Assembly: GCA_029232285.1 (NCBI GenBank)
Contig: JAOXFI010000013.1
Location: 1 to 64,000, forward strand
From: Agmasoma carcini (nom. nud.)
Taxonomy: Eukaryota; Microsporidia; Thelohaniidae
Length of the DNA: 64,000 nucleotides
Direction: 5' to 3'
Shown: piece by piece, positions 1-64,000 of the stretch
Position numbering within the stretch: the first letter of the stretch is position 1
How the letters are laid out: each line of letters starts with the position of its first letter
Made by a program: the position numbers and the translations under genes
Notes under the pieces: model-generated
Database searches by the model: none
Told to the model about the DNA's origin: nothing
What the model saw: only the letters and a program-made list of their open reading frames with translations

Positions 1-120
1 TAGAATAGAATAGAATAGAATAGAATAGAATAGAATAGAATAGAATAGAATAGAATAGAATAGAATAGAATAGAATAGAATATAATATAATATAATATAA
101 TATAATATAATATAATAGAA
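1..120. repeat. TAGAA pentanucleotide microsatellite
   Basis: The window opens inside a perfect tandem array of TAGAA that changes to TATAA units over the last 40 or so bases. The array is cut by the window edge, so its full length is unknown. It does not look like a telomere repeat, having no G-rich unit. Confidence 0.95.
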
Positions 121-1300
121 GTGATTTAAATTAACTTAATAAAGTAGTATTAATTAGAAAATAAACATATTTATTTTCTTTTTTATAATAGTGCTGTTTC
201 AGTAAAAAATTATTTGAGAACGAATAGCTTTATAGCATATATGATTACAATAAAAAATATGCAATTAACTTATAGGGGTTTTAAAATATAATTTATATTT
301 GTTTCAGTCACGATTCCAATATTTTTAAAAATATAATAAATTTGATTTTTAATTAATACAATAAACCCTTTAAACATACATCGCAAATATAAGCATTTAT
401 CTCCCCAAACTAAATTCAATTAAGTTCTTTATTTTAAGAATTATAATATAATCAGATGAGCCCTTTTAATAATGTATATGACACTATCCATAATGGAAAC
501 GAATCAAAAATGTGTTTTTGAAGCACACAGCTTTAAGACTAATAAGATAAGTCTGAATATCTTTTCATATTTAGGCTTTATCATTGACTCTATGATGTAT
601 CATAACATTTTTGGTCTATATGATAGGGCAAAAACACGAGTTGATCATAGCTATGAGTTATTTCATGGTCACAGATTGTTTGTGTATAAGACAAACGCTT
701 TAAAATCATCGTTTCTGTGTTCCTAAGGGAGAGACTATTGTATTCTGTTTCATAGTATAATGAAACTCTCTTAAGCACATATAGACAGCGCTATGAAATA
801 CTTAAAACTTGAATTTTTACAAAAAAAGAAAATAATTTTGATCAACCCAACTTCTCGCTTGTTTTTTTTAATCTGAATCGATCTCAGACTTAGAGTCATC
901 AATCCGTTTTTAAAATTATTTGGTGCGGCTTTTGATAGTTATTGAATTCTTTTACGATAGACCATTATTTTTATTCAATGGCCTTTGAAATATATTTGAC
1001 TGACAATTCCTGCTTGATTTTATCTAATATTTTTACAAACTAACATAGTTTCTCTTGACCATATGGGTTTGAAATAATAAAAAATTATTAGAATTATGGT
1101 TGCAACAAGTGAAAAATAGATCTTAAAACTCTATAAATTTATATTTTAATTGATTTTTAATATTTTTGTACATATTAAAAGAATTCGGGTATTATATGTA
1201 TTTTATAACCAAATAACAACAAATTTTATTGTCGTAATATTAGTTGTCCGTTTTTTGACTTATATTGAGGTAGACGGGCAAAAATTTCTATTATATTAGT
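121..1300. other. Gene-free AT-rich stretch
   Basis: No convincing gene is visible. Open frames on both strands at about 470-780 overlap each other, match no family I know, and lack the AAAATTTTT block seen before most real starts here. The + strand one does have a CCC run about 10 bases before its ATG, so a small orphan gene cannot be fully excluded. Confidence 0.5.
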
Positions 1301-1308
1301 GTGTATTT

Positions 1309-1462
1309 ATTATGATATATAAACTATTTGATATATAATATATTTGATATATAATATGTTTGATATATAATATATTTGATATATAATATGTTTGATATAT
1401 AATATGTTTGATATATAATATGTTTGATATATAATATATTTGATATATATACTATTTGATAT
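1309..1462. repeat. 16-bp minisatellite (TTTGATATATAATATR)
   Basis: About nine near-perfect tandem copies of a 16-bp unit TTTGATATATAATATG/A are seen. Neighbouring copies differ mainly at the last base. Confidence 0.9.
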
Positions 1463-1999
1463 TTTAATTTTAGCTACCAATTATATGATTTTTTTATTGG
1501 GACACTATAAACTTAAATGAATTCTTATAATTTATAAAATATTTTATTGATGTTTGTGTTTCTTCTCCCATTTTATATTGAACCTCTAAAGGTGTTGCGG
1601 GTCCGTGACTAATAATATCGATACATGATCAACTGTATTGACCTTAGGCGTTATGAAGAGCATAATAAAGGATTTAAGTGATTATAGATTGTCATACAAA
1701 TATGCAAGGGGTATCTAACAGGTATTGAGGTATCAGAAAAACTCAGACTTGTTTTTATTTATTATAGCAAAGAAATTTTGGAATTCAGCCATATTCTCTT
1801 TATTATATGAATTCTTAGTTCATCAAATATACAATAGAAAAAGCCAGGGACAGATAGAAAGGCTTAATCATACACTTTAAAAAAGTTCCGAATTCTCAAA
1901 AATATTTAATTTGATTATTAAACCACTTCTCACAGAGCAATCTTTAAATTTTAATTGTTTCATAAGCATCCTGGTTTTAACATAATCAATGAAGAAATA

Positions 2000-2290
2000 A
2001 ACTGTGAAAACTCGTTTGAATAATAATCTATTCGACAGTTCTAGTATAGATCATGACATAGAAGTTGAAAAAGACTTTATCACTTATAGTACGCAAAGAA
2101 GTTCAACTGGGCGATCTTGTTTTATCAAAGGACAATACTCGTTTAATATAATGATTCTTTGAATCATTGACGTACTAAGATAGCAAGATTTTAGATCTTC
2201 ATAATAAGAATATAAAAAATAAAATAAACATTATTATCAAGCGGTTTTAGTTGAAATATTATGAAGGTGTAAGGGATAGTCTCATAATAC
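2000..2290 (+). pseudogene. Possible retrotransposon integrase C-terminal relic
   Basis: Around 2095-2150 the + strand reads EVQLGDLVLSKDNTRLI and then a stop. This resembles the GDLVL element at the C-terminal end of Ty3/gypsy-type integrases. A shifted frame continues with IIDVLR-like residues, also seen in that region of such polyproteins. Stops and frameshifts are everywhere and no protease, reverse transcriptase or LTR was recognised nearby. This is a weak, motif-level call that could be chance. Confidence 0.3.
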
Positions 2291-2640
2291 CACAATAAAT
2301 ATCAATATTTTATAAATTTTAATACAGTATTTTTTCTCTAGAACTTTCGTCAATTTCAATCTTTAATTATAAATTACAATAAGAATAAAAGTAGATTAGT
2401 AGTAAAATTTAAATATTAAAGTGCTTTATTCACAATAATAAACTGTTGATTAAAATGCTTATAACAAATATAGGTATATTTGATGATTGAATTGAATTAA
2501 TAAGAATAAGATTTCTAATCAATACTACTTTGTGTTTTTAATAGTTTTCTCTTAACTAAACTCATATATTCAATCTTTAAACAATAATTAATAGATCAAT
2601 GGGTTATCATATAACAATTAAAATAATTTATAGAAATATA

Positions 2641-2902
2641 TATAAAAGCCATCACAAACAAAAATAAAAAGCCATTACTAACATATAAATTATCATTACT
2701 AACATATATATATAAAAGCCATCACAAACATATATATATAAAAGCCATCACAAACATATATATATAAAAGCCATTACTAACATATAAATTATCATTACTA
2801 ACATATATATATAAAAGCCATTACTAACATATATATATAATGTATCACTAAAATTTAACATTATATAAAATATATATATAAAAGCCATTACTAACATAAT
2901 CA
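2641..2902. repeat. Minisatellite with ATATATATAAAAGCCAT unit
   Basis: Tandem, slightly variable units of roughly 26-28 bp alternate ATATATATATAAAAGCCATC and ACAAAC or ACTAAC. The array runs right up to the stop codon of the Doa10-like gene, so it would form that gene's 3' untranslated region or terminator region. Confidence 0.85.
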
Positions 2903-5026
2903 TCATTTATTTTCTTCATTATAATTCTCTACAATCTTTCTCTCAACAAAAAAGTAATCAGAAAGTCTTTCACTTAAATTACCACTTAAGTAATTCTTAA
3001 ATAAATAATAAATACCAAATGCAGCTGAATACAAAGATAATATTGAAAGCATCGCTGTTTGATTTACAACTCTAAATATAAGAAAATTAGCCACCAAAGC
3101 CAAGGTAAACATAGCACACGCACTTGATGAATCAACAGTAGGTAAACTAGCAAAGAAATAAGATATAACTGCAGAATAGAAATAAGAAAAACAATTAGAC
3201 ACCACAAGAATTTCAGTAAACCTAACAACATCATCACCATACATTTCATAGAAAGCTATCATAGCCACAATTAGAGTAACAACAGTGTTTGAATAGATTC
3301 TGATAAAGTAATCAATTTTCTCATTATTGTTATTTGATATTAAGTAAAAGAAAAGGAAGGATAAGAACCCCTTGTGGATGAAAGGGAATACAAGTGATGT
3401 TATGATAGATGAAATACTAAAAAATAATCTCAATACATTATATAATAGCACATTTAAACCCACAAATAGAACATAATTAAGCAATGATGCAAACTTAGGA
3501 ACCTCAAAGACTGAGAAATACTCCTCATGCTCATATCCCATATATCTCATAATTTGATCTCTAGTAATTTTGTTTTTGTTTATATATTTTATTTTGGCCT
3601 GCTGACCTTTAGAAACACAATTTCTATTTGGCATCAATTTAAGATTTGAAAATTTTCTAATTTTGGTGTTAAAGTAATAATTCTGAAGGTTAAAGACATA
3701 AGAATATCCTTTTATGATCGGAGACACAAAATAGACGAACTTATCAACTAAATCACCTATTTTTGTTAAGATAAGAGTGATAATCTTAAATAAAATACAT
3801 CTTTCCTTAATTGAGTATTGTCTGGTGATATCAAACAAATCAACAAAGTAAGAGCACCACATCCAAAGAACAGCAGATTTAATAATAATACTCTTATAGT
3901 ACGTAAATGAATTGATATTTAACAAGTAATTGACATATGATCTAAAATTCTTCTTAAATGGGAGATAAAGAAGACCATTCCTAAAATATTTTCTAAACTT
4001 TTTAAAGGCCTTTTCATACACAACATGTAGGGCAATCACAATTAATGAATTAGCTACAAAATCACCATTTGTTAAAAGTGCAACAGTTAACATAAAAAAT
4101 AATGGACATACAATTATAAATGTATACATTCTAGCTGAATGATATAAAATATATAATCTATTGGTCATATTTTTAAAGGGATACAATATCATAATACATA
4201 AAGTACTGATTAGGAATGTAATCAGTACAAATTTATATAGGAAATTGCTTAGAGTAAAATAGGTAATAGAGAGATCAGATAAATATCTAAGGAGGGGGGA
4301 TATAGAGAGTCCACAGACGTTAATCACAGCAGTGGACGAATACTTCTGAATATATTCAAGGCAAAAGTGCACTACAGGAGAAAGATTATGAATCATTACC
4401 ATAATTGTTGAAAAGATGAAATATTTTGGGAGATTTAAGAAATCTTGAATTATCTGTGTGAATTTAAAAGAAACGAAATGAAAATCCCTTTCCACATATA
4501 TACCATAACTAGGTAATGGATTATTAATGTTATCTTGATGATATTCTTCGCTAGAATCATCAGAATCCACATCATTTTGATTTTGATCAAACTCATCAAG
4601 AAGATCACGAGAAGCACTCATAACACTCTTCATATAGTTAAAAAATAAAGTATTTAGAAGTGAAAATACAATCATCAACAGTGATATGAATAACTTACTA
4701 ACTATGTTGTCTGTGAAAGTGATAAATATGTAATTTACAAGGAACACGAAGAAGACCTTTAAAGAAATGTAAAATAACTTTGAGAGGGTGTAAAGGATTT
4801 GGAGTAGTTTCATAGCAATTACCTTGTATTTTGAATCATTTGAATAAATCTTAACCATTGTGAACCTATGTTTACAGATATCACAGTGCTCAGCCTCTGA
4901 TAAGGACAGCCACTCATACAAACAGTTAGCGCAGACATACTTTAGTGATCCTTTGCATTTACAAGGAGATACAGCTTCATCCACCTGGTCTTGACATATT
5001 CTACATATTATAGAAGTACTAGACAT
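2903..5026 (-). CDS. DOA10: Doa10/MARCH6-like RING-CH membrane E3 ubiquitin ligase
   Basis: This is a predicted ER or inner-nuclear-membrane ubiquitin ligase, in which the RING recruits an E2 to ubiquitinate misfolded or short-lived proteins (ERAD). The 707-residue protein starts with a RING-CH-like domain (about residues 8-55: C8, C11, C22, C24, C35, C48, C51, with GSLKYV before the fifth ligand). Many hydrophobic segments follow from about residue 70 to 690, as expected for a polytopic ligase. Yeast Doa10 is far longer, so this would be a reduced form. An acidic spacer (about 142-165) lies between early membrane segments. The normal RING-CH histidine position is Cys32 (TGC in the DNA). The ATG follows GCAAAATTTTTTTCC, the local start signal. 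Other membrane MARCH-type ligases are possible; the RING plus multi-span layout is clear, the Doa10 name less so. Confidence 0.72.
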   Translation of the reverse strand: MSSTSIICRICQDQVDEAVSPCKCKGSLKYVCANCLYEWLSLSEAEHCDICKHRFTMVKIYSNDSKYKVIAMKLLQILYTLSKLFYISLKVFFVFLVNYIFITFTDNIVSKLFISLLMIVFSLLNTLFFNYMKSVMSASRDLLDEFDQNQNDVDSDDSSEEYHQDNINNPLPSYGIYVERDFHFVSFKFTQIIQDFLNLPKYFIFSTIMVMIHNLSPVVHFCLEYIQKYSSTAVINVCGLSISPLLRYLSDLSITYFTLSNFLYKFVLITFLISTLCIMILYPFKNMTNRLYILYHSARMYTFIIVCPLFFMLTVALLTNGDFVANSLIVIALHVVYEKAFKKFRKYFRNGLLYLPFKKNFRSYVNYLLNINSFTYYKSIIIKSAVLWMWCSYFVDLFDITRQYSIKERCILFKIITLILTKIGDLVDKFVYFVSPIIKGYSYVFNLQNYYFNTKIRKFSNLKLMPNRNCVSKGQQAKIKYINKNKITRDQIMRYMGYEHEEYFSVFEVPKFASLLNYVLFVGLNVLLYNVLRLFFSISSIITSLVFPFIHKGFLSFLFFYLISNNNNEKIDYFIRIYSNTVVTLIVAMIAFYEMYGDDVVRFTEILVVSNCFSYFYSAVISYFFASLPTVDSSSACAMFTLALVANFLIFRVVNQTAMLSILSLYSAAFGIYYLFKNYLSGNLSERLSDYFFVERKIVENYNEENK

Positions 5027-5898
5027 GGAAAAAAATTTTGCAAAAATGTAAAAAGAGTGATATTTTTGTTTATAAAAATAAATAAAATGTAAATAATTGT
5101 TGTATTTAATGATAAGAAAGGTTTTGTGATATTTATAGATGAAAATACGACGTTTTTAGGCTTTTAAGCCTTGTTTTATTTATTATTAACTTTATCAGAA
5201 TGATTGTTAAATGGAAGTGTAAAATTATTAACTTATAATGACATATCACAAACAAAGACAATGATTTACTATGAAATAATAATTATTAAAACATAGCCAT
5301 ATAAGACACTAAACAAAGATCATGTCAAATATAATTGAAATGTTTTATTTTGAAAAAAAAATATAAGAAATATGTTTGTAATTGGATGGAGAAGCCCTAT
5401 AAGTTATTTGAACACGATTTGATGTTAAAAACTGGTGATTTTAGCTTTAAAGGTTGATTATATCATTTTAATCAATTAATAAATCAAAAATGGTGTTGAT
5501 ATTTTAAAAAATATAAATAAAATTATTGGTGTGGTTTTTATATTATAAATAAACTATTTTTACCTTTATAATTTATATGTAAAGTTGGTAAATATCAATG
5601 AAACAAGTTTATAGATGGTGTAGTATTTAAATAACAAGCGTATGAATGCAGAATTATAAATAAAAAACTCATTTATAATTGATTTGACAAATATTATATT
5701 CATTTTAAGTCATACACCATTTTTAGTAATAATAAACCTATCACATATCAAAAATAATATTAAACAATGATAAAAACACCTTCACTCATTCAACCATCAT
5801 CACCTCCAATAATAAACATATTCAGACATATTTAATATATTATAAATAATCAATTGTCCTTTATTTCAAAATATAAAAATTTTTTACTTCTCTCCTTT
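5027..5898. other. Divergent-gene intergenic region
   Basis: This is the spacer between the divergently transcribed Doa10-like and tRNase Z genes, so it must hold both promoters. It is AT-rich with no open frame I believe. AAAATTTTTTTCC lies directly before the Doa10-like start. Confidence 0.5.
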
Positions 5899-7533
5899 AT
5901 GATAGTCAACATCAAAATTCTTAGTACTGTCTCTGGAAAGTCTCTAATACTTCAAGTTGAAGACCAATACTATTGCTTTAACGTATTTGAAGGATTCCAG
6001 AGATACTGCATTGAAGAATCTATGAGTTTGTGCAAAATCACTAACTTTTTCTTACCTTTTGATACGTGCATACCCCCACTAGTTGGAATTTATCTAACAA
6101 TCAGTGATGCTGGTAAAAACCTTATGAATATCAACTGCTGTTCTGAAATAGCCCATAAATGGAAAAATGTTAAAAATTTCGCAGTCAGAGACAAAACCAA
6201 AGTCAAATTCAACAATTCAGACTATAAAGATTCTAAAATATCAGTTCAAAATATAAATTCAAATTTTCTTATTAATTTTAATAAAATTAAAGGCAAATTA
6301 AACCCAGAACTTGTTCCTAAAATTATACCTAGAAGAATGTATAAGCGACTTATAGAAGATCATGTTGTTGTTGATGGTGTTAAATATTATGGAAAGGACT
6401 TTTGTGATGAGGATGTACAAATAGATCCAATTTATATTGTATTTAATTCAGATAAGGCATGTGTTGAAGCTAATTGGAGTGTGTATTATTGTGATACCCC
6501 TAATAATATCACATCTAGCCAATCTTACTATATTTCTGATAATTATAATGTTGAATATAAAGATTTATATAATTTACAGCTAGAAAATAACAAAATTTCT
6601 TCAAATTATCTTTTACCTTTTTCTATTAAAAAAGAAACAAATATTGATTCACATTATGTACTCAATAGTGGTGATAAATTGGTCTTCCATCGAGAGGAGG
6701 GCTTCGAATTGGAAGAATCTGAATATAAAGAGTATACATCTGGTAAAAATGAGATAATTAAGCCTTCTCTATTATTTTTAGGTACAGGATGTGCAATTCC
6801 ATCAAAACTGAGAAATGTATCAGCAATTATGTACCATTTAGAGAATTCATTAATTCTTTTAGACTGTGGAGAAGACACCCTTAGTCAAATCATAAGGGTC
6901 TATGGAAATTATGAATGTTTGAATGATTTAAAGGTTATATATCTTAGTCATTCACATGCTGATCATGTATTAGGTATAATTAACATACTAAAGTATATAA
7001 AACATACAGTTAAGGTTGTAGGTCCATCATCCCTAAAAGATTTTATTTCAGATTTTTGTTCAAACTTTGAATATTATGAAACGGATAAAGCAAAGAGTTT
7101 AGAATATAAATTTTATAAAGAATTAACAACAAATGGTATGTCAGATATGATTATGGATGATTATATGTTGAAATATGACTTTGGTGATATAAATATACGT
7201 ATATGTGGGTGTCTTCATAATTTAGATTCAACTTCAGTATCTATTAATGGTCAAGTTAGTTACTCTGGTGATTCAACACCATCACCTTTGTTTCTTAAAA
7301 TGTCTAAAAAACATAAAATAATGATTCATGAGTGTACCTTTAGCGATGTGCATATGAATCAAGCAATAAAAACCAACCATTCCACATTAAGTCAAGCCAT
7401 CGAGCTATTTAAGTGCAGTGGATCAGAAAAATTGATTCTTACACATTTTTCTCAAAGAAAGAGAGATAAAGAAAAGGAAATGGCTGAATATATTTTCGTA
7501 GAAGACTTTTTTAGATATTCACTTAAGGATTAA
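5899..7533 (+). CDS. TRZ1: tRNase Z (tRNA 3' processing endonuclease)
   Basis: This is a zinc-dependent endonuclease that removes the 3' trailer of pre-tRNAs before CCA addition. I start it at the ATG at 5899 (544 residues); the frame is open upstream only from a TTG. The N-terminal half looks like the degenerate metallo-beta-lactamase domain of long-form tRNase Z (it begins ILQVEDQYYCFNVFEGFQRY). The C-terminal half is catalytic: LFLGTGCAIPSKLRN (substrate loop, near 292-306), LSHSHADH with H351, H353, D355 and H356 as metal ligands, then SGDSTPS, HECTF and LTHFSQR. The protein is shorter than yeast Trz1, which fits a reduced genome. The next + gene starts about 500 bases downstream, and a dispersed repeat lies between them. 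Confidence 0.88.
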   Translation: MIVNIKILSTVSGKSLILQVEDQYYCFNVFEGFQRYCIEESMSLCKITNFFLPFDTCIPPLVGIYLTISDAGKNLMNINCCSEIAHKWKNVKNFAVRDKTKVKFNNSDYKDSKISVQNINSNFLINFNKIKGKLNPELVPKIIPRRMYKRLIEDHVVVDGVKYYGKDFCDEDVQIDPIYIVFNSDKACVEANWSVYYCDTPNNITSSQSYYISDNYNVEYKDLYNLQLENNKISSNYLLPFSIKKETNIDSHYVLNSGDKLVFHREEGFELEESEYKEYTSGKNEIIKPSLLFLGTGCAIPSKLRNVSAIMYHLENSLILLDCGEDTLSQIIRVYGNYECLNDLKVIYLSHSHADHVLGIINILKYIKHTVKVVGPSSLKDFISDFCSNFEYYETDKAKSLEYKFYKELTTNGMSDMIMDDYMLKYDFGDINIRICGCLHNLDSTSVSINGQVSYSGDSTPSPLFLKMSKKHKIMIHECTFSDVHMNQAIKTNHSTLSQAIELFKCSGSEKLILTHFSQRKRDKEKEMAEYIFVEDFFRYSLKD

Positions 7534-7564
7534 TAAAAATATTATATTTCAATTAATTTTATAT

Positions 7565-7860
7565 ATTTTTTTCGGCCTTGCTAAGGGTGTAACGTTGTAA
7601 ACAAAAGCTAATTGGACTATAACTGAATAATAGCAGGGGTTAAAACACAGGAGGTATACAAATAACATTCTTCACCCTAACTAATGATAGATAGACACCC
7701 TTTCTTATTGGTTAAGAAGACCATTTTGTGATATCAAAGATATTATATGAGCTGCAATTGCATCTTATGGCTTAAGAGGGGCGAGTTCTAAATTTACTAT
7801 CAATTTAAAAAGCGATAAGTGTATAATTGTTACATTCGATATCCATTTTTAAGTATTGAA
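7565..7860 (-). repeat. Dispersed repeat family R1, copy 1
   Basis: The reverse strand contains blocks shared with five other places: ATGCAATTGCAGCT, AAGAAAGGGTGTCTATCTATCA, AGGGTGAAGAATGTTAT, TTTTAACCCCTG and TATAGTCCAATTAGC. It lies just after tRNase Z. No coding capacity is visible. The outer edges are approximate. Confidence 0.7.
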
Positions 7861-8039
7861 TCTTATATTGATGTATCGTTTTTTTCAATTTAATAATATT
7901 TAATTTTTATGGTAAATGTGAAAAAGTCAAGAGGCTTTCAATCACAATTAATTTTCATTTTTAAATGTAATTATATTAGCTATAATAAATCAAAATAAAA
8001 AAATTAAGAATAATTCAATTTTATCTTAAAATAAAAAAA

Positions 8040-9194
8040 ATGTTTATCAACGACCCTTTCATTGTGTTTCAGACTGACAAATCATTTCTTTACTCAGTTT
8101 TGTTTCTATTTTATTTTACTTCAAATTTATTTATCCAAATGGTCACATCCTCATCCCCAAGAAAAATGTATGAAGAAAACGAGCTAAACGATTATAGTTC
8201 AGAAGATGAGATGGTAGATGACTTAGACATCGATGATGAACTTTCTTATAAGGATTATTGCAGTGACTCTTCATCTTATAGCTTAAGTGCCCAAATGGAT
8301 ACCAATCATTATGATGAAGACAATTCTGATACTTTATATGAAACCTCGGAAACTAATACTGAAAATAGTGAAATTTACAATAATATATTATCAAATGCAA
8401 CTGATTTTCTAAATAGGCTTGAGACTCACATGGCTGAAGCATTTAATCAAGATTCAGAAGTGAATTATTCATCTAGTGACGATGTAAATGGCTTTTTTAT
8501 TGATAATTCTGATTCTGTTGAAATACTTGATGAAAGCCTGTCTTCGGAACTTAATATTGAGATCAGCAGTGAAATAGAAGTTTTACAACAATTTGATGAA
8601 AGATTGGAACAAGGTGCCTTCTTGTCAACCTTTTTGTCATCACAGATGGAGCGTGCTGCTAACAATGATATTTCTGTACTTCATGCTAGGCGCCCTGTCT
8701 CTTTCTCGAATCCGGTAGTGACTGAAGATTTTATAGATCAATGTGGACAAATTTTAAATTTTTATATGGGAGGAAGATTAGATGTTGAAGCTATTCCGAC
8801 TGAAAATTTCTTTTCTGTGCTTACGATGATGACTGAAGAAGAAAAATGTTACTTTGTGAGCCATCTCTTTAGGACTGTGTATAGGAATTTGGTTAATAAT
8901 TTTGAAGGAATATTTGGTGAAATAGAAATAGAGAACTTTATGGTTCAACCAGTGCGTGGAATGACAAATTCTGAAATTGTAAAAAGATACAAATCTACGA
9001 AATATAAAGATTTGATTAGTAAAGAATATGAGTCTTGTGTGATATGTATTGGTGATTTTAGTCCTAGTTGTAACGTGATGACTATGGATTGTTATCATAT
9101 ATTTCATACTGCCTGTTTAAAAGACTGGCTTAAGAAGAGGGGTCTTTGTCCAATATGTCGGGGCTCTAAACATTTCAAAACAGAAAATAATTAA
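8040..9194 (+). CDS. Acidic RING-H2 finger protein, probable E3 ubiquitin ligase
   Basis: This is a predicted ubiquitin ligase of unknown substrate. Of 384 residues, about 34-200 are very rich in Asp, Glu and Ser (probably disordered). A mixed region follows, and a C-terminal RING-H2 ends the protein: ESCVICIGDF, then MDCYHIFHTACLKDWL and GLCPICRG, giving the C-x2-C, C-x-H-x2-H-x2-C, C-x2-C ligand pattern at about 333-375. With the first ATG (8040) the N-terminus has a hydrophobic stretch (about 17-33) that could be a signal or anchor. A second ATG at 8139 would remove it, and I cannot decide between them because neither has a clear C-run upstream. The layout is like the RNF126/RNF181 group, but the sequence outside the RING is unrecognised. 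Confidence 0.8.
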   Translation: MFINDPFIVFQTDKSFLYSVLFLFYFTSNLFIQMVTSSSPRKMYEENELNDYSSEDEMVDDLDIDDELSYKDYCSDSSSYSLSAQMDTNHYDEDNSDTLYETSETNTENSEIYNNILSNATDFLNRLETHMAEAFNQDSEVNYSSSDDVNGFFIDNSDSVEILDESLSSELNIEISSEIEVLQQFDERLEQGAFLSTFLSSQMERAANNDISVLHARRPVSFSNPVVTEDFIDQCGQILNFYMGGRLDVEAIPTENFFSVLTMMTEEEKCYFVSHLFRTVYRNLVNNFEGIFGEIEIENFMVQPVRGMTNSEIVKRYKSTKYKDLISKEYESCVICIGDFSPSCNVMTMDCYHIFHTACLKDWLKKRGLCPICRGSKHFKTENN

Positions 9195-9753
9195 TGTGAT
9201 TGCTGGTGTTTCTGATTCTGCAACATTTGACTGATGAAGGGGTGATGTAAAAAGCTGTAAATGTTAAAATACCTTCAAGGAATGGTTGTGCTGATTGTAG
9301 AGATTGATATTGTATTTTGTTGTATGAATTAGCTTTGTGGTCATTTATATATTAATATAGCCATATTGGAATGAATATTGATTTGATATTTATATTTTAA
9401 AATATTTTTTTTGATTATAATAACTTTTATATATATTGTTAGTTACGTGATTTAAATATATTGATATTATAAAATATAATTATTCATCTTTGCTTATCAC
9501 TTTCATACGATTATAATGTGATTTCTTTCACGTGATAATCTTTTTGTTATCACGTTAGACTTAATACATTTATTAATAAAAAATCACTAAATATCAAAAT
9601 AAATACATAGAACAACAAATAATATTATTTTAAAGTGTAATATCATCTTAAACCATATAATAATAACATTTTAATATACAAAATAACTTAAATCTTAACA
9701 ATTGCAATTTTTTTAACAAATATTTTATAAAAAAAATTATAAAAACAAACCAC
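9195..9753. other. Intergenic, AT-rich
   Basis: I see no gene. A short block around 9490-9555 has repeated ATCACGTGATAATC-like and TTATCACG words that form weak inverted repeats. The last 120 bases are the promoter region for the Sec6-like gene. Confidence 0.4.
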
Positions 9754-11826
9754 ATGGATAGAGCCATTTTCGAATTATCAGAAAAGCTACGTCATCCAAG
9801 TGATTTACAAGATAAGCTAGACACAATAACAGGAAAGGCTGCAAATGCTTATGAATCAGGAGAAAGAGAATTCAATTCTAAACTTCTAAAATCATACGAA
9901 AAAATTGAGGCAATGGAGGGTAACATCGGAAGGATCAGCAAAGAATTTGACGAATTTGAAAATAGGCGATCTAAAATTGTATCAATTCTACAAGATTTTA
10001 GCAACCTTGTCAAAAATCCAACCACTGTTAGCACAATTTGCTTAGCACACCAAAACTTTGTAAGAGCTAAAAATATTTTTGATAATTTGAAAAATATTGA
10101 TGAAGACATTCATGATGATGATATCGAGGTTTTTCATAATAATGTGTATGAAAAAGAAGAATTCATGTGTGAGCTGGAACAACACAACTATGATTTGGAA
10201 AGAGAAGATTTGAAAAGAATAGAAAACGTTATCGATGCTGTAAAGACCATAAGCGTTGAGTTTACTACCTTTTTACTTGACATAGCTAGTGATTTTATCA
10301 AAAATTCAGATCATATGCAAAAAATCAACAAAATTGTACATAAGGAAGAAAAAAGAGACGAAATCACTATAAAGGCTAATGAAGGTGAGAAGAGTCCAGA
10401 TCCCGTGTATAAAAAGATATACAAAATGTATCCAAAATATTTAAATAGAAAACCAAAATATTTAAAAAATTCTGTGATAAATATCATAAAATCTTCAATT
10501 AAACAAAAGTTTAAGGCCCTCTACTACGAAAAAGCCTTTATAAGGCAGTTAAACTTCGTCATTGAAGATCTTGGTTTTATAAATGACAACATTAAGCTTG
10601 ATTTCTTCACATTTAATGACTTTCTTAATGAATATCATAGAAATTTAAAGAATCTGATTGACATAAAAGTGACTAAATTAGATGCTGGTCAGATATTAGC
10701 ACTTATAGAATTCAAGTCTGATTATTATACAACAATTGAAACAAAGTTTAACAAAATAGCAGAAGCATTAGGAGAAAGACTTGTAACTAATGAATCTAAA
10801 TTATTGGAGAAATATGCAATCACAGCATCATCTAAATTGAAAGAATGGATTGAAAATATAACTAACATGGAAATTGATCGCTTTTTAACAAGAGATCAAG
10901 AGATTACACATGACGAGGACAATAAACTTATTTCTACAGGGTTTATTAGCCTTCTTCAGATCATAAAATCACAACTTGAACCCATTTCTTTCAATCGTAA
11001 GGTATTCTTACACATAACCAACACAGTTAAGATTCATTGTAAGATGTTTAGTGATAGAATTCTTCATGAGATTGAAAAGGATTTTTTGCCTTATTGTAAT
11101 AGGAAGAGTCCCCCTGGGTTTGAAGACTATTGTATTATGTTTGGTAATAGTGGACTAAGGTTAACACAATATATTACATCACTTCCACAGTGTCAAAGCA
11201 CTGAAGTTAGAGAACTTGGTAATATTTTTATACGTATCTTAAAGATCTGCAATAATATATTAACTGATTATATTATTGATACGTGTGAGCCAGTTTTGAA
11301 GGATATTTACACTGACAAGTGGTATAAAAGTGACCAATGTACTTCAATTCTAATAGAAACATTAGAAGATTTTCTTGGTGACTTTTTCAACACAATGACT
11401 GAATATTCATTTATGACATTTAGTTATAGCTTGGCAAGTGCAATTGTGAATAATTATATTAAGCAACTTAGTAAAAAAAATATAACTTTGAATGAAAAAA
11501 CATCAAAAAAGATAAAAAGTGACTATGAACGTTTATTTAAGATATTCTCGTCAAGAAGTAATGATGATGATATAAAAGAGTGTCTCAATCCAATGAAAAA
11601 GATATTGCCACTGCTAGAGACTAATAATCAAGATTTATTTATTGTTGAGCTTAAATCTTTAAAAAATACATATCCTGATTTGGAGAGGAAGCAAATTGGG
11701 AATTTAATCAATAAAAGAGAAGGTTTGGATTCCGAAGAGAAGAAACAATTCCATGGAAGGCTTGAAGAGGTGTTTGGTAAGATTGAAACAAGAAAGAAAA
11801 CGTTTTTTGAAAGAATTTTGGAATAA
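9754..11826 (+). CDS. SEC6: Sec6-like exocyst subunit
   Basis: This is a likely exocyst component that tethers secretory vesicles to the plasma membrane. The 690-residue protein is helix-rich with no membrane segment. It has an N-terminal coiled-coil-like region (about 1-200) rich in Glu, Lys and Leu, then a long alpha-helical body. The pattern around FLTRDQEITHDEDNKLISTG followed by LLQIIKSQLEPI (near 375-410) resembles the conserved core of the Sec6/EXOC3 family, and the length is close to yeast Sec6. There are no catalytic motifs. The identity rests on pattern memory; another CATCHR-family tether is possible. The gene is flanked by intergenic DNA, with a copy of repeat R1 just downstream. 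Confidence 0.6.
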   Translation: MDRAIFELSEKLRHPSDLQDKLDTITGKAANAYESGEREFNSKLLKSYEKIEAMEGNIGRISKEFDEFENRRSKIVSILQDFSNLVKNPTTVSTICLAHQNFVRAKNIFDNLKNIDEDIHDDDIEVFHNNVYEKEEFMCELEQHNYDLEREDLKRIENVIDAVKTISVEFTTFLLDIASDFIKNSDHMQKINKIVHKEEKRDEITIKANEGEKSPDPVYKKIYKMYPKYLNRKPKYLKNSVINIIKSSIKQKFKALYYEKAFIRQLNFVIEDLGFINDNIKLDFFTFNDFLNEYHRNLKNLIDIKVTKLDAGQILALIEFKSDYYTTIETKFNKIAEALGERLVTNESKLLEKYAITASSKLKEWIENITNMEIDRFLTRDQEITHDEDNKLISTGFISLLQIIKSQLEPISFNRKVFLHITNTVKIHCKMFSDRILHEIEKDFLPYCNRKSPPGFEDYCIMFGNSGLRLTQYITSLPQCQSTEVRELGNIFIRILKICNNILTDYIIDTCEPVLKDIYTDKWYKSDQCTSILIETLEDFLGDFFNTMTEYSFMTFSYSLASAIVNNYIKQLSKKNITLNEKTSKKIKSDYERLFKIFSSRSNDDDIKECLNPMKKILPLLETNNQDLFIVELKSLKNTYPDLERKQIGNLINKREGLDSEEKKQFHGRLEEVFGKIETRKKTFFERILE

Positions 11827-11904
11827 ATTTTTGATTTTTATCAATAGTAGAGAATAGTGAACTCTAAATATTATTTTTTATCACTGCTATATAATAATAG
11901 ATTT

Positions 11905-12265
11905 ATTTAATATTCTAACTAAGGTATAGACATAAAGTAGTATTGCTTTGAAGTCTTTCCGCCCATTTTTGTATTTTTTACAAATAATCTAAAATAAAAT
12001 ATAGAAAAGCAGACCAATAGCGGGGATGATGGCCTTACACTTATCGTGCTTTGATAAAGTTACGCTCTATGGGATGTGATTTTAGTTTATTTTAGTATTA
12101 TTACACATTAAAAAACTTATATATTTGAGATAGTTAGCTAGGGTGAACAGGGTTATCCTTACAGCCTTGTTTTGACAGATAATATTACCATGTTTAACCT
12201 AATTAGTCGTTATTTCTTACATTACCAAGTGGAGGTCTGAACTTATTACAGAAGAAATTTATTAT
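11905..12265 (+). repeat. Dispersed repeat family R1, copy 2
   Basis: The shared blocks are in + orientation: CTTATCGTGCTTTGATAAA, GGGATGTGATTTTAG, TAGCTAGGGTGAACAGGGTTATCC, TACAGCCTTGTTTT and GTTACATTACCAAGTGGAGGTCT-like words. It aligns best with the copies at 25.7 and 44.2 kb. It is decayed in the middle. Confidence 0.65.
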
Positions 12266-12818
12266 ATAGAGTTTATCCATCTAATTGTAAATGATTCATA
12301 TCTACGCGTAAATTTTTAATTTATTAAATGGTATAAAAGTAAGCAAATAGATACGAACTAATATAAAAAACATATTAAATTAAAATATATATTTAATAGT
12401 TGTTGTGTAAAATTTGAAATTAGATAGAGAACCCCTATAATTTCAAGTTTTGGTCTTTAATACAAAAGCCTGATGGTTAAAGCTGATAGATTCTTTTAAA
12501 TTCAATTTATTGGTATTTATGAATCATAACTACCTCATATATTAATTTTTTGTTTCTTATGAATAATTGTATTATCATTATAGTGAAAATTGACAACTTT
12601 TTTCAGAGTCAAAGGATGTAGTACAATCTTAAAAACCTTTAATAACTGTGTTAGGAAATATACTATATCTACCCTAAAATGAAAAATTAAAGACATATAA
12701 CCCTCTACCATATAACATATCTGTTGAAATTGATCAATATTACATTTTTTATCTTCATTTTAATTTTTTTTATTAAAATTTTTATCAAATTTTATGAGAC
12801 TCAAAATTTTCAGTTTCC
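12266..12818. other. Intergenic, upstream of the RecQ helicase
   Basis: AT-rich DNA with no credible open frame. The last 50 bases include CAAATTTTATGAGACTCAAAATTTTCAGTTTCC before the helicase ATG, matching the local start signal. Confidence 0.4.
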
Positions 12819-15251
12819 ATGGTAAAACGAAAATATGAACTTGATAGCGAAGAATCATTGATACACGATATAGTTGCATATTCACATGCCAAAACTTCAA
12901 ATAGGAACAAAGAAAATGGCATACGTAAGCCTACCTTGAATAAGAATGCTAATTTAGGCTATAACCCTAAAATTGAGGCTGCTAAGACTCTAACTCACTT
13001 TGAAACTACTAAAGACAATGATTCTTCGTTCTCATTTAATGGCTATGTATCATCAGGATCAATTAATAATGATAACTTACTTGATTGTACTTTGGAATCT
13101 GATATAGACTTACTTAGTTCAATTTGTAACAATAACATTCAAGAAGCAAAGGAGAATGATGATGATTCTGATATAAGCATGTTATCTATTATATCAGCTG
13201 ATAACAAGCAACAAAACATTGATAAGGCTCGTAATGTAACAATGTTTACAAGTGCTAGAGGAAAAGACTTATATGTCAGTCAACCTGTACCAAAGGTGGT
13301 TGTTGAAAATTCATCTGATTCAAGCATTGAAAGTTTTTTACTTGAAACCAACATTTTAAAAAATACTTTATCTTTAAATGAAAAATGCATAAATAATACT
13401 ATGAGAAGTGGTGTGCTTGAAGACACAGAGTCTTCTAACATTGAAGCTGTAATGGAAGATAATTATGATATCTGTGACATATCTGATGACACAAGTGGTA
13501 TAGAAGTGATGGGAAATGATTTTATGTCACCTCAAAGAACCTTTGAAAGCTCCCCATTGGACCTGGGATATACAAGACTGGATAAACTGGTTGATTTATC
13601 ACCACCAAAAAATATTCAAGAATATTATTTAAGGGAAGTTTTTAAGCTAAAATCTTTTAGAGGAAATCAAGCAAAGATTATTGAATCTACAATATCAAAC
13701 AGGGATGTGTTTGTTTTGATGCCTACAGGAGGTGGTAAGTCTTTATGTTATCAATTACCAGCCCTGATTAGTCAAGGTATCACTATTGTTGTATCACCTT
13801 TGCTTTCCTTAATCCAAGATCAAGTTTCATCACTTATACAAAAAAATATACCATCTGTAGCTTTGAACTCGCAAATAACAATTACAGAGAAAAGGCTTAT
13901 TTATAAGTGCTTGACTAATAGAAGTTTTGTAAAGATAATATATATAACACCAGAGCTACTTAATAAGAGTCAAACTTTTATGAATATACTTCAACAGTTA
14001 AGTAGAAATGGTAGATTGTCAAGATTTGTAATTGATGAGGCACACTGCGTGTCACAATGGGGGCATGACTTTAGACCAGATTATAAAAAGTTAGGGTCGC
14101 TAAAAGTCATGTTTCCTAAGGTTCCTATAATAGCACTAACAGCGACTGCCACCAAGTGTGTTCAATTAGATATTTTATCAATTCTTAAAATTGAAGGATG
14201 TGAATTATATCAGCAAAGCTTCAACAGGGGAAACCTTAAATATTATGTATATAAGAAATCTAAACAAACAGAATCTGAAATTATATCATTTATTAAGTCA
14301 CATTATCCGAATTCGCCTGGTATTATTTATTGTACATCGAAGAGGGCATGTGAAAGTATGGCAGATTCTTTAAGTGATGAATTTGGTGTTTGTTTTTACC
14401 ATGCTGGTTTGTCTAAAAGGGAAAGAAATGAAGTTCAAAATAAATGGGACAGTGGTGATATTAAGATAATAGTAGCAACTATTGCGTTTGGAATGGGTAT
14501 AGATAAGAAAGATGTCAGATTTGTTATACATTGGTCTATACCTAAAAGTCTAGAGGGTTATTATCAAGAAACTGGTAGAGCTGGTAGAGATGGCAAAGAG
14601 AGTATTTGTGTATTATATTATAGCTATGTAGATGTTAAGACGATTAATTTTATGATTATGGCCAATAAAGCAGCAAATGAAGAACAAAAACAAAGACAGA
14701 GGGACGATTTAGATAAAGTGATTGCATATTGTGAGAATACAGCAGATTGTCGAAGGACATTGATTCTTACGCACTTTGAGGAGAATTTTGATTCATCTGA
14801 GTGCAAGAAAACGTGTGATAATTGTATGAAAGCCAATAGAAAGCTTCGAGATTATACAAAAGAGGCTAGAGAGATATTAGAACTAGCCTCTGAGTGTGGT
14901 AAGATAAGTATGACTAATCTTATTGATACATATAGAGGGTCTAAGGCGTCTAAATGTTTGGCATATTCAAATTGTAAGAATTACGGTAAGGGATGGAAGT
15001 TTAAAAAGAGTGCTATATCTAGATTAGTTACAACTATGATTAGTCAAGGTTATATGGTGAGTGTTTCAAAGATGACGAGAGGTTTAAAGTTTCCAATGAC
15101 GTATATAGAAGTGAGGAGGAGAAATGTTAAAGATTTGAAGATTTTGGCTGATGGTGAAGATAAAATTAGAAATTGCGAAGATAAAGAGAAAAAGGATGTA
15201 ACTTTAAAGTCTAATAAGGATAGACATAATCGTAAAAAAGTTAAGAAATAA
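12819..15251 (+). CDS. SGS1: RecQ-family DNA helicase (Sgs1/BLM-like)
   Basis: This is a 3'-5' DNA helicase for recombination intermediates and replication-fork repair in the nucleus. The 810-residue protein has an acidic, Ser/Asn-rich N-terminus (1-265) with no recognisable domain. The helicase core shows motif I MPTGGGKS (301-308, Lys307), motif II DEAH (406-409) followed by CVSQWGHDFRPDY (motif II plus the RecQ aromatic loop), LTATAT (motif III) and QETGRAGRDG (583-592, motif VI). A RecQ zinc-binding region follows (about 640-680, with CRRTLILTHF and CDNC), then a winged-helix RQC-like segment. A lysine-rich tail ends the protein, and I see no HRDC domain. It is much shorter than yeast Sgs1. 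Being the likely single RecQ of a reduced genome is an inference. Confidence 0.9.
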   Translation: MVKRKYELDSEESLIHDIVAYSHAKTSNRNKENGIRKPTLNKNANLGYNPKIEAAKTLTHFETTKDNDSSFSFNGYVSSGSINNDNLLDCTLESDIDLLSSICNNNIQEAKENDDDSDISMLSIISADNKQQNIDKARNVTMFTSARGKDLYVSQPVPKVVVENSSDSSIESFLLETNILKNTLSLNEKCINNTMRSGVLEDTESSNIEAVMEDNYDICDISDDTSGIEVMGNDFMSPQRTFESSPLDLGYTRLDKLVDLSPPKNIQEYYLREVFKLKSFRGNQAKIIESTISNRDVFVLMPTGGGKSLCYQLPALISQGITIVVSPLLSLIQDQVSSLIQKNIPSVALNSQITITEKRLIYKCLTNRSFVKIIYITPELLNKSQTFMNILQQLSRNGRLSRFVIDEAHCVSQWGHDFRPDYKKLGSLKVMFPKVPIIALTATATKCVQLDILSILKIEGCELYQQSFNRGNLKYYVYKKSKQTESEIISFIKSHYPNSPGIIYCTSKRACESMADSLSDEFGVCFYHAGLSKRERNEVQNKWDSGDIKIIVATIAFGMGIDKKDVRFVIHWSIPKSLEGYYQETGRAGRDGKESICVLYYSYVDVKTINFMIMANKAANEEQKQRQRDDLDKVIAYCENTADCRRTLILTHFEENFDSSECKKTCDNCMKANRKLRDYTKEAREILELASECGKISMTNLIDTYRGSKASKCLAYSNCKNYGKGWKFKKSAISRLVTTMISQGYMVSVSKMTRGLKFPMTYIEVRRRNVKDLKILADGEDKIRNCEDKEKKDVTLKSNKDRHNRKKVKK

Positions 15252-15341
15252 AAAAATTATAAATTTAATATTTTAATTAAGTTAGAAAATATAAGTTTAA
15301 TATTTTTATAATTCAAATTTTTGAATATTTTTATTTATAAC

Positions 15342-15947
15342 TCATTTTGCATTTCGTAAAGATTCTATAATTTTTAACTCTCGTTGGGATTCGAACTCTC
15401 TTCTTTCATTATTAATATACAATATTTTTTGTAGCTTGTCCATTTTACTTAGTTTTTCTTCTCTTTCCTTTTTTTTCTTTTGGATGTGTTTTTTATAGAT
15501 TGAACTATAGTTGTGATCCTCTTTAACAGTATTAAGCCACATAAATAAGGCTATAATAATTAAGCATATTGTGTAAATTATTGATTTAGCAAATTTTAAG
15601 AATAGACATATTCTAACAATGAATTTATATGTTAAATAGCAAAGATTGAATGTTATTCTTACCTTTCTATTACGATTGTAGTACTTGATCAATATTCTTT
15701 TCTGTTTAAAATAATATTTTCTTATTTTTTCTTCTATTGTCATAGGTTGTTCTTCCCAAAATCTATAGTAAGGCCAGTTTTTTGAAATTTTTTGAGAATA
15801 AGGCCATTTAAAAGGCTTTGGACATGTTAGAAGTGTGTATCTTCTATTTAGCTCACATCTAACGAGATATACAAGGACTCTGAAGAAATCTATGAAATTA
15901 TTTCTGCATCTGGTGTAAAAGCTTAGAATCAAAAAGAGGAATTCCAT
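15342..15947 (-). CDS. Orphan 201-residue protein, one or two membrane segments
   Basis: I do not recognise this protein. It opens with a hydrophobic stretch (about 2-12). The middle is basic and aromatic (KPFKWPYSQKISKNWPYYRFW near 44-64) and holds another hydrophobic run (about 100-115). A strong membrane segment (about 122-140, IYTICLIIIALFMWL) is followed by a charged, coiled-coil-like tail (150-201) rich in Lys, Arg and Glu. It reads convergently with the RecQ gene, only about 90 bases away. The upstream signal is weak. It is likely real because of its length and biased composition, and it may be specific to this lineage. Confidence 0.6.
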   Translation of the reverse strand: MEFLFLILSFYTRCRNNFIDFFRVLVYLVRCELNRRYTLLTCPKPFKWPYSQKISKNWPYYRFWEEQPMTIEEKIRKYYFKQKRILIKYYNRNRKVRITFNLCYLTYKFIVRICLFLKFAKSIIYTICLIIIALFMWLNTVKEDHNYSSIYKKHIQKKKKEREEKLSKMDKLQKILYINNERREFESQRELKIIESLRNAK

Positions 15948-16157
15948 GCATAAACAAAATAATATTTTTTTTAAAAAGGAAAGAAATATAAAATTTGTAT
16001 GTAAAAAATGTATGAAAAGAATAAAAATTCAATTATTTTATGTAAGATTGGCATGTTAATTGGTTGATCAGTTTTTAAATTTTATATGAGAGGTGTTATA
16101 TAGAAATGATTGATATATTAGAGTGTAGACGAATGTATATAAGTTAATAATTAATTT

Positions 16158-16222
16158 GGGCCTACTGAATAAAACTAAAAAGTGAGAAGAAAATTATAAT
16201 GTGAGTCTTATACAGTAGACCC
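16158..16222. repeat. Imperfect inverted repeat (hairpin)
   Basis: GGGCCTACTGAATAAAAC on the left and GTCTTATACAGTAGACCC on the right are near-complementary, with about 32 bases between them. It could be a tiny transposon derivative or a transcript hairpin. Confidence 0.6.
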
Positions 16223-16605
16223 ATTAATTTAATACTTAAGGGGTAGATGATGTATGATAAATATGTAAAATAATATCTTTATCATACAACAAAGGTAGTT
16301 TATTTATCCTTACAGGATGTTAAAACGTATAGAGATACAAAATTAACATATCTGTAACAACAGGGGTGGTAAATATTGATGATACACTCGACCACCTCAC
16401 ATTGATCACAAAAGATTTTCTACAGATGAGATTTTCAATAGAGATTTGCACACTTTTAAATTTATTTAAATTATATTAATATTCTCGAATCCACCCATTC
16501 GGAAAATGTGCAACCCCTCTAAAAGTTTGTTTATATTGTCATGTATAACCAGCTATTAACAAGGTTATCAATAATCTTCACATCTAAAAATGAGCTAGTG
16601 GTCTT

Positions 16606-16748
16606 CTCCTCGTCAAGATTGATTAGCTTCATTTCGTACATCTATCTTTTTGTCCTAAATATATTGTCTTGTTCCCCTCGTCATTATTGATGTTTAATAG
16701 CTCTATTTCGTACATCTATCTTTCTGTACTAGATATACTGTCTTGCCC
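16606..16748. repeat. Tandem duplication of about 72 bp
   Basis: Both copies contain CTCGTCA, then GATT/GATG, then TTTCGTACATCTATCTTTnTGT and then TAnATATnnTGTCTTG. The copies have drifted, so it is not recent. Confidence 0.7.
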
Positions 16749-16878
16749 TGGTTATATCGTTTATTCCTTTGCCTAGATTCGAACCACGTAGACTTATTCT
16801 TTAGATAATCTTAGGATTGTCATCTCGCCCCCTTTTTGCTAAATATATTTTATTTACAATGAAAACAAATCATCATTT

Positions 16879-17079
16879 TTATAAATTGAATTCGAAATCA
16901 TCTAACGACAATACTAAATCACTAAAAGGAAACTCGGTATCAGAGTAAGTACCTAAATTCAAATCTAGAACATCACTGTCCTCCACTACAACACATTTCT
17001 CCTTTTCAGGTAATCTTTTAGACTTTAACAGTTTCTTATTCGAAATATCCTTCAAAGCACTTTTTCTCTTCTCAGCCAT
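16879..17079 (-). CDS. Orphan 66-residue protein with degron-like motif
   Basis: No family is recognised. The N-terminal third is basic (EKRKSALKDISNKKLLKSKR) and the C-terminal two thirds are acidic and hydrophobic (EDSDVLDLNLG, FSDLVLSLDDFEFNL). The string KSALKDISN matches the destruction-box pattern RxxLxxIxN apart from Lys in place of Arg. A small, basic-then-acidic protein with such a motif suggests a cell-cycle regulator degraded by APC/C (securin-type), but that is speculation. The ATG is preceded by AATAAAAATTTACC, the same signal as its neighbours, which supports a real gene despite its size. It is on the same strand as the ABC transporter upstream. Confidence 0.6.
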   Translation of the reverse strand: MAEKRKSALKDISNKKLLKSKRLPEKEKCVVVEDSDVLDLNLGTYSDTEFPFSDLVLSLDDFEFNL

Positions 17080-17291
17080 GGTAAATTTTTATTAAAATTA
17101 TTTTCTCAAAAATAATATACAACAATAAATAAAGAATCAACTAATATAAAGATATATGCATCATTTATATGCGATATAACCGATAATAAATAAATAAACA
17201 ACCAATATAAGATATATACGTCACTAATATGTGATAAAGCCAATAATTATAAATTTCTCTTATAAAATAATATGAGATTAATAAATTTAAT

Positions 17292-18989
17292 TTAGATTGA
17301 TAAGATCACATCCACTGAATTGATAAAATCATTGTATGACTTATAGACCTTTACTCTTCCATTGTTAATATTGATAATCTTATCAAATTTATTAAGGATT
17401 TTTGGGTTGTGCGTAGAAAACAAAACAGTCTTATCATGTAGTAATTCAAAAATAGAATTAACAAGGGCCTTCTCAGTTACATTATCAAGACTACTAGTAG
17501 GTTCATCCATCAAATATATTGATGCGTTCTTAATAAGAGCTCTCATAAAATTAATCACTTGTCCTTGTCCACCACTCAAATTAGTTCCTTTATCATTAAC
17601 TAAGAAATCATATCCCCTGTCTTTCAAGAAATTATGAACCTTTGTAGATGAGCAGTATTTTAATACCTCTTCAGGTGTTATGTTATCATTACCATAAGAC
17701 AAATTCTCTAATAAAGAAATATTTAGAAGTGTATTTGACTGTGGTACATAGCCAATCATAGAGTAAAAGTCTTCTTTTTTGATATCATTGATGTCAACAC
17801 CATCGAAGGTAATTTCTCCATCAAATTTAACAAATTTAAGTAAAGAATTTAAAATTGAAGACTTACCAGAACCATTTCTACCAGTAATTGCAACCTTTTC
17901 ACCACTTTTAATTTCAAAATCAAAGAAATCAAGAACTATATTATCACCATGTTTGATGGAAACGTCTTTGAACGTGATAAGGGGTGCTTGAGTGTGCTCA
18001 AATGGTGTCTCAGCAGCAACTACTTCAACATCATCAACATTGAACCTAATAACATCAGCAAAGTTCTTAGAAAAGGAAACAATGTCACTTTTCAGGTTTG
18101 TAAATCTCTTTTTAAAGAGAGAAAACAATAATTGGAAAGTAGTGAAAATATTGAAAGTTTGTTTTGTAGCTGAGGTAAGGGAAGCAGAAAATACATCAAA
18201 CTTAACCATCATACAGAATGAAAATAGTAAGACAATCCTTAGAAGAATATCAGTGGATGTCTCAAAGTTAGAAAGGGAACATAAAGAAGCTCCGTATGAA
18301 TCTAAATCTTTGCTTAGCCTATTTAATTCCTTTGATTCACCTTGGAATGATCTAACGATAGGAAGATTTTGAAGAGTGTTAATAATTCTGTTAATAACGG
18401 AATCTTCCTTTTTATTGGCATCTTTTTTAGATTTGGCAACACAATAACTAAAGTACAATACCATAAAGCTACATACAAACAATACACCAGCCATGGAGTA
18501 CAAAGCTTGACTGCTAAACATATCATAAATGGTCTTGAGCATGAGAACAAAGAATACAAAATTATATCCAAATTTGATCAAAATTAGCTCTAAAATGTTG
18601 ACCAAAGCTTTAGATTGCATAAATATGTCATGGGCAGGACTTGAATTCTCAAACATAAGATTCTTGTTCAAACATTTCTCCATTCCTTGGTAGATCAATA
18701 AAGTTTTAAGACTTTGTGCGTTGAATCTGAACCAAATAACGTATAAAAAGCCAAGTATGTAATGACCAGCAGCTACTGAGAAGTATAAAGTTAGTGCTTT
18801 GTTGACTGGGCTGCTTTCATCATAAGATTTTTGAAGACGAGCAAGATATGTTGGGATTCTTAACTCAAGTAGGTTTGACAATATACATGTTATGATGATT
18901 GGTAAGACTACTACGAGTATTAGCTTAGTAGATAATACTCTTTCAGAGAATATTTTTATGAATTTAGAGAGATCACTTCTTTTTTCCAT
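17292..18989 (-). CDS. ABC half-transporter (ABCB/Atm1-like)
   Basis: This is a membrane half-transporter that should dimerise to export a substrate using ATP. The 565-residue protein has an N-terminal membrane domain with about five to six hydrophobic segments (20-310). The C-terminal ATPase domain shows Walker A GRNGSGKS (Lys376), Q-loop YVPQSN, signature NLSGGQGQ, Walker B IYLMDEP with SSLD, and H-loop STHN. All key residues are present. The layout fits the ABCB7/Atm1 group, of which microsporidia keep several divergent members. There is no obvious mitochondrial targeting peptide, so the membrane is unknown (mitosome, plasma membrane or other). CCC directly precedes the ATG. A second member lies at 53.1-54.7 kb. 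Confidence 0.88.
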   Translation of the reverse strand: MEKRSDLSKFIKIFSERVLSTKLILVVVLPIIITCILSNLLELRIPTYLARLQKSYDESSPVNKALTLYFSVAAGHYILGFLYVIWFRFNAQSLKTLLIYQGMEKCLNKNLMFENSSPAHDIFMQSKALVNILELILIKFGYNFVFFVLMLKTIYDMFSSQALYSMAGVLFVCSFMVLYFSYCVAKSKKDANKKEDSVINRIINTLQNLPIVRSFQGESKELNRLSKDLDSYGASLCSLSNFETSTDILLRIVLLFSFCMMVKFDVFSASLTSATKQTFNIFTTFQLLFSLFKKRFTNLKSDIVSFSKNFADVIRFNVDDVEVVAAETPFEHTQAPLITFKDVSIKHGDNIVLDFFDFEIKSGEKVAITGRNGSGKSSILNSLLKFVKFDGEITFDGVDINDIKKEDFYSMIGYVPQSNTLLNISLLENLSYGNDNITPEEVLKYCSSTKVHNFLKDRGYDFLVNDKGTNLSGGQGQVINFMRALIKNASIYLMDEPTSSLDNVTEKALVNSIFELLHDKTVLFSTHNPKILNKFDKIININNGRVKVYKSYNDFINSVDVILSI

Positions 18990-18992
18990 GGG
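18990..18992 (-). promoter_or_regulatory. CCC start-proximal motif
   Basis: On the reverse strand the ABC transporter start reads AAAAAAAAAATTACCCATGG: an A/T block and then CCC touching the ATG. The same arrangement recurs before other genes of this window (for example 23019, 41035, 42101 and 40066). Confidence 0.6.
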
Positions 18993-19079
18993 TAATTTTT
19001 TTTTTTAATATAAAAATTTTAAAATTAATATTTTATTTTCGATATAAATTTGATATCAATTTATTAGATTAATATGATC

Positions 19080-19635
19080 AATTGTTTATATATGTGTGGC
19101 TGTGTGTATATACTTGTGATTATATGTATATATGTATGATTATATGTATATATATATGGCTATATGTGATGGATAGCCAGTTATTTTTGTTATGTCAGAT
19201 AGTCGGATGTCAGACAGATAGACAGATAGTCATATAATCAGATAGTCGGATAGCCAGATAGTCGGATAGTCAGACAGACAGTCAGATAGTCAGATAGTCG
19301 GATAGTCAGACAGACAATCAGATAGTCTATAATCAGATAGTCGGATAGTCAGACAGACAGTCAAATAATTGGATAATCAGATGTCAGACAGATAGTCATA
19401 TAGTCATATAGTCATATATAGTCATATATAGTCACATATAGTCACATATAGTCACATATAGTCATATAGTCGGATAGTCAGTCAGATAGTCAGTCAGTCG
19501 GATAATCAGGTGTCAGACAGATAGTCAGATAGTCGGATAATCAGATGTCAGACAGATAGTCATATAGTCAGTCGGATAATCAGATGTCAGATAGATAGTC
19601 ATATAGTCATATAGTCAGATAGTCATGGTTAGTTA
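19080..19635. repeat. GATAGTCA/GATAGTCG-type satellite
   Basis: A long degenerate array is built from 8-10 bp words such as CAGATAGTCA, CGGATAGTCA, CAGACAGATA and CATATAGTCA, preceded by TGTATATATG-type repeats. It sits upstream of the ABC transporter promoter. The complementary word (TGACTATC) makes up another array at 56.7 kb. Confidence 0.9.
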
Positions 19636-20063
19636 GTCAATAATAGTTTTGTTTTAGTCAAAAACATTAAAAATTTTAATTCTAAATATTGATTAAAAAC
19701 AAAATTTAAAAATTTTGATGTTACTTTTGTAATACAATTATGTATGAACTATTTGGTATGTAGAATTAATGTTACATTTTTATAAGTAGGCTCGTTCTAT
19801 TCTCACTTAATACATTAATTTAATTTTTATTTACAACAATATAGCACTCAGACTCTCATATCTAATATTAGAATAATTTTGTATTTCATGAAACATAACT
19901 TTTGAAGATAATTCTGTAATACCTAAATTTTATGTTATATAAAAATAAGAGAATTTATTTTACTATTAAAGATGCATCAAATCTTTAGATAAATGAATAA
20001 TCATGTTTTAATTATTAAAATATTATCATATTTATATTCATAAGAACTATAGAGTGTAATATA

Positions 20064-22357
20064 TGCACTAACTAACTAACTAAAAGTAGCACCCCAAAAA
20101 ATAAAATATTGAGCTAGATAAGACTAGATAGGAAATATATATATAATGAAACTAATTCTTTAAATATATATATACTGTTATGTTTTTATATGAATTCTAA
20201 ATATAATATTTACTGTGATCATGTTTGCAAAAAAATAGCACTCTTAAACTTAATAATTAAAATTTCACTCCTGAACTCTTTAAACAGTCAAAACTCTTCT
20301 TTGGAAGCTCAAAGCATATAAAATTCATCGTTTTATAAACCATATTATTCCATATTCTATTTTTTTGTCATTTAATTCATATTTTTCAAAAACCCAAAAT
20401 CTCTTGATTTTTGATTAAATTATCCCAATATGCTCGATAAGATTTAAATCGTGTGATTATAGTTGCCATTTTATTATTTTCTAATTTACGAGCTAATCAT
20501 TATTTGAACTAACTTTGCAGAGTGATAAGGTCTATTGTCTTGCTAGAAAATAAAATCAGAAATGTTCATCATAAATGCTAAATCAGAATTAATAAGAAAA
20601 TTATCGATTCAAGTTCATCTTTTGAAAATTCTAAGAATCCATTACATTTTTTTCGTAAAACAATGTTCTTCTCATTTAATAATGGCTTAATAACAAGAAT
20701 AAAAAACTACTGAACAATTTGAACCCTATTTTGATTGTTTAATTTAAAAATAACAAAATGATAAATATATAAGTTAAACTTTTAGTCAATGTTTATTTTT
20801 AAGTGTTTTGATTTAAAAATATGCCATAATAAATCGATATTTTAGAAATCAAAAAATACCATTATTGATTGAAGATAACATTCTGGTCGTAAACTGTTTA
20901 AAGCAGAATAGTTTGTTAAAAAATAAAATGAATTGCGAGAGATGTGGAGAGACAGTGTATTGGATAAAGTGTAATAGATGCATTTATTAGAAAATTTCAA
21001 CACAAGAGCTGTTTAAAATATAAATCAAGAGTTTCAACAAGGCACGGGTTAATTTTCTTTAATTCAATCATGAGTTCATGCTATGTACTCAAGGGTGAGC
21101 ATGTTTTAGAAACCATGGCCTGTAAGCAAGTAATTGTATTGAAAGAATAATAATTCTGGTATATAAAGTTTTTAGGAAGATAGTATGCCGATATTTTGAT
21201 TTGAACCTGGTTCTATTGGTGAAACTGGTATAATATTGCAAATTGATGAATTCTGCTTTTCATATAAGTCAAAATATTACAAAAAAAATTAAACCCAAAC
21301 ATGGGTTTTGGCTTTTTAATACTAGTATAAAGCCTGTGATTAGTTATATGAAAATTGTGCATATAAGATATACTAATACCTTCTTCCAAATATTCAAAAT
21401 ATTGCACTATTTTGTCAATAATACATTCTGATAAGTAGAAAGCTTATAGGAATATTACTTGTCTAGGATACACTCATAGGACGGTAAATCATTTTCTTAA
21501 TTTTATAGAACTGACAACAGATGTACATACACAGGCGATTGAATCATATTGGATTAAATAGTGATTCGCATATAAAGAGAATGCGTGGATGTATGAAATA
21601 GTGTTAGAAATGTATTTACTCAAATTTGTGTTGCGAGATCGATTTCTATTAATTCTATGTGAGAAATCAATTTGCTATGTGACATCTTTACATCATTGGC
21701 CATATGATGGTTTAATATATACAATATTAAAATAAAATCAAAGGTAATAAGAATATAATATTCAAAAAAATAATGACAAAATTTTATTATTTCATGTTCA
21801 TGTTAAATTAAACTTCTATGATATTTCTTAAAGATCTTATGTCTATAATATTAAAATCACCAACTGAACAAATATGTTGATACATTGGAATATTTAAACC
21901 CCTTGATAATGGTGCATTAATATCGGATTCTAACAAGTGATTTTTATCGATTAAATTTATCAAATATTTTACTATTAAGGATTAAGCCTCATATATCGAC
22001 CAGATCCCGTTTTCAGTTAAATTGACTTTTATTTTTCTATATATTGTTGATATTTTGCACGAAATACCATATTTTAATGAAATGACATATTGGCTATTTC
22101 CATTTATCAAATCAATACTAACATTAACCTTTTGCTCTTTGGGATACGTTTTGGTGTGGGGTTTTCGTTAAATAAATTATTATAAAAACAGAGGGAAGTA
22201 TTAAGGTGCTACTTTTCTTCAAATTGATAACAGTAAATATTATATTAAGAATTCATATAAAAACACAAATGTATTTAAAGAGTTAATTTTATTATATATT
22301 CTTATCTAGCTCAAGATTTTCATTTTCTAGGGTGCTACTTTTTTTCCACAGTTGTGT
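20064..22357 (-). mobile_element. Tc1/mariner-type DNA transposon with IR/DR ends, degenerate
   Basis: The two ends form long (about 180 bp) inverted repeats. Each end holds two copies of an AAAAGTAGCACCC-like site: outer left 20082, inner left 20231, inner right 22201, outer right 22330. Four sites in two direct pairs, inverted to each other, are the IR/DR arrangement known from some Tc1-like elements. The right end closes with TTTCCACAGTTGTG. Inside, on the minus strand, transposase remains are readable near 20440-20570: QDNRPYHSAK (second catalytic Asp context) and DLNLIEHI (third acidic residue context), separated by stops. The element is dead. Its ends are approximate to a few bases. Confidence 0.85.
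20380..21900 (-). pseudogene. Tc1/mariner transposase remains
   Basis: This is the decayed DDE transposase of the surrounding element. FxQDNRPYHSAKLVQIM and SHDLNLIEHI are recognisable in the C-terminal part (lowest coordinates). A piece near 21213-21407 reads KPKPMFGFNFF. Many stops and frameshifts show that it is not expressed as a protein. The N-terminal DNA-binding part could not be placed with confidence. Confidence 0.7.
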
Positions 22358-22625
22358 AAATATAGATTATTTGATAATTATTCGAAAGATTTGGTGTTTT
22401 AAATTGTATATTCAGTATATGATGTGAATATAACCTAAATAACCACACATTATCATTACTAACTTTAACATATGATCATTTTTATTAAATTATATCACCA
22501 AAATAAGACAATTCAAAAGTATAAAACTAATAAATCACACCCTTGAACAATTATCAAATAAATTATAAAATTGAACTATTTAAAACATTGTGATATTTAT
22601 TAAAATAAAAACAAAACTAGTTTAT

Positions 22626-23018
22626 TTAAAGTGCTCTCACAGGCTCTTCCACCAATTCTTCAGAAGAAGACGTTTCATCAGAATTATCTGGAAGTAAAGA
22701 GTCTTTCAGATCTTCAATCTGCTCTTCAACACTATTCTTAACCTGGTCCGCAGCTTTCTTTGTCTGATCAAATTGGTTTTTAACAGTCTCCGTGATCTGA
22801 GAAGGAGTTGGTATTTTACTAAGTAGGTCTGATTCCTTTATTTTTTTCATTAGTGACATTCCAAAATTACATAACTTCTTTTTTGATGAAGCAATGAAGG
22901 TATTGGCTTGTTCTAAATGTTCCCTAACCTTGCAAATGGTGTTCTGCAAAGCATCTGTAGATTGTTGTTGTACAGATGTGCACATTATCAACTGAATAAA
23001 GAAAAGGGCGAGTTGCAT
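22626..23018 (-). CDS. Small secreted helical protein, function unknown
   Basis: I do not recognise a family. The first 14 or so residues (MQLALFFIQLIMCT) form a short signal peptide, so the 130-residue protein should enter the secretory pathway. The rest is amphipathic helix or coiled coil (about 20-110, heptad-like in QFDQTKKAADQVKNSVEEQI) with two internal cysteines (29 and 50). An acidic Ser/Glu tail ends the protein (112-126). The ATG has CCC directly upstream after a T/A block, the local start signal. It could be a spore-wall, polar-tube-associated or host-directed protein, but nothing in the sequence decides this. Confidence 0.75.
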   Translation of the reverse strand: MQLALFFIQLIMCTSVQQQSTDALQNTICKVREHLEQANTFIASSKKKLCNFGMSLMKKIKESDLLSKIPTPSQITETVKNQFDQTKKAADQVKNSVEEQIEDLKDSLLPDNSDETSSSEELVEEPVRAL

Positions 23019-23349
23019 GGGTAAAAAAAAATTAACAATAAAAAAATTTGCTAAGGTTAATAAATATAAAAATAGAAAATGTTGATTATTGAACTTAAAG
23101 GTTGTAAGTTATGTTAATTGATGTGAGATTGTGTTTTTATTGTATATTTGTGTTAGTCTATGCCTAAGTATAGCCTTTATGGTTAATTATGAGTTGATAT
23201 GTTAAGATAACATGATAAATAATAGTTAATACTTTTTATTTATATTAATACAACTCAAATAAAATATAAGTTAGTGTTACAGTTAATGGGGGGTAAGACA
23301 AAAAATTATTATTAAAAATAAATGGAGGGATTTTTTAAAAAATTTTAAA

Positions 23350-23600
23350 TCTGTGATGAGATGTAGAGTAGAAATAAACAGATAAGTGAACTATAACTGG
23401 TTAGGGCTGATTGTATACTGATAACATTATTCATTATGGTAAACTAGTTTGTGATATAGATAGACACATCTTTTTATGGCAGGGAAGGGCCACTTATTAA
23501 AGATATAAGTTGGTGGTGTGCGTAATAGCACTAAGTCTATCTGCAATTACATCCTATGGTAGTTTTTTATAGTTAAATAGGGCATGAACATGCTGCTTTT
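23350..23600 (-). repeat. Dispersed repeat family R1, copy 3
   Basis: The reverse strand gives one of the best-preserved copies: GATGTAATTGCAGATAGACTTAGTGCTATTACGCACACCACC, CTTATATCTTTAA, GTGTCTATCTATATCACAAACTAGTTTACCA and TTATAGTTCACTTATCTGTTTATTTCTAC. It matches the 44.2 kb copy across most of this length. Confidence 0.75.
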
Positions 23601-23861
23601 CTATCATCTATTTCTTCTTTTTGAATTTTAATGTTGTTATATTAAATTTTATAGATAAATATTATTAGTTTTGATCTTCTTGTATAGGTGAAGATATTTT
23701 CAATCACCAATATCTTTTCAATACACAATTTTATTTTATCTTACCCGTTAGTTGTGACATAATTAATTATAACTCAGCTATAAAAGCATTTCTATTACAA
23801 GTGAATTATATATATTTAGAGCCTAAATAAATAATTTAAATATCACTAGTGCTAGTGATGG

Positions 23862-24065
23862 ATGTCACACAACAATGCCCACAATAACATTAGCACCCAC
23901 ACCATTCCCAGATCAGCCGACATTAAAACCCACATCAACTCCACGTTAATACCCTCACTATCCATAATACTCACATTGTCACCAACACATACCATCCATA
24001 TTAATACCCACATCAACCACGCCATTCACATTAATATCCACACCATCAATAACAATTCCCATAAA
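23862..24065. repeat. ACACCCACATTAAC-type degenerate minisatellite
   Basis: Drifted copies of ACCCACATCAAC, ACACCATTCAC and ATTAATACCCAC repeat here. They produce a His/Thr/Asn/Ile-rich open frame on the + strand that is an artefact of the repeat. It lies just beyond the 3' end of the beta-propeller-like gene. Confidence 0.75.
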
Positions 24066-24128
24066 ACCTCACTTCAAATCCTAAAACACTTTCTATTTCT
24101 TTCTATGAATTATTTTATTTATAATCTT

Positions 24129-25595
24129 TTAATCAATACTCTTAAGTTTTATAATAATCTCATCAATATTCTTTCTTACCTTCTTTAACTTGTCATATCC
24201 TAACTTAGGATTAACACTTACAATATTTAAGAACTTTTCTATGTTTCTAACATTACCAGCTTTGTTTAAAACCTTTAAATAATCATTTTTTGTCAGATTT
24301 TGTAAATCATCTTTATCAGAAATAGAAACTTTGCTTTCTTTAAGAAAAACAAACTTAGAATCATCCAAAACTATTAAATCATCAATAAAATAAGGATTTT
24401 CAAGCTTAAAATCATACGAAGAGACACATTTGTTACTTTTATAGATTCTAACAACATCACTTAAAGTTATATAAAAATTTTTATATAAAAAACCTGAAGC
24501 TGTTGGTACACTAAGTTGACACTCATGTTTTAGATCAACATCAATGTTGCTTTTATCACCATCATAAGATGATAATTCAACCACTATATCTTCATCACCA
24601 CTCAAATTACCAATTTCAGTGTCTTTTCGTTCATTTATTGTCCTCAAATTAAACACTTTTATATATTTTTTGGTATTTATATAAAGTTTATCATTAAAAA
24701 TACCAGCAAATAATATTTTAGGCATGTCCATTTCCTTAATAATATCAGAATCATAAAAATACACCTTCTTATCATCATAAAAGATTGTTAAATTGTTGTA
24801 AATGATTGGTATTGAATCTAAATCTGTTATTTTTTCTATTAAATTATCCTTAACACAAAATATTCCATCCTCATTTGATACTACAATTTTATATTTGTTA
24901 GAAGAAATATGTTCTACATTTTTAATTTTATATTCTTTGATTTTTTCATAATTTTCAATATTTAATGAAATCAAAGATTCTTCAGTGGAAACAAGTATTG
25001 AATTTTTATTGTAATTGTTTTTAGATATGCTTAAAATAGCAGAAGAAAATGTACCAACAAGCTTTGGCTTGATTAGATACTCACTCTGGTCTTTCTCTTC
25101 AATATAATACAACGTATGTGAACCATCAGCAATAAATATTTTGTTTTCTATTTTCTTAAAATCTAAATAATTTGAAGGAAAGCAAAATAAAGAGCAGTTA
25201 ACATCGAGAAAATGGCCATCCCATTTGATATTTGGCGAATCTTGATCTTCTAGAGAGTCTAAAACAAAATTTTCAGCTTTATTTACCACTAGCAAGTTAT
25301 TTATAACTTTTAGTTCTTTAACAGAAGTTGAATTGTATGAAATTACTCTTTCATCGTTTAGATTTGATAAATTTTGAATTATGATGGTTTTTGAGCATAC
25401 ACATAAGTAGTTGTAGTGAATCTCAATAGAAGAAGCCTTAACATCAAATCTTTTGATTATTTCACCATCATCAACATTAGCAATGCATACAAAGCTATCA
25501 TACAAACATACAAGTTTACTTTTATAACATTTTACATCAATTGGTTGCTTTCTTATAAAGATTGAACTTTTTTCAAGAAATAGTTTTTTTTTCAT
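24129..25595 (-). CDS. Beta-propeller-like protein of unknown function
   Basis: There is no certain family. The 488-residue protein is built of short hydrophobic strands separated by polar turns, with recurring units such as KLVCLYDSFVCIANVDDGE, YNYLCVCSKTIIIQNL and KLYINTKKYIKVFNLR. This is the look of a divergent WD40 or similar beta-propeller (about 15-430). Classic GH and WD dipeptides are nearly absent. The last 55 residues are helical and charged (YLKVLNKAGNVRNIEKFLNI). That combination, propeller then helical tail, is found in UTP-type small-subunit processome proteins and in coat or tether subunits; I cannot choose. AAAATTTTTCAACC precedes the ATG. Confidence 0.7.
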   Translation of the reverse strand: MKKKLFLEKSSIFIRKQPIDVKCYKSKLVCLYDSFVCIANVDDGEIIKRFDVKASSIEIHYNYLCVCSKTIIIQNLSNLNDERVISYNSTSVKELKVINNLLVVNKAENFVLDSLEDQDSPNIKWDGHFLDVNCSLFCFPSNYLDFKKIENKIFIADGSHTLYYIEEKDQSEYLIKPKLVGTFSSAILSISKNNYNKNSILVSTEESLISLNIENYEKIKEYKIKNVEHISSNKYKIVVSNEDGIFCVKDNLIEKITDLDSIPIIYNNLTIFYDDKKVYFYDSDIIKEMDMPKILFAGIFNDKLYINTKKYIKVFNLRTINERKDTEIGNLSGDEDIVVELSSYDGDKSNIDVDLKHECQLSVPTASGFLYKNFYITLSDVVRIYKSNKCVSSYDFKLENPYFIDDLIVLDDSKFVFLKESKVSISDKDDLQNLTKNDYLKVLNKAGNVRNIEKFLNIVSVNPKLGYDKLKKVRKNIDEIIIKLKSID

Positions 25596-25699
25596 GGTTG
25601 AAAAATTTTAATTGTAAAAATAAAAATAGTCAATCTGGTATTTGTTAGTTAATATTGATATTTGAAAGGATAGATTATAATTAATAAGTTATTTTCTAT

Positions 25700-26235
25700 G
25701 ATTTTTGGCTAATGTCTGTGGTATAACATTTAAAAATATAAAATAATATCGATTGGAAGCCATTCCACATATTTTCTACAAAGAATCTTAATTACCAGTC
25801 AACCTAAAAAAGAACCAGCAAGTAAAAAAACTAAAATCAAAAAATAAATAAAAGCGACGGACAGCGGAGAGGATAGTGAACATATACTATTCGTACTTTG
25901 ATAAAAGGTAGTAGAAGAGACTTGATTGTTATGTGGTATTAGATGATTACAATAAGACTATAAAGACACAGTACCATAGGATGTGGTTATAGCTCGGCTT
26001 AGTGATATTACACACAACGATCATCTTATACCTCCAAGATAGTGACCTTTTCTACCAATAAAGAAGAGGTGTATGTCTGTCCATTTTTAGTTAGTCCGAA
26101 CAATGTCATTTGCACCCCCTACGACCTTCTTAGACCCTGACAAACTTTAATCTGTTATAAATTAATTAGCTGTTGTTTCCTACGTTACCAACTATGTATC
26201 ACGTGAAAGTATGGATTCACTGACAGGCTGAATCT
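25700..26235 (+). repeat. Dispersed repeat family R1, copy 4 (near full length)
   Basis: It aligns with the 44.2 kb copy over about 500 bp: CGATTGGAAGCC, TTTTCTACAAAGAATCTTAATTACCAGTCAACC, ACTATTCGTACTTTGATAAAAGGTAGTAGAAGA, TAGCTCGGCTTAGTGATATTACACACA, AAGAAGAGGTGTATGTCTGTC and TGTTGTTTCCTACGTTACCA. No open reading frame runs through it. Confidence 0.8.
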
Positions 26236-26439
26236 ATAGATTTTATTAATTAATTATTTTTATATTACTATCACTCTTCTATATATAACTATTCTCGTCT
26301 ACAATTAATTTTCGTCTATTTATAATTATTCTCGTCTATAACTAACTAACTAATTATTCTCGTATATATAACCCATATATATATATCTAAGTATTTTTAT
26401 ACAATTTAACCAATATTAAATCTTCTATATTTTATAAAT

Positions 26440-29400
26440 TTAATTTATATATTTTAATCCTCTAACCTTATCAAATAGTACATAAAAAGGTTTCTTAACC
26501 TTAAAAAACAATGTTCCATCAACATCATAAATCTTATAATTTACGTCTTCATCGATTATAAAGACTTTCATACTTATCTCAGCTATTTTAAATAAATTAT
26601 TACTTATTTCTTCTACTAAAATATCATTTGTAAAATCTAATTTTATCCTTTTTGAAGTATTTAAATAATTCTCAAGATAATCTGTAAAATCATCTTTATT
26701 TAGATATTTATCTTGTATACAAAATATTCCTTTAATTAAAGCTTTGATTTGCTTTCTATAAGAACAAAAATCTAAATATTCGTCCAATTTTATAAAATTC
26801 AAATAATTATTTATAGTTTTCTTTCCTATATGATCATTTATGGTATCATCAAGTAATTCAAAGTGTTTATTTGAACACATAAACAAGTCATTATACCAAA
26901 AAATAAATTTAAAAGATTTTCTTATCTTATTTTGAACTAAAAAACTATTAAAATCAAAATAATTAATTTTAAAAAAATTATTATCTTTATCAACAAAAGC
27001 ATTAAAATATGTTACTTTACTATCTATAAAATGATCAATATAGATTTCCTTGTTATTGAAATCATAATAACATGATTTTACATCATTTTCAATAAAATAT
27101 TCATCATAACTATAAAGAAATTTATCATTTTCATGAATTATCTTTAATATTTCATAATCAATTTCCTTATAAGCTAAATTCTTAATATAATATATTGATT
27201 TTGACTGATAAATATTTTCAGATATTTTTTTAAAATTATCACTAACTGATTTTACATACTTAAAAATTTTGTTATTTGGCTTTAACTCACATTCCTTGGT
27301 ATCTAAAACACAAACATATTCTTTATTATCACTGAATACTCTCATTATCAAATCTTCTGATATATTTTCTAAATACAAATTGTATTCACCTTCAATTTCT
27401 CTATATAAATGTAATTTGTTGATGTCATGAACAAAAACTTTTGATTTTTTATTCAAATTTATTCTTAACCTTATAAAATTATTATAAGTGAATGCTTTGT
27501 ACTTAATTTCAATGTTATTCTTATAAATTTTGTAGAAATATTTGTTTTTAAATTCTTCATTTTTTACAAAAATTGATGGAAAATGTCCATATTCGATGTA
27601 TTTGAACAATCTAAAACAATCTATAGAACTCAACCACCCTTTGTATATCAAATAATCAAAAATTGATGAAAATATTCTACAAAAATAATTTTTGAACTGA
27701 TTATTATTATATTCCTTAGCTATGGCCAATTGAAAAATCTTGGATGGTATATCAAAAGAGAACGGAAAATCGTATTTAGACAGAAAAGAGTTGATTTCTT
27801 TGTCATATACAGTCTCTGTATAAGGAAATAACATATTACAGTCTCCTATTCTGTTAATATCAGTTTTTTCTCTTATTTGAGAAACCTTTGATCCATTATG
27901 ACTTAAACCCCTTGCAAAACTAATATTATCATATTTTTGACTATTTTTTACCTTAATTACATAAAAATCTTTTACTAAACTCTCAGGACACACAAAATCA
28001 ACAATATTTATGAGTTGTTCTTCTCCAAAAATATCAGAAATTTTATTTAGAAAGGTTATATCTTGCAAAGAATGCTTGTATGAAATAAAACTGTGTATAT
28101 TTGGCTTAAAGTCAATTAATTTAAGTTCTCTAAGAGCTGAAAACACTATTTCATCACTATTTTTACTATTTAATTGATAATAATAACTATATCTAAAATA
28201 TTCTATACATTCAGTGATTGATTTAGTATTTGATTTGTGTATAAAATTATTTAAGTGATATGATAAATTTGGTAAAATAACACTATTTAGCGATTTATGA
28301 TGGGCAAAATCATCTCCAAAGTAGTAGGCTTCGCATGGCGGTCCTTTAGTACGTCCAGCCCTTCCAAACATTTGTAAAATTTCTATAGAATTAAATTTAC
28401 CAATAACTATGACCGTTTCAATGTCTAAATTTATACCATAGGCTAAAGCTGTGGTACATATAATTATTTCTATCTTCTTTGATTTAAAATTATCAATGAT
28501 TCTATCTTTATTTGGCACTGAGGAGTGGTAAATAGCTTTTTTAGATGTTTTAATCTCGCTATATATCTTGTTTATTCTTTCTTTTGAGTCTACGAACACT
28601 AACATAGGCTTTTTACTATTTTCTATACATTCTAAATATTTTCCTGTGTTAAAATAAAAATTTATATTCCTTGATCTGCAGTCCTTGAATATATAAAAGT
28701 TATTGTCAGGGACTTTTATAAATTTTTTTAGTTGCAAAGAATTTGGAATTGTAGCACTCATTGCTATAATTCTGGTTTTATAGTTAGATAAGGTAGAATT
28801 ATGAGGTTTGTGATCATTAAAATAATTTACGTCCATTATTATACTTTCTATGATGTCTCCCCTCTCTTCTGATATCATATGAATCTCATCTATTATTATT
28901 AAGTCAAATTTATATTTTTTAAGTAATATTGTTAGTTTTTCAGGTGATCCAACTAATACTCTTGCTTTATTTATATCATTATTGCTTATATTTGTATCTG
29001 AGCTTGCTTCAAGTGTTTCAAGCACAAAACTTTTGATTCTGTTGACTAATTCTTTCATCAGGCTTCTTATAGGAGCAACATAGAATATTTTCTTTGCTTT
29101 TAGTATTCCTAATATTCCAATTGTTGTTTTTCCTGTTGATGTTGGAGAAACTACAAATATATGATCATCATTGTTTATAATAGAAGAAAATACTTTGTTT
29201 TGTATGTGGTTGAGTGTTTTAAAGTATTTTTTGTACGGATACGTTGTTAATTCATAGTTTTTATCAATGTAGTTTGTGTTTAATTCATCAGATAGAAATT
29301 TAATAAAGTTTTTGTTTGTTTCAGTCATTTTCACAAAATTAAGCTTTTTAGACTTTGATAAGGATTCAAAAATATTTTTATCCTTCATAAATCTAATAAA

Positions 29401-29757
29401 TAATGGATGAGTTGGTTTATTTTTCATTAATAGTATAAATTGATCACTGTATTTATGAATAAAGTGATGATTGGGGTATTCCTTTAGTAAATTGATGATG
29501 GTATCGTTTTTTAGCTTTTTATAGATGTTGTTTATGTTACTTATAAGTAAGAATTGGTCTTTACTAGTGCTTATTTTTTGATAAACGTTTTTTTCTTCTT
29601 TTTCATATTTTGCTAATAGTTTGTCACAGACGTTGTTTGAAAATCTACCAATATGCAAATCATACATCATTTTTGATAAATCAGAAGGTTCTAACACAAT
29701 CCCAATATCTTTAAATATATCAATGACCTCATTTTTGAATAGTTCTTCATGATTCAT
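26440..29757 (-). CDS. Ski2-like DExH helicase (Mer3/Hel308/Brr2 group)
   Basis: This is a superfamily-2 helicase of 1105 residues. Motif I SPTSTGKT (Lys210), motif Ia YVAPIRSLMKE, motif II DEIH (290-293), motif III SATIPN, motif IV-like LVFVDSKERI, motif V TALAYGINL and motif VI QMFGRAGR followed by GPPCEAYYF place it with Ski2-like enzymes. The DEIH box and the APIRSL block are closest to Mer3/HFM1, Brr2 and Slh1. Only one helicase cassette is present, so it is not a complete Brr2 or Slh1. The C-terminal 500 residues are Asn/Lys/Tyr-rich and divergent, and I could not confirm a Sec63-type domain. A meiotic (Mer3) or RNA role is open. ACCCCAAC lies directly before the ATG. Confidence 0.82.
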   Translation of the reverse strand: MNHEELFKNEVIDIFKDIGIVLEPSDLSKMMYDLHIGRFSNNVCDKLLAKYEKEEKNVYQKISTSKDQFLLISNINNIYKKLKNDTIINLLKEYPNHHFIHKYSDQFILLMKNKPTHPLFIRFMKDKNIFESLSKSKKLNFVKMTETNKNFIKFLSDELNTNYIDKNYELTTYPYKKYFKTLNHIQNKVFSSIINNDDHIFVVSPTSTGKTTIGILGILKAKKIFYVAPIRSLMKELVNRIKSFVLETLEASSDTNISNNDINKARVLVGSPEKLTILLKKYKFDLIIIDEIHMISEERGDIIESIIMDVNYFNDHKPHNSTLSNYKTRIIAMSATIPNSLQLKKFIKVPDNNFYIFKDCRSRNINFYFNTGKYLECIENSKKPMLVFVDSKERINKIYSEIKTSKKAIYHSSVPNKDRIIDNFKSKKIEIIICTTALAYGINLDIETVIVIGKFNSIEILQMFGRAGRTKGPPCEAYYFGDDFAHHKSLNSVILPNLSYHLNNFIHKSNTKSITECIEYFRYSYYYQLNSKNSDEIVFSALRELKLIDFKPNIHSFISYKHSLQDITFLNKISDIFGEEQLINIVDFVCPESLVKDFYVIKVKNSQKYDNISFARGLSHNGSKVSQIREKTDINRIGDCNMLFPYTETVYDKEINSFLSKYDFPFSFDIPSKIFQLAIAKEYNNNQFKNYFCRIFSSIFDYLIYKGWLSSIDCFRLFKYIEYGHFPSIFVKNEEFKNKYFYKIYKNNIEIKYKAFTYNNFIRLRINLNKKSKVFVHDINKLHLYREIEGEYNLYLENISEDLIMRVFSDNKEYVCVLDTKECELKPNNKIFKYVKSVSDNFKKISENIYQSKSIYYIKNLAYKEIDYEILKIIHENDKFLYSYDEYFIENDVKSCYYDFNNKEIYIDHFIDSKVTYFNAFVDKDNNFFKINYFDFNSFLVQNKIRKSFKFIFWYNDLFMCSNKHFELLDDTINDHIGKKTINNYLNFIKLDEYLDFCSYRKQIKALIKGIFCIQDKYLNKDDFTDYLENYLNTSKRIKLDFTNDILVEEISNNLFKIAEISMKVFIIDEDVNYKIYDVDGTLFFKVKKPFYVLFDKVRGLKYIN

Positions 29758-30340
29758 GTTGGGGTGTTATAAAAATTTATAACACAAACAAAAAGACTAG
29801 TAAAATTGAAAAAATTATCTTTATTTTTGATATAAAAATTAAAATGGTGTTTAAAGTTGTTTTTATATATATATTTAAGTCTAATCTAAATATTATAAGA
29901 AATATCAGCATATTTAACTTTGTTTTTGGGGTTTTAATTAGAAACTTTAAATATCAATCTTTGATATATATTATAATAAATTTTATTGGCTATTTACTTT
30001 AAAATCATTTATAAATCTTTAAATTTTGCAACACATAGACCATCTTTATCAAGATATTAAAATAATATTAAATATAACAAATTTTCCTCAATAATTCAAA
30101 GTATTTACGTTATAAATTTAATATTTATATAGCTTTTTAAAGACACAAGAATTACAACAAAAGATTGTATTGTTTCTATCTTAAAAATTCATAATTTATA
30201 AATAAGATATTCGGTTAAAAATATTTATTATTAGTTTAAATAAATGATGGTTGTGTATATTTTATAAACAGTGAAAAAGGATTGGAAATGTATTATTAAA
30301 TTTACATATAAATCAACAAAATATTATTCTTCCACATGCA
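29758..30340. other. Gene-free AT-rich spacer
   Basis: This is the upstream region of the helicase. A 52-codon open frame on the + strand at about 29844-30002 is rich in Ile, Phe and Asn, with no C-run before it. I judge it non-coding. Confidence 0.4.
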
Positions 30341-30349
30341 CCCAAGCTA

Positions 30350-30840
30350 TATGATTCTAATAATCCGGGATATAACTCTGTTACATTTTTCTACCTTCGA
30401 TTTGATTTATTCTACAAAGATTCAATATTTTGAGTATGAACACCATTAATCAGGTTGACAATTGAAAGAGGTATTTATATAAAAATAGCTATTTCAGTCT
30501 GATTTTATATTATTAAACATTTTCTGCATACATTGCGTATTATAGGTAAAAGAGAGAACACATTTCTATTTGTCACCAATTTGACAAAATATTTTGAAGG
30601 TGAATGTGATTATATTTGCAATACCAAACACCCATATCTCTTCATTGATATTCATATATTTTATAAATTGCACCATAACCTAGAAAAATTGGGTATATAA
30701 AATTTATATTTTTCTCTTGTTTTATTTGAACAACACTTAGATAATTTAAGTTTGTTAATCATTTTAATCCATCTAAAACAAAAATAACCGCCTTACGTAA
30801 TGGTATTTTAATATCACAAAATACTATTTAATAAATGTTG
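30350..30840 (-). pseudogene. Merlin/IS1595-type transposase fossil, copy A
   Basis: The reverse strand contains, in shifting frames, WVFGIAN, then PSKYFVKLVTNRN, LLPIIRNVCR, KSD (second acidic residue context) and GVHTQNIESL (third acidic residue context, 30418-30450). This order is that of the DDE/ISXO2-like domain of IS1595/Merlin transposases. Several frameshifts and stops make it non-functional. It is nucleotide-similar (about 58,880-59,000) to copy C. Confidence 0.75.
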
Positions 30841-31799
30841 ATTTTTTTGATAGTAAATACAATCAACTTTATATCAAATAAAACCCATATAATCAATTGT
30901 GCTAGAATGCTTAACCTCTTTAAAAGGGTTGAAATGATAAAGACAGTATATAATACTTTGCTAAATGGTTCTGTCTCTTAGTATTTCAACATCATTCTAG
31001 ATCAATGATATTCATTTTTAAAATTAAACATTTAAAACTTTGGTAAAATTTATTAAATCACTTTATGTTTAAAATATGGCTTATTTTAGTATATTTATTC
31101 GTATTTTATAAATATGATAAAAATTCAAATACATTACGTAAAAACATTGAACATTTTATATTTAAAACTTTAGATGAAGACACATACAAAATGTAAATAA
31201 AACACAAAGAATGTTTTTTCTATTCTAACTATATTTACTTCATTAATAAATCCTGAATAAATTATTTAATCAACAAGAAATATGAACTTTTTTTGATCTT
31301 TACATATATGACATGTTTCTTCATTGAAAAGATTATGATTTTGGTTCAATAAAAAACCAAACAGTATATAAATTCAATTTAACTAGATTTTAGATAGTGC
31401 AATTTCAATATTTTCTCGTCAAATATATCTTTCTAGAAAATAAAAATTTTAAAACCCAATTTTTCAACAGAAGGTTTATTATTGTGAACCACAAACATTC
31501 ATATGTTGATGTTTTTCTTTTCAATTCACTACAACCAGATCTTTAATAAGATGCTACCCAGAACATTACAATACCATCCATAAATTTAACAAAATTCATG
31601 AATTTTAAATTCTCACGATTTTATATATTTACTATAAAAACTCACACAACTTAAATAATTTCTTAATTTCTGATGGGTATTATTTTTTACGTTAAATTCA
31701 ATAGCAAATTAAACAAAATTTCACGTAAAACCAAATTTGATTAATATTCTCAATCTTTATGGTTTTGTATGGTGTATATCCTTTTTTAAAATGATATAA

Positions 31800-32490
31800 T
31801 TTGAATCAAGACCGAAATTTTCCTCCCAGAGAAAAATCAATTTTTAATCAATTAATAATATATCGAACATTTTTACAAAACCACCTCGAAGAACACTTTC
31901 TTTCAACATCATTTCTCCAAGAAGACACCTACTTTAGTAGATTGCAATCCTTTCCCTTCTTTTATTCGTGTCTTGACTTTGGTCCAATATGACTCTATAT
32001 TTTGAGTATGAACTAAAGTTTCAGGATTAACAAAATTTAAACTATGATACACTACGTGGACTATACTAAGGTTAAGATATATCCTTGAATATGAATTTCA
32101 TTCATCAGAATAGATTATTGAGCCTCGGTGACATACTCTGTATATAATTGGTAAAAGAGTAGATGCGCTTCTGTCATGCACATACTCCATAATACCTTTG
32201 AAGGTCTTGATGAAATATCAGCAATACCAAAAATCCAAATATCAGTATTTTGGTATCTTCTATTGTTCGCCTTTCGTTTGTGGTTGAATTTTGTTTTATC
32301 AATCTGACATATAATAATTTGATTACGAATTATAAAGGGTTAAATTCAAAATATATTTTTGAGATTGTAACTTTTGAAGAATTGATGATGTTTAGGAATT
32401 TGGATATAGTTATATCATTTAGTCATCAATTCATGGTTTTTAAAACGGTTGAGACTACAGAAGAAACTACCTTTTCAGACTGAAAATATT
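31800..32490 (-). pseudogene. Merlin/IS1595-type transposase fossil, copy B (most complete)
   Basis: This is the best-preserved member of the family. From high to low coordinates on the minus strand, across frames, I read QIDKTKFNHKRKA (first Asp context, about 32,290-32,330), DIWIFGIADISSRPSK, DRSASTLLPIIYRVCHRGS, IIYSDEWNSY (second Asp, near 32,101), SLNFVNPETLVHTQNIESYW (third acidic residue, near 31,985-32,040) and TKVKTRIKEGKGLQSTKVG. At least two frameshifts and several stops interrupt it. No terminal inverted repeats were confirmed. The open + frame at 31801-31992 is only the complement of the 3' part. Confidence 0.85.
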
Positions 32491-32498
32491 TTTTGTAA

Positions 32499-32529
32499 GA
32501 AGGGCATGCATCTAAATGCCCTCTTGTCG
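32499..32529. repeat. Short hairpin AAGAAGGGCAT/ATGCCCTCTT
   Basis: A 10-11 bp imperfect palindrome with a small loop lies just outside the 5' end of Merlin fossil B. It is possibly part of a transposon end or simply chance. Confidence 0.5.
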
Positions 32530-34030
32530 ACGTTTTTTGATATTTAACAATTGAAAAAACACTCAGAACATCTGTGATATCTTTTTAAAACACCAAGCTT
32601 GCGTAATACTTGTGTGTATGATCAATAACATCTAAAAAGTTCAATATTATTGTTAAAATAATTGCTCATGTTAATTAAAATTGTTCAAATTTTGTTTTTA
32701 TAACTTAATTTTTAATTAATAATTAGCAAAATATTATATTGATCAAAAAATCGGTCATGAACCCGTAATTTATCCTTTCTGTTTTATTGTAAGTGTGTCT
32801 GTGTTAATTATATAACATTTATATAATTACCGGGTAAATAAAATATTCTAATTTAATTATTCGTTTTTTTTGAGATATGTCATAAGATAAAAGTGATTTC
32901 AAAAATATTTGATTTATAAATGTTACTCATATCATATATGTATATAATTTTTGTACAGTGTTATTTAAAAAGTATTAATTAATGAGATGTTTGTCATTTG
33001 CTTTTATAACTGTTTTAGTAATTTTTTGGTAAGGTTTTTTACAATATTCAATCATAATCTTGAAATTATATTATTGAAATAATTTTTGATCCAAAATCCT
33101 TTTTGTGTAATTTAAATATCATTGATTGAGGGTAATATGAAGATTAGAATGTTTTAGATATGACATTAATACCTTTTCTTATAAACCCATATAAAACATA
33201 ACAAATAAATCGAGCATTCGTCTATTAACACTTAGTTTCATAATTTAACTCACATGCTACCTCGATACAGTAAACATCTTCTTTCAAATTTTGTATTTTT
33301 TTAATACACTCTTCATAGGGACATCACCCGAATTCTCTGTACCACTTTCATATAACTTAAATCAATACATACATCCCATTTTATATTATTTCAATTATCT
33401 TTTGTTTAAATGCTTATAATTGCAGCCTTATTATGTAACTTAGTCAAAAAAGATTTATCAGTGCCAATTCTTACACGAACATTCATATTATACGAATTTT
33501 TTACATACTTACGGTTAATTAACTGACATTTTCCTATCAATTGGCTTACTTTAAGAATCATGTTCATGTCAGAACCGTTTATTTTTTAGTTTTTTGTAAA
33601 ATAATTTACACTGAGACCTTAGACAAATGTTATTTTAGAAATTCAATCCCTTTAAGTTTTACAATTAGCTTTTTTAGTATTCTAGGAGTAATTCTTATTT
33701 ATAAGGCAATGATATATAAAGTTTTTACTATAATTTTAATTATACTTATATTTATTAAAAAAAAAATTTTACAAAAAAATCTGTTTTTTCAGCAGTGTAT
33801 AAGCTGGGCGGAGCATTAAATATGATAGATGTCATCATTTAAGGGTGTAACATTCTATTCTTACTGTCATTTTTATTAAAGATCAATTAGTCTATGAATT
33901 ATACCCCTGCCATCCGTTTCTTTTGTTAAATCTTACTTTTAATGTACCAAATTTATATAATTTTTACATACTGGTTAGCTTTTCTACATAAATATGATTT
34001 TATCTTATTGTAGGAAACGTAAAAAGCCGT
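32530..34030. other. Gene-free AT-rich stretch
   Basis: No gene is recognised. The open frame at 33541-33819 starts only at TTG and has low-complexity Ile/Phe/Lys content. A TGTAACATTCTATTC and ATTATACCCCTGCCATCCG segment around 33850-33920 looks slightly like repeat R1 but is too short to claim. Confidence 0.4.
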
Positions 34031-34047
34031 AATTTTTCATATTTTTA

Positions 34048-34428
34048 GGGCTTGAGGGTAATAACAGGGGCACATAAGAAAATCAAAAATATAAAAAAGA
34101 TTAAATAAATTCAAAGCTATTGGTATGGAATTTTTAATACTCAATAAAAAACATCATAAATAATAACATTGAAGATTATGACTACAAAAGTATAAAAATA
34201 TGAAATTTTATAAATTGCAAATATTGACACTTAATAGCCAAAAAAATGAACATGTTCTACCTTCGCAATTTTTAAGTGTTAAAAATGCTTAATTCAGACC
34301 AAATTTTAGTTTTTATGTGTTAATATTCATAATCTTCAATATTATTTAATATGTTTATTTTTCATAACAAAAACTTTTAATTTATTTATTTTATATTTTT
34401 TCTGTGCCCTTGTTACTACCCAAAAGCC
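34048..34428. mobile_element. Foldback/MITE-like element
   Basis: The two halves are imperfect inverted copies of each other. Left GGGCTTGAGGGTAATAACAGGGGCAC (34048-34073) pairs with right GTGCCCTTGTTACTACCCAAAAGCC (34404-34428). Inside, ACATTGAAGATTATGA (34163) pairs with TCATAATCTTCAATAT (34329). Near the centre GCAAATATTGACACTTAA pairs with TTTTTAAGTGTTAAAAATGC. There is no coding capacity. The size (about 380 bp) and end-to-end fold suit a non-autonomous DNA transposon. Confidence 0.8.
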
Positions 34429-34682
34429 TTTTTTGTATAAACCACAATTAATTTCCCTCAAAATTATAAAATTATAAAATTTGGTGGATTTTATTCATGG
34501 CTTAGGTATTTGACATTAAAGTATAATATTTCGTGTATTTACCCCCGATAAACACCAATCACTAATTCTTAGCAATTTAGTTCTTTCTCTAATGTTAGTA
34601 TAATAAACTTATTTATATTGCTAAATCACAATGATGTATCATAATAAAATATCTCAAAAATATTATAAAAAATTTCAAATAT
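34429..34682. other. 3' flank of the FHA gene
   Basis: AT-rich intergenic DNA between the foldback element and the FHA gene stop. No gene is seen. Confidence 0.4.
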
Positions 34683-36206
34683 TTATTTTTTTGTTCTGCC
34701 TTTTCCCTTTGTTGCTACTTTCTTCTGTCGACCTCCTTTTGTCTTAACAGTTGATTTTTCTTCTACTTTATTGTCATCTTCTTCCTCCTTTTCATTAATT
34801 TCTATTATTTCCTCTTCCTTCTTCTTTTTATCACCTTTTTTCTGTTTAATATTTTCATTCTCATCCTTATCTAATAATTGAGACTCATCAATTAACGTTT
34901 TAGTTGATGTATTAATTCCTTCTTCATCTTGTTCCTTTTTATTTATCGTGTCACTAACAGTTTCATCAATTTCTTCTTCAACCACAGCCTTCTTTTTCTT
35001 AGAATTAGACTTTTTACTGACAGGTGCCTTTTTCTGTTTAGTAGCTGCTTTTTTAGGTGCCTTCTTCTTTACCTTTGTAGATTCTTTTGAATTTATTGAC
35101 TCATTCGTCAGTTGTTCATCAACTTTGACCCTTTTAACTTCATTCTCTAATTCAACATCAATATTTTTTTCTATATCTTCATCAATGTTATCTTTCAAGC
35201 CACTGGGCGTCATAGGTTCTATATTTTCATCTTTTGACTCACTAGGCATTATATTTTCATCTTTTGACTCACTAGGCATTATATTTTCATCTTTTGACTC
35301 ACTAGGCATTATAGCTTCATCTTTTAACTCACTAGGGGTCATATCTTCATCTTTCAAGCCACCATCAATGAGCTTTTCATCATCTTTTATAGTATTAACA
35401 ATCACTTCAGCTATATCACCTTCCTTTAATACATCAGCTACTGTGTCCTTTATAACTGATTTAACCTCAACTTCAACCATTCCATTCATATCATTCTTTA
35501 GTTCATCTTTGATCGCTTCTGCTACATCATTTTTAAAATGTTCCAAATCTTGTTCAATCTTGGCCTCAACATTCTCAATCTTAATTTTTGCATTTTCTAA
35601 AATATTTTTCTCTACAACTGCATTTTGAAGGTCAATGTCCTGTGGCTTCACCACTGAAGCATCATAATTCTTATCAATAGCTTCATTTATAGAATTATCA
35701 ACATTTTCTATTTTTTTATCAATCATAGAACCAATAATTTTAGGTGTTGGATCTTCACTAAAATTATCTTTAAATTCTTGTGCAACACCTTCAATAACGT
35801 TATCAGCTACCTCTACAAGATTAGACTCATCTTTAGATAATAATTCATCATATCCAGCAGCATCATCAATTCTTATGTCATTTAGGAACATAAATTTCCA
35901 AGTATCAATTTTAATCACTTTATTGTCAGTTAGAACATGTTTTTCAGTTTCACTCGGTACAAATACCATAGAATGCTCACCAATGTACTTGTTTCCAGTT
36001 AAATCATGACATGGTCTACTACAGAAAATTGTATTATTCTTAAAATTTACTGTAATATGTCTAGGTTGAACCTCAGGAGAAATAATCCTTAAATCATCAT
36101 CCTCAGCTGAACCTATAGACACTGTTGTAGATTTAGCACTATATGTTTTTACTTTATTCATAGCTGGACCATAAGCTTTGACTAGTCTTTTTCTTTCAGA
36201 ATCCAT
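34683..36206 (-). CDS. FHA-domain protein with acidic body and basic tail
   Basis: This is likely a nuclear protein that binds phospho-threonine partners. I start it at ATG 36206 (507 residues); five codons further upstream the frame begins only with TTG. An FHA-like domain occupies about 20-110: VSIGSAEDDDLRI, PEVQPRHITVNF and the Asn/His core positions fit the family. The middle is acidic and helical (about 120-290), then come 10-residue repeats PSESKDENIM (about 295-335). Lys/Ala blocks (KKKAPKKAATKQKKAP, SNSKKKKAV) look like nuclear localisation or histone-H1-like DNA-binding tails. The tail is again Glu/Lys-rich, ending in a GRQKK / KGKGRTKK block. No kinase, ligase or BRCT domain is present, so it may be a chromatin or repair scaffold. 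Confidence 0.75.
   Translation of the reverse strand: MDSERKRLVKAYGPAMNKVKTYSAKSTTVSIGSAEDDDLRIISPEVQPRHITVNFKNNTIFCSRPCHDLTGNKYIGEHSMVFVPSETEKHVLTDNKVIKIDTWKFMFLNDIRIDDAAGYDELLSKDESNLVEVADNVIEGVAQEFKDNFSEDPTPKIIGSMIDKKIENVDNSINEAIDKNYDASVVKPQDIDLQNAVVEKNILENAKIKIENVEAKIEQDLEHFKNDVAEAIKDELKNDMNGMVEVEVKSVIKDTVADVLKEGDIAEVIVNTIKDDEKLIDGGLKDEDMTPSELKDEAIMPSESKDENIMPSESKDENIMPSESKDENIEPMTPSGLKDNIDEDIEKNIDVELENEVKRVKVDEQLTNESINSKESTKVKKKAPKKAATKQKKAPVSKKSNSKKKKAVVEEEIDETVSDTINKKEQDEEGINTSTKTLIDESQLLDKDENENIKQKKGDKKKKEEEIIEINEKEEEDDNKVEEKSTVKTKGGRQKKVATKGKGRTKK
35221..35358 (-). repeat. In-frame 30-bp tandem repeat in FHA gene
   Basis: ATATTTTCATCTTTTGACTC and ACTAGGCATT form a 30-bp unit present in three identical copies (35221-35310). 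A diverged copy follows (35311-35340), with a partial one to 35358, and a further diverged block lies before 35221. The unit encodes 10 residues, so copy number can change without a frameshift. Confidence 0.95.
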
Positions 36207-36449
36207 AATGATGGCTAACAAATTTTTTATATATTATAAAGGAGATCAAAGGAGAATATACAAATGTTGAATTATTGTTAGTTAAACAAAAAAATATGAA
36301 TTAATCATATATTAAATTTTATAGTTAAATAAAACAATAAATAATTTTATAGACCTGAGATTGATTTATAACTAAATTTCTGAAAAAATATAAACAAAAA
36401 AAATAAAAATTTATTAAAACAAAAATTGAGCTTTTCAAAATTATAAAAA

Positions 36450-36531
36450 TGCTACCGGTGGGATTCGAACCCACGCCCTCGAAAGGAGCGGATCTTAAGT
36501 CCGACGCCTTAGACCGCTCGGCCACAGTAGC
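36450..36531 (-). tRNA. tRNA-Leu (anticodon UAA)
   Basis: On the minus strand the 5' end GCTACTGTGGCCGAGCGG pairs through its first seven bases with the 3' CCGGTAGC (one weak or mismatched position). The D-arm is GGCCGAGCGGTC, the anticodon loop is CTTAAGA (anticodon TAA), there is a long variable arm as in Leu tRNAs, the T-arm is GTGGGTTCGAATCCCAC, and the discriminator base is A. The lowest anticodon-stem pair looks mismatched (T-C). No intron or encoded CCA is seen. It lies between the FHA and L5 genes on the same strand. Confidence 0.95.
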
Positions 36532-36724
36532 TTATAAACCGTATTATAATAATTTATATACTTACTTGTCTAACTAATTTTTAAAAAGTTTTATTAGGTT
36601 TTGTAAGTAGTATTGGCTATAAATATAAATTCAATCATAAAATTAACATATATAAATATTAATATAACCAAAAATATAATAACTAACTAATTAAGTCTTC
36701 AAAATTCAAATATAATTAATTTTT

Positions 36725-37549
36725 TTATTCCTCTTGAGCAGCAGCTAACAACTTAGCAGCAATTCTTGCCTTTCTCTCCTCAAGTGTAAGTTTTGCAACT
36801 TTGTACTTCTTAAATTCAGAATAATCTTTCTTTTCCTTCTTTTCTTTAACAAAGTCAGTATCAATTTTTTTAAGGGCCTCCTCATAAATAGATTTTACTT
36901 TTTCTGGTGTTACATCTTGTTTTACATAACTTCCAAATCTTTTCTTGTATAATTCCTCGTCCTCTTCTCTAAGTTGCTTCATGTAATCACATAATGGCTC
37001 CATGAACACTCTACTCATAAATACTTCATTATCAAGACCACTTTCTTCATCAAAACCAGCAAGAACCTTTTCACCATGTGGAACGTGCATTCCAGCATCA
37101 AAGGCACCTCTCATAGCAACATATACATTGCAATCGAATGTAGGATTAGCTAAGCCAATGTCTAAGAAGGCTGTAAATGGTTTTGCCTCTTCGCCACTCT
37201 CAGCACACTTCTTGTTGTGGGCATCGATGACTCGCTTGGCACATAATCTTCCTGTGGCATAGCAAGCGAAATGGTTACTTAAACCGAAGGTGACTCCGTA
37301 TTTCTTAAGTTCAAATGAATCAGCGTGTCCAACTACTTGATCACCACCCATACAACACTTAACGACTGATACAAAGACTCTCCTGTTTGTAAGTCTTACT
37401 ACAAGTCTGTATTTTTCATCTGTATAGTTGTTAACGTCTTTTCTAATGAGTTTTCTTCTTCTAGCATAATCAGTCTTACCCTCTCTTCTTCTTCTTTTCT
37501 TAGTTTGGAAGTTCTTCTGATAGCTTGGTGTTCCTTTCCTGTCAGTCAT
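36725..37549 (-). CDS. RPL5: 60S ribosomal protein L5 (uL18)
   Basis: This large-subunit protein binds 5S rRNA together with L11 and sits in the central protuberance. The 274-residue protein is slightly shorter than the fungal and animal proteins. Recognisable blocks are NFQTKKRRRREGKTDYARR, YRLVVRLTNRRVFVSVV, YGVTFGLSNHFACYATGRLC, FTAFLDIGLANPT, MRGAFDAGMHVPHG and FMEPLCDYMKQLREED. The C-terminus is basic and helical. AAATTTTTTTAAAAAAAATTAGCCAC precedes the ATG. No 5' intron is visible, although ribosomal protein genes are the usual place for the rare microsporidian introns. Confidence 0.97.
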   Translation of the reverse strand: MTDRKGTPSYQKNFQTKKRRRREGKTDYARRRKLIRKDVNNYTDEKYRLVVRLTNRRVFVSVVKCCMGGDQVVGHADSFELKKYGVTFGLSNHFACYATGRLCAKRVIDAHNKKCAESGEEAKPFTAFLDIGLANPTFDCNVYVAMRGAFDAGMHVPHGEKVLAGFDEESGLDNEVFMSRVFMEPLCDYMKQLREEDEELYKKRFGSYVKQDVTPEKVKSIYEEALKKIDTDFVKEKKEKKDYSEFKKYKVAKLTLEERKARIAAKLLAAAQEE

Positions 37550-38529
37550 GTGGCTAATTTTTTTTAAAAAAATTTATTCTTAGGAAAGTTAAAATTTTTA
37601 TTAAAAATTACTATTTTTTAAATAATAATGAAGTAACTTAATTATTCACAGTATAACCAAATTATTACTATAAAATCACAATATGTAGCTTTTTATTCTC
37701 TTATAACGTTGTCTACTTAAAGAATGCCCGTTTTTAGTGAAATATCAGAACTAGTAGCTTTTTATTAATCATATGATGTTATATACAATAAAAAAACGCC
37801 TCATTTACTCATAAATACCCAACACAGCATGATATTCTTCTTTATTTATACGAATTTCATTATTTGATAGAAAATCAGACTTGGTGAAGATTCTAATACA
37901 AAAAAATACCATTTTTGATTAAAATTAAAAATATATGTTATTAACAAAATAAATGTTAATTTGATCCTTATGAACAAGTCGATAACGCTTTTATACCGTT
38001 TAATATAATAATTAACATATATACATTAGTGTTTTTATCACATATTTGTTACTATCAAATTAAAAGGTTTATACAAATTTATGATAAAAATATATATTTT
38101 TGTATATTTTCAACTATTAAGCTATTTCAAATATTTTGTTCATAGCTTTTGAAATTCAGAAAATCACATCTTTTATATGAAATAATAAAAAACTATCAAC
38201 CAGTCACATAAAGGTCATTATTATTGCTTGAATATCATGTTTATGTTACCTCTACTATCAAAATCTATTAGTAATGGCTCTTTAGCTAAATTTCAGATAG
38301 TATAATTATTTAATATCAAAATTAGAAATAACCAAGAATCGAACCCAGGACCTTAAACTTAGTTCTGTGTAAGCAAATAAATTAAATCATCTTAATATCT
38401 GTGCAAAAAACATCAAAAACCTATAATTAAGTTTTTTATATACAACTCATCACCCCAAAGTACACATTTACTATACTCTTAGCCATTTACCTGAATATTT
38501 ATTAAAAAAAAATCTTATCATGTATTTAC
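37550..38529. other. Intergenic, AT-rich
   Basis: No gene. TGTAGCTTTTTATTCTCTTAT (37682) and AGTAGCTTTTTATTAATCATAT (37752) begin two diverged copies of about 70 bp. A tRNA T-arm-like string (minus strand, CTGGGTTCGATTCTTGG at 38331-38350) has no matching acceptor stem, so it is at most a tRNA relic. Confidence 0.5.
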
Positions 38530-40065
38530 TTAATTGTACTTGACTGCAATTGCTGACTCATCATCAAACCCAAAATACGCACTTTGACATACCACAACTT
38601 TAATATGATCTATAGCAGCAACAGGATTTAAACTTAACTCAACATTCTTCTCTCCTTCAAAATATTCAAGCTCTATAACATCAGAATGAATAAAATTGTT
38701 AATTTTGCAATAAATAACAAAATTATTTTTGATAGGGTCAAGAGAATATGGACAGTGTGCATATTTTGCACCACTGCTGTTGACAAGCTTAAATGAAACA
38801 CCCAACCTATGATTTTTGCTAGCTAAGTAATATTTATCATCTTTCTTAACATTACGCTTAAAGCCTGATCCCCAGTCATCATTTTCAGTTTCAGTATCAA
38901 GATTAAAAGCCTCCAAATTTTGTAATTTAACTTCTGGAATACCACTCAATACCAAGTTGGCCATTTTAAGCTGATTATCACTAAGAGTTTTAGATAAAAA
39001 TTCATTTTCAAAAATCTTCTGAGTTGAAATATTATTTCTGTCTATGAAAGGAAATTGAAGACGGTACTGCTCAGGTGAAAAGATTGCCTGATTAAACATT
39101 TTTTCTAAAATCAACAATCTTTCAAAGATTTTGCCACGTTCAGCAACCAAAGCCACCCTTTGGAATGATTTTATGATGTTAAAGCATGTCTTTCTAACAA
39201 ATTCTCTATCCTTAACAGTAGAGTGCTTAGTCCTAAATAAATAGTCTACCATATGTAAATATCCATTTGAATAGCTTAACAAAGGGCATTTGAAATCCTT
39301 TTCAACTACTTTTTTAAGGAAGCTTAAATCATTTCTATAGACTCTCTTATCAAGATCTAATGATGTTCCTATCACGAACAGTAGTTCGGCAGTTAATATA
39401 TCATCATTTGACTCTGTAAATCTTCTAAGAGACTCATAAAATTTCTCAACTGTGCCGAAGTATACATTATTTTTATTCTTATCAGAAATATTTTTATACT
39501 TTTGTATGATTACATATGGTATGACTATTGATAGCAATGAGAAGTAAAAGAAAAAAGACTGTTTTTTATATTTAAGAAGAACTGATGGGATGGCAAAGAA
39601 GGCATCATTTGTCTCAAAAGAGTTCATGTAGGTGTCGTACTTGACGGGATCCCTTATTATTTCAACGTATTTGTTTAACAATATCATTTCATTCTTTTTT
39701 TCTTCATCATTTTCAATTTTAGAGATGGATCTAAGTTTTTTTCTATAAACCTTTTCAATTTTCTTTGATGAGGTGCCTGGTTCAACGTTAAAGTAATCAT
39801 GTGGATCTGCTCTATTGGCTGAGCCTACTTTTATTTGAGTAATATTTCTGATGAGGATAGAAAGAATGACAATTAGTGATGCCATAGTTGCGATATTCAA
39901 TTTGGAATTGGGTTGTTTATTTTCTAAGCACATATTACACTTGCATCTAAATTTTGGAGCTTTCTTAACTATGAGACATAGTCTATATAAGAAGACGGGG
40001 ATGAAGATAGACAACAACAGGTATGAAGTTGCCAGTCCACTATCATCATATTTGTGTTCATACAT
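38530..40065 (-). CDS. SEC63: Sec63-like ER translocon J-protein
   Basis: This is a predicted partner of the Sec61/Sec62 channel for post-translational import into the ER. I start at ATG 40065 (511 residues) because CCCC lies directly before it; the upstream ATG at 40134 would add 23 residues with no signal. The layout matches Sec63: membrane segments at about 9-30 and 56-76, a J-domain-like stretch (about 90-160, beginning DPHDYFNVEPGTSSKKIEKVYRKKL and ending VKYDTYM), a third membrane segment (about 175-195), then a cytosolic Sec63/Brl-like region with a beta-rich end (LGVSFKLVNS to the C-terminus). The J domain has no HPD: Ser-Lys-Ile fills its place, so stimulation of BiP would be impaired or indirect. 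The acidic C-terminal tail of yeast Sec63 is missing. Confidence 0.75.
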   Translation of the reverse strand: MYEHKYDDSGLATSYLLLSIFIPVFLYRLCLIVKKAPKFRCKCNMCLENKQPNSKLNIATMASLIVILSILIRNITQIKVGSANRADPHDYFNVEPGTSSKKIEKVYRKKLRSISKIENDEEKKNEMILLNKYVEIIRDPVKYDTYMNSFETNDAFFAIPSVLLKYKKQSFFFYFSLLSIVIPYVIIQKYKNISDKNKNNVYFGTVEKFYESLRRFTESNDDILTAELLFVIGTSLDLDKRVYRNDLSFLKKVVEKDFKCPLLSYSNGYLHMVDYLFRTKHSTVKDREFVRKTCFNIIKSFQRVALVAERGKIFERLLILEKMFNQAIFSPEQYRLQFPFIDRNNISTQKIFENEFLSKTLSDNQLKMANLVLSGIPEVKLQNLEAFNLDTETENDDWGSGFKRNVKKDDKYYLASKNHRLGVSFKLVNSSGAKYAHCPYSLDPIKNNFVIYCKINNFIHSDVIELEYFEGEKNVELSLNPVAAIDHIKVVVCQSAYFGFDDESAIAVKYN

Positions 40066-40088
40066 GGGGAGGAAGTAAAATTTTTTAT
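40066..40088 (-). promoter_or_regulatory. CCCC start motif deciding the Sec63 start
   Basis: The reverse strand reads AAAATTTTACTTCCTCCCC and then ATG. The A/T block plus C-run is the arrangement seen before most genes here, so it favours this ATG over the in-frame ATG 69 bases upstream. Confidence 0.65.
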
Positions 40089-41037
40089 TTGTTTGTAAAA
40101 TAACGAGAATGTAGCAAATTAAGGTAATTTTCAATTGAAAAAATAGCTAAACGTTAAAAAGCAACTTTTTTATTGTGAAGAATATTTTTAAATAAAATTA
40201 TTAAAGAATTGTTCATTAATTAATATGGTAAAAGATATTAAATAAGAGTTTGTAAAGCAATCAAATACACTTAATAATTATATAAATAGTGTTTTATAAG
40301 GTAAATGTATCATTTTAGACCAAATAAAAGGATTTTTATCTTATAAATCATCATTCTAAAATGACAAAGTTTTTATATTTTTTAATAAATAATAAAATTT
40401 ATTAATTTATGTGTAGATAGATAGTAAAATCTCATTATTATGGTAGTTATACGCATTTACATGCTATAGAGTGTCACAACTGCTTTTCAAAGCCCTCCTA
40501 TTTAAATAAGAATGAGAAGTGTATCATTGAATTGTTACCATAGAAGTATTAAAACAATGAAAATATATTATATAAATGATTAAAATGAGTAATAAACAAT
40601 ATATAGAAGAATGTTTACACTTTATTATATACAAAAGGATGTTATTCCTTATCAAATATAGTGAAAAGGGTGTAATCACTTCATATTATACGATTTGACA
40701 CCCCCAATCAAATCTATGAAAATGTATAAAAATACATATATATGGAAATAATAGCGATATTAAACACAAAACCATCTGCTTTAAAGGTCATATGTACTTT
40801 TATATATGAAAATTCTTTTTTATTAGCACTTCTTATGATTAAGCTTGATCAATTGTTTTTTCTAATGTTTTTATTAATTCAAAATAAAATATCATTCATT
40901 ACCTAAATAAAAATATTTGATTATCACCCAAATCTATCCTTTCTATGCCAATATTTTATATTCATTAATTATTAAACAATACAATCCCTTGTTTTAATTT
41001 TTTTAATTTTTTAAAAATTTTTCTTACAACCAAACCC
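40089..41037. other. Divergent-gene intergenic region
   Basis: This region is shared by the promoters of the Sec63-like (-) and Yop1-like (+) genes. It is AT-rich with no open frame I believe. TTTTTAAAAATTTTTCTTAC and CCC precede the Yop1 ATG. Confidence 0.4.
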
Positions 41038-41571
41038 ATGTTAGCATTCCTCGTAAACTGTTTTTTAACAGCTGCCGTTTTCTATAATGTTCATATGAGC
41101 TTCATTAAGAAGGATAAGTCCTCAAGGTACTACTTCAAACACTATTTCATTGTACTTTCCGTCATACTAAGTATTGACAACGTTCTTTCTTTTGTATTCG
41201 CCTTCCTACCATATTATCAACTCTTAAAGTTGATATTTTTGGTATGGATAAGCGTCCCTCATAGCACAGGACCAACATTTGTCTATAATGTTTATATTAA
41301 AAACATTGAAAAGTTATTTAATGGTGAAATTGATGCTGTTATCGCTAACTTTAATTCATACAAGGAATTAGCAATCAGAAGGTATAATGAGGCTATACAT
41401 GGAGCTAAAAAGGGTAAATTTTCTTTCTCAATGAACAAAAATGAGACTCTTGATACTCCTCAGGCTGATAATGCTGATAGTTCAGCTCTTATTGAAGCTT
41501 CTGATATGGGTGACGATGAAGATCAACTTGTATCTGAGAATGGGGAAGCTATCCAAGAAAATGATGAGTAA
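41038..41571 (+). CDS. YOP1: Yop1/REEP (TB2/DP1/HVA22) ER-shaping protein
   Basis: This is a reticulon-like hairpin protein that curves tubular ER membrane. The 177-residue protein carries the family's core at about 28-95: SRYYFKHYFIVLSVILSIDN, LPYYQLLKLIFLVWISVPHS and GPTFVYNVYI match the TB2/DP1/HVA22 pattern (helix pair, PYY, W-x-x-P, G-x-x-x-x-Y). An amphipathic helix follows (about 95-125, LFNGEIDAVIANFNSYK). The last 40 residues are acidic and disordered. The N-terminus starts directly in a hydrophobic segment. CCC touches the ATG. Confidence 0.9.
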   Translation: MLAFLVNCFLTAAVFYNVHMSFIKKDKSSRYYFKHYFIVLSVILSIDNVLSFVFAFLPYYQLLKLIFLVWISVPHSTGPTFVYNVYIKNIEKLFNGEIDAVIANFNSYKELAIRRYNEAIHGAKKGKFSFSMNKNETLDTPQADNADSSALIEASDMGDDEDQLVSENGEAIQENDE

Positions 41572-42104
41572 AATCTTCGGTTTTTTTTTATATTTTTAAT
41601 ATAAACAGGTTTCAATATACGTTTATACTGATATAGCTTAAGTAATCATATTATTTATTTCTAAGGGTCAATTAGCGAGAATGATGTTATTTGAATGGCT
41701 TTATAGATATTAACATTCATTTATATGATATTGATGTCATGATTCTATCAAATTACTTCTTATTTTAAAGCTATTGTTTTTTTAAAAAAATTATGAACCC
41801 TCCATAGTCTAGATTTTATTTCAATATATTTAACTGAAAAAGATCACTAATGTATGCTATAACAGCAACTATATAAAATTATATCACATCAATCAAGATT
41901 ATAAGACATTCAAAACTTATTTTACATAATATGGCAAAAAGATAGAAATTTTGAATTTTATAAAATTTCTTGTAAATATAAACAAAACATCTCTATCAAT
42001 TTATTTATTTTTGTTTATAGTATAAATAAATGATTTTATTTAGCTAAAGCAATATTACAAAATATAAAAACTTATATTTCATTTTCATTAAAATTTTTTT
42101 CCCA
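41572..42104. other. Intergenic between two + genes
   Basis: AT-rich, with no gene seen. TTTTCATTAAAATTTTTTTCCCA ends it directly before the next ATG. Confidence 0.4.
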
Positions 42105-42593
42105 ATGAAATTTAGGAAAAACATCATTCTATACTGGATAATAACCATAATATCTTGGTTTACAAGGCCTTCCTATATAAAAGATATTGATAATAGTAGA
42201 GTTCTTCTTCTTAACGCTAAAACATATAACGAACTCTTGGCTGGTGATTGGACAGTATATGTCAATCCATCAAACATTAAGCGCAAAAATTGCAACATCG
42301 CTTTGCTTAATATCAAAGACGCTGAAACCGCTACAATAGCTGCTAAGTTGGATGTTAGGCTATCCAATGAAGTTTTTAACATTAAGGATGGTAAAATCTT
42401 AAGAAACGACAATAATGAATATAAAATACCAAAGAATGTTGATATAATCAAGGTTTTTGATTATAATATTTATTTCTTGATTTATTCAATATTTTCAAAG
42501 GGCGGAGCAAGTTATGATGAGGGTACCACTACAAGAGTCTTGATTAACCTTATAAAGGATTTCTCTTCTCTCTATTTTTCTGATTTTCAATAA
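42105..42593 (+). CDS. Membrane-anchored thioredoxin-fold-like protein lacking CxxC
   Basis: The 162-residue protein has an N-terminal signal peptide or anchor (about 6-20, IILYWIITIISWF). A region that reads like a thioredoxin/PDI domain follows: VLLLNAKTYNELLAGDWTVY (strand, helix, strand), NIALLNIKDAETATIAAKLDV (the strand and helix that follow the active site) and FNIKDGKILR (the strand-turn before the last helix). Where a CxxC active site would be, PSNIKRKNC has only one Cys. If the fold is right this is a redox-inactive, PDI-like chaperone or adaptor in the ER lumen. The identification is by pattern only, and an orphan is equally possible. CCC lies 2 bases before the ATG. Confidence 0.6.
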   Translation: MKFRKNIILYWIITIISWFTRPSYIKDIDNSRVLLLNAKTYNELLAGDWTVYVNPSNIKRKNCNIALLNIKDAETATIAAKLDVRLSNEVFNIKDGKILRNDNNEYKIPKNVDIIKVFDYNIYFLIYSIFSKGGASYDEGTTTRVLINLIKDFSSLYFSDFQ

Positions 42594-43045
42594 AATTTTG
42601 ATGTAAAATTTTCTTTTATAAAAAAACATAATTTACGATTTGAAGGAAAACAATTACATGATGAGGTTTAGCCTGTGTCTGGAGTGTATATAAATTATTA
42701 ATATCTTACCATATAATTTATATGTAATGATGATAGGCTATTTTATCCCAAAACATATGAAAATGGTGTATGATGTCATAAGACGAGTTTAGAAAGAACA
42801 TATTATAAGATGGCTGGATGGTTGTTTTAACCATATTTTGCTATCAAATAGTCCCAATAAATACAGCACTTCAATTATAAAAAACAAAAAAAATATAAGA
42901 GATTATAAACAAAATAATTATTTCATATGCCTTATAACATCACATATTTTTTATATAATATATAAAACCCCTAACAAAATTATTTTTCAAAAAAATTCAT
43001 ATTTAAATAATAAAGAAATATTTTTATTTTTTGTAAAAATTGATT
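42594..43045. other. Intergenic up to transposon end
   Basis: AT-rich. The open frame at 42838-43083 begins only with TTG and runs into the transposon end, so it is not a gene. Confidence 0.5.
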
Positions 43046-43299
43046 ATACACTGGAGGGAAAAAACTGGACACCCCTAAAATGATTGATTTTTGGTGATGT
43101 GTTAAAACATTTTAATAAATATTGTTATAATTATTTGGTAAGATTGTGTTTTTATTTTTTGTATATTATTATATATTTTACGAATTTTGTAAATTTGTCG
43201 GAAAAACAAGCCGGAATCCCAGTAAAAAAAGACTCCTTCCTTCCATCATTTTTAAAATTATTGCCCTTATGAGTAGTCATTAGCCTTTAGATATTAAAA

Positions 43300-44160
43300 A
43301 TCTTATTTTGTGACTTAAAGAAGATAAAATGTCAATAATTGATATTTTATTTAGCAAAGAAAATTGGTTCTGGAAGGCATAAGATTATTGAGGGTGAGTG
43401 ATTGAAATAAAAATTAAAAAATATCACGAAAAAAATTATTTTTCACCTCAACAGAGTTATCAAAAAACCCGTCATTAAATGTAACACCAAATCAATAATA
43501 AACGCATGTATAATATAAATATTCATGCAAGACTTGCAGCTAATGAACCTTTTTGACTAAATTAAACAAATAAATTCGTTTAAAGTGGACATTAAAGAAT
43601 ATTTCAAATATAAAAGATGAATTGGAAAGTGTTGATTAAAGCTCAATAAAGTGATAGAAAGGGATTGGTGTAGAAGAATTCAGGATATAGGTTCAAAGAA
43701 GATTGTATCAATAAAACCACAAATTCGGAGGGGTAGTTCGATGTATTGGGGTTATATATCAAGTAAGAAATTAGGAAACTCGGTGCTGGTGTATAAAAGG
43801 TAAAATGTATTGGTTTTATTGATCCTTTAGCACGAATGATGTTATTAGATGAATTTACCTCTATATAAGACAACGTATCTTGTAACGCTTCTAGGTTGAC
43901 AAAGTCATGATTTAATGAAAATGATATTAATGTCATATATTGGCCAGCTCAGTCACCCGATTTAAACTTAATCGAATCTATTTGGGACATAAAAAAAGAA
44001 TTTATTAAAAAGGGTTTAAATCACTAAATGATCCTAATAATGAAATGTTGTAATTATAGTCTAATATACCAGACAAAGTTGTTAAAAGTTGATCTATACC
44101 ATGAGAAATAGATGTTATTAAAGCTTATAGTGTCTAATGAATTATTGATTAAGATTTTTC
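43300..44160 (+). pseudogene. Tc1/mariner transposase remains
   Basis: Readable pieces on the + strand, in several frames, are SMYWGYISSKKLG (the WG-I block of Tc1 transposases, about 43741-43780), WPAQSPDLNLIESIWDIKK (third catalytic residue block, 43942-43998) and IPDKVVKS with EIDVIKAYSV near the C-terminus (44067-44135). Stops and frameshifts occur throughout. A minus-strand open frame at 43643-43936 is only its complement. Confidence 0.85.
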
Positions 44161-44215
44161 TACCGGGTGTCTGCTTTTTAGCCAAATTTATAAAATTCAT
44201 AAAAATATATAACAA

Positions 44216-44715
44216 TATATGTGATACAATAATAATAAAATATTTATTTGCCTAATATGCTTGCTTAGCTAAAATATTAAAACACAAAATGGTATAGATT
44301 GGAAAACCTTAACACTAATATTCACGTTTTTTACAAAGAATTTTAATTATCAATAAACTTACCATAAAAGAAAACCCGAACCAAGCAAGCAAAAACTCCT
44401 AAATTAAATAAAATGAGAGAGGGTGAAAACAGATATTAATGACCATACACTATTCGTGCTTTGGTAAAAGGTAGTAGAAAAACTTGATTTTTATATTATA
44501 AGCTAGGCTTAGTGCTATTACGCACACCAACCAGCTTATATCTTTAAGAAGAGGAGTATCTGTATATGACCGCAAACTAGTTTCCCAGAGTGAACAAAGT
44601 TATCCGTATCCCCACAGCCATGCTTTAACCCCTGACCTGTTATAGCCCAATAATCTGTTGTTTCTAGCTTTACTACTCTGCAACACGTAGAGGTCTAGAC
44701 TCATCATAGAGAATA
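44216..44715 (+). repeat. Dispersed repeat family R1, copy 5 (inserted in Tc1 element)
   Basis: This is the reference copy. It interrupts the right inverted repeat of the Tc1/mariner element, so its ends can be placed by comparing with the intact left repeat: about 490-510 bp long. AATATA occurs at both junctions (44214 and 44712) and may be a target duplication, but the DNA is so AT-rich that this is weak. Main blocks: ACTATTCGTGCTTTGGTAAA, GGCTTAGTGCTATTACGCAC, AAACTAGTTTCCCAGAGTGA, AACAAAGTTATCCGTAT, TTTAACCCCTGACCTGTTAT. No open frame runs through it. Confidence 0.82.
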
Positions 44716-44843
44716 TACATGAATCAAAAATTAAAAATGCAATCTAACCTGATAATTAGAACAATATTTATTAAAATGTTTTAACACGTCACCAAAAATC
44801 AATCATTTTAGGTGTTATTTTTTTCTTCTATGTATAACACATA

Positions 44844-45859
44844 GAAGAAAGAGACCCGTATAAATCTATACCTTTTCTCGTTTAAAATAAGAAAATGTAA
44901 AAAATAAATATTCACACTTTAATATTTCTATACTATAATTAAAAAAACGTAAAATTTATTTATAAATACATGTAAATTAGTATTTTTAAAAAATAATAAT
45001 TTGTTGAGGGTTTGGGGTTGTATATATATTTCATAAACCTCAAATAATACATTATTTTCTACTCGCGTGATTATGGTGTTTTAATTAAAGATGATGTTTT
45101 CAATAAAAACACAATATATGCAGTTTTACATTTGATTTAAAATTTGAGCTTTCTCATTAATATTTAAAAAACAAAATCCCGCCGTTTTTTACATTTTTGA
45201 TATTAATAAAAATTTTGAACCCACAAATTGAAAAAAAAATTACATGTATTAATAATTAATTATATGTGTGAATTTTTATTTTTTACATTTTCTCATTTTA
45301 AACGGGAAAAGATATATAACAATATTGATTATTTAATAATTTTATTGTCACTTCTTGTAAAAAAATCATCTTATAGTTAAAATTTGATTATAATCCTTGA
45401 AATAAAATCTTATATTTTTTGCACATTAAACATGTATCTTTTGTTTAAGCTTTAATATAATATTTTTATATAAATAAACTCTACAAGGAGGTGTGACCTA
45501 CTTACGGACCGAAACACTACAATAATCTTTTTTATCAATTCCAAAATATTTCAGATCTGATTAATCACCATTACAAAGCTTTTTCTATAGAAAAACTTTC
45601 AGTAACGATAAAAGGCTGATTGTATGGCCAGTCTGTAGCACCAAGATTAATCATCACATTTTTCAATTCTATAATGGTAAGCACTTTAAATAAATCAAAG
45701 CAACACTTTATATTCAATAATGAACCATTTATAGAAAATTTTCAAATTTTTATATTTTAAATACAAAGCTTGTGAAATATATTACAATTACTCAATTCAT
45801 AGCTTTAAATGTATTAAACCACACTTTTATTTCCAATTTTCCTGATATAATCGTCAATT
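44844..45859. other. Gene-free AT-rich stretch
   Basis: A short palindrome (TTCTTCTATGT / ACATAGAAGAA, 44823-44849) straddles the transposon's right end. Beyond it I see no gene. The open + frame from 45772 is mainly the complement of the USP gene. Confidence 0.45.
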
Positions 45860-47920
45860 CTAATCAACCCTCTCATAATATAAAGCATACGCATCCCTTT
45901 TATCAATTTTCTTTGATTTTGAAATCACTTCATCATTACAACACATCCATTCACCTTTATAAACAAATGCTGTATAATGCGCCCTGTCAAAACCAATTTC
46001 AGTATGATTATTTACAGCCTTTAAAATGTATCTATGCTTATCAATAAAAATCAAATTATCAAAATCAACTAACGTGTTAACTTTTACACTGCACTCATAA
46101 TACGAAAATCTCTTTAAATGCAAGATCAAATATTTAGGAAACCCTGTTAACACCCCACAAAGTGAATGTTCATAATCTAAACCACAATTATCACATACCT
46201 TCGTTAAAACGTTGCTCTCAAACGTTTTATGTAGGCAGTCATAAATAGATATTCTACTTTCCTTCCTAAAAAAGGAATAAAGCTTATCTAAATTAAACCG
46301 CTTCTTAATATAAACCTTTAAAATAACCTTCCCGCTTTTGTTTTCAAAATAAAACGACAAATTATCCTTTTCTAAAGGAAATATTTTTCTTAATCTCTTA
46401 AATATTTTTTCTGAATAATCATCAGTCTCAACAACAAATTCAAAAGGAAATTCGTCCCAAAGGAAGAAATACTTTCTAATCTGGACTATACAATAGTAAT
46501 ATTTTCTATCTGGATCTATTTCATGTACATATATAGTGTTAACAACATTTGATAGTATCATATCATCATCTAATTCTTCAAAAGTACCGTGCTTAAATAT
46601 AATTGCATTTTCTACAGAAAAATTAATTCTAATAAATTCTCTTAGGTTAGATATATTATAAATAATCGGAACCTTAAGATTTCTGGGTGGGTTGTCTTTT
46701 TTAAACAAAAAAACTTTTTTATGAAATAAAGGATGATCAGGAATGGTTAGCTTTAAGATTCTAAACATATCTGAGTTATAACTCTTATATCCGCAGTTTA
46801 AGCATCTTCTACAGTCCGTGGTTTGTCCCAAGAAGTTTCTGCTGATTGGTGAGTCATTCTGAGACAAATACTCATCAAACTTCATATGAAGGTTGTTCAT
46901 AACATCATCTGGTATCTGATTTAGACCTAAAATATCAGGAGATCCATATAAAGACCTTTTTCTACAGAAATCAACAATAAAACTTTGACTTTCACTCTCG
47001 TATACGCTGTTATTATCCAAGGTTAGATTTTTAAGGGAGTCTTGAATAAGAAAGGGCCTTGCGTTCAGCTTGTTCTTATGAGAAGTATCACTGGTTGCAT
47101 CAGTTTTCAACCCATCATGAAGAACATCTAACAGGATTTCTGTAAATTCCAGCCCATCCTGTTCATTAAAGGTGTAAAATTGATTATTTACACGACCCAT
47201 CTCAAGTTTGAGTGTTCTAACACAAGGTGAACCATTTCTATTGTTAAGTTCTTTGATCAGTGATTGAAAAGACAACACAATATTCTTATAGTTATCATTT
47301 ATGTTTAGTTCCTTAGGTATCATCTCATTTATAAAGTAAGTGCAGTTGTTTATACACTGAATAGAACTGCTAAGAAAACAAGTATTTCCTATATTTTTGA
47401 TTCCTATACAAAAGTTATTCTCTTTAAGTGTGACTCTCTTGTTATAAACTTCAACATCATCTTTCCCTGATGTTAATTTGATAGTATTAAGTATTTCTCC
47501 ATCATTATTGCTGTTCCTTCTCTTTTCAACCTTAAGATGAATATTTTTATCACTAAAATCACTAAAATTCACCAATGGATCAATAATTTGATTGTTATAT
47601 TTTACTATAAAAGAGTGATTAAAATTTTGGATAGTCAACATTTTGTTTACAAAGAGAGATACGATTGTATCAAATATATTTTCTACCCCATGTGCAAGAA
47701 TAACCTTTTCTATGTCTATAAATGATATGAACACCTGTTTAATGTCGTATATAGGTATTTCAACATCATAAGAGTTCTTGATGTCCATCCATACACACTC
47801 AGGAACGATGGAATAGTGTATATTTCGTCTAAGGTGTTCTTTAAGGCTACCATTCTCAACAAGACTATTATTTAACTTGTCATCTGCAAGTGTAACAATA
47901 AAGTGTGGACTTTCCTGCAT
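45860..47920 (-). CDS. USP-type ubiquitin carboxyl-terminal hydrolase (Ubp12/USP15-like)
   Basis: This is a cysteine protease that removes ubiquitin from proteins. In the 686-residue protein, the N-terminal 60 residues (HYSIVPECVWMDIKNSY) resemble a DUSP domain, followed by a ubiquitin-like stretch (about 85-135). The C19 catalytic core starts at GIKNIGNTCFLSSSIQ (nucleophile Cys181), with NEQDGLEF, FLGQTTDCRRCLNCGY (zinc-site half), KVCDNCG (second half), LILHLKRFSYY, HYTAF (His648) and CCNDEV (Asp663), and ends AYALYYERV. An insert of about 170 residues splits the core as in USP4/11/15 and yeast Ubp12. All catalytic residues are present. ACCCCAACAAGC precedes the ATG. Confidence 0.9.
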   Translation of the reverse strand: MQESPHFIVTLADDKLNNSLVENGSLKEHLRRNIHYSIVPECVWMDIKNSYDVEIPIYDIKQVFISFIDIEKVILAHGVENIFDTIVSLFVNKMLTIQNFNHSFIVKYNNQIIDPLVNFSDFSDKNIHLKVEKRRNSNNDGEILNTIKLTSGKDDVEVYNKRVTLKENNFCIGIKNIGNTCFLSSSIQCINNCTYFINEMIPKELNINDNYKNIVLSFQSLIKELNNRNGSPCVRTLKLEMGRVNNQFYTFNEQDGLEFTEILLDVLHDGLKTDATSDTSHKNKLNARPFLIQDSLKNLTLDNNSVYESESQSFIVDFCRKRSLYGSPDILGLNQIPDDVMNNLHMKFDEYLSQNDSPISRNFLGQTTDCRRCLNCGYKSYNSDMFRILKLTIPDHPLFHKKVFLFKKDNPPRNLKVPIIYNISNLREFIRINFSVENAIIFKHGTFEELDDDMILSNVVNTIYVHEIDPDRKYYYCIVQIRKYFFLWDEFPFEFVVETDDYSEKIFKRLRKIFPLEKDNLSFYFENKSGKVILKVYIKKRFNLDKLYSFFRKESRISIYDCLHKTFESNVLTKVCDNCGLDYEHSLCGVLTGFPKYLILHLKRFSYYECSVKVNTLVDFDNLIFIDKHRYILKAVNNHTEIGFDRAHYTAFVYKGEWMCCNDEVISKSKKIDKRDAYALYYERVD

Positions 47921-47927
47921 GCTTGTT

Positions 47928-47931
47928 GGGG
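47928..47931 (-). promoter_or_regulatory. CCCC start-proximal motif
   Basis: The reverse strand reads AACTTTTTGCTTTACCCCAACAAGC and then ATG for the USP gene. The C-run is 7 bases from the start. Confidence 0.55.
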
Positions 47932-48072
47932 TAAAGCAAAAAGTTTTTAACGGAAAGCAAAATATTTGTTAGATTATTTGTTATGAATGAAAAGGGGTGT
48001 TTGAAATGGGGTGATCTTTTAGTTCTGATAAATAATTGCTTATATTATTTGAAAAAGGTGATAATGAAGTAT

Positions 48073-48252
48073 TTATTTTTTTATAGAATCCATTTTTTTG
48101 AGCTGTTCTTTAAGTTTGGCTATTACTTCAATGTTGTCTGTGTTTAATGTGTTTATGGTTTCACCACTGAATTCGTATACACCTCTTTGTTGTTCAGAGT
48201 CTGAATCGCCATCATTCAAATTCAAGAAGAAGTTCTTGTCACACATTTTCAT
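48073..48252 (-). CDS. Orphan 59-residue acidic protein
   Basis: This is a short gene I translated by eye: ATG at 48252, TAA at 48073, 59 residues. It begins MKMCDKNFFLNLNDGDSDSE and ends with a basic helix (IAKLKEQLKKMDSIKK). It has no membrane segment and no known domain. Three things support a real gene: an uninterrupted frame with balanced, non-repetitive composition, the AAAATTTTTCC signal 2 bases before the ATG, and its position 152 bases downstream of nothing else but upstream of the P4-ATPase on the same strand. It is possibly a small adaptor or complex subunit; the role is unknown. Confidence 0.65.
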   Translation of the reverse strand: MKMCDKNFFLNLNDGDSDSEQQRGVYEFSGETINTLNTDNIEVIAKLKEQLKKMDSIKK

Positions 48253-48896
48253 TGGAAAAATTTTAAAGCGATAATATATAAAAAATTAATGTTTTGAAAA
48301 AGACCAATAACAAGACAATGAATTATATTAATAGTAAACAATCAATTAAATATCACCGTTTTTAAATTAAAAAATATTTTTAATAAATTCTGTAGATTGT
48401 AAGAAGTTGTTTTTTTTTGATATTTAACAAGTAATAATTTATTGTTAATATATTTATATGTTATGACATAATAATAAGATTATTTATAATAAATATGATT
48501 TAGAGGCATCATGAAGCTTTATTTGATATATCTTAGCTGTTATATATCATAAATATGAACATTATTAAATATCATTGATTAATTTTTGTTTTGGATTGAT
48601 AATAATAATAAAATATTAATTTTCTTTGATCAAGCACAACAACAAGAATCATACTTTAAATATTTTATATTTATACAATTATTCAATTGGTAGATTTAAT
48701 ATTGATAATGGTTCAATCATATAGCCCTATTAAATATGGTTCGACCGTCAAAATATTTGTTACAAACCCCTTTTTAATATATTCAAAAATAAAAAACATA
48801 CAATATTGCTTATTTTATACCTCTAACATTCCATTTTACTAAATTTATAGTATTTATACGCATGTTTATAAGAAGATAAACAAAAATATTCAGTAA
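48253..48896. other. Intergenic, AT-rich
   Basis: Downstream of the P4-ATPase gene and upstream of the 59-residue orphan. No gene is seen. Confidence 0.4.
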
Positions 48897-51800
48897 TCAT
48901 TTATTGTTATAACTTCTTATGTCTAAGACAAGCTGAAATACTGTGTCTACCATATATATAAGTGAAAATACTGAGAATATCACAATATAAAACGAAGGTA
49001 TGGCCAATAATTCATATACTGATGAATTTACATCTTTTGAAAGATTTTGAAGCCCAAATATAACAACTATCGCCAATAATATACTAGAAAATATAGTAGT
49101 CTTGCCGTAAGCTGTCATATACTCTATGCTTCTTATCTGACGAAGGATCACTGCCATAAATACCAATATTGAATACGTTGTACTAATTCCAAGATAACCA
49201 GATAACTTTCCATCATTAGTTGATAAATCCTCTTTTAGAAAGAAATATAATACAAAATACAACAAAACACCTTCAAATATTCCATAAGCTATGGTTAAAT
49301 ATATAAAAGGCCTTGAAAAGTTGGTCCTCCCGTGAGTATAAAGCTTAGGATTCGACAACAATGAACTTCTGCCATAATCTCGATCTAAAAGTGCTACTGA
49401 GATAGGAATCAATGAAGTAAACAAAATATTATAATAATTTAAGAAAAAATCATTGAAAATTGATCTTCCTGAAAACCCATTATAAAAATTATAGCAAAAT
49501 TGAACAGCTATCAAAAACAAATTCTTATAAAACGAATTGAGTGTGATCTTTGAAAATCTCAAATGACTTCTGCGTCCATGGATAAGAAGTAGTTGCGACA
49601 ATTTAGAAAAATTTGGAATAGCAAAATCACCAGATAAAGATGCTTGAGTACCTTCTTTTCCCATTATACCAACACCTACATGTGCTTCCCTCAGCATAGG
49701 AACATCATTGTTACCATCACCAATACTCAACGTCTTATATTTTGCCTTAACCATTGCAGCTGAAATTTTACCTTTCTGTGAAGGTGTTGCCCTATATATA
49801 ATGACAGAATCATAAAAGAATATCTGTCTGTTGATGATTTGCTCTTCAACCTCATTTCCTTCTAGTGATATCCAATTATCTTGATTTTGGACCATCATCT
49901 GCCTTGGTTGGTTGTTACTAGGGGTCATTACAGTTGTTGTATCCACCTCCTGCTCAATTCCACTCGAACTACCTGATTTTGTAATTATACCAGAATTAAG
50001 ACCACAAGCTATAGCAGTTTCTTTTTTATCACCTGTAACCATCCAGAATTTAATACCAGCCTCCCTCAGTTCGTCAATAGTATCTTTAATATTATCTTGT
50101 AGCTCATCTTCTATAAATGTAGAGCCTAGAAATGTCATTTTATCTTCGACTTTTTTAAATATTTCATCTTCAGCCTTGTCCCTAGCTGTGCATTTTCTGA
50201 GCTGTTTTCTAATTTTATTTGCTTCATCTTCAATGATTTCACATCCCTTAAAAACAAGACTACGATAGTCAGAGTTTTGATCTATGCTTTGTGCCTCTTC
50301 CTCTGATAGTAATTTTTGATCAGAGCCCTTACTTAGAGCAAAATACCTCCATTTTATAGGCTCTTTCTTCCAATTTCGTCCACCCTTTGAGATTTTTACA
50401 ATTGTAGTCATTCTTTGTCTTGAAGATGAAAAATCAAGGACTGATTGGACTCTTGCATTATAAACCACGTTGCTAATCTTTATTTTAAGGCTTCTGCTGT
50501 CCCGTTCAATGATTTCAAAATTAAATTTTTTGATTGCTCGCAAGAAACACAACTCATCTTGACTTATACCCTCGTATTTACCATTCATGACCTCAACAGA
50601 ATTGTTTACAACGATATTTAAGAATAACATAAAATTATTTAAACTAAGACTCTCACCTTGATATGATAGTGAATTATATATTTGGTCGTGAATATTTGTT
50701 TTTTCATCAATTTGATTAAAACTACCATCAAAATATATACTTTTAAGGGTCATGTGGTTTTTTGTTAATGTGCCTGTTTTATCTGTCAAAATAAAGTCAA
50801 TGACACCACAATCTTCAATCACATTTGAATTTCTACAGATAGAATTATAACCCTCCTCCTTCATTTGATCATCATATTTAATATACAAAGCATGGAAGAA
50901 ACGTGATACTTCTAAGGTGACGTATAATGATACAGGGATCAAATAAGAGTAAAGAATATAATTGGAAAGGGTAAGTCTTACACTTTCCCAAGCCTTGTTC
51001 TCAGGTAGATCTAAATATTCTATATTTGGCTTATTTACATAGATTGTACCAAATACAAGTGATACTAATAATATCAGAAAATATATTGAAAATATCACGG
51101 CTAGTACGTGATTCATTTCTCCGGCGAAAAGAGACTGTCCTTTTCTGCCTTTTACATTACTTTTAGACAGTTTTGTTTCTGTTCCAATACCAACTACCAT
51201 CACCATAGCCTTTTCTATGTTTTTAATTTTTGAGCCTCTAAGAAGTGCATTTTTTTCTGTGGCCAATGTTGAAAAGTCGTGATAGAAAATATCACAGCTA
51301 AAGTCTGAAAAGGTATCGCCAGTATCTCTTAAATAAAATCTTTGTATTTTTTCTTGAAAATAATCAGAGCACTTACAATTTTCAATGTTGGTCATTTCTG
51401 ATATTCTTGATGATGAATTGCACTCACTGTCAGCTTCCTCTAATTTTCTGTCCTTCTTTTTAATTCTATTTTCACATGTGAGATGCTCGTCAGGGGTTTT
51501 TATAGAATTTCTTCGTTTTAGGTTTGATTCACCATCAAGGTTGCTTGTATCTATGAAACAGTACTTAACGCAAATATTTCTGTTATTTTTCTTTAAGATG
51601 CCTCTAAGAAGGACAACATCTGCTGGTACTTCTTCTTCTCTTGATAATAACAAAACATCGCCTTTTTTTACATCCATAACGCTTTTTTCTGTTATAGTAT
51701 TGTTTTTTAAGACGAGTGTTTTTTTAGAATTCATTTCATAATCTTCCTTATGACGCTTGTAGTCTTCAACACCATCCTTAATCATGCTTGTTTCTACAAC

Positions 51801-51977
51801 GATGAGGAAAGCGATGCCATAAGTGTAGGGTGCAAATGGAGAAATTGATGGGAAGCATAGGAGTATTAATGTGATAAAGAAGAACATATTTGATGGTTTT
51901 CTTAGTTGGTGATACAAATTCAAGGGAACAAAGTTCCAAAAGGTATATTTGCTTGTTTTTACTTTGTTTGTAAGCAT
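48897..51977 (-). CDS. P4-type ATPase (phospholipid flippase)
   Basis: This protein flips aminophospholipids or related lipids from the outer to the cytosolic leaflet and supports vesicle budding. It has 1026 residues. An N-terminal pair of membrane segments (about 25-70) follows NFVPLNLYHQLRKPSNMFFF, a typical P4 start. The actuator has DTSNLDGESNLK (Ser where P4 enzymes usually have Thr), the phosphorylation site is DKTGTLTKN (Asp399), followed by the nucleotide-binding domain, TGDKKETAIACGL, GDGNNDVPML and HVGVGIMGKEGTQA. Six C-terminal membrane segments follow. The PISLYVTLEV segment of M4 carries the PISL motif typical of flippases. The protein is close to Dnf/Drs2 types but lacks long tails. 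CCC lies 7 bases before the ATG. Confidence 0.93.
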   Translation of the reverse strand: MLTNKVKTSKYTFWNFVPLNLYHQLRKPSNMFFFITLILLCFPSISPFAPYTYGIAFLIVVETSMIKDGVEDYKRHKEDYEMNSKKTLVLKNNTITEKSVMDVKKGDVLLLSREEEVPADVVLLRGILKKNNRNICVKYCFIDTSNLDGESNLKRRNSIKTPDEHLTCENRIKKKDRKLEEADSECNSSSRISEMTNIENCKCSDYFQEKIQRFYLRDTGDTFSDFSCDIFYHDFSTLATEKNALLRGSKIKNIEKAMVMVVGIGTETKLSKSNVKGRKGQSLFAGEMNHVLAVIFSIYFLILLVSLVFGTIYVNKPNIEYLDLPENKAWESVRLTLSNYILYSYLIPVSLYVTLEVSRFFHALYIKYDDQMKEEGYNSICRNSNVIEDCGVIDFILTDKTGTLTKNHMTLKSIYFDGSFNQIDEKTNIHDQIYNSLSYQGESLSLNNFMLFLNIVVNNSVEVMNGKYEGISQDELCFLRAIKKFNFEIIERDSRSLKIKISNVVYNARVQSVLDFSSSRQRMTTIVKISKGGRNWKKEPIKWRYFALSKGSDQKLLSEEEAQSIDQNSDYRSLVFKGCEIIEDEANKIRKQLRKCTARDKAEDEIFKKVEDKMTFLGSTFIEDELQDNIKDTIDELREAGIKFWMVTGDKKETAIACGLNSGIITKSGSSSGIEQEVDTTTVMTPSNNQPRQMMVQNQDNWISLEGNEVEEQIINRQIFFYDSVIIYRATPSQKGKISAAMVKAKYKTLSIGDGNNDVPMLREAHVGVGIMGKEGTQASLSGDFAIPNFSKLSQLLLIHGRRSHLRFSKITLNSFYKNLFLIAVQFCYNFYNGFSGRSIFNDFFLNYYNILFTSLIPISVALLDRDYGRSSLLSNPKLYTHGRTNFSRPFIYLTIAYGIFEGVLLYFVLYFFLKEDLSTNDGKLSGYLGISTTYSILVFMAVILRQIRSIEYMTAYGKTTIFSSILLAIVVIFGLQNLSKDVNSSVYELLAIPSFYIVIFSVFSLIYMVDTVFQLVLDIRSYNNK

Positions 51978-52870
51978 ATTAATTGGGATTAAAATTATTT
52001 TTGTTAGAAATGTTTTTTAATTAAAACAAAATGATAATTTTTTGTTAGGGTTGCTATTATTGGTTGAGGTAATAGTCATATGATAATATAAAGAGTTGGG
52101 GTTGCTATTATTGGCTGTAGTGCAAAAATTTGTATATTTAAGTGCTTAATATTAACAGAAATAGACATAATAGCATTTATATGCAATAGGCTATTATTAA
52201 AATTATAGATCAATAATATATTTCATATAAATATTAACATAAATCACCTGTTTATGTCACAAATATAAACTATAACTGTACAATTATATTATGATTAAAT
52301 CAAAAAATTATTCTGTTTAAATTAAGCATTATTGTTATCAGTAAAATATATAAAATGGTATTTAATCATTATATTAATTATTATTTAGTATATCAAATTA
52401 AGATCAATGAAATAATTCTATATTGAAAAAAAACACTATAAGGAAGTACTAGTCAAATTATATTTGATAATGTTTATACTTTCATATGCGAATGAATGGG
52501 TTTTTTTAGTTAATGATTTTATTACAGGATTGTAATAAAACGAGTCGAGATACTAAAACAAACGTGCCAAGAACATGGGCGGTTTATCTTGTTGCTGCGT
52601 ACTTACCATAAGCTCACCGTGCTTTGATTATTATGGACTTTTCAATAGAGATTGCTCGTATCTAAAACATCTGTGATATTTTGGTAAAGAGTCTGCTAAG
52701 ATCATCAGCGTGCTTGCATCAAGAATGGGGAATCTTTTCTAGTAAATTATTTATATTGACTAGATAATCGGTCCAAACCCAGTGACAATAATATATGAAC
52801 CTGTAAAATTTATTTCATCCTTTTATAATAATAAATTTATTTATTTAGACAGAGTGTGTTTTCAAATATA
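51978..52870. other. Intergenic, AT-rich
   Basis: Contains GGTTGCTATTATTGGYTG twice (about 52050 and 52109), a short direct repeat. A block at 52560-52700 has a CACCGTGCTTTGATTATTATGG piece resembling part of repeat R1, but I could not extend the match. Confidence 0.4.
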
Positions 52871-52874
52871 TAAA

Positions 52875-52975
52875 AATTACAAATACTCACAGAGGTAGCA
52901 ATAAATAACACAGACCCATCGTATTAAGATGTAAGGCTGTGTTTATTTGATGCTAACCCTGTGTGTATTTGTAAT
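52875..52975. repeat. 100-base foldback (hairpin)
   Basis: Left arm 52875-52917 (AATTACAAATACTCACAGAG, GTAGCAATAAATAACACAG) and right arm 52934-52975 (GCTGTGTTTATTTGATGCTAACC, CTGTGTGTATTTGTAATT) are complementary over about 42 bases with few mismatches and a 16-base loop. It lies about 80 bases past the stop of the ABC transporter gene. Confidence 0.8.
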
Positions 52976-53053
52976 TATTATTATTTTGAATCATCAATAC
53001 ACAACGAATAACGTTATGTTTAAGTTTAATAAATTTAGGAAATATTGATTAAT

Positions 53054-54745
53054 TTATTGTGTTTTTTCTATTTCAATTTTTAAGTCTCCAAACTTTAAAA
53101 TCTTTTCAAATCTTGAAATAAAATTTCTATCATGACAAATTACAAAAAATGTCTTTCCATCAAATCTTGGACTGTTAATATATTCAAGAAGTGAATGTGT
53201 GGCTTGTTCATCAAGATTATTGGTAGGTTCATCTAACAAATATATCTCCCTATCACATAAGAAGGCACGAGCATAGAATATTTTCTGCTTTAATCCACCA
53301 TTTAAATCCATACCCCCCTCTCCAACAACAGTATTGTAACCGTTCGGGAATTGCATGATCTTATCATGTATATTCATCATCTTACACTCCTTAACAACCT
53401 CTTCATATGTAGCTGTATTTCCATAACTAAGATTATAATATATTGTGTCATCAAATAATACTGTTTGCTGTGGAACATGACATATCAGTGATTTGTATGA
53501 AGGAGAATATATTTTTCTAATATCAACATCATCAAAAAGTATTTCTCCTAAGAAATCGTCATAATTCATTATCAATTTAAAGATACTACTCTTACCAGCA
53601 CCATTTCTACCATACATAGCAATTTTTTCACCTTTTTTGATGTCAAAGTTAATTTTAGAAAAAATGACTCTACCACCAATAGAATAAGTTGCATCAACTA
53701 TGCTTATTTTATCATGGAATTTATCAACCCGTATTTTATTTTCTGGTGATTCTCTTGCCAAATTAAGATATTTGATCAGCTCTTGACTGATAGTTAGTGA
53801 TTCATTAACATTTAAGAAAAGGTTTACAAACTTTGCAGCTGTAAGGATTAGGTCACAGATTTGTCTATATACAACCATTAAATCCCTTCCATCAGAGTCT
53901 TCAACGTTTTTAAGATAAAAGAAGCAAGCAACAAAAGCAGAGATATACATAGTCATTGTATACAAGAAATTGTTAAAATAGGTCGTTTTCTTAAGTTTAA
54001 GAAACCCATCAGCCCATTCACGTGATCTATTCTCATATTTGCCTACTGAATGTTCTACTTGACCATATGATTCAATAATTTTTAGATTATTAAAATTTTC
54101 AGTAAAGATTTTTTCTCTTTCACCCGCAAGTTGATTTTCTGAGTGATATAGTGGGATTAAAGATTTGAATATTCTATATTTGATGATTACTGCGAGGCAT
54201 GATACGATTGATGCAAAGATTGTTACAACGTAATATTTAGATTTATCGTTTTCAGATAAGAATAGCATATCCCAGATGAAGTGGATGCAGCTAGAGGTGA
54301 GATTTAGAAGGATATCACGGGTTAGCTTGGCTAGTTCCTTAGAACCTTCACCGACATAGTATTCAACCACGTCTGATTTGTAGTTGTATTTAGAGTAAGA
54401 GTCTGAGTATAGAAAGTTTCTAAGACAGACTGAAGCTAGTTGACCACCATACGGGATCATAAGTTTTTGAAAAGTGTAATCTGTAAAAAAATTACCGGTA
54501 GCTACAAAAGAGCATGCAATTAATATTTTGAAAAGAATTGTGCCCAAATTTGTGTGATTTGATTCTTTTCTGCATTCATTGACAAAAACTTTGATGTAAT
54601 AATTTGTAGTATTTTTACAAAAAGTCAAGAGAATTACAGCGATGATGTAAAGAATTCTGTTTTTCTTGTGGGCTCCAAAGTATTTGAGAGTTATATTGTA
54701 TACGTCTTTTAGCCCATAATGATTTTTGACCCTTTCTGTCTTCAT
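53054..54745 (-). CDS. ABC half-transporter (ABCB/Atm1-like), second copy
   Basis: A 563-residue ATP-driven membrane half-transporter, the same size and layout as the one at 17.3-19.0 kb. Several membrane segments occupy about 30-300, and an ATPase domain follows: Walker A GRNGAGKS (Lys385), Q-loop HVPQQT, signature region DLNGGLKQK (Asn replaces the usual Ser of LSGG, and Leu-Lys follows), Walker B IYLLDEP with NNLD, and H-loop ICHD. Divergence from the first copy is large, so they are old paralogues. The substrate and membrane are unknown; a mitosomal (Fe-S export) role is known for one ABCB7-like member in microsporidia, but nothing here decides which. CCCCCC lies 3 bases before the ATG. 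Confidence 0.88.
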   Translation of the reverse strand: MKTERVKNHYGLKDVYNITLKYFGAHKKNRILYIIAVILLTFCKNTTNYYIKVFVNECRKESNHTNLGTILFKILIACSFVATGNFFTDYTFQKLMIPYGGQLASVCLRNFLYSDSYSKYNYKSDVVEYYVGEGSKELAKLTRDILLNLTSSCIHFIWDMLFLSENDKSKYYVVTIFASIVSCLAVIIKYRIFKSLIPLYHSENQLAGEREKIFTENFNNLKIIESYGQVEHSVGKYENRSREWADGFLKLKKTTYFNNFLYTMTMYISAFVACFFYLKNVEDSDGRDLMVVYRQICDLILTAAKFVNLFLNVNESLTISQELIKYLNLARESPENKIRVDKFHDKISIVDATYSIGGRVIFSKINFDIKKGEKIAMYGRNGAGKSSIFKLIMNYDDFLGEILFDDVDIRKIYSPSYKSLICHVPQQTVLFDDTIYYNLSYGNTATYEEVVKECKMMNIHDKIMQFPNGYNTVVGEGGMDLNGGLKQKIFYARAFLCDREIYLLDEPTNNLDEQATHSLLEYINSPRFDGKTFFVICHDRNFISRFEKILKFGDLKIEIEKTQ

Positions 54746-54748
54746 ATA

Positions 54749-54754
54749 GGGGGG
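54749..54754 (-). promoter_or_regulatory. CCCCCC start-proximal motif
   Basis: The reverse strand reads AATCTTCTCATCTTCCCCCCTAT and then ATG of the ABC transporter. This is the longest C-run of its kind in the window. Confidence 0.55.
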
Positions 54755-54759
54755 AAGAT

Positions 54760-55640
54760 GAGAAGATTTTTAAATATAAAAATTTTTACAAAAATTAAAA
54801 AAAAATTAATCGAATGAAAAATTTGTGTGTAAGTGGATTAAACAAGGATAATTCTTGTTAGTTATTATACTTTTAATTAATTAATTTAGATAAAAGATTA
54901 ATAAAAAATCTTAAATATTTTTATTATAAAATTTAATATATTAATAAAAAATTTAATATATTAATTATAATAATAACACTTATATTTGTGAAATGTGAAA
55001 TAATATAAATAAACATCTTTCTATGTATTAGATAAGCATAGATTTTCTAATAAAATATTACCACGGTCTAATTTTTTAATTATAAAAAAATTCATTAAAA
55101 CCAAACCAAAAGCAATTAATGTGTAAATTAGCTATAATAATAAAGGAATCATAAATTATAGGATGTATAGAGATGTAACGATACTAGTCAACGTATTAAT
55201 ATTAATATTCCGTGTTATATCAAATATATATTATAATTTCTTAATATATTATAGATTATACACTTTGTATCTTATAATAATATCTTTAAAGCAAGAGTAT
55301 TAAGTTTTTGACTGTGATTCTTCAATGAACTTAAATTTTAATTTTGGGGCCCTTAGAAAATTTTTGTTGTTTTTATAGTAAAATTTTTAATTAATTTTAA
55401 TTAAAAATATAAATAATGTAAAACTGTTATATTCTATCTTAATGTTTGTATTATAAGTTTTTATTTTTTAATTTTCATTATTACTTTTTCTATAGAATAT
55501 TTCATAATTATAAGTTTATAATAGTAGATGTTGTTTAAGTGAATATTTTTGTAATTATACACATCATATTACATAATTCTTATATAAATAATCTTTATTA
55601 TAGAATATTTGAAAGTATAGTGTTTATTTATTTCTAAAAA
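54760..55640. other. Gene-free AT-rich stretch
   Basis: Promoter region of the ABC transporter followed by nearly pure A/T sequence. No gene is seen. Confidence 0.4.
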
Positions 55641-55644
55641 TATA

Positions 55645-56035
55645 TAGTATAGATAGTCACACTAACATCGTTAGACAGTATAGATAGTCACACTAACATC
55701 GTTAGATAGTATAAATAGTCACACTATCATCGTTAGATAGTATAGATAGTCACACTGTTATCGTAACATAGTATAGATAGTCACACTATCATCGTCACAT
55801 AGTATAGATAGTCACACTATCATAGTCACATCGTCCTCATACCATCATCGTCACATCGTCACACTATCATCATCACACTATCATCATCACACTATCATAA
55901 TCACACTATCATCGTCACATCGTCAATCATCACACTATCATAGTCACACTATCATAATCCCACTATTCACACTATCATAGTCACACTAACATATCAACAT
56001 TATCATAGTAACAACATTCATATAGCTATATATAT
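55645..56035. repeat. CACACTATCATCGT minisatellite
   Basis: It begins as units of about 31 bp (AGTATAGATAGTCACACTAACATCGTTAG, five copies), then decays into 12-15 bp units of CACACTATCATCGT / CACACTATCATAGT. It ends about 20 bases before the stop codon of the sulfhydryl oxidase gene, so it would lie in its 3' region. Confidence 0.9.
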
Positions 56036-56055
56036 AACAATTAATTACATTTATT

Positions 56056-56517
56056 TTATATCCATCTAGTTCTTACCCTTTCACAGTCAAATTGACTTTT
56101 ATTTAATCTTTTATTTACTATATTATGTATTTTACAGGCGTATTGCTCTAATTCTTCTCTTGAATTAGCTTTTGGTTGATTTAAACTTATCATTTTTCTA
56201 AAATTATCTGCGCAAGACTTACAAGGATAAATTTCTGGTAAAATATTATAAAATTCAATAATTTTTTGTTTTTTTTCATTACTAGGTTGATCTGGATATC
56301 TTGAAGCAACTGTATGAAGCAATGTCCATGTAGATCTACCTAACTCCTCCTTGATATTTTCCTGTGTAAGAGTGTTATTGTAGTTATATGAAGATAGGCT
56401 AGAATTAGGCTTGAATTTGTAAGGTTTTATATAAATAATTGTCCAAATAGCTACAAAGGACAATATAAGAGTAAGAAACTTCCGCTTGCATCTGAACATA
56501 CAAAGTAATAGATCCAT
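56056..56517 (-). CDS. Erv1/Erv2-family FAD sulfhydryl oxidase
   Basis: This protein makes disulfides and passes electrons to oxygen through FAD. I start at ATG 56517 (153 residues); the frame is open further upstream only from TTG. A membrane anchor (about 13-30) precedes the ERV/ALR domain: GRSTWTLLHTVASRYP (55-75 region), active-site YPCKSC (Cys99, Cys102), CKIHNIVNKRL and FDC (Cys128 and Cys145, the structural pair spaced by 16 residues). All cofactor and cysteine positions of the family are kept. The N-terminal anchor and lack of a separate shuttle domain resemble yeast Erv2 of the ER rather than mitochondrial Erv1, which fits an organism with reduced mitosomes. Confidence 0.92.
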   Translation of the reverse strand: MDLLLCMFRCKRKFLTLILSFVAIWTIIYIKPYKFKPNSSLSSYNYNNTLTQENIKEELGRSTWTLLHTVASRYPDQPSNEKKQKIIEFYNILPEIYPCKSCADNFRKMISLNQPKANSREELEQYACKIHNIVNKRLNKSQFDCERVRTRWI

Positions 56518-56859
56518 TTTTTTTATATTTCGTTTCAGAAAATTAAAAAATGATTTGTTAAACAAATTTTGACAAATAAAACATATAAATTTGTTGTTTT
56601 AAGATTAAAAATGGTATAAGTAATTTTGTAAATATTTAATATTGATCTTATTAATATATATTTATATTAGACTTACAAACTGACTAACTGATTAACTATC
56701 TGACCTGAGTGACTATCTGACTATCTGACTATCTGACTATCTGATTATCTGATTATCTGACTATCTGACTATCTGACTATATGACTATATGACTAATCTA
56801 ATCTAATCTAATCTAATCTAATCAATCTAATCTATCTAATCATATATCATTATCATTTT
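56518..56859. other. Intergenic with TGACTATC microsatellite
   Basis: Most of this spacer is the repeat described separately; the rest is AT-rich promoter DNA of the oxidase gene. Confidence 0.5.
56680..56850. repeat. TGACTATC and AATCT microsatellites
   Basis: Tandem CTGACTAT / CTGATTAT octamers are followed by seven or so copies of CTAAT. The octamer is the complement of the GATAGTCA array at 19.1-19.6 kb, so the same simple word has expanded at two places. Confidence 0.9.
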
Positions 56860-57690
56860 CTATCTTTTAAATACCATAACATCATATAAAGATATAACAT
56901 CTAAATCATCTTGCCTTGGTTTCTCTTTTAATGACCTATCCCACATATTTCCATACTCATCGTACGTATTCTTTTTAAATTCAATAAAATTTTCATGTCT
57001 TTCAGGAACAAATCCAAATTCTCCTAATTTACATTTAAGAAATTCATCATCAACCAAATATTCAACACAATCATTAATAGAATCCTTCAAAGAAAAGTAT
57101 ATTTCACTTCCAAACATTTTCAACTCAAAATCACTGCCAAATCTAATAGAATACAAATCATTCTGCAACTTTAATTCATCACTTTCTTTTCTTTTCAAAA
57201 TCTCTTTTTTAGAAGGTAAAGTCAATATTATACAACAATTATCTGATGCATGATTGATTATGTTCTTTATTGTGTTATTAAAAATATGTTCGGACCTAAA
57301 ACAGTAGTGAAAAGAAAATTGTATCGAAATTATATTAAATTTTCTTTTAAGATCAAATTCTCTAGAAAAACAATCAAAAGTATTCAAAATTGTCTTAAAA
57401 TTGATATTTTTTGTTCTTGCCCTTCTAACAGCTTCTAAAATTGACTTTTCTGCAATATCTATTCCATATAATAGCATAGGTCTAACATTGAGATACTTAT
57501 CAAGATCCTGTCCCTTACCAATACCAAAATCTAATATAAAATCATCAGGTTTTATGTAAATATGGTATAAAATATGTTTTACACAGTTATTAAACCATCT
57601 AACACGTATATTAGCAGCTTGATTGCGTTCTTTTATACTCTTATTAGGTAATCTGTTGTAATGCTCCTTTACTTCATTGTTTTTTTCCAT
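56860..57690 (-). CDS. ABD1: mRNA cap guanine-N7 methyltransferase
   Basis: This nuclear enzyme transfers a methyl group from S-adenosylmethionine to the guanine of the mRNA 5' cap. The 276 residues are close to the minimal catalytic size known from microsporidia. Landmarks: VKEHYNRLPN (12-residue N-terminal cap-binding part), IRVRWFNNCVKHILYH (the family's R-x-FNN-K block), the SAM-binding loop ILDFGIGKGQDLDKY (about 49-63; Ile replaces the usual Cys of GCGKG), IDIAEKSI, FNIISIQFSFHYCF (catalytic QF-x-HY) and LPEKPRQ-like KEKPRQDDL. The C-terminus ends YDVMVFKR. AAAATTTTAC precedes CATGG on the opposite strand, i.e. the local start signal. It is preceded on the same strand by no gene for several kb. 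Confidence 0.92.
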   Translation of the reverse strand: MEKNNEVKEHYNRLPNKSIKERNQAANIRVRWFNNCVKHILYHIYIKPDDFILDFGIGKGQDLDKYLNVRPMLLYGIDIAEKSILEAVRRARTKNINFKTILNTFDCFSREFDLKRKFNIISIQFSFHYCFRSEHIFNNTIKNIINHASDNCCIILTLPSKKEILKRKESDELKLQNDLYSIRFGSDFELKMFGSEIYFSLKDSINDCVEYLVDDEFLKCKLGEFGFVPERHENFIEFKKNTYDEYGNMWDRSLKEKPRQDDLDVISLYDVMVFKR

Positions 57691-58610
57691 GTAAAATTTT
57701 TACCAAATAAATATTTAAGATTAAAACAAATTATTATTGATAAGATCATAATTTATAAATGATTATGTTAAGGTGTAAAACAATAGAACAGTGTATGTTA
57801 TTAATAAATAAATTGGGTGTTTAAGGTTGTACCAATAAACAAAGCTAAGACAGGCCGAAATATGATAAATAAGTGAATATTTGACAATAATTATTTATAT
57901 TGACATTAATCAGGTGATGTTACTGAGAAAATAACATAAAATTTTGGAACAAAATCGTAATTTACCCCAAAAATTACAATAGTTATGATCGTGGAACTTA
58001 GATTAGGAGAATTAGTGTGATAACTTGAATGTATCGGAGACTTACCTTTAAGCTATTTTATATTAAATGATAATAAGAATATTAAAAAACTTAACAAATG
58101 TTATTGAATTTCTATAAATTAAATTATTTTTTAAAAAAAGGGTGCTGTCTCATTTCGTGATTTCACTAAAATTTTTGATATAATGGTAAAGACAAGGAGA
58201 ATAACTAAATTAGTTTATATTATTTAAAAAACGGTTATTTAATAGTTTATGTTAGCAAAAGTGATTAACTGTGAAGATAAAACAATTAAATTTATTAGAA
58301 AAATTGTGATTTTAGATGCCAAAGGAATTTGTTTTTATGTAGGTGTTGTGGTCACAGATGAAACATGTGGGTAGATGGACTAACGGGGTGAATATTAGGT
58401 TTCATTGCGTTACCAAAATAGAACTTTTCAAACACACTCTCTGATGCGGTCAACATGAGCCATTTGTGCTTTCTAGATTTTAACAAAACTTACAATTGAA
58501 CGAACATTAAAATTTATCCTTTATTTCGTCATGGAAGTTCATATATAACCATAATATGTGAAAATGAATTTGTATTAATCTAGAATGTTTTTAACAACTC
58601 TTTTAAGGAG
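57691..58610. other. Gene-free AT-rich stretch
   Basis: No gene recognised. GGGTGCTGTCTCATTTCG near 58140 could be a transposon end belonging to the Merlin fossil downstream, but no inverted partner was found. Confidence 0.4.
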
Positions 58611-58639
58611 GTTAAGTATTCTCGCTTAGTAGATAATAT

Positions 58640-59160
58640 ATATTTTCTATAAAGTTAAATTGTTTTTGTGATATTGAAATACCATTACACAAGGCAATAA
58701 TTTTGTGTTTTAGAAATATTCGACAAGCTTCGACTATTTCTGAACTTAATTTGTCTAAAGGTTGTATAAATAAAAATATGAATTGATATATACCAAATTT
58801 TCCAGTGGTTCTGGTACAATTTGTCAAATATATGAATATGTGTTGAAGTATGAACATCACAGGAGAAGAATACTGATGAAAATTGATAGATATTTGGTAT
58901 TGCGGATACATCACACTCACCCTTCGAAGTATTTTGTCAAATTGGTGAAGAATAGAAATTCGGCCACACTTTAACCTAAAATACGCAATGTGTGCAGATA
59001 CTGATCAATAATATGGGGTAATATATGGCGAACGAAATTTCATACACTCTTATGCATCGGTTAACCTTGGCTTTATTTTCGATTAAATAGAGTTTATAAA
59101 ATTAAAACGAAGATTGAGAAATGTGATAGAATCTTTACTAGGTTATTAAATAGACATATA
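58640..59160 (+). pseudogene. Merlin/IS1595-type transposase fossil, copy C
   Basis: On the + strand, in shifting frames: FSSGSGTICQIYEYV (the GG-G-x-x-QID block, with the first Asp changed to Tyr), FGIADTSH, PSKYFVKLVKNRNSATL, PKIRNVCADTD, FIHSYASVN and LRNVIESLL (third acidic residue). The DNA around 58,890-59,000 is clearly homologous to the complement of 30,450-30,640 (copy A). Dead. Confidence 0.8.
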
Positions 59161-59184
59161 AGAAAACGTTCTAAAATAAGATTT

Positions 59185-59261
59185 TGATGATTTTTATGAT
59201 GACTTTTATGATGACTTTTATGATGACTTTTATGATGATTTTTATGATGACTTTTATGATT
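59185..59261. repeat. 15-bp tandem repeat GATGACTTTTATGAT
   Basis: Five consecutive copies of a GATGACTTTTATGAT-type unit, one with T for C. It lies just past Merlin fossil C. Confidence 0.9.
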
Positions 59262-59683
59262 AGTTGAATATAAAAATGGATTACACCCAAAGCTCTATTC
59301 CAAAATTTTTCTTTTGAGTATAGAAATAAAATATTTGGTTAAAATAGATTAATCAAAATTTCTAGGGTGACGTGGACAAATAAAAGTAGATTACTACAGG
59401 GGGTGTTCTTTGGCCTAGGAAGTAAAATCTTAAACTAATGTTTTAATAATAGAGAACTAACAACAAATTAAATAGTATTGGGTTTTTAGTTAAAGGTACA
59501 GATCAGGACAGTTTCATATTGAAAACGAAATTGTGCATTTTGTCTGTTATTTGACAGGATGTTAAGACCAACTCGGTAATTGATTTAGATGAATAAAAAA
59601 ATTGCACAAGTTCTTTTTCAATAATTTTAAACTATAAAATTATGTTCTAATTTTGAAGATAAAATTGGTATAATACCACATAA

Positions 59684-60190
59684 ATATGTTAAGAAGGAGA
59701 AATATTCATTCTATCGTTTATTATTATGGTTGTAACACTCGTCCTAGGGAAGTAAATCATATACGCCCAATTGATAATATTGCATTTATTTGTTATAAAG
59801 GTGGTTGTATCAATTTAAAAATAGTGATAATAGAATACCTAAAAAGAATTATTTTATATTTAGGTGGTTTGAGAATATATAAAATGTTGCAACACTTAGA
59901 GGGGTTGATTTGTTTAAAAATTAAGCAAATAAGCCATAACAAAAGAATGAAAATATGTTTTTAATTCTCTAATTTATCAGATTTAAGAATCTATGTTCAA
60001 GTATAAACAAAAATACCAAATTGGAAAGGTTTACTGATAAGGGCATGTGAGTGTTTGATATTGCTGATACATCTACCTTGATTTAAAATTTATTTAAGCT
60101 GGTTGTGATAGAAGTGTGGTAACTCTATTACATATTATACAAAATTTGAGCAAAGTGGATTATAATATGGAATTGGTTGTATGAATATAA
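59684..60190 (+). pseudogene. Merlin/IS1595-type transposase fossil, copy D
   Basis: The N-terminal part is better preserved than in other copies: an open frame at 59686-59964 (RRRNIHSIVYYYGCNTRP, ICYKGGCINLKIVI, EYLKRIILYLGGLRIY) fits the zinc-ribbon and linker region before the DDE domain. Then, with frameshifts, VFDIADTST and DRSVVTLLHII follow (about 60,045-60,135). The end of the domain is lost. Oriented like copy C. Confidence 0.7.
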
Positions 60191-60199
60191 CCGATTAAA

Positions 60200-61030
60200 T
60201 ATTTAATTTATGATGTTTTGACTTAAAACATTGATTATTTATAAAATAAACTTAAATTTTGCGAAAGGTGATTTTGACTGTTTCTTTGATCTAATTCAAT
60301 AATCTTAATCAATATATTTTATATATTGTTGTATCCTAATTAGGTACCACATAGATAAATTTTTAAGCTATAAAAGATTTACCTTAATGGGTTTTACTAA
60401 GAATAGAAATGAGCACTATAAGATAAATAAATTATCCTTAATAATTTTTACTTGCTTTATAGACGAGTTTTGCTTGTGGATTACATCAATATTTAAAATT
60501 TTTGTATATATGATGAAAGGATATTAGATTTTAGACTTATATTAAATATTTATTCATATTGAAAAATCGAGTATGTTTATATTTATTTTGCTTATATATC
60601 TAATACATTCTTATGATTTTAACACCATATGATAAAAATACAAAATCTTTATAATTTTAGAAAATAAAGTTTGTTTTTTAAGGAGTCGGTTCTGCACAAA
60701 AACAAAGATCTTATTACAGTTTAACTGCGTTAAATCATTAATTAAACTATATAAATCCAACAAATAAAGAGATCATGACTTGATAAATACTGAAAAAAAG
60801 AGAAGGATTGGTTCAAAGACTTTTCGACCACATCTTGAATTTATTAAAAATTATATATTCACTAAAATATGAAACACAATTATTTATTAACTATTCTGTA
60901 AAAAGAAAACCTTTTTTCAATACTGTTGTAGTCTGTGTTTGATGGAGATCTGATATTATATCATAAATATCTTAGACAGGTTTGAAACTATTTAAGAAGT
61001 TTAACCCTTACAGACAAATATGATAAATAA
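60200..61030. other. Gene-free AT-rich stretch
   Basis: I see no gene, RNA or recognisable repeat. Confidence 0.4.
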
Positions 61031-61039
61031 ACACTTTGA

Positions 61040-61350
61040 ACCTACTTACAACAAATACTTCCTACATGAAAATCAACATTAATTATCATTTCTACAAATA
61101 TAAGAAACAAAGGTATAATATCAATCATACACTTATCTTGCTTTGATAAAATTGTATAAAAAGAAAAATACCAGCCCTTTTAAACCATCTTAAAAGATTA
61201 CAATAGAAATTTACAAATGATGCGATTTTAGTGTTTTAGTGTTTTACGCACACCACTTAGTTTATAAATTCAATTTTTTTGCCAATGAGAAGGTGTAAAT
61301 ATCATCAGTTAATCCAAATATATTCAATCACATTATGTGTAAGAGGTCTT
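61040..61350 (+). repeat. Dispersed repeat family R1, copy 6 (decayed)
   Basis: Shared words in + orientation: CACTTATCTTGCTTTGATAAAA, ATGATGCGATTTTAGTGTTTTA, GTGTTTTACGCACACCAC, TAGTTTATAAATT, GCCAATGAGAAGGTGTAAATATCATCAGTTA and TGTAAGAGGTCTTGA. More diverged than the others. Confidence 0.6.
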
Positions 61351-61949
61351 GAATTTTGGCATAACATATATTAATATTTGTACTATTTTGAAATCAATAA
61401 TATTTGTACTATTTTGATATTTATTTAAATATCTCATAATTAAAACTTATGAAAAAAATCTTGATCTGTTGATGTATTAAGAGATACTATATTTATGATT
61501 AGCAAAAGGTTGATATTGTTACTAATCTTGTTGGTTTTAGGTTTAAGAGGGTTAGAATTGAGATATTTGAAACGAATACAACCATATTAACTGATAAATC
61601 TCCACAATTCGACTATTTTTTTGCAGCTATTAAATTTATATTCAAATATAATATTTCAGTAGCAATATTAAAGCATGTAAATATCATTTTTAAATTCAGA
61701 AAAAAATTCAAATTTTCTATTTAATTATTCAATTTTATAAACCAAAAATATAGTAAATTTCCTTAATAAAAGAATAAGTAGTGTTATGTGTAAAAGGCTG
61801 GGTTATTGGTGGAATTGATCTCTATTATAAATATTTACTGATATTATTCACATTTAAACTTGAATATTATTATATTTCAAATACTATAAAAAATCTACCT
61901 CTATTTTTTTCCTATTAACAGATTATAAATATTATGATTATTCTAAGTC

Positions 61950-62230
61950 TAGGGCTAAAAATTGGTTCATAGAAGAGATTAAATCCATACGTAGATGCTT
62001 AAATCCCACTATCAAATACTCAGGTATTATACAAAAAACAAGAAAGTAAAGATTTAATCACATATTCGTATGATGAAATTTATGTTCCAATAATATGCTT
62101 TGAAGAATTATATGGTAAAAAACTATAAAGAGTTGATTATTGTTTCTATGAGATACAACAGGCATATATTTATGTAATAAGACCCAAGTTTTTAAATACT
62201 GCAAGATATTTTTTGATTTTTTTCGTCTCT
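61950..62230 (+). pseudogene. Possible protein-coding relic of unknown origin
   Basis: Across a frameshift near 62048 the + strand reads NWFIEEIKSIRRCLNPTIKY, then KDLITYSYDEIYVPIICFEE and, after a stop, VDYCFYEIQQAYIYVIRPKF. The composition is protein-like rather than random A/T, but no family is recognised. It may be a dead gene or transposon fragment. Confidence 0.3.
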
Positions 62231-62759
62231 TTTATATGTAAACACATGATTTTTGGAAATGCGATCGTAAGCAATTTTACTTTTTAATAAATATAAATAA
62301 TTTTATACAATGTTAGATGATTTTCTATATAAATACAGTAAAGAGTTATTATCAAATATGAATATAAAACTTGCTCTTGTTATAAAGTTATGATATTATG
62401 TTTAGGATATCAAAAATTGATATTAAAGAGACCACCTCTTTTAAAAATACACGGCTAAAATTGACTAAATTTTAAAAAGTTAAGTCAATAATTAAAATAT
62501 AAACAAGTTGATCCAAAATAATATATATTGCAATATATAAAAGGTTATGTAAAAATTTGAACTATTTTTAAGACAATAAATATTCTAAAATCATAATTTT
62601 CTTATAAATATGAAAATTTATAAATGTTCAATACCAGAAAAATGTTAATATTTTACATTCGCAATTTTAAATATTTATAAAAATTTGGTTGTATATTATT
62701 CTTGAAACCTTCCCAAAGAAATTATGAATTTGAAATATATAAAGTTTATAATTTTAGAA
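62231..62759. other. Gene-free AT-rich stretch
   Basis: No gene. TTACATTCGCAATTTTAAA near 62655 resembles the centre of the foldback element at 34.25 kb; the match is short. Confidence 0.35.
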
Positions 62760-62885
62760 TTTTCATAATATTTTATATTATTATATTATTATATTATTTT
62801 ATATTATATTATTATATTATTATATTATTATTATATTATTATATTATTATTATATTATATTATTATATTATTTTATTATTTTTCT
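62760..62885. repeat. TTATATTATTA microsatellite
   Basis: Runs of TTATATTA/TTATTATA. They create a Tyr/Ile/Leu-only open frame (62702-62929) that is not a gene. Confidence 0.95.
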
Positions 62886-63187
62886 GTTGTCCTGTGTTGT
62901 TCATACATAAAATGTTTAAGATTATTTGATTTTTCAAAAATAAATTATTTTATTAAAACAGAAATAATACGTTAATGATTAAATAAGGAATATAATCTTA
63001 AATGGGTTTTACATTTAAATATAACTAACTTGCCATTAATCATAATATTTGTATTATTAAATTTTGATAATCTTTTTTATTATTATTCAATTTAATATTA
63101 TTAAATAGTTAGTCTTGAAGTATTTGGATGATAACATAGTTTTTGTTGATAAGGTAAGTTTTAATATTTAACTAAGAACTAAAATCT

Positions 63188-63232
63188 TTCAAAATAAAGT
63201 CTTTCAAACTAAAGTCTTTCAAACTAAAGTCC
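63188..63232. repeat. 16-bp tandem repeat AAAGTCTTTCAAACTA
   Basis: Three adjacent copies of a CTTTCAAAnTAAAGT unit; a small satellite. Confidence 0.85.
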
Positions 63233-64000
63233 CTTCTATACAACCAATATCAAATTGATATATTATGAGCACAATTCCCGTAGTTATAACAGTGTAACAT
63301 TTTCAATCTTTTACATACTCTTGATTTACCATGTGTTATAATTATATCTATAAAATTAAAGAAGTAGGTGTTTTATTTTTGCCTTTTCTCAGTGGAAAAA
63401 TTATGTTTTAATATCAAATTCTGACAACGAAGTTAATTTCAAGATTGATTTAAAACAATTATAATGGGTATTTGGTGTAATATGCTTTCTTATATATAAA
63501 TATCTTAACGGATGATATTATAAAAATTATTTAATATTTTGAAAATTTTGTAACCATTTGCATGCTAAACATATTTAAATATTGGTTTGTCGTATAAGGC
63601 GGTTGCCAATATTATAAAAAGGTTGGCAATAAAGAAATATTTATACAACTGTCTTAGCAGAGATGTAAAACAATTGAACAGCAGTAGGTATTTGGTACGG
63701 GTATAGGAATTAGAAGTGAATTGTTGAAAAAGGGATGAAATACCTTAGGCTCAATAATACAAGAATTTATTATTACGTGTTAGAAATATTATTAAAATAT
63801 GGTTATAGGTTATAAAACAGGAAATAAGAACAATTATAATATTATACCATCTTAGGAATATTTAAGTAGTTATATTTTTACAACTATGTTATTAATAATC
63901 ATTTTTTAAAATCTAAGCTTGAATCAGGTATAAAATTTTATTTTTTAAAAAATTAACTCTATTTCTAATAATGCTGTATTTTGTTATTATTTATGACAAA
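63233..64000. other. Gene-free AT-rich stretch to window end
   Basis: No gene or repeat recognised. Confidence 0.4.

Follow-up and report, generated by a model that had tools for sequence, protein, structure and literature searches.

A dispersed repeat of the microsporidian Agmasoma carcini is very probably a non-autonomous non-LTR retroelement headed by a predicted HDV-like ribozyme

HDV-like ribozymes are known from hepatitis delta virus and from some mobile elements of insects and trypanosomes. The HDV ribozyme is a nested double pseudoknot of the helices P1, P2, P3, P1.1 and P4, with a catalytic C in J4/2 and cleavage before base 1. A second point of reference is the LINE-dependent SINEs transcribed by RNA polymerase III, which are dispersed non-coding copies with target duplications and a LINE-like tail. 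The SIDEs of Drosophila (the R2 SIDE and the R2/R1 hybrid SIDE) are described in PMC3414825 as short non-LTR elements headed by a ribozyme and lying in 28S rRNA genes; the hybrid SIDEs have 14 bp duplications, and their head need not derive from the mobilising LINE. The NARTc, RIME and SIDER elements of trypanosomatids are short, non-autonomous and begin with an HDV-like ribozyme, and according to PMC4035085 they have their first 77 nt in common with the autonomous LINE, and this stretch doubles as a promoter.

We analysed a repeat, here called R1, that recurs in a 64,000-nucleotide stretch of the A. carcini genome (contig JAOXFI010000013.1, the window). R1 is very probably a non-autonomous non-LTR retroelement of the SIDE/NARTc kind, inserted by a LINE and headed by an HDV-like ribozyme with predicted self-cleavage. 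Like NARTc, RIME and SIDER it is short, non-autonomous and has its predicted ribozyme first; the likeness covers these points, and not a head in common with an autonomous LINE or a promoter. It differs from the SIDEs in being dispersed, in having a body of several hundred nucleotides, and in a ribozyme that matches known models weakly. The original prediction, which described a mobile non-coding repeat of about 490-510 bp and recognised no family for it, needs amending on the last point: R1 belongs to a recognisable kind, its head fitting an HDV-like ribozyme.

All six window regions named in that prediction are confirmed, five of them by a search of the window with a profile from which the window copies had been left out and the sixth, at 61.1 kb, by a search without filters of a short stretch (Table 1); the reversed window gave no match to the profile at E ≤ 10. 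The strongest match was to 44216-44722 (E 2.5e-132 in the nhmmer search of the window), and of the six regions those at 44.2 and 25.7 kb alone are near full length (Table 1). R1 is non-coding, as had been proposed, and no terminal inverted repeats were seen. The 44.2-kb copy interrupts, in its right arm, a decayed transposon of Tc1/mariner-like type, whose arms (43071-43208 against 44725-44815 plus 44172-44219) are inverted and 90% and 83% alike. The rejoined right arm aligns with the left across the R1 break, a few bases excepted, and a DDE_3 fragment is present between the arms (43911-44024, E 3.8e-7). The inverted arms and this fragment confirm the insertion, and R1 is mobile, as had been proposed. 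The proposed size of about 490-510 bp holds if the target duplications are counted, and R1 proper measures about 485 bp. At 25.7 kb, candidate duplications lie at 25663-25679 and 26229-26245, and the head at 26159-26228 scored 51.6 bits with the R1 head model, of which this copy is itself a row. The 12.0-kb copy is made up of three pieces (12132-12268, E 2.6e-15; 11992-12058, E 3.7e-7; 11886-11992, E 1e-9), with a head at 12196-12254 that scored 57.2 bits with the same model. The window also holds arrays whose 8-bp units resemble one another (GATAGTCA-like, with the complement) at 19201-19637 and 56702-56813, 37 kb apart and in opposite orientation, as well as further arrays at 1281-1478, 2636-2902 and 55610-56017.

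Table 1 Features of R1 and of the interrupted transposon in the window
Feature	Position	Strand	Basis
R1-A element proper	44228..44712	-	5′ end 44712, 3′ tail end near 44228; alignment and duplications
HDV-like ribozyme head (predicted)	44644..44712	-	cmsearch with the R1 head model, of which this copy is one row, 66.9 bits
5′ copy of target-site duplication (decayed)	44713..44725	-	duplication test
3′ copy of target-site duplication (decayed)	44215..44227	-	duplication test
ATT-rich 3′ tail, TTTTATTATTATTG in sense	44228..44245	-	sequence and alignment
Second near-full R1-A copy	25680..26228	-	profile match 25732-26240, E 6.4e-86
5′-half R1 fragment	23363..23551	+	E 4.5e-34
R1 copy with internal deletions	11886..12268	-	three collinear profile matches
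5′-half R1 fragment	7587..7743	+	E 5.8e-15
Decayed R1 fragment	61103..61296	-	E 4.3e-13 in a search without filters of 1.4 kb (60801-61700 and 2301-2800); missed by the default search
Decayed Tc1/mariner-like transposon, right arm split by R1	43071..44815	+	arms and DDE_3

The whole assembly (4.26 Mb, 69 contigs) was searched for further copies. The R1 probe gave at least 59 matches, a lower bound with 40 of 141 candidates scored, among them one spanning 481 query bases at 74% identity and one spanning 380 at 77%; a copy of a second subfamily, R1-B, gave 60. Pooling of the R1 probe and R1-B searches, together with two places from extracted loci, resulted in at least 65 R1 clusters on 38 contigs, which cover 29,416 bases or 0.69% of the genome when strand is not considered. 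A query with the tail of the other subfamily, R1-A, by itself found at least nine further places, as counted by hand. Both ends and the strand of the element were defined by an alignment of 38 near-full copies, outside of which the majority drops to background; it took nhmmer matches spanning model position ≤26 to ≥570 and left out L001 (a duplicate of the window) and L018 (a duplicate of L020). In the sense orientation, which is the minus strand of the window at 44.2 kb, R1 starts with GCTCTGTGATGAGTCCAGACCTCC and ends with AAATAAACCTTTTATTATTATT. R1-A copies are about 450-600 nt long, the 3′ end is an (ATT)n tail, and the 5′ part of about 69 nt can be drawn as an HDV-like ribozyme. R1-B is the younger subfamily and occupies eight places, seven of them 83-88% like the query copy; the head and much of the body are common to both subfamilies, and the last ~70 nt before the tail differ. 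R1-A bodies form a star-like tree whose end branches measure about 0.11 (5 of 35 inner branches starred, the bootstrap not being settled), the shape that a burst of copies out of a single source or a few would leave. Copies occur in pairs, head-to-tail or inverted, within ~1 kb at L013, L015, L018/L020, L021 and L023. A C/D-box snoRNA candidate (L002:1239-1302, SNORD31-like, 33.7 bits, E 3e-4, below gathering) lies ~0.2 kb from an R1 copy.

Target-site duplications, for which the original prediction had proposed a check, flank many copies. They were scored in the 38 near-full copies by comparing the flank that ends just ahead of ribozyme base 1 with what follows the tail. The mean score was 8.34, a value reached in 0 of 5000 permutations, compared to 5.47 for mismatched pairs, and scores of at least 8 were obtained for 21 of the 38 copies compared to 12.7% of mismatched pairs; the other 17 had no clear duplication by score. 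Moving the boundary by one base in either direction lowered the mean to 8.05 and 7.92 and, for five R1-B copies, from 12.0 to 11.0 and 10.6. Scores of at least 9 were found in 19 of 43 copies, with duplications of 9-18 bp (the test reached no further than 18). In R1-B the duplications are near-perfect, TTATATACAATAATCAGC and ATTGATATCATATGA being perfect on both sides, and copy B_L063 has a 15 bp flanking repeat by eye, its low test score being due to a search region that began too late. The duplication copies at 44.2 kb are identical at 9 of 13 positions as read by eye and, in the duplication test, at 13 of 18 over a longer stretch. The duplication signal peaks at base 1, so that a predicted HDV-type ribozyme stands at the exact 5′ end, as in SIDEs and NARTc, and the duplications of variable length and the simple-repeat 3′ tail are those of a target-primed non-LTR element. 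The 5′ end of inserted copies and the predicted cleavage site thus agree to the base, and target-primed reverse transcription is the fitting mode of copying. At one locus (L026:1496-1953), 18 nt just past the 3′ target duplication resemble the R1 head with one mismatch, as if the edge of an older copy had been hit.

These boundaries bear on whether R1 is the solo LTR of a Ty3/gypsy element, one of two options that the original prediction had left standing. The size of R1 and the presence of Ty3-like pol genes in the genome would suit a solo LTR, and R1 pieces occur on the same stretches as two of these genes (L055 and L056), but they lie ~2-4 kb from the pol stretches and not at their ends, and the stretch directly after the pol gene on contig C21 is another repeat. 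Duplications of 9-18 bp, not 4-6, the ATT tail and the strand-specific head likewise do not suit an LTR. After the pol-bearing contigs had been compared, this option was rejected as having almost no probability, and the other, a SINE-like element, was retained. The longer element bounded by two direct R1 copies, which had been suggested as something to look for, did not appear, as no such arrangement with a reverse transcriptase or integrase was found in the stretches examined. The Ty3-like pol genes lie at L055:1-3127 (C21), L056:4736-7759 (C37) and L061:3174-5083 (C38), each with RVT_1; the C21 and C37 stretches also carry an rve domain, and the C38 stretch is 70% like that of C21. Behind the C21 pol gene lie ~600 bp that are met again at L041:2340-2956 and L033:97-535; they may represent the LTR of that element, found elsewhere as solo copies.

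Comparison of the head with Rfam models tracked its likeness to HDV-like ribozymes. Six loci picked by DNA likeness and searched at E ≤ 5 gave one match inside R1, that of RF02682 to L020 (E 0.16), which was found independently and begins at base 1 of the alignment; the other five had no RF02682 match at this threshold. Across the genome RF02682 gave 25 matches at E ≤ 5 (best E 1.2e-4), and 22 of these are on R1 copies, 21 by overlap with R1 clusters and one, on contig C47, followed at a distance of 0.3 kb by a same-strand R1 tail; the remaining three (E 0.45-2.6) were counted as chance. RF01788 and RF01787, which we take to be mosquito retrotransposon ribozyme models, overlapped R1 in 7 of 9 (best E 0.02) and 7 of 8 (best E 0.05) genome matches, respectively, with the RF01788 matches starting ~30-60 nt upstream of base 1 as read by eye from their coordinates. 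Six further R1 loci were again matched by RF02682 (E 0.003-0.03), but these are not independent, having been cut out around RF02682 matches, and most R1-B loci were obtained likewise. No Rfam match in R1 reaches its gathering score (best RF02682, 35.3 bits versus 44 required), and the HDV model itself, RF00094, had no match in the genome search. Matches at E ≤ 5 were present in 4 of 14 control genomes for RF02682, 2 of 14 for RF01788 and 11 of 14 for RF01787. The fit of the three models to the head is weak but repeated, and their matches concentrate on R1 copies. The kinship is invisible by sequence identity alone; what the head has in common with RF02682, RF01787 and RF01788 is the P1-P3-P1.1-P4 layout, a CUAA-type J4/2 and predicted cleavage before base 1, and its scores below gathering make it a divergent, microsporidian set beside the Rfam HDV-like families.

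The same matches weigh against a conventional SINE, that is, a small-RNA derivative transcribed by RNA polymerase III and moved by a LINE, with a fortuitous resemblance to HDV. Length, duplications and LINE-like tail all fit such an element, and the last two are common to R1 and the LINE-dependent SINEs. We nevertheless consider it unlikely, given that Rfam models found no tRNA, 5S or SRP match, and with that no tRNA, 5S or 7SL-type head, in 12 R1 loci (six searched at E ≤ 5 and six at E ≤ 2). The sole Rfam matches inside R1 in these loci were to HDV-like ribozymes (one of the six likeness-picked loci, the other six having been fetched with RF02682), and it is on R1 copies that three separate HDV-like models concentrate.

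The fold of the head was drawn by hand, and all five helices can be placed on the majority sequence of the R1-A alignment: P1 (GCUCUGU with GCAGAGU, including a G.U where cleavage is predicted), P2 (AGUCCA with UGGGCU), P3 (ACC with GGU), P1.1 (CC with GG) and P4 (CGUUG GAAA CAACG), joined by a J4/2 of GCUAA that holds the C expected for the predicted catalysis. In the 38 aligned heads the predicted catalytic position is C in 28, the four P1.1 letters are kept in 27, 29, 30 and 22, and base 1 is G in 21 heads and A in 11. R1-B, as read from alignments, keeps the P4 stem with a different loop. At 44.2 kb the head is decayed, with T as first base, one P1.1 G changed to A, and A at the catalytic position; having lost the first base, one P1.1 base and the catalytic C, the window copy is a fossil. 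Pairing in the 38 decayed R1-A heads was 81.8% compared to 81.2% in column shuffles (66 of 500 as high), and the covariation score was equalled in 94 of 500 shuffles; covariation was set aside as proof of the fold, being not above shuffles, and compensatory change is not expected among R1-A copies because they decay after insertion. Slid pairings reached 31-47% paired compared to 81.8% unslid, a control in which a structure derived from the majority sequence tends to have the advantage. Five heads folded as single strands, with nested pairs and without pseudoknots, were no more stable than shuffles. A home-made descriptor of the fold fits 2 of 38 R1-A heads, 4 of 5 R1-B heads and one of the two other heads, L064 and L069, and none of 50000 shuffles of one head. 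It was rejected for scanning as too unspecific in A+T-rich sequence, with 37 chance matches in 10 simulated windows and, in the real window, three matches outside R1 and none on an R1 copy. Most of the 3′ strand of P1 is absent in 15 of the 38 R1-A copies, in 10 of which the head is shortened at GTGGT. As a subfamily marker this loss was rejected, with 11 changes on the tree compared to a shuffled mean of 12.0 (bootstrap not settled); the scattered losses look recurrent, arising between short direct GTGGT repeats during copying or later.

A candidate helper was sought among the RT-bearing stretches of the genome, which gave 9 RVT_1 matches. A LINE cluster on contig C48 adjoins the 3′ end of the SSU rRNA and carries an RVT_1 match of E 2.2e-35; its named relatives are LINE-1-like, and LINE-1 ORF2 is its relative among solved structures. 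The R1-B tail resembles the 3′ region of this LINE over 91 nt at 73% (48.2 bits, compared to 39.2 for the best of 1000 shuffles). A profile of the R1-B tail matches two C48 LINE places in the LINE sense (E 1.1e-8 and 1.1e-5), at one of which a second short block lies upstream in the same order (E 0.09). As a genome-wide query the R1-B tail returned only the eight R1-B copies, so the likeness to the LINE is seen only at local sensitivity. The R1-A tail is weakly similar to the LINE, with no match beyond one stem-loop motif, ACCAAA..TATGGT. This motif occurs at 18 distinct places in 329 kb of partly overlapping sequence, compared to 0.4 expected per 64 kb, and as read from the list these are 12 in R1-A, 4 in LINE stretches and 2 elsewhere. 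The stability of the tail hairpins is mixed (z of -3.3 and -2.3 for LINE stretches, 0.1 and -2.4 for R1-B tails, and -0.8 for the R1-A tail). The R1 head model found no R1-type ribozyme on the sampled LINE stretches, where the LINE 5′ end is undefined. Decayed LINE copies at L045:2851-2912 and L059 (C48:30000-42071) stand, apparently in a row, beside the SSU rRNA 3′ end and the contig end, and the C48 LINE possibly prefers rDNA or subtelomeres. A same-strand R1 copy lies ~0.55 kb downstream of a 792-aa RVT_1 gene at L047:955-3333 (contig C26); this gene looks telomerase-like, RVT_1 being the sole domain matched.

The tail likeness also bears on a reading of R1 copies as retropseudogenes that stem from a single cellular gene for a non-coding RNA with an HDV-like ribozyme, and not as a selfish element. 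The star-shaped R1-A tree, which points to one source or a few, would be consistent with such a gene. The presence of two subfamilies that differ in divergence and tail, both with duplications, and the likeness of a tail to a LINE 3′ region argue against it, and we regard it as very improbable.

For a ribozyme-headed element carried by a LINE, the following course would account for the copies. Upstream promoters would supply longer read-through transcripts, from which the R1 RNA would be cut, at base 1, by the HDV-like ribozyme in its first ~69 nt, so that predicted self-cleavage would fix the 5′ end. A LINE reverse transcriptase, putatively that of the C48-type LINE as helper, would recognise the 3′ part of R1 and its ATT-rich tail, nick A+T-rich targets, prime copying there and leave duplications of 9-18 bp. 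We offer more tentatively, as a doubtful though conceivable extension, that the ribozyme head is a portable maker of 5′ ends; with the head kept and the terminal ~70 nt changed, R1-B may follow another LINE than R1-A, and the loss of the P1 3′ strand may reflect a reverse transcriptase skipping the folded ribozyme.

Ribosomal protein L5 encoded in the window is closest to that of Hepatospora eriocheir (51%), with Nucleospora, Ordospora, Anncaliia and Ecytonucleospora among the named entries that come next; by this protein the species is a microsporidian without a near relative among the named entries of the search. Variants of HDV are known in other fungi (PMC5640933). The titles and abstract beginnings of the open-access literature matches listed hold no HDV-like ribozyme or SINE from microsporidia, and neither "SINE" nor "ribozyme" occurs as a word in the main texts of PMC4202319, a paper on transposons of microsporidia, and PMC7313128. 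A telomere-to-telomere microsporidian genome of 2026 has LINEs, and a word search of its paper (PMC13174016) gave neither word. Among the open-access literature matches listed, R1 is the first ribozyme-headed element of this kind in microsporidia, its self-cleavage being predicted. The reading accounts for an otherwise unclassifiable repeat, and it yields a rule at sequence level, a target duplication abutting base 1 of the ribozyme, for finding such elements where similarity fails. In the young R1-B copies, self-cleavage and dependence on a helper LINE are directly testable. If true, this result would extend ribozyme-headed non-autonomous retroelements to the microsporidia.
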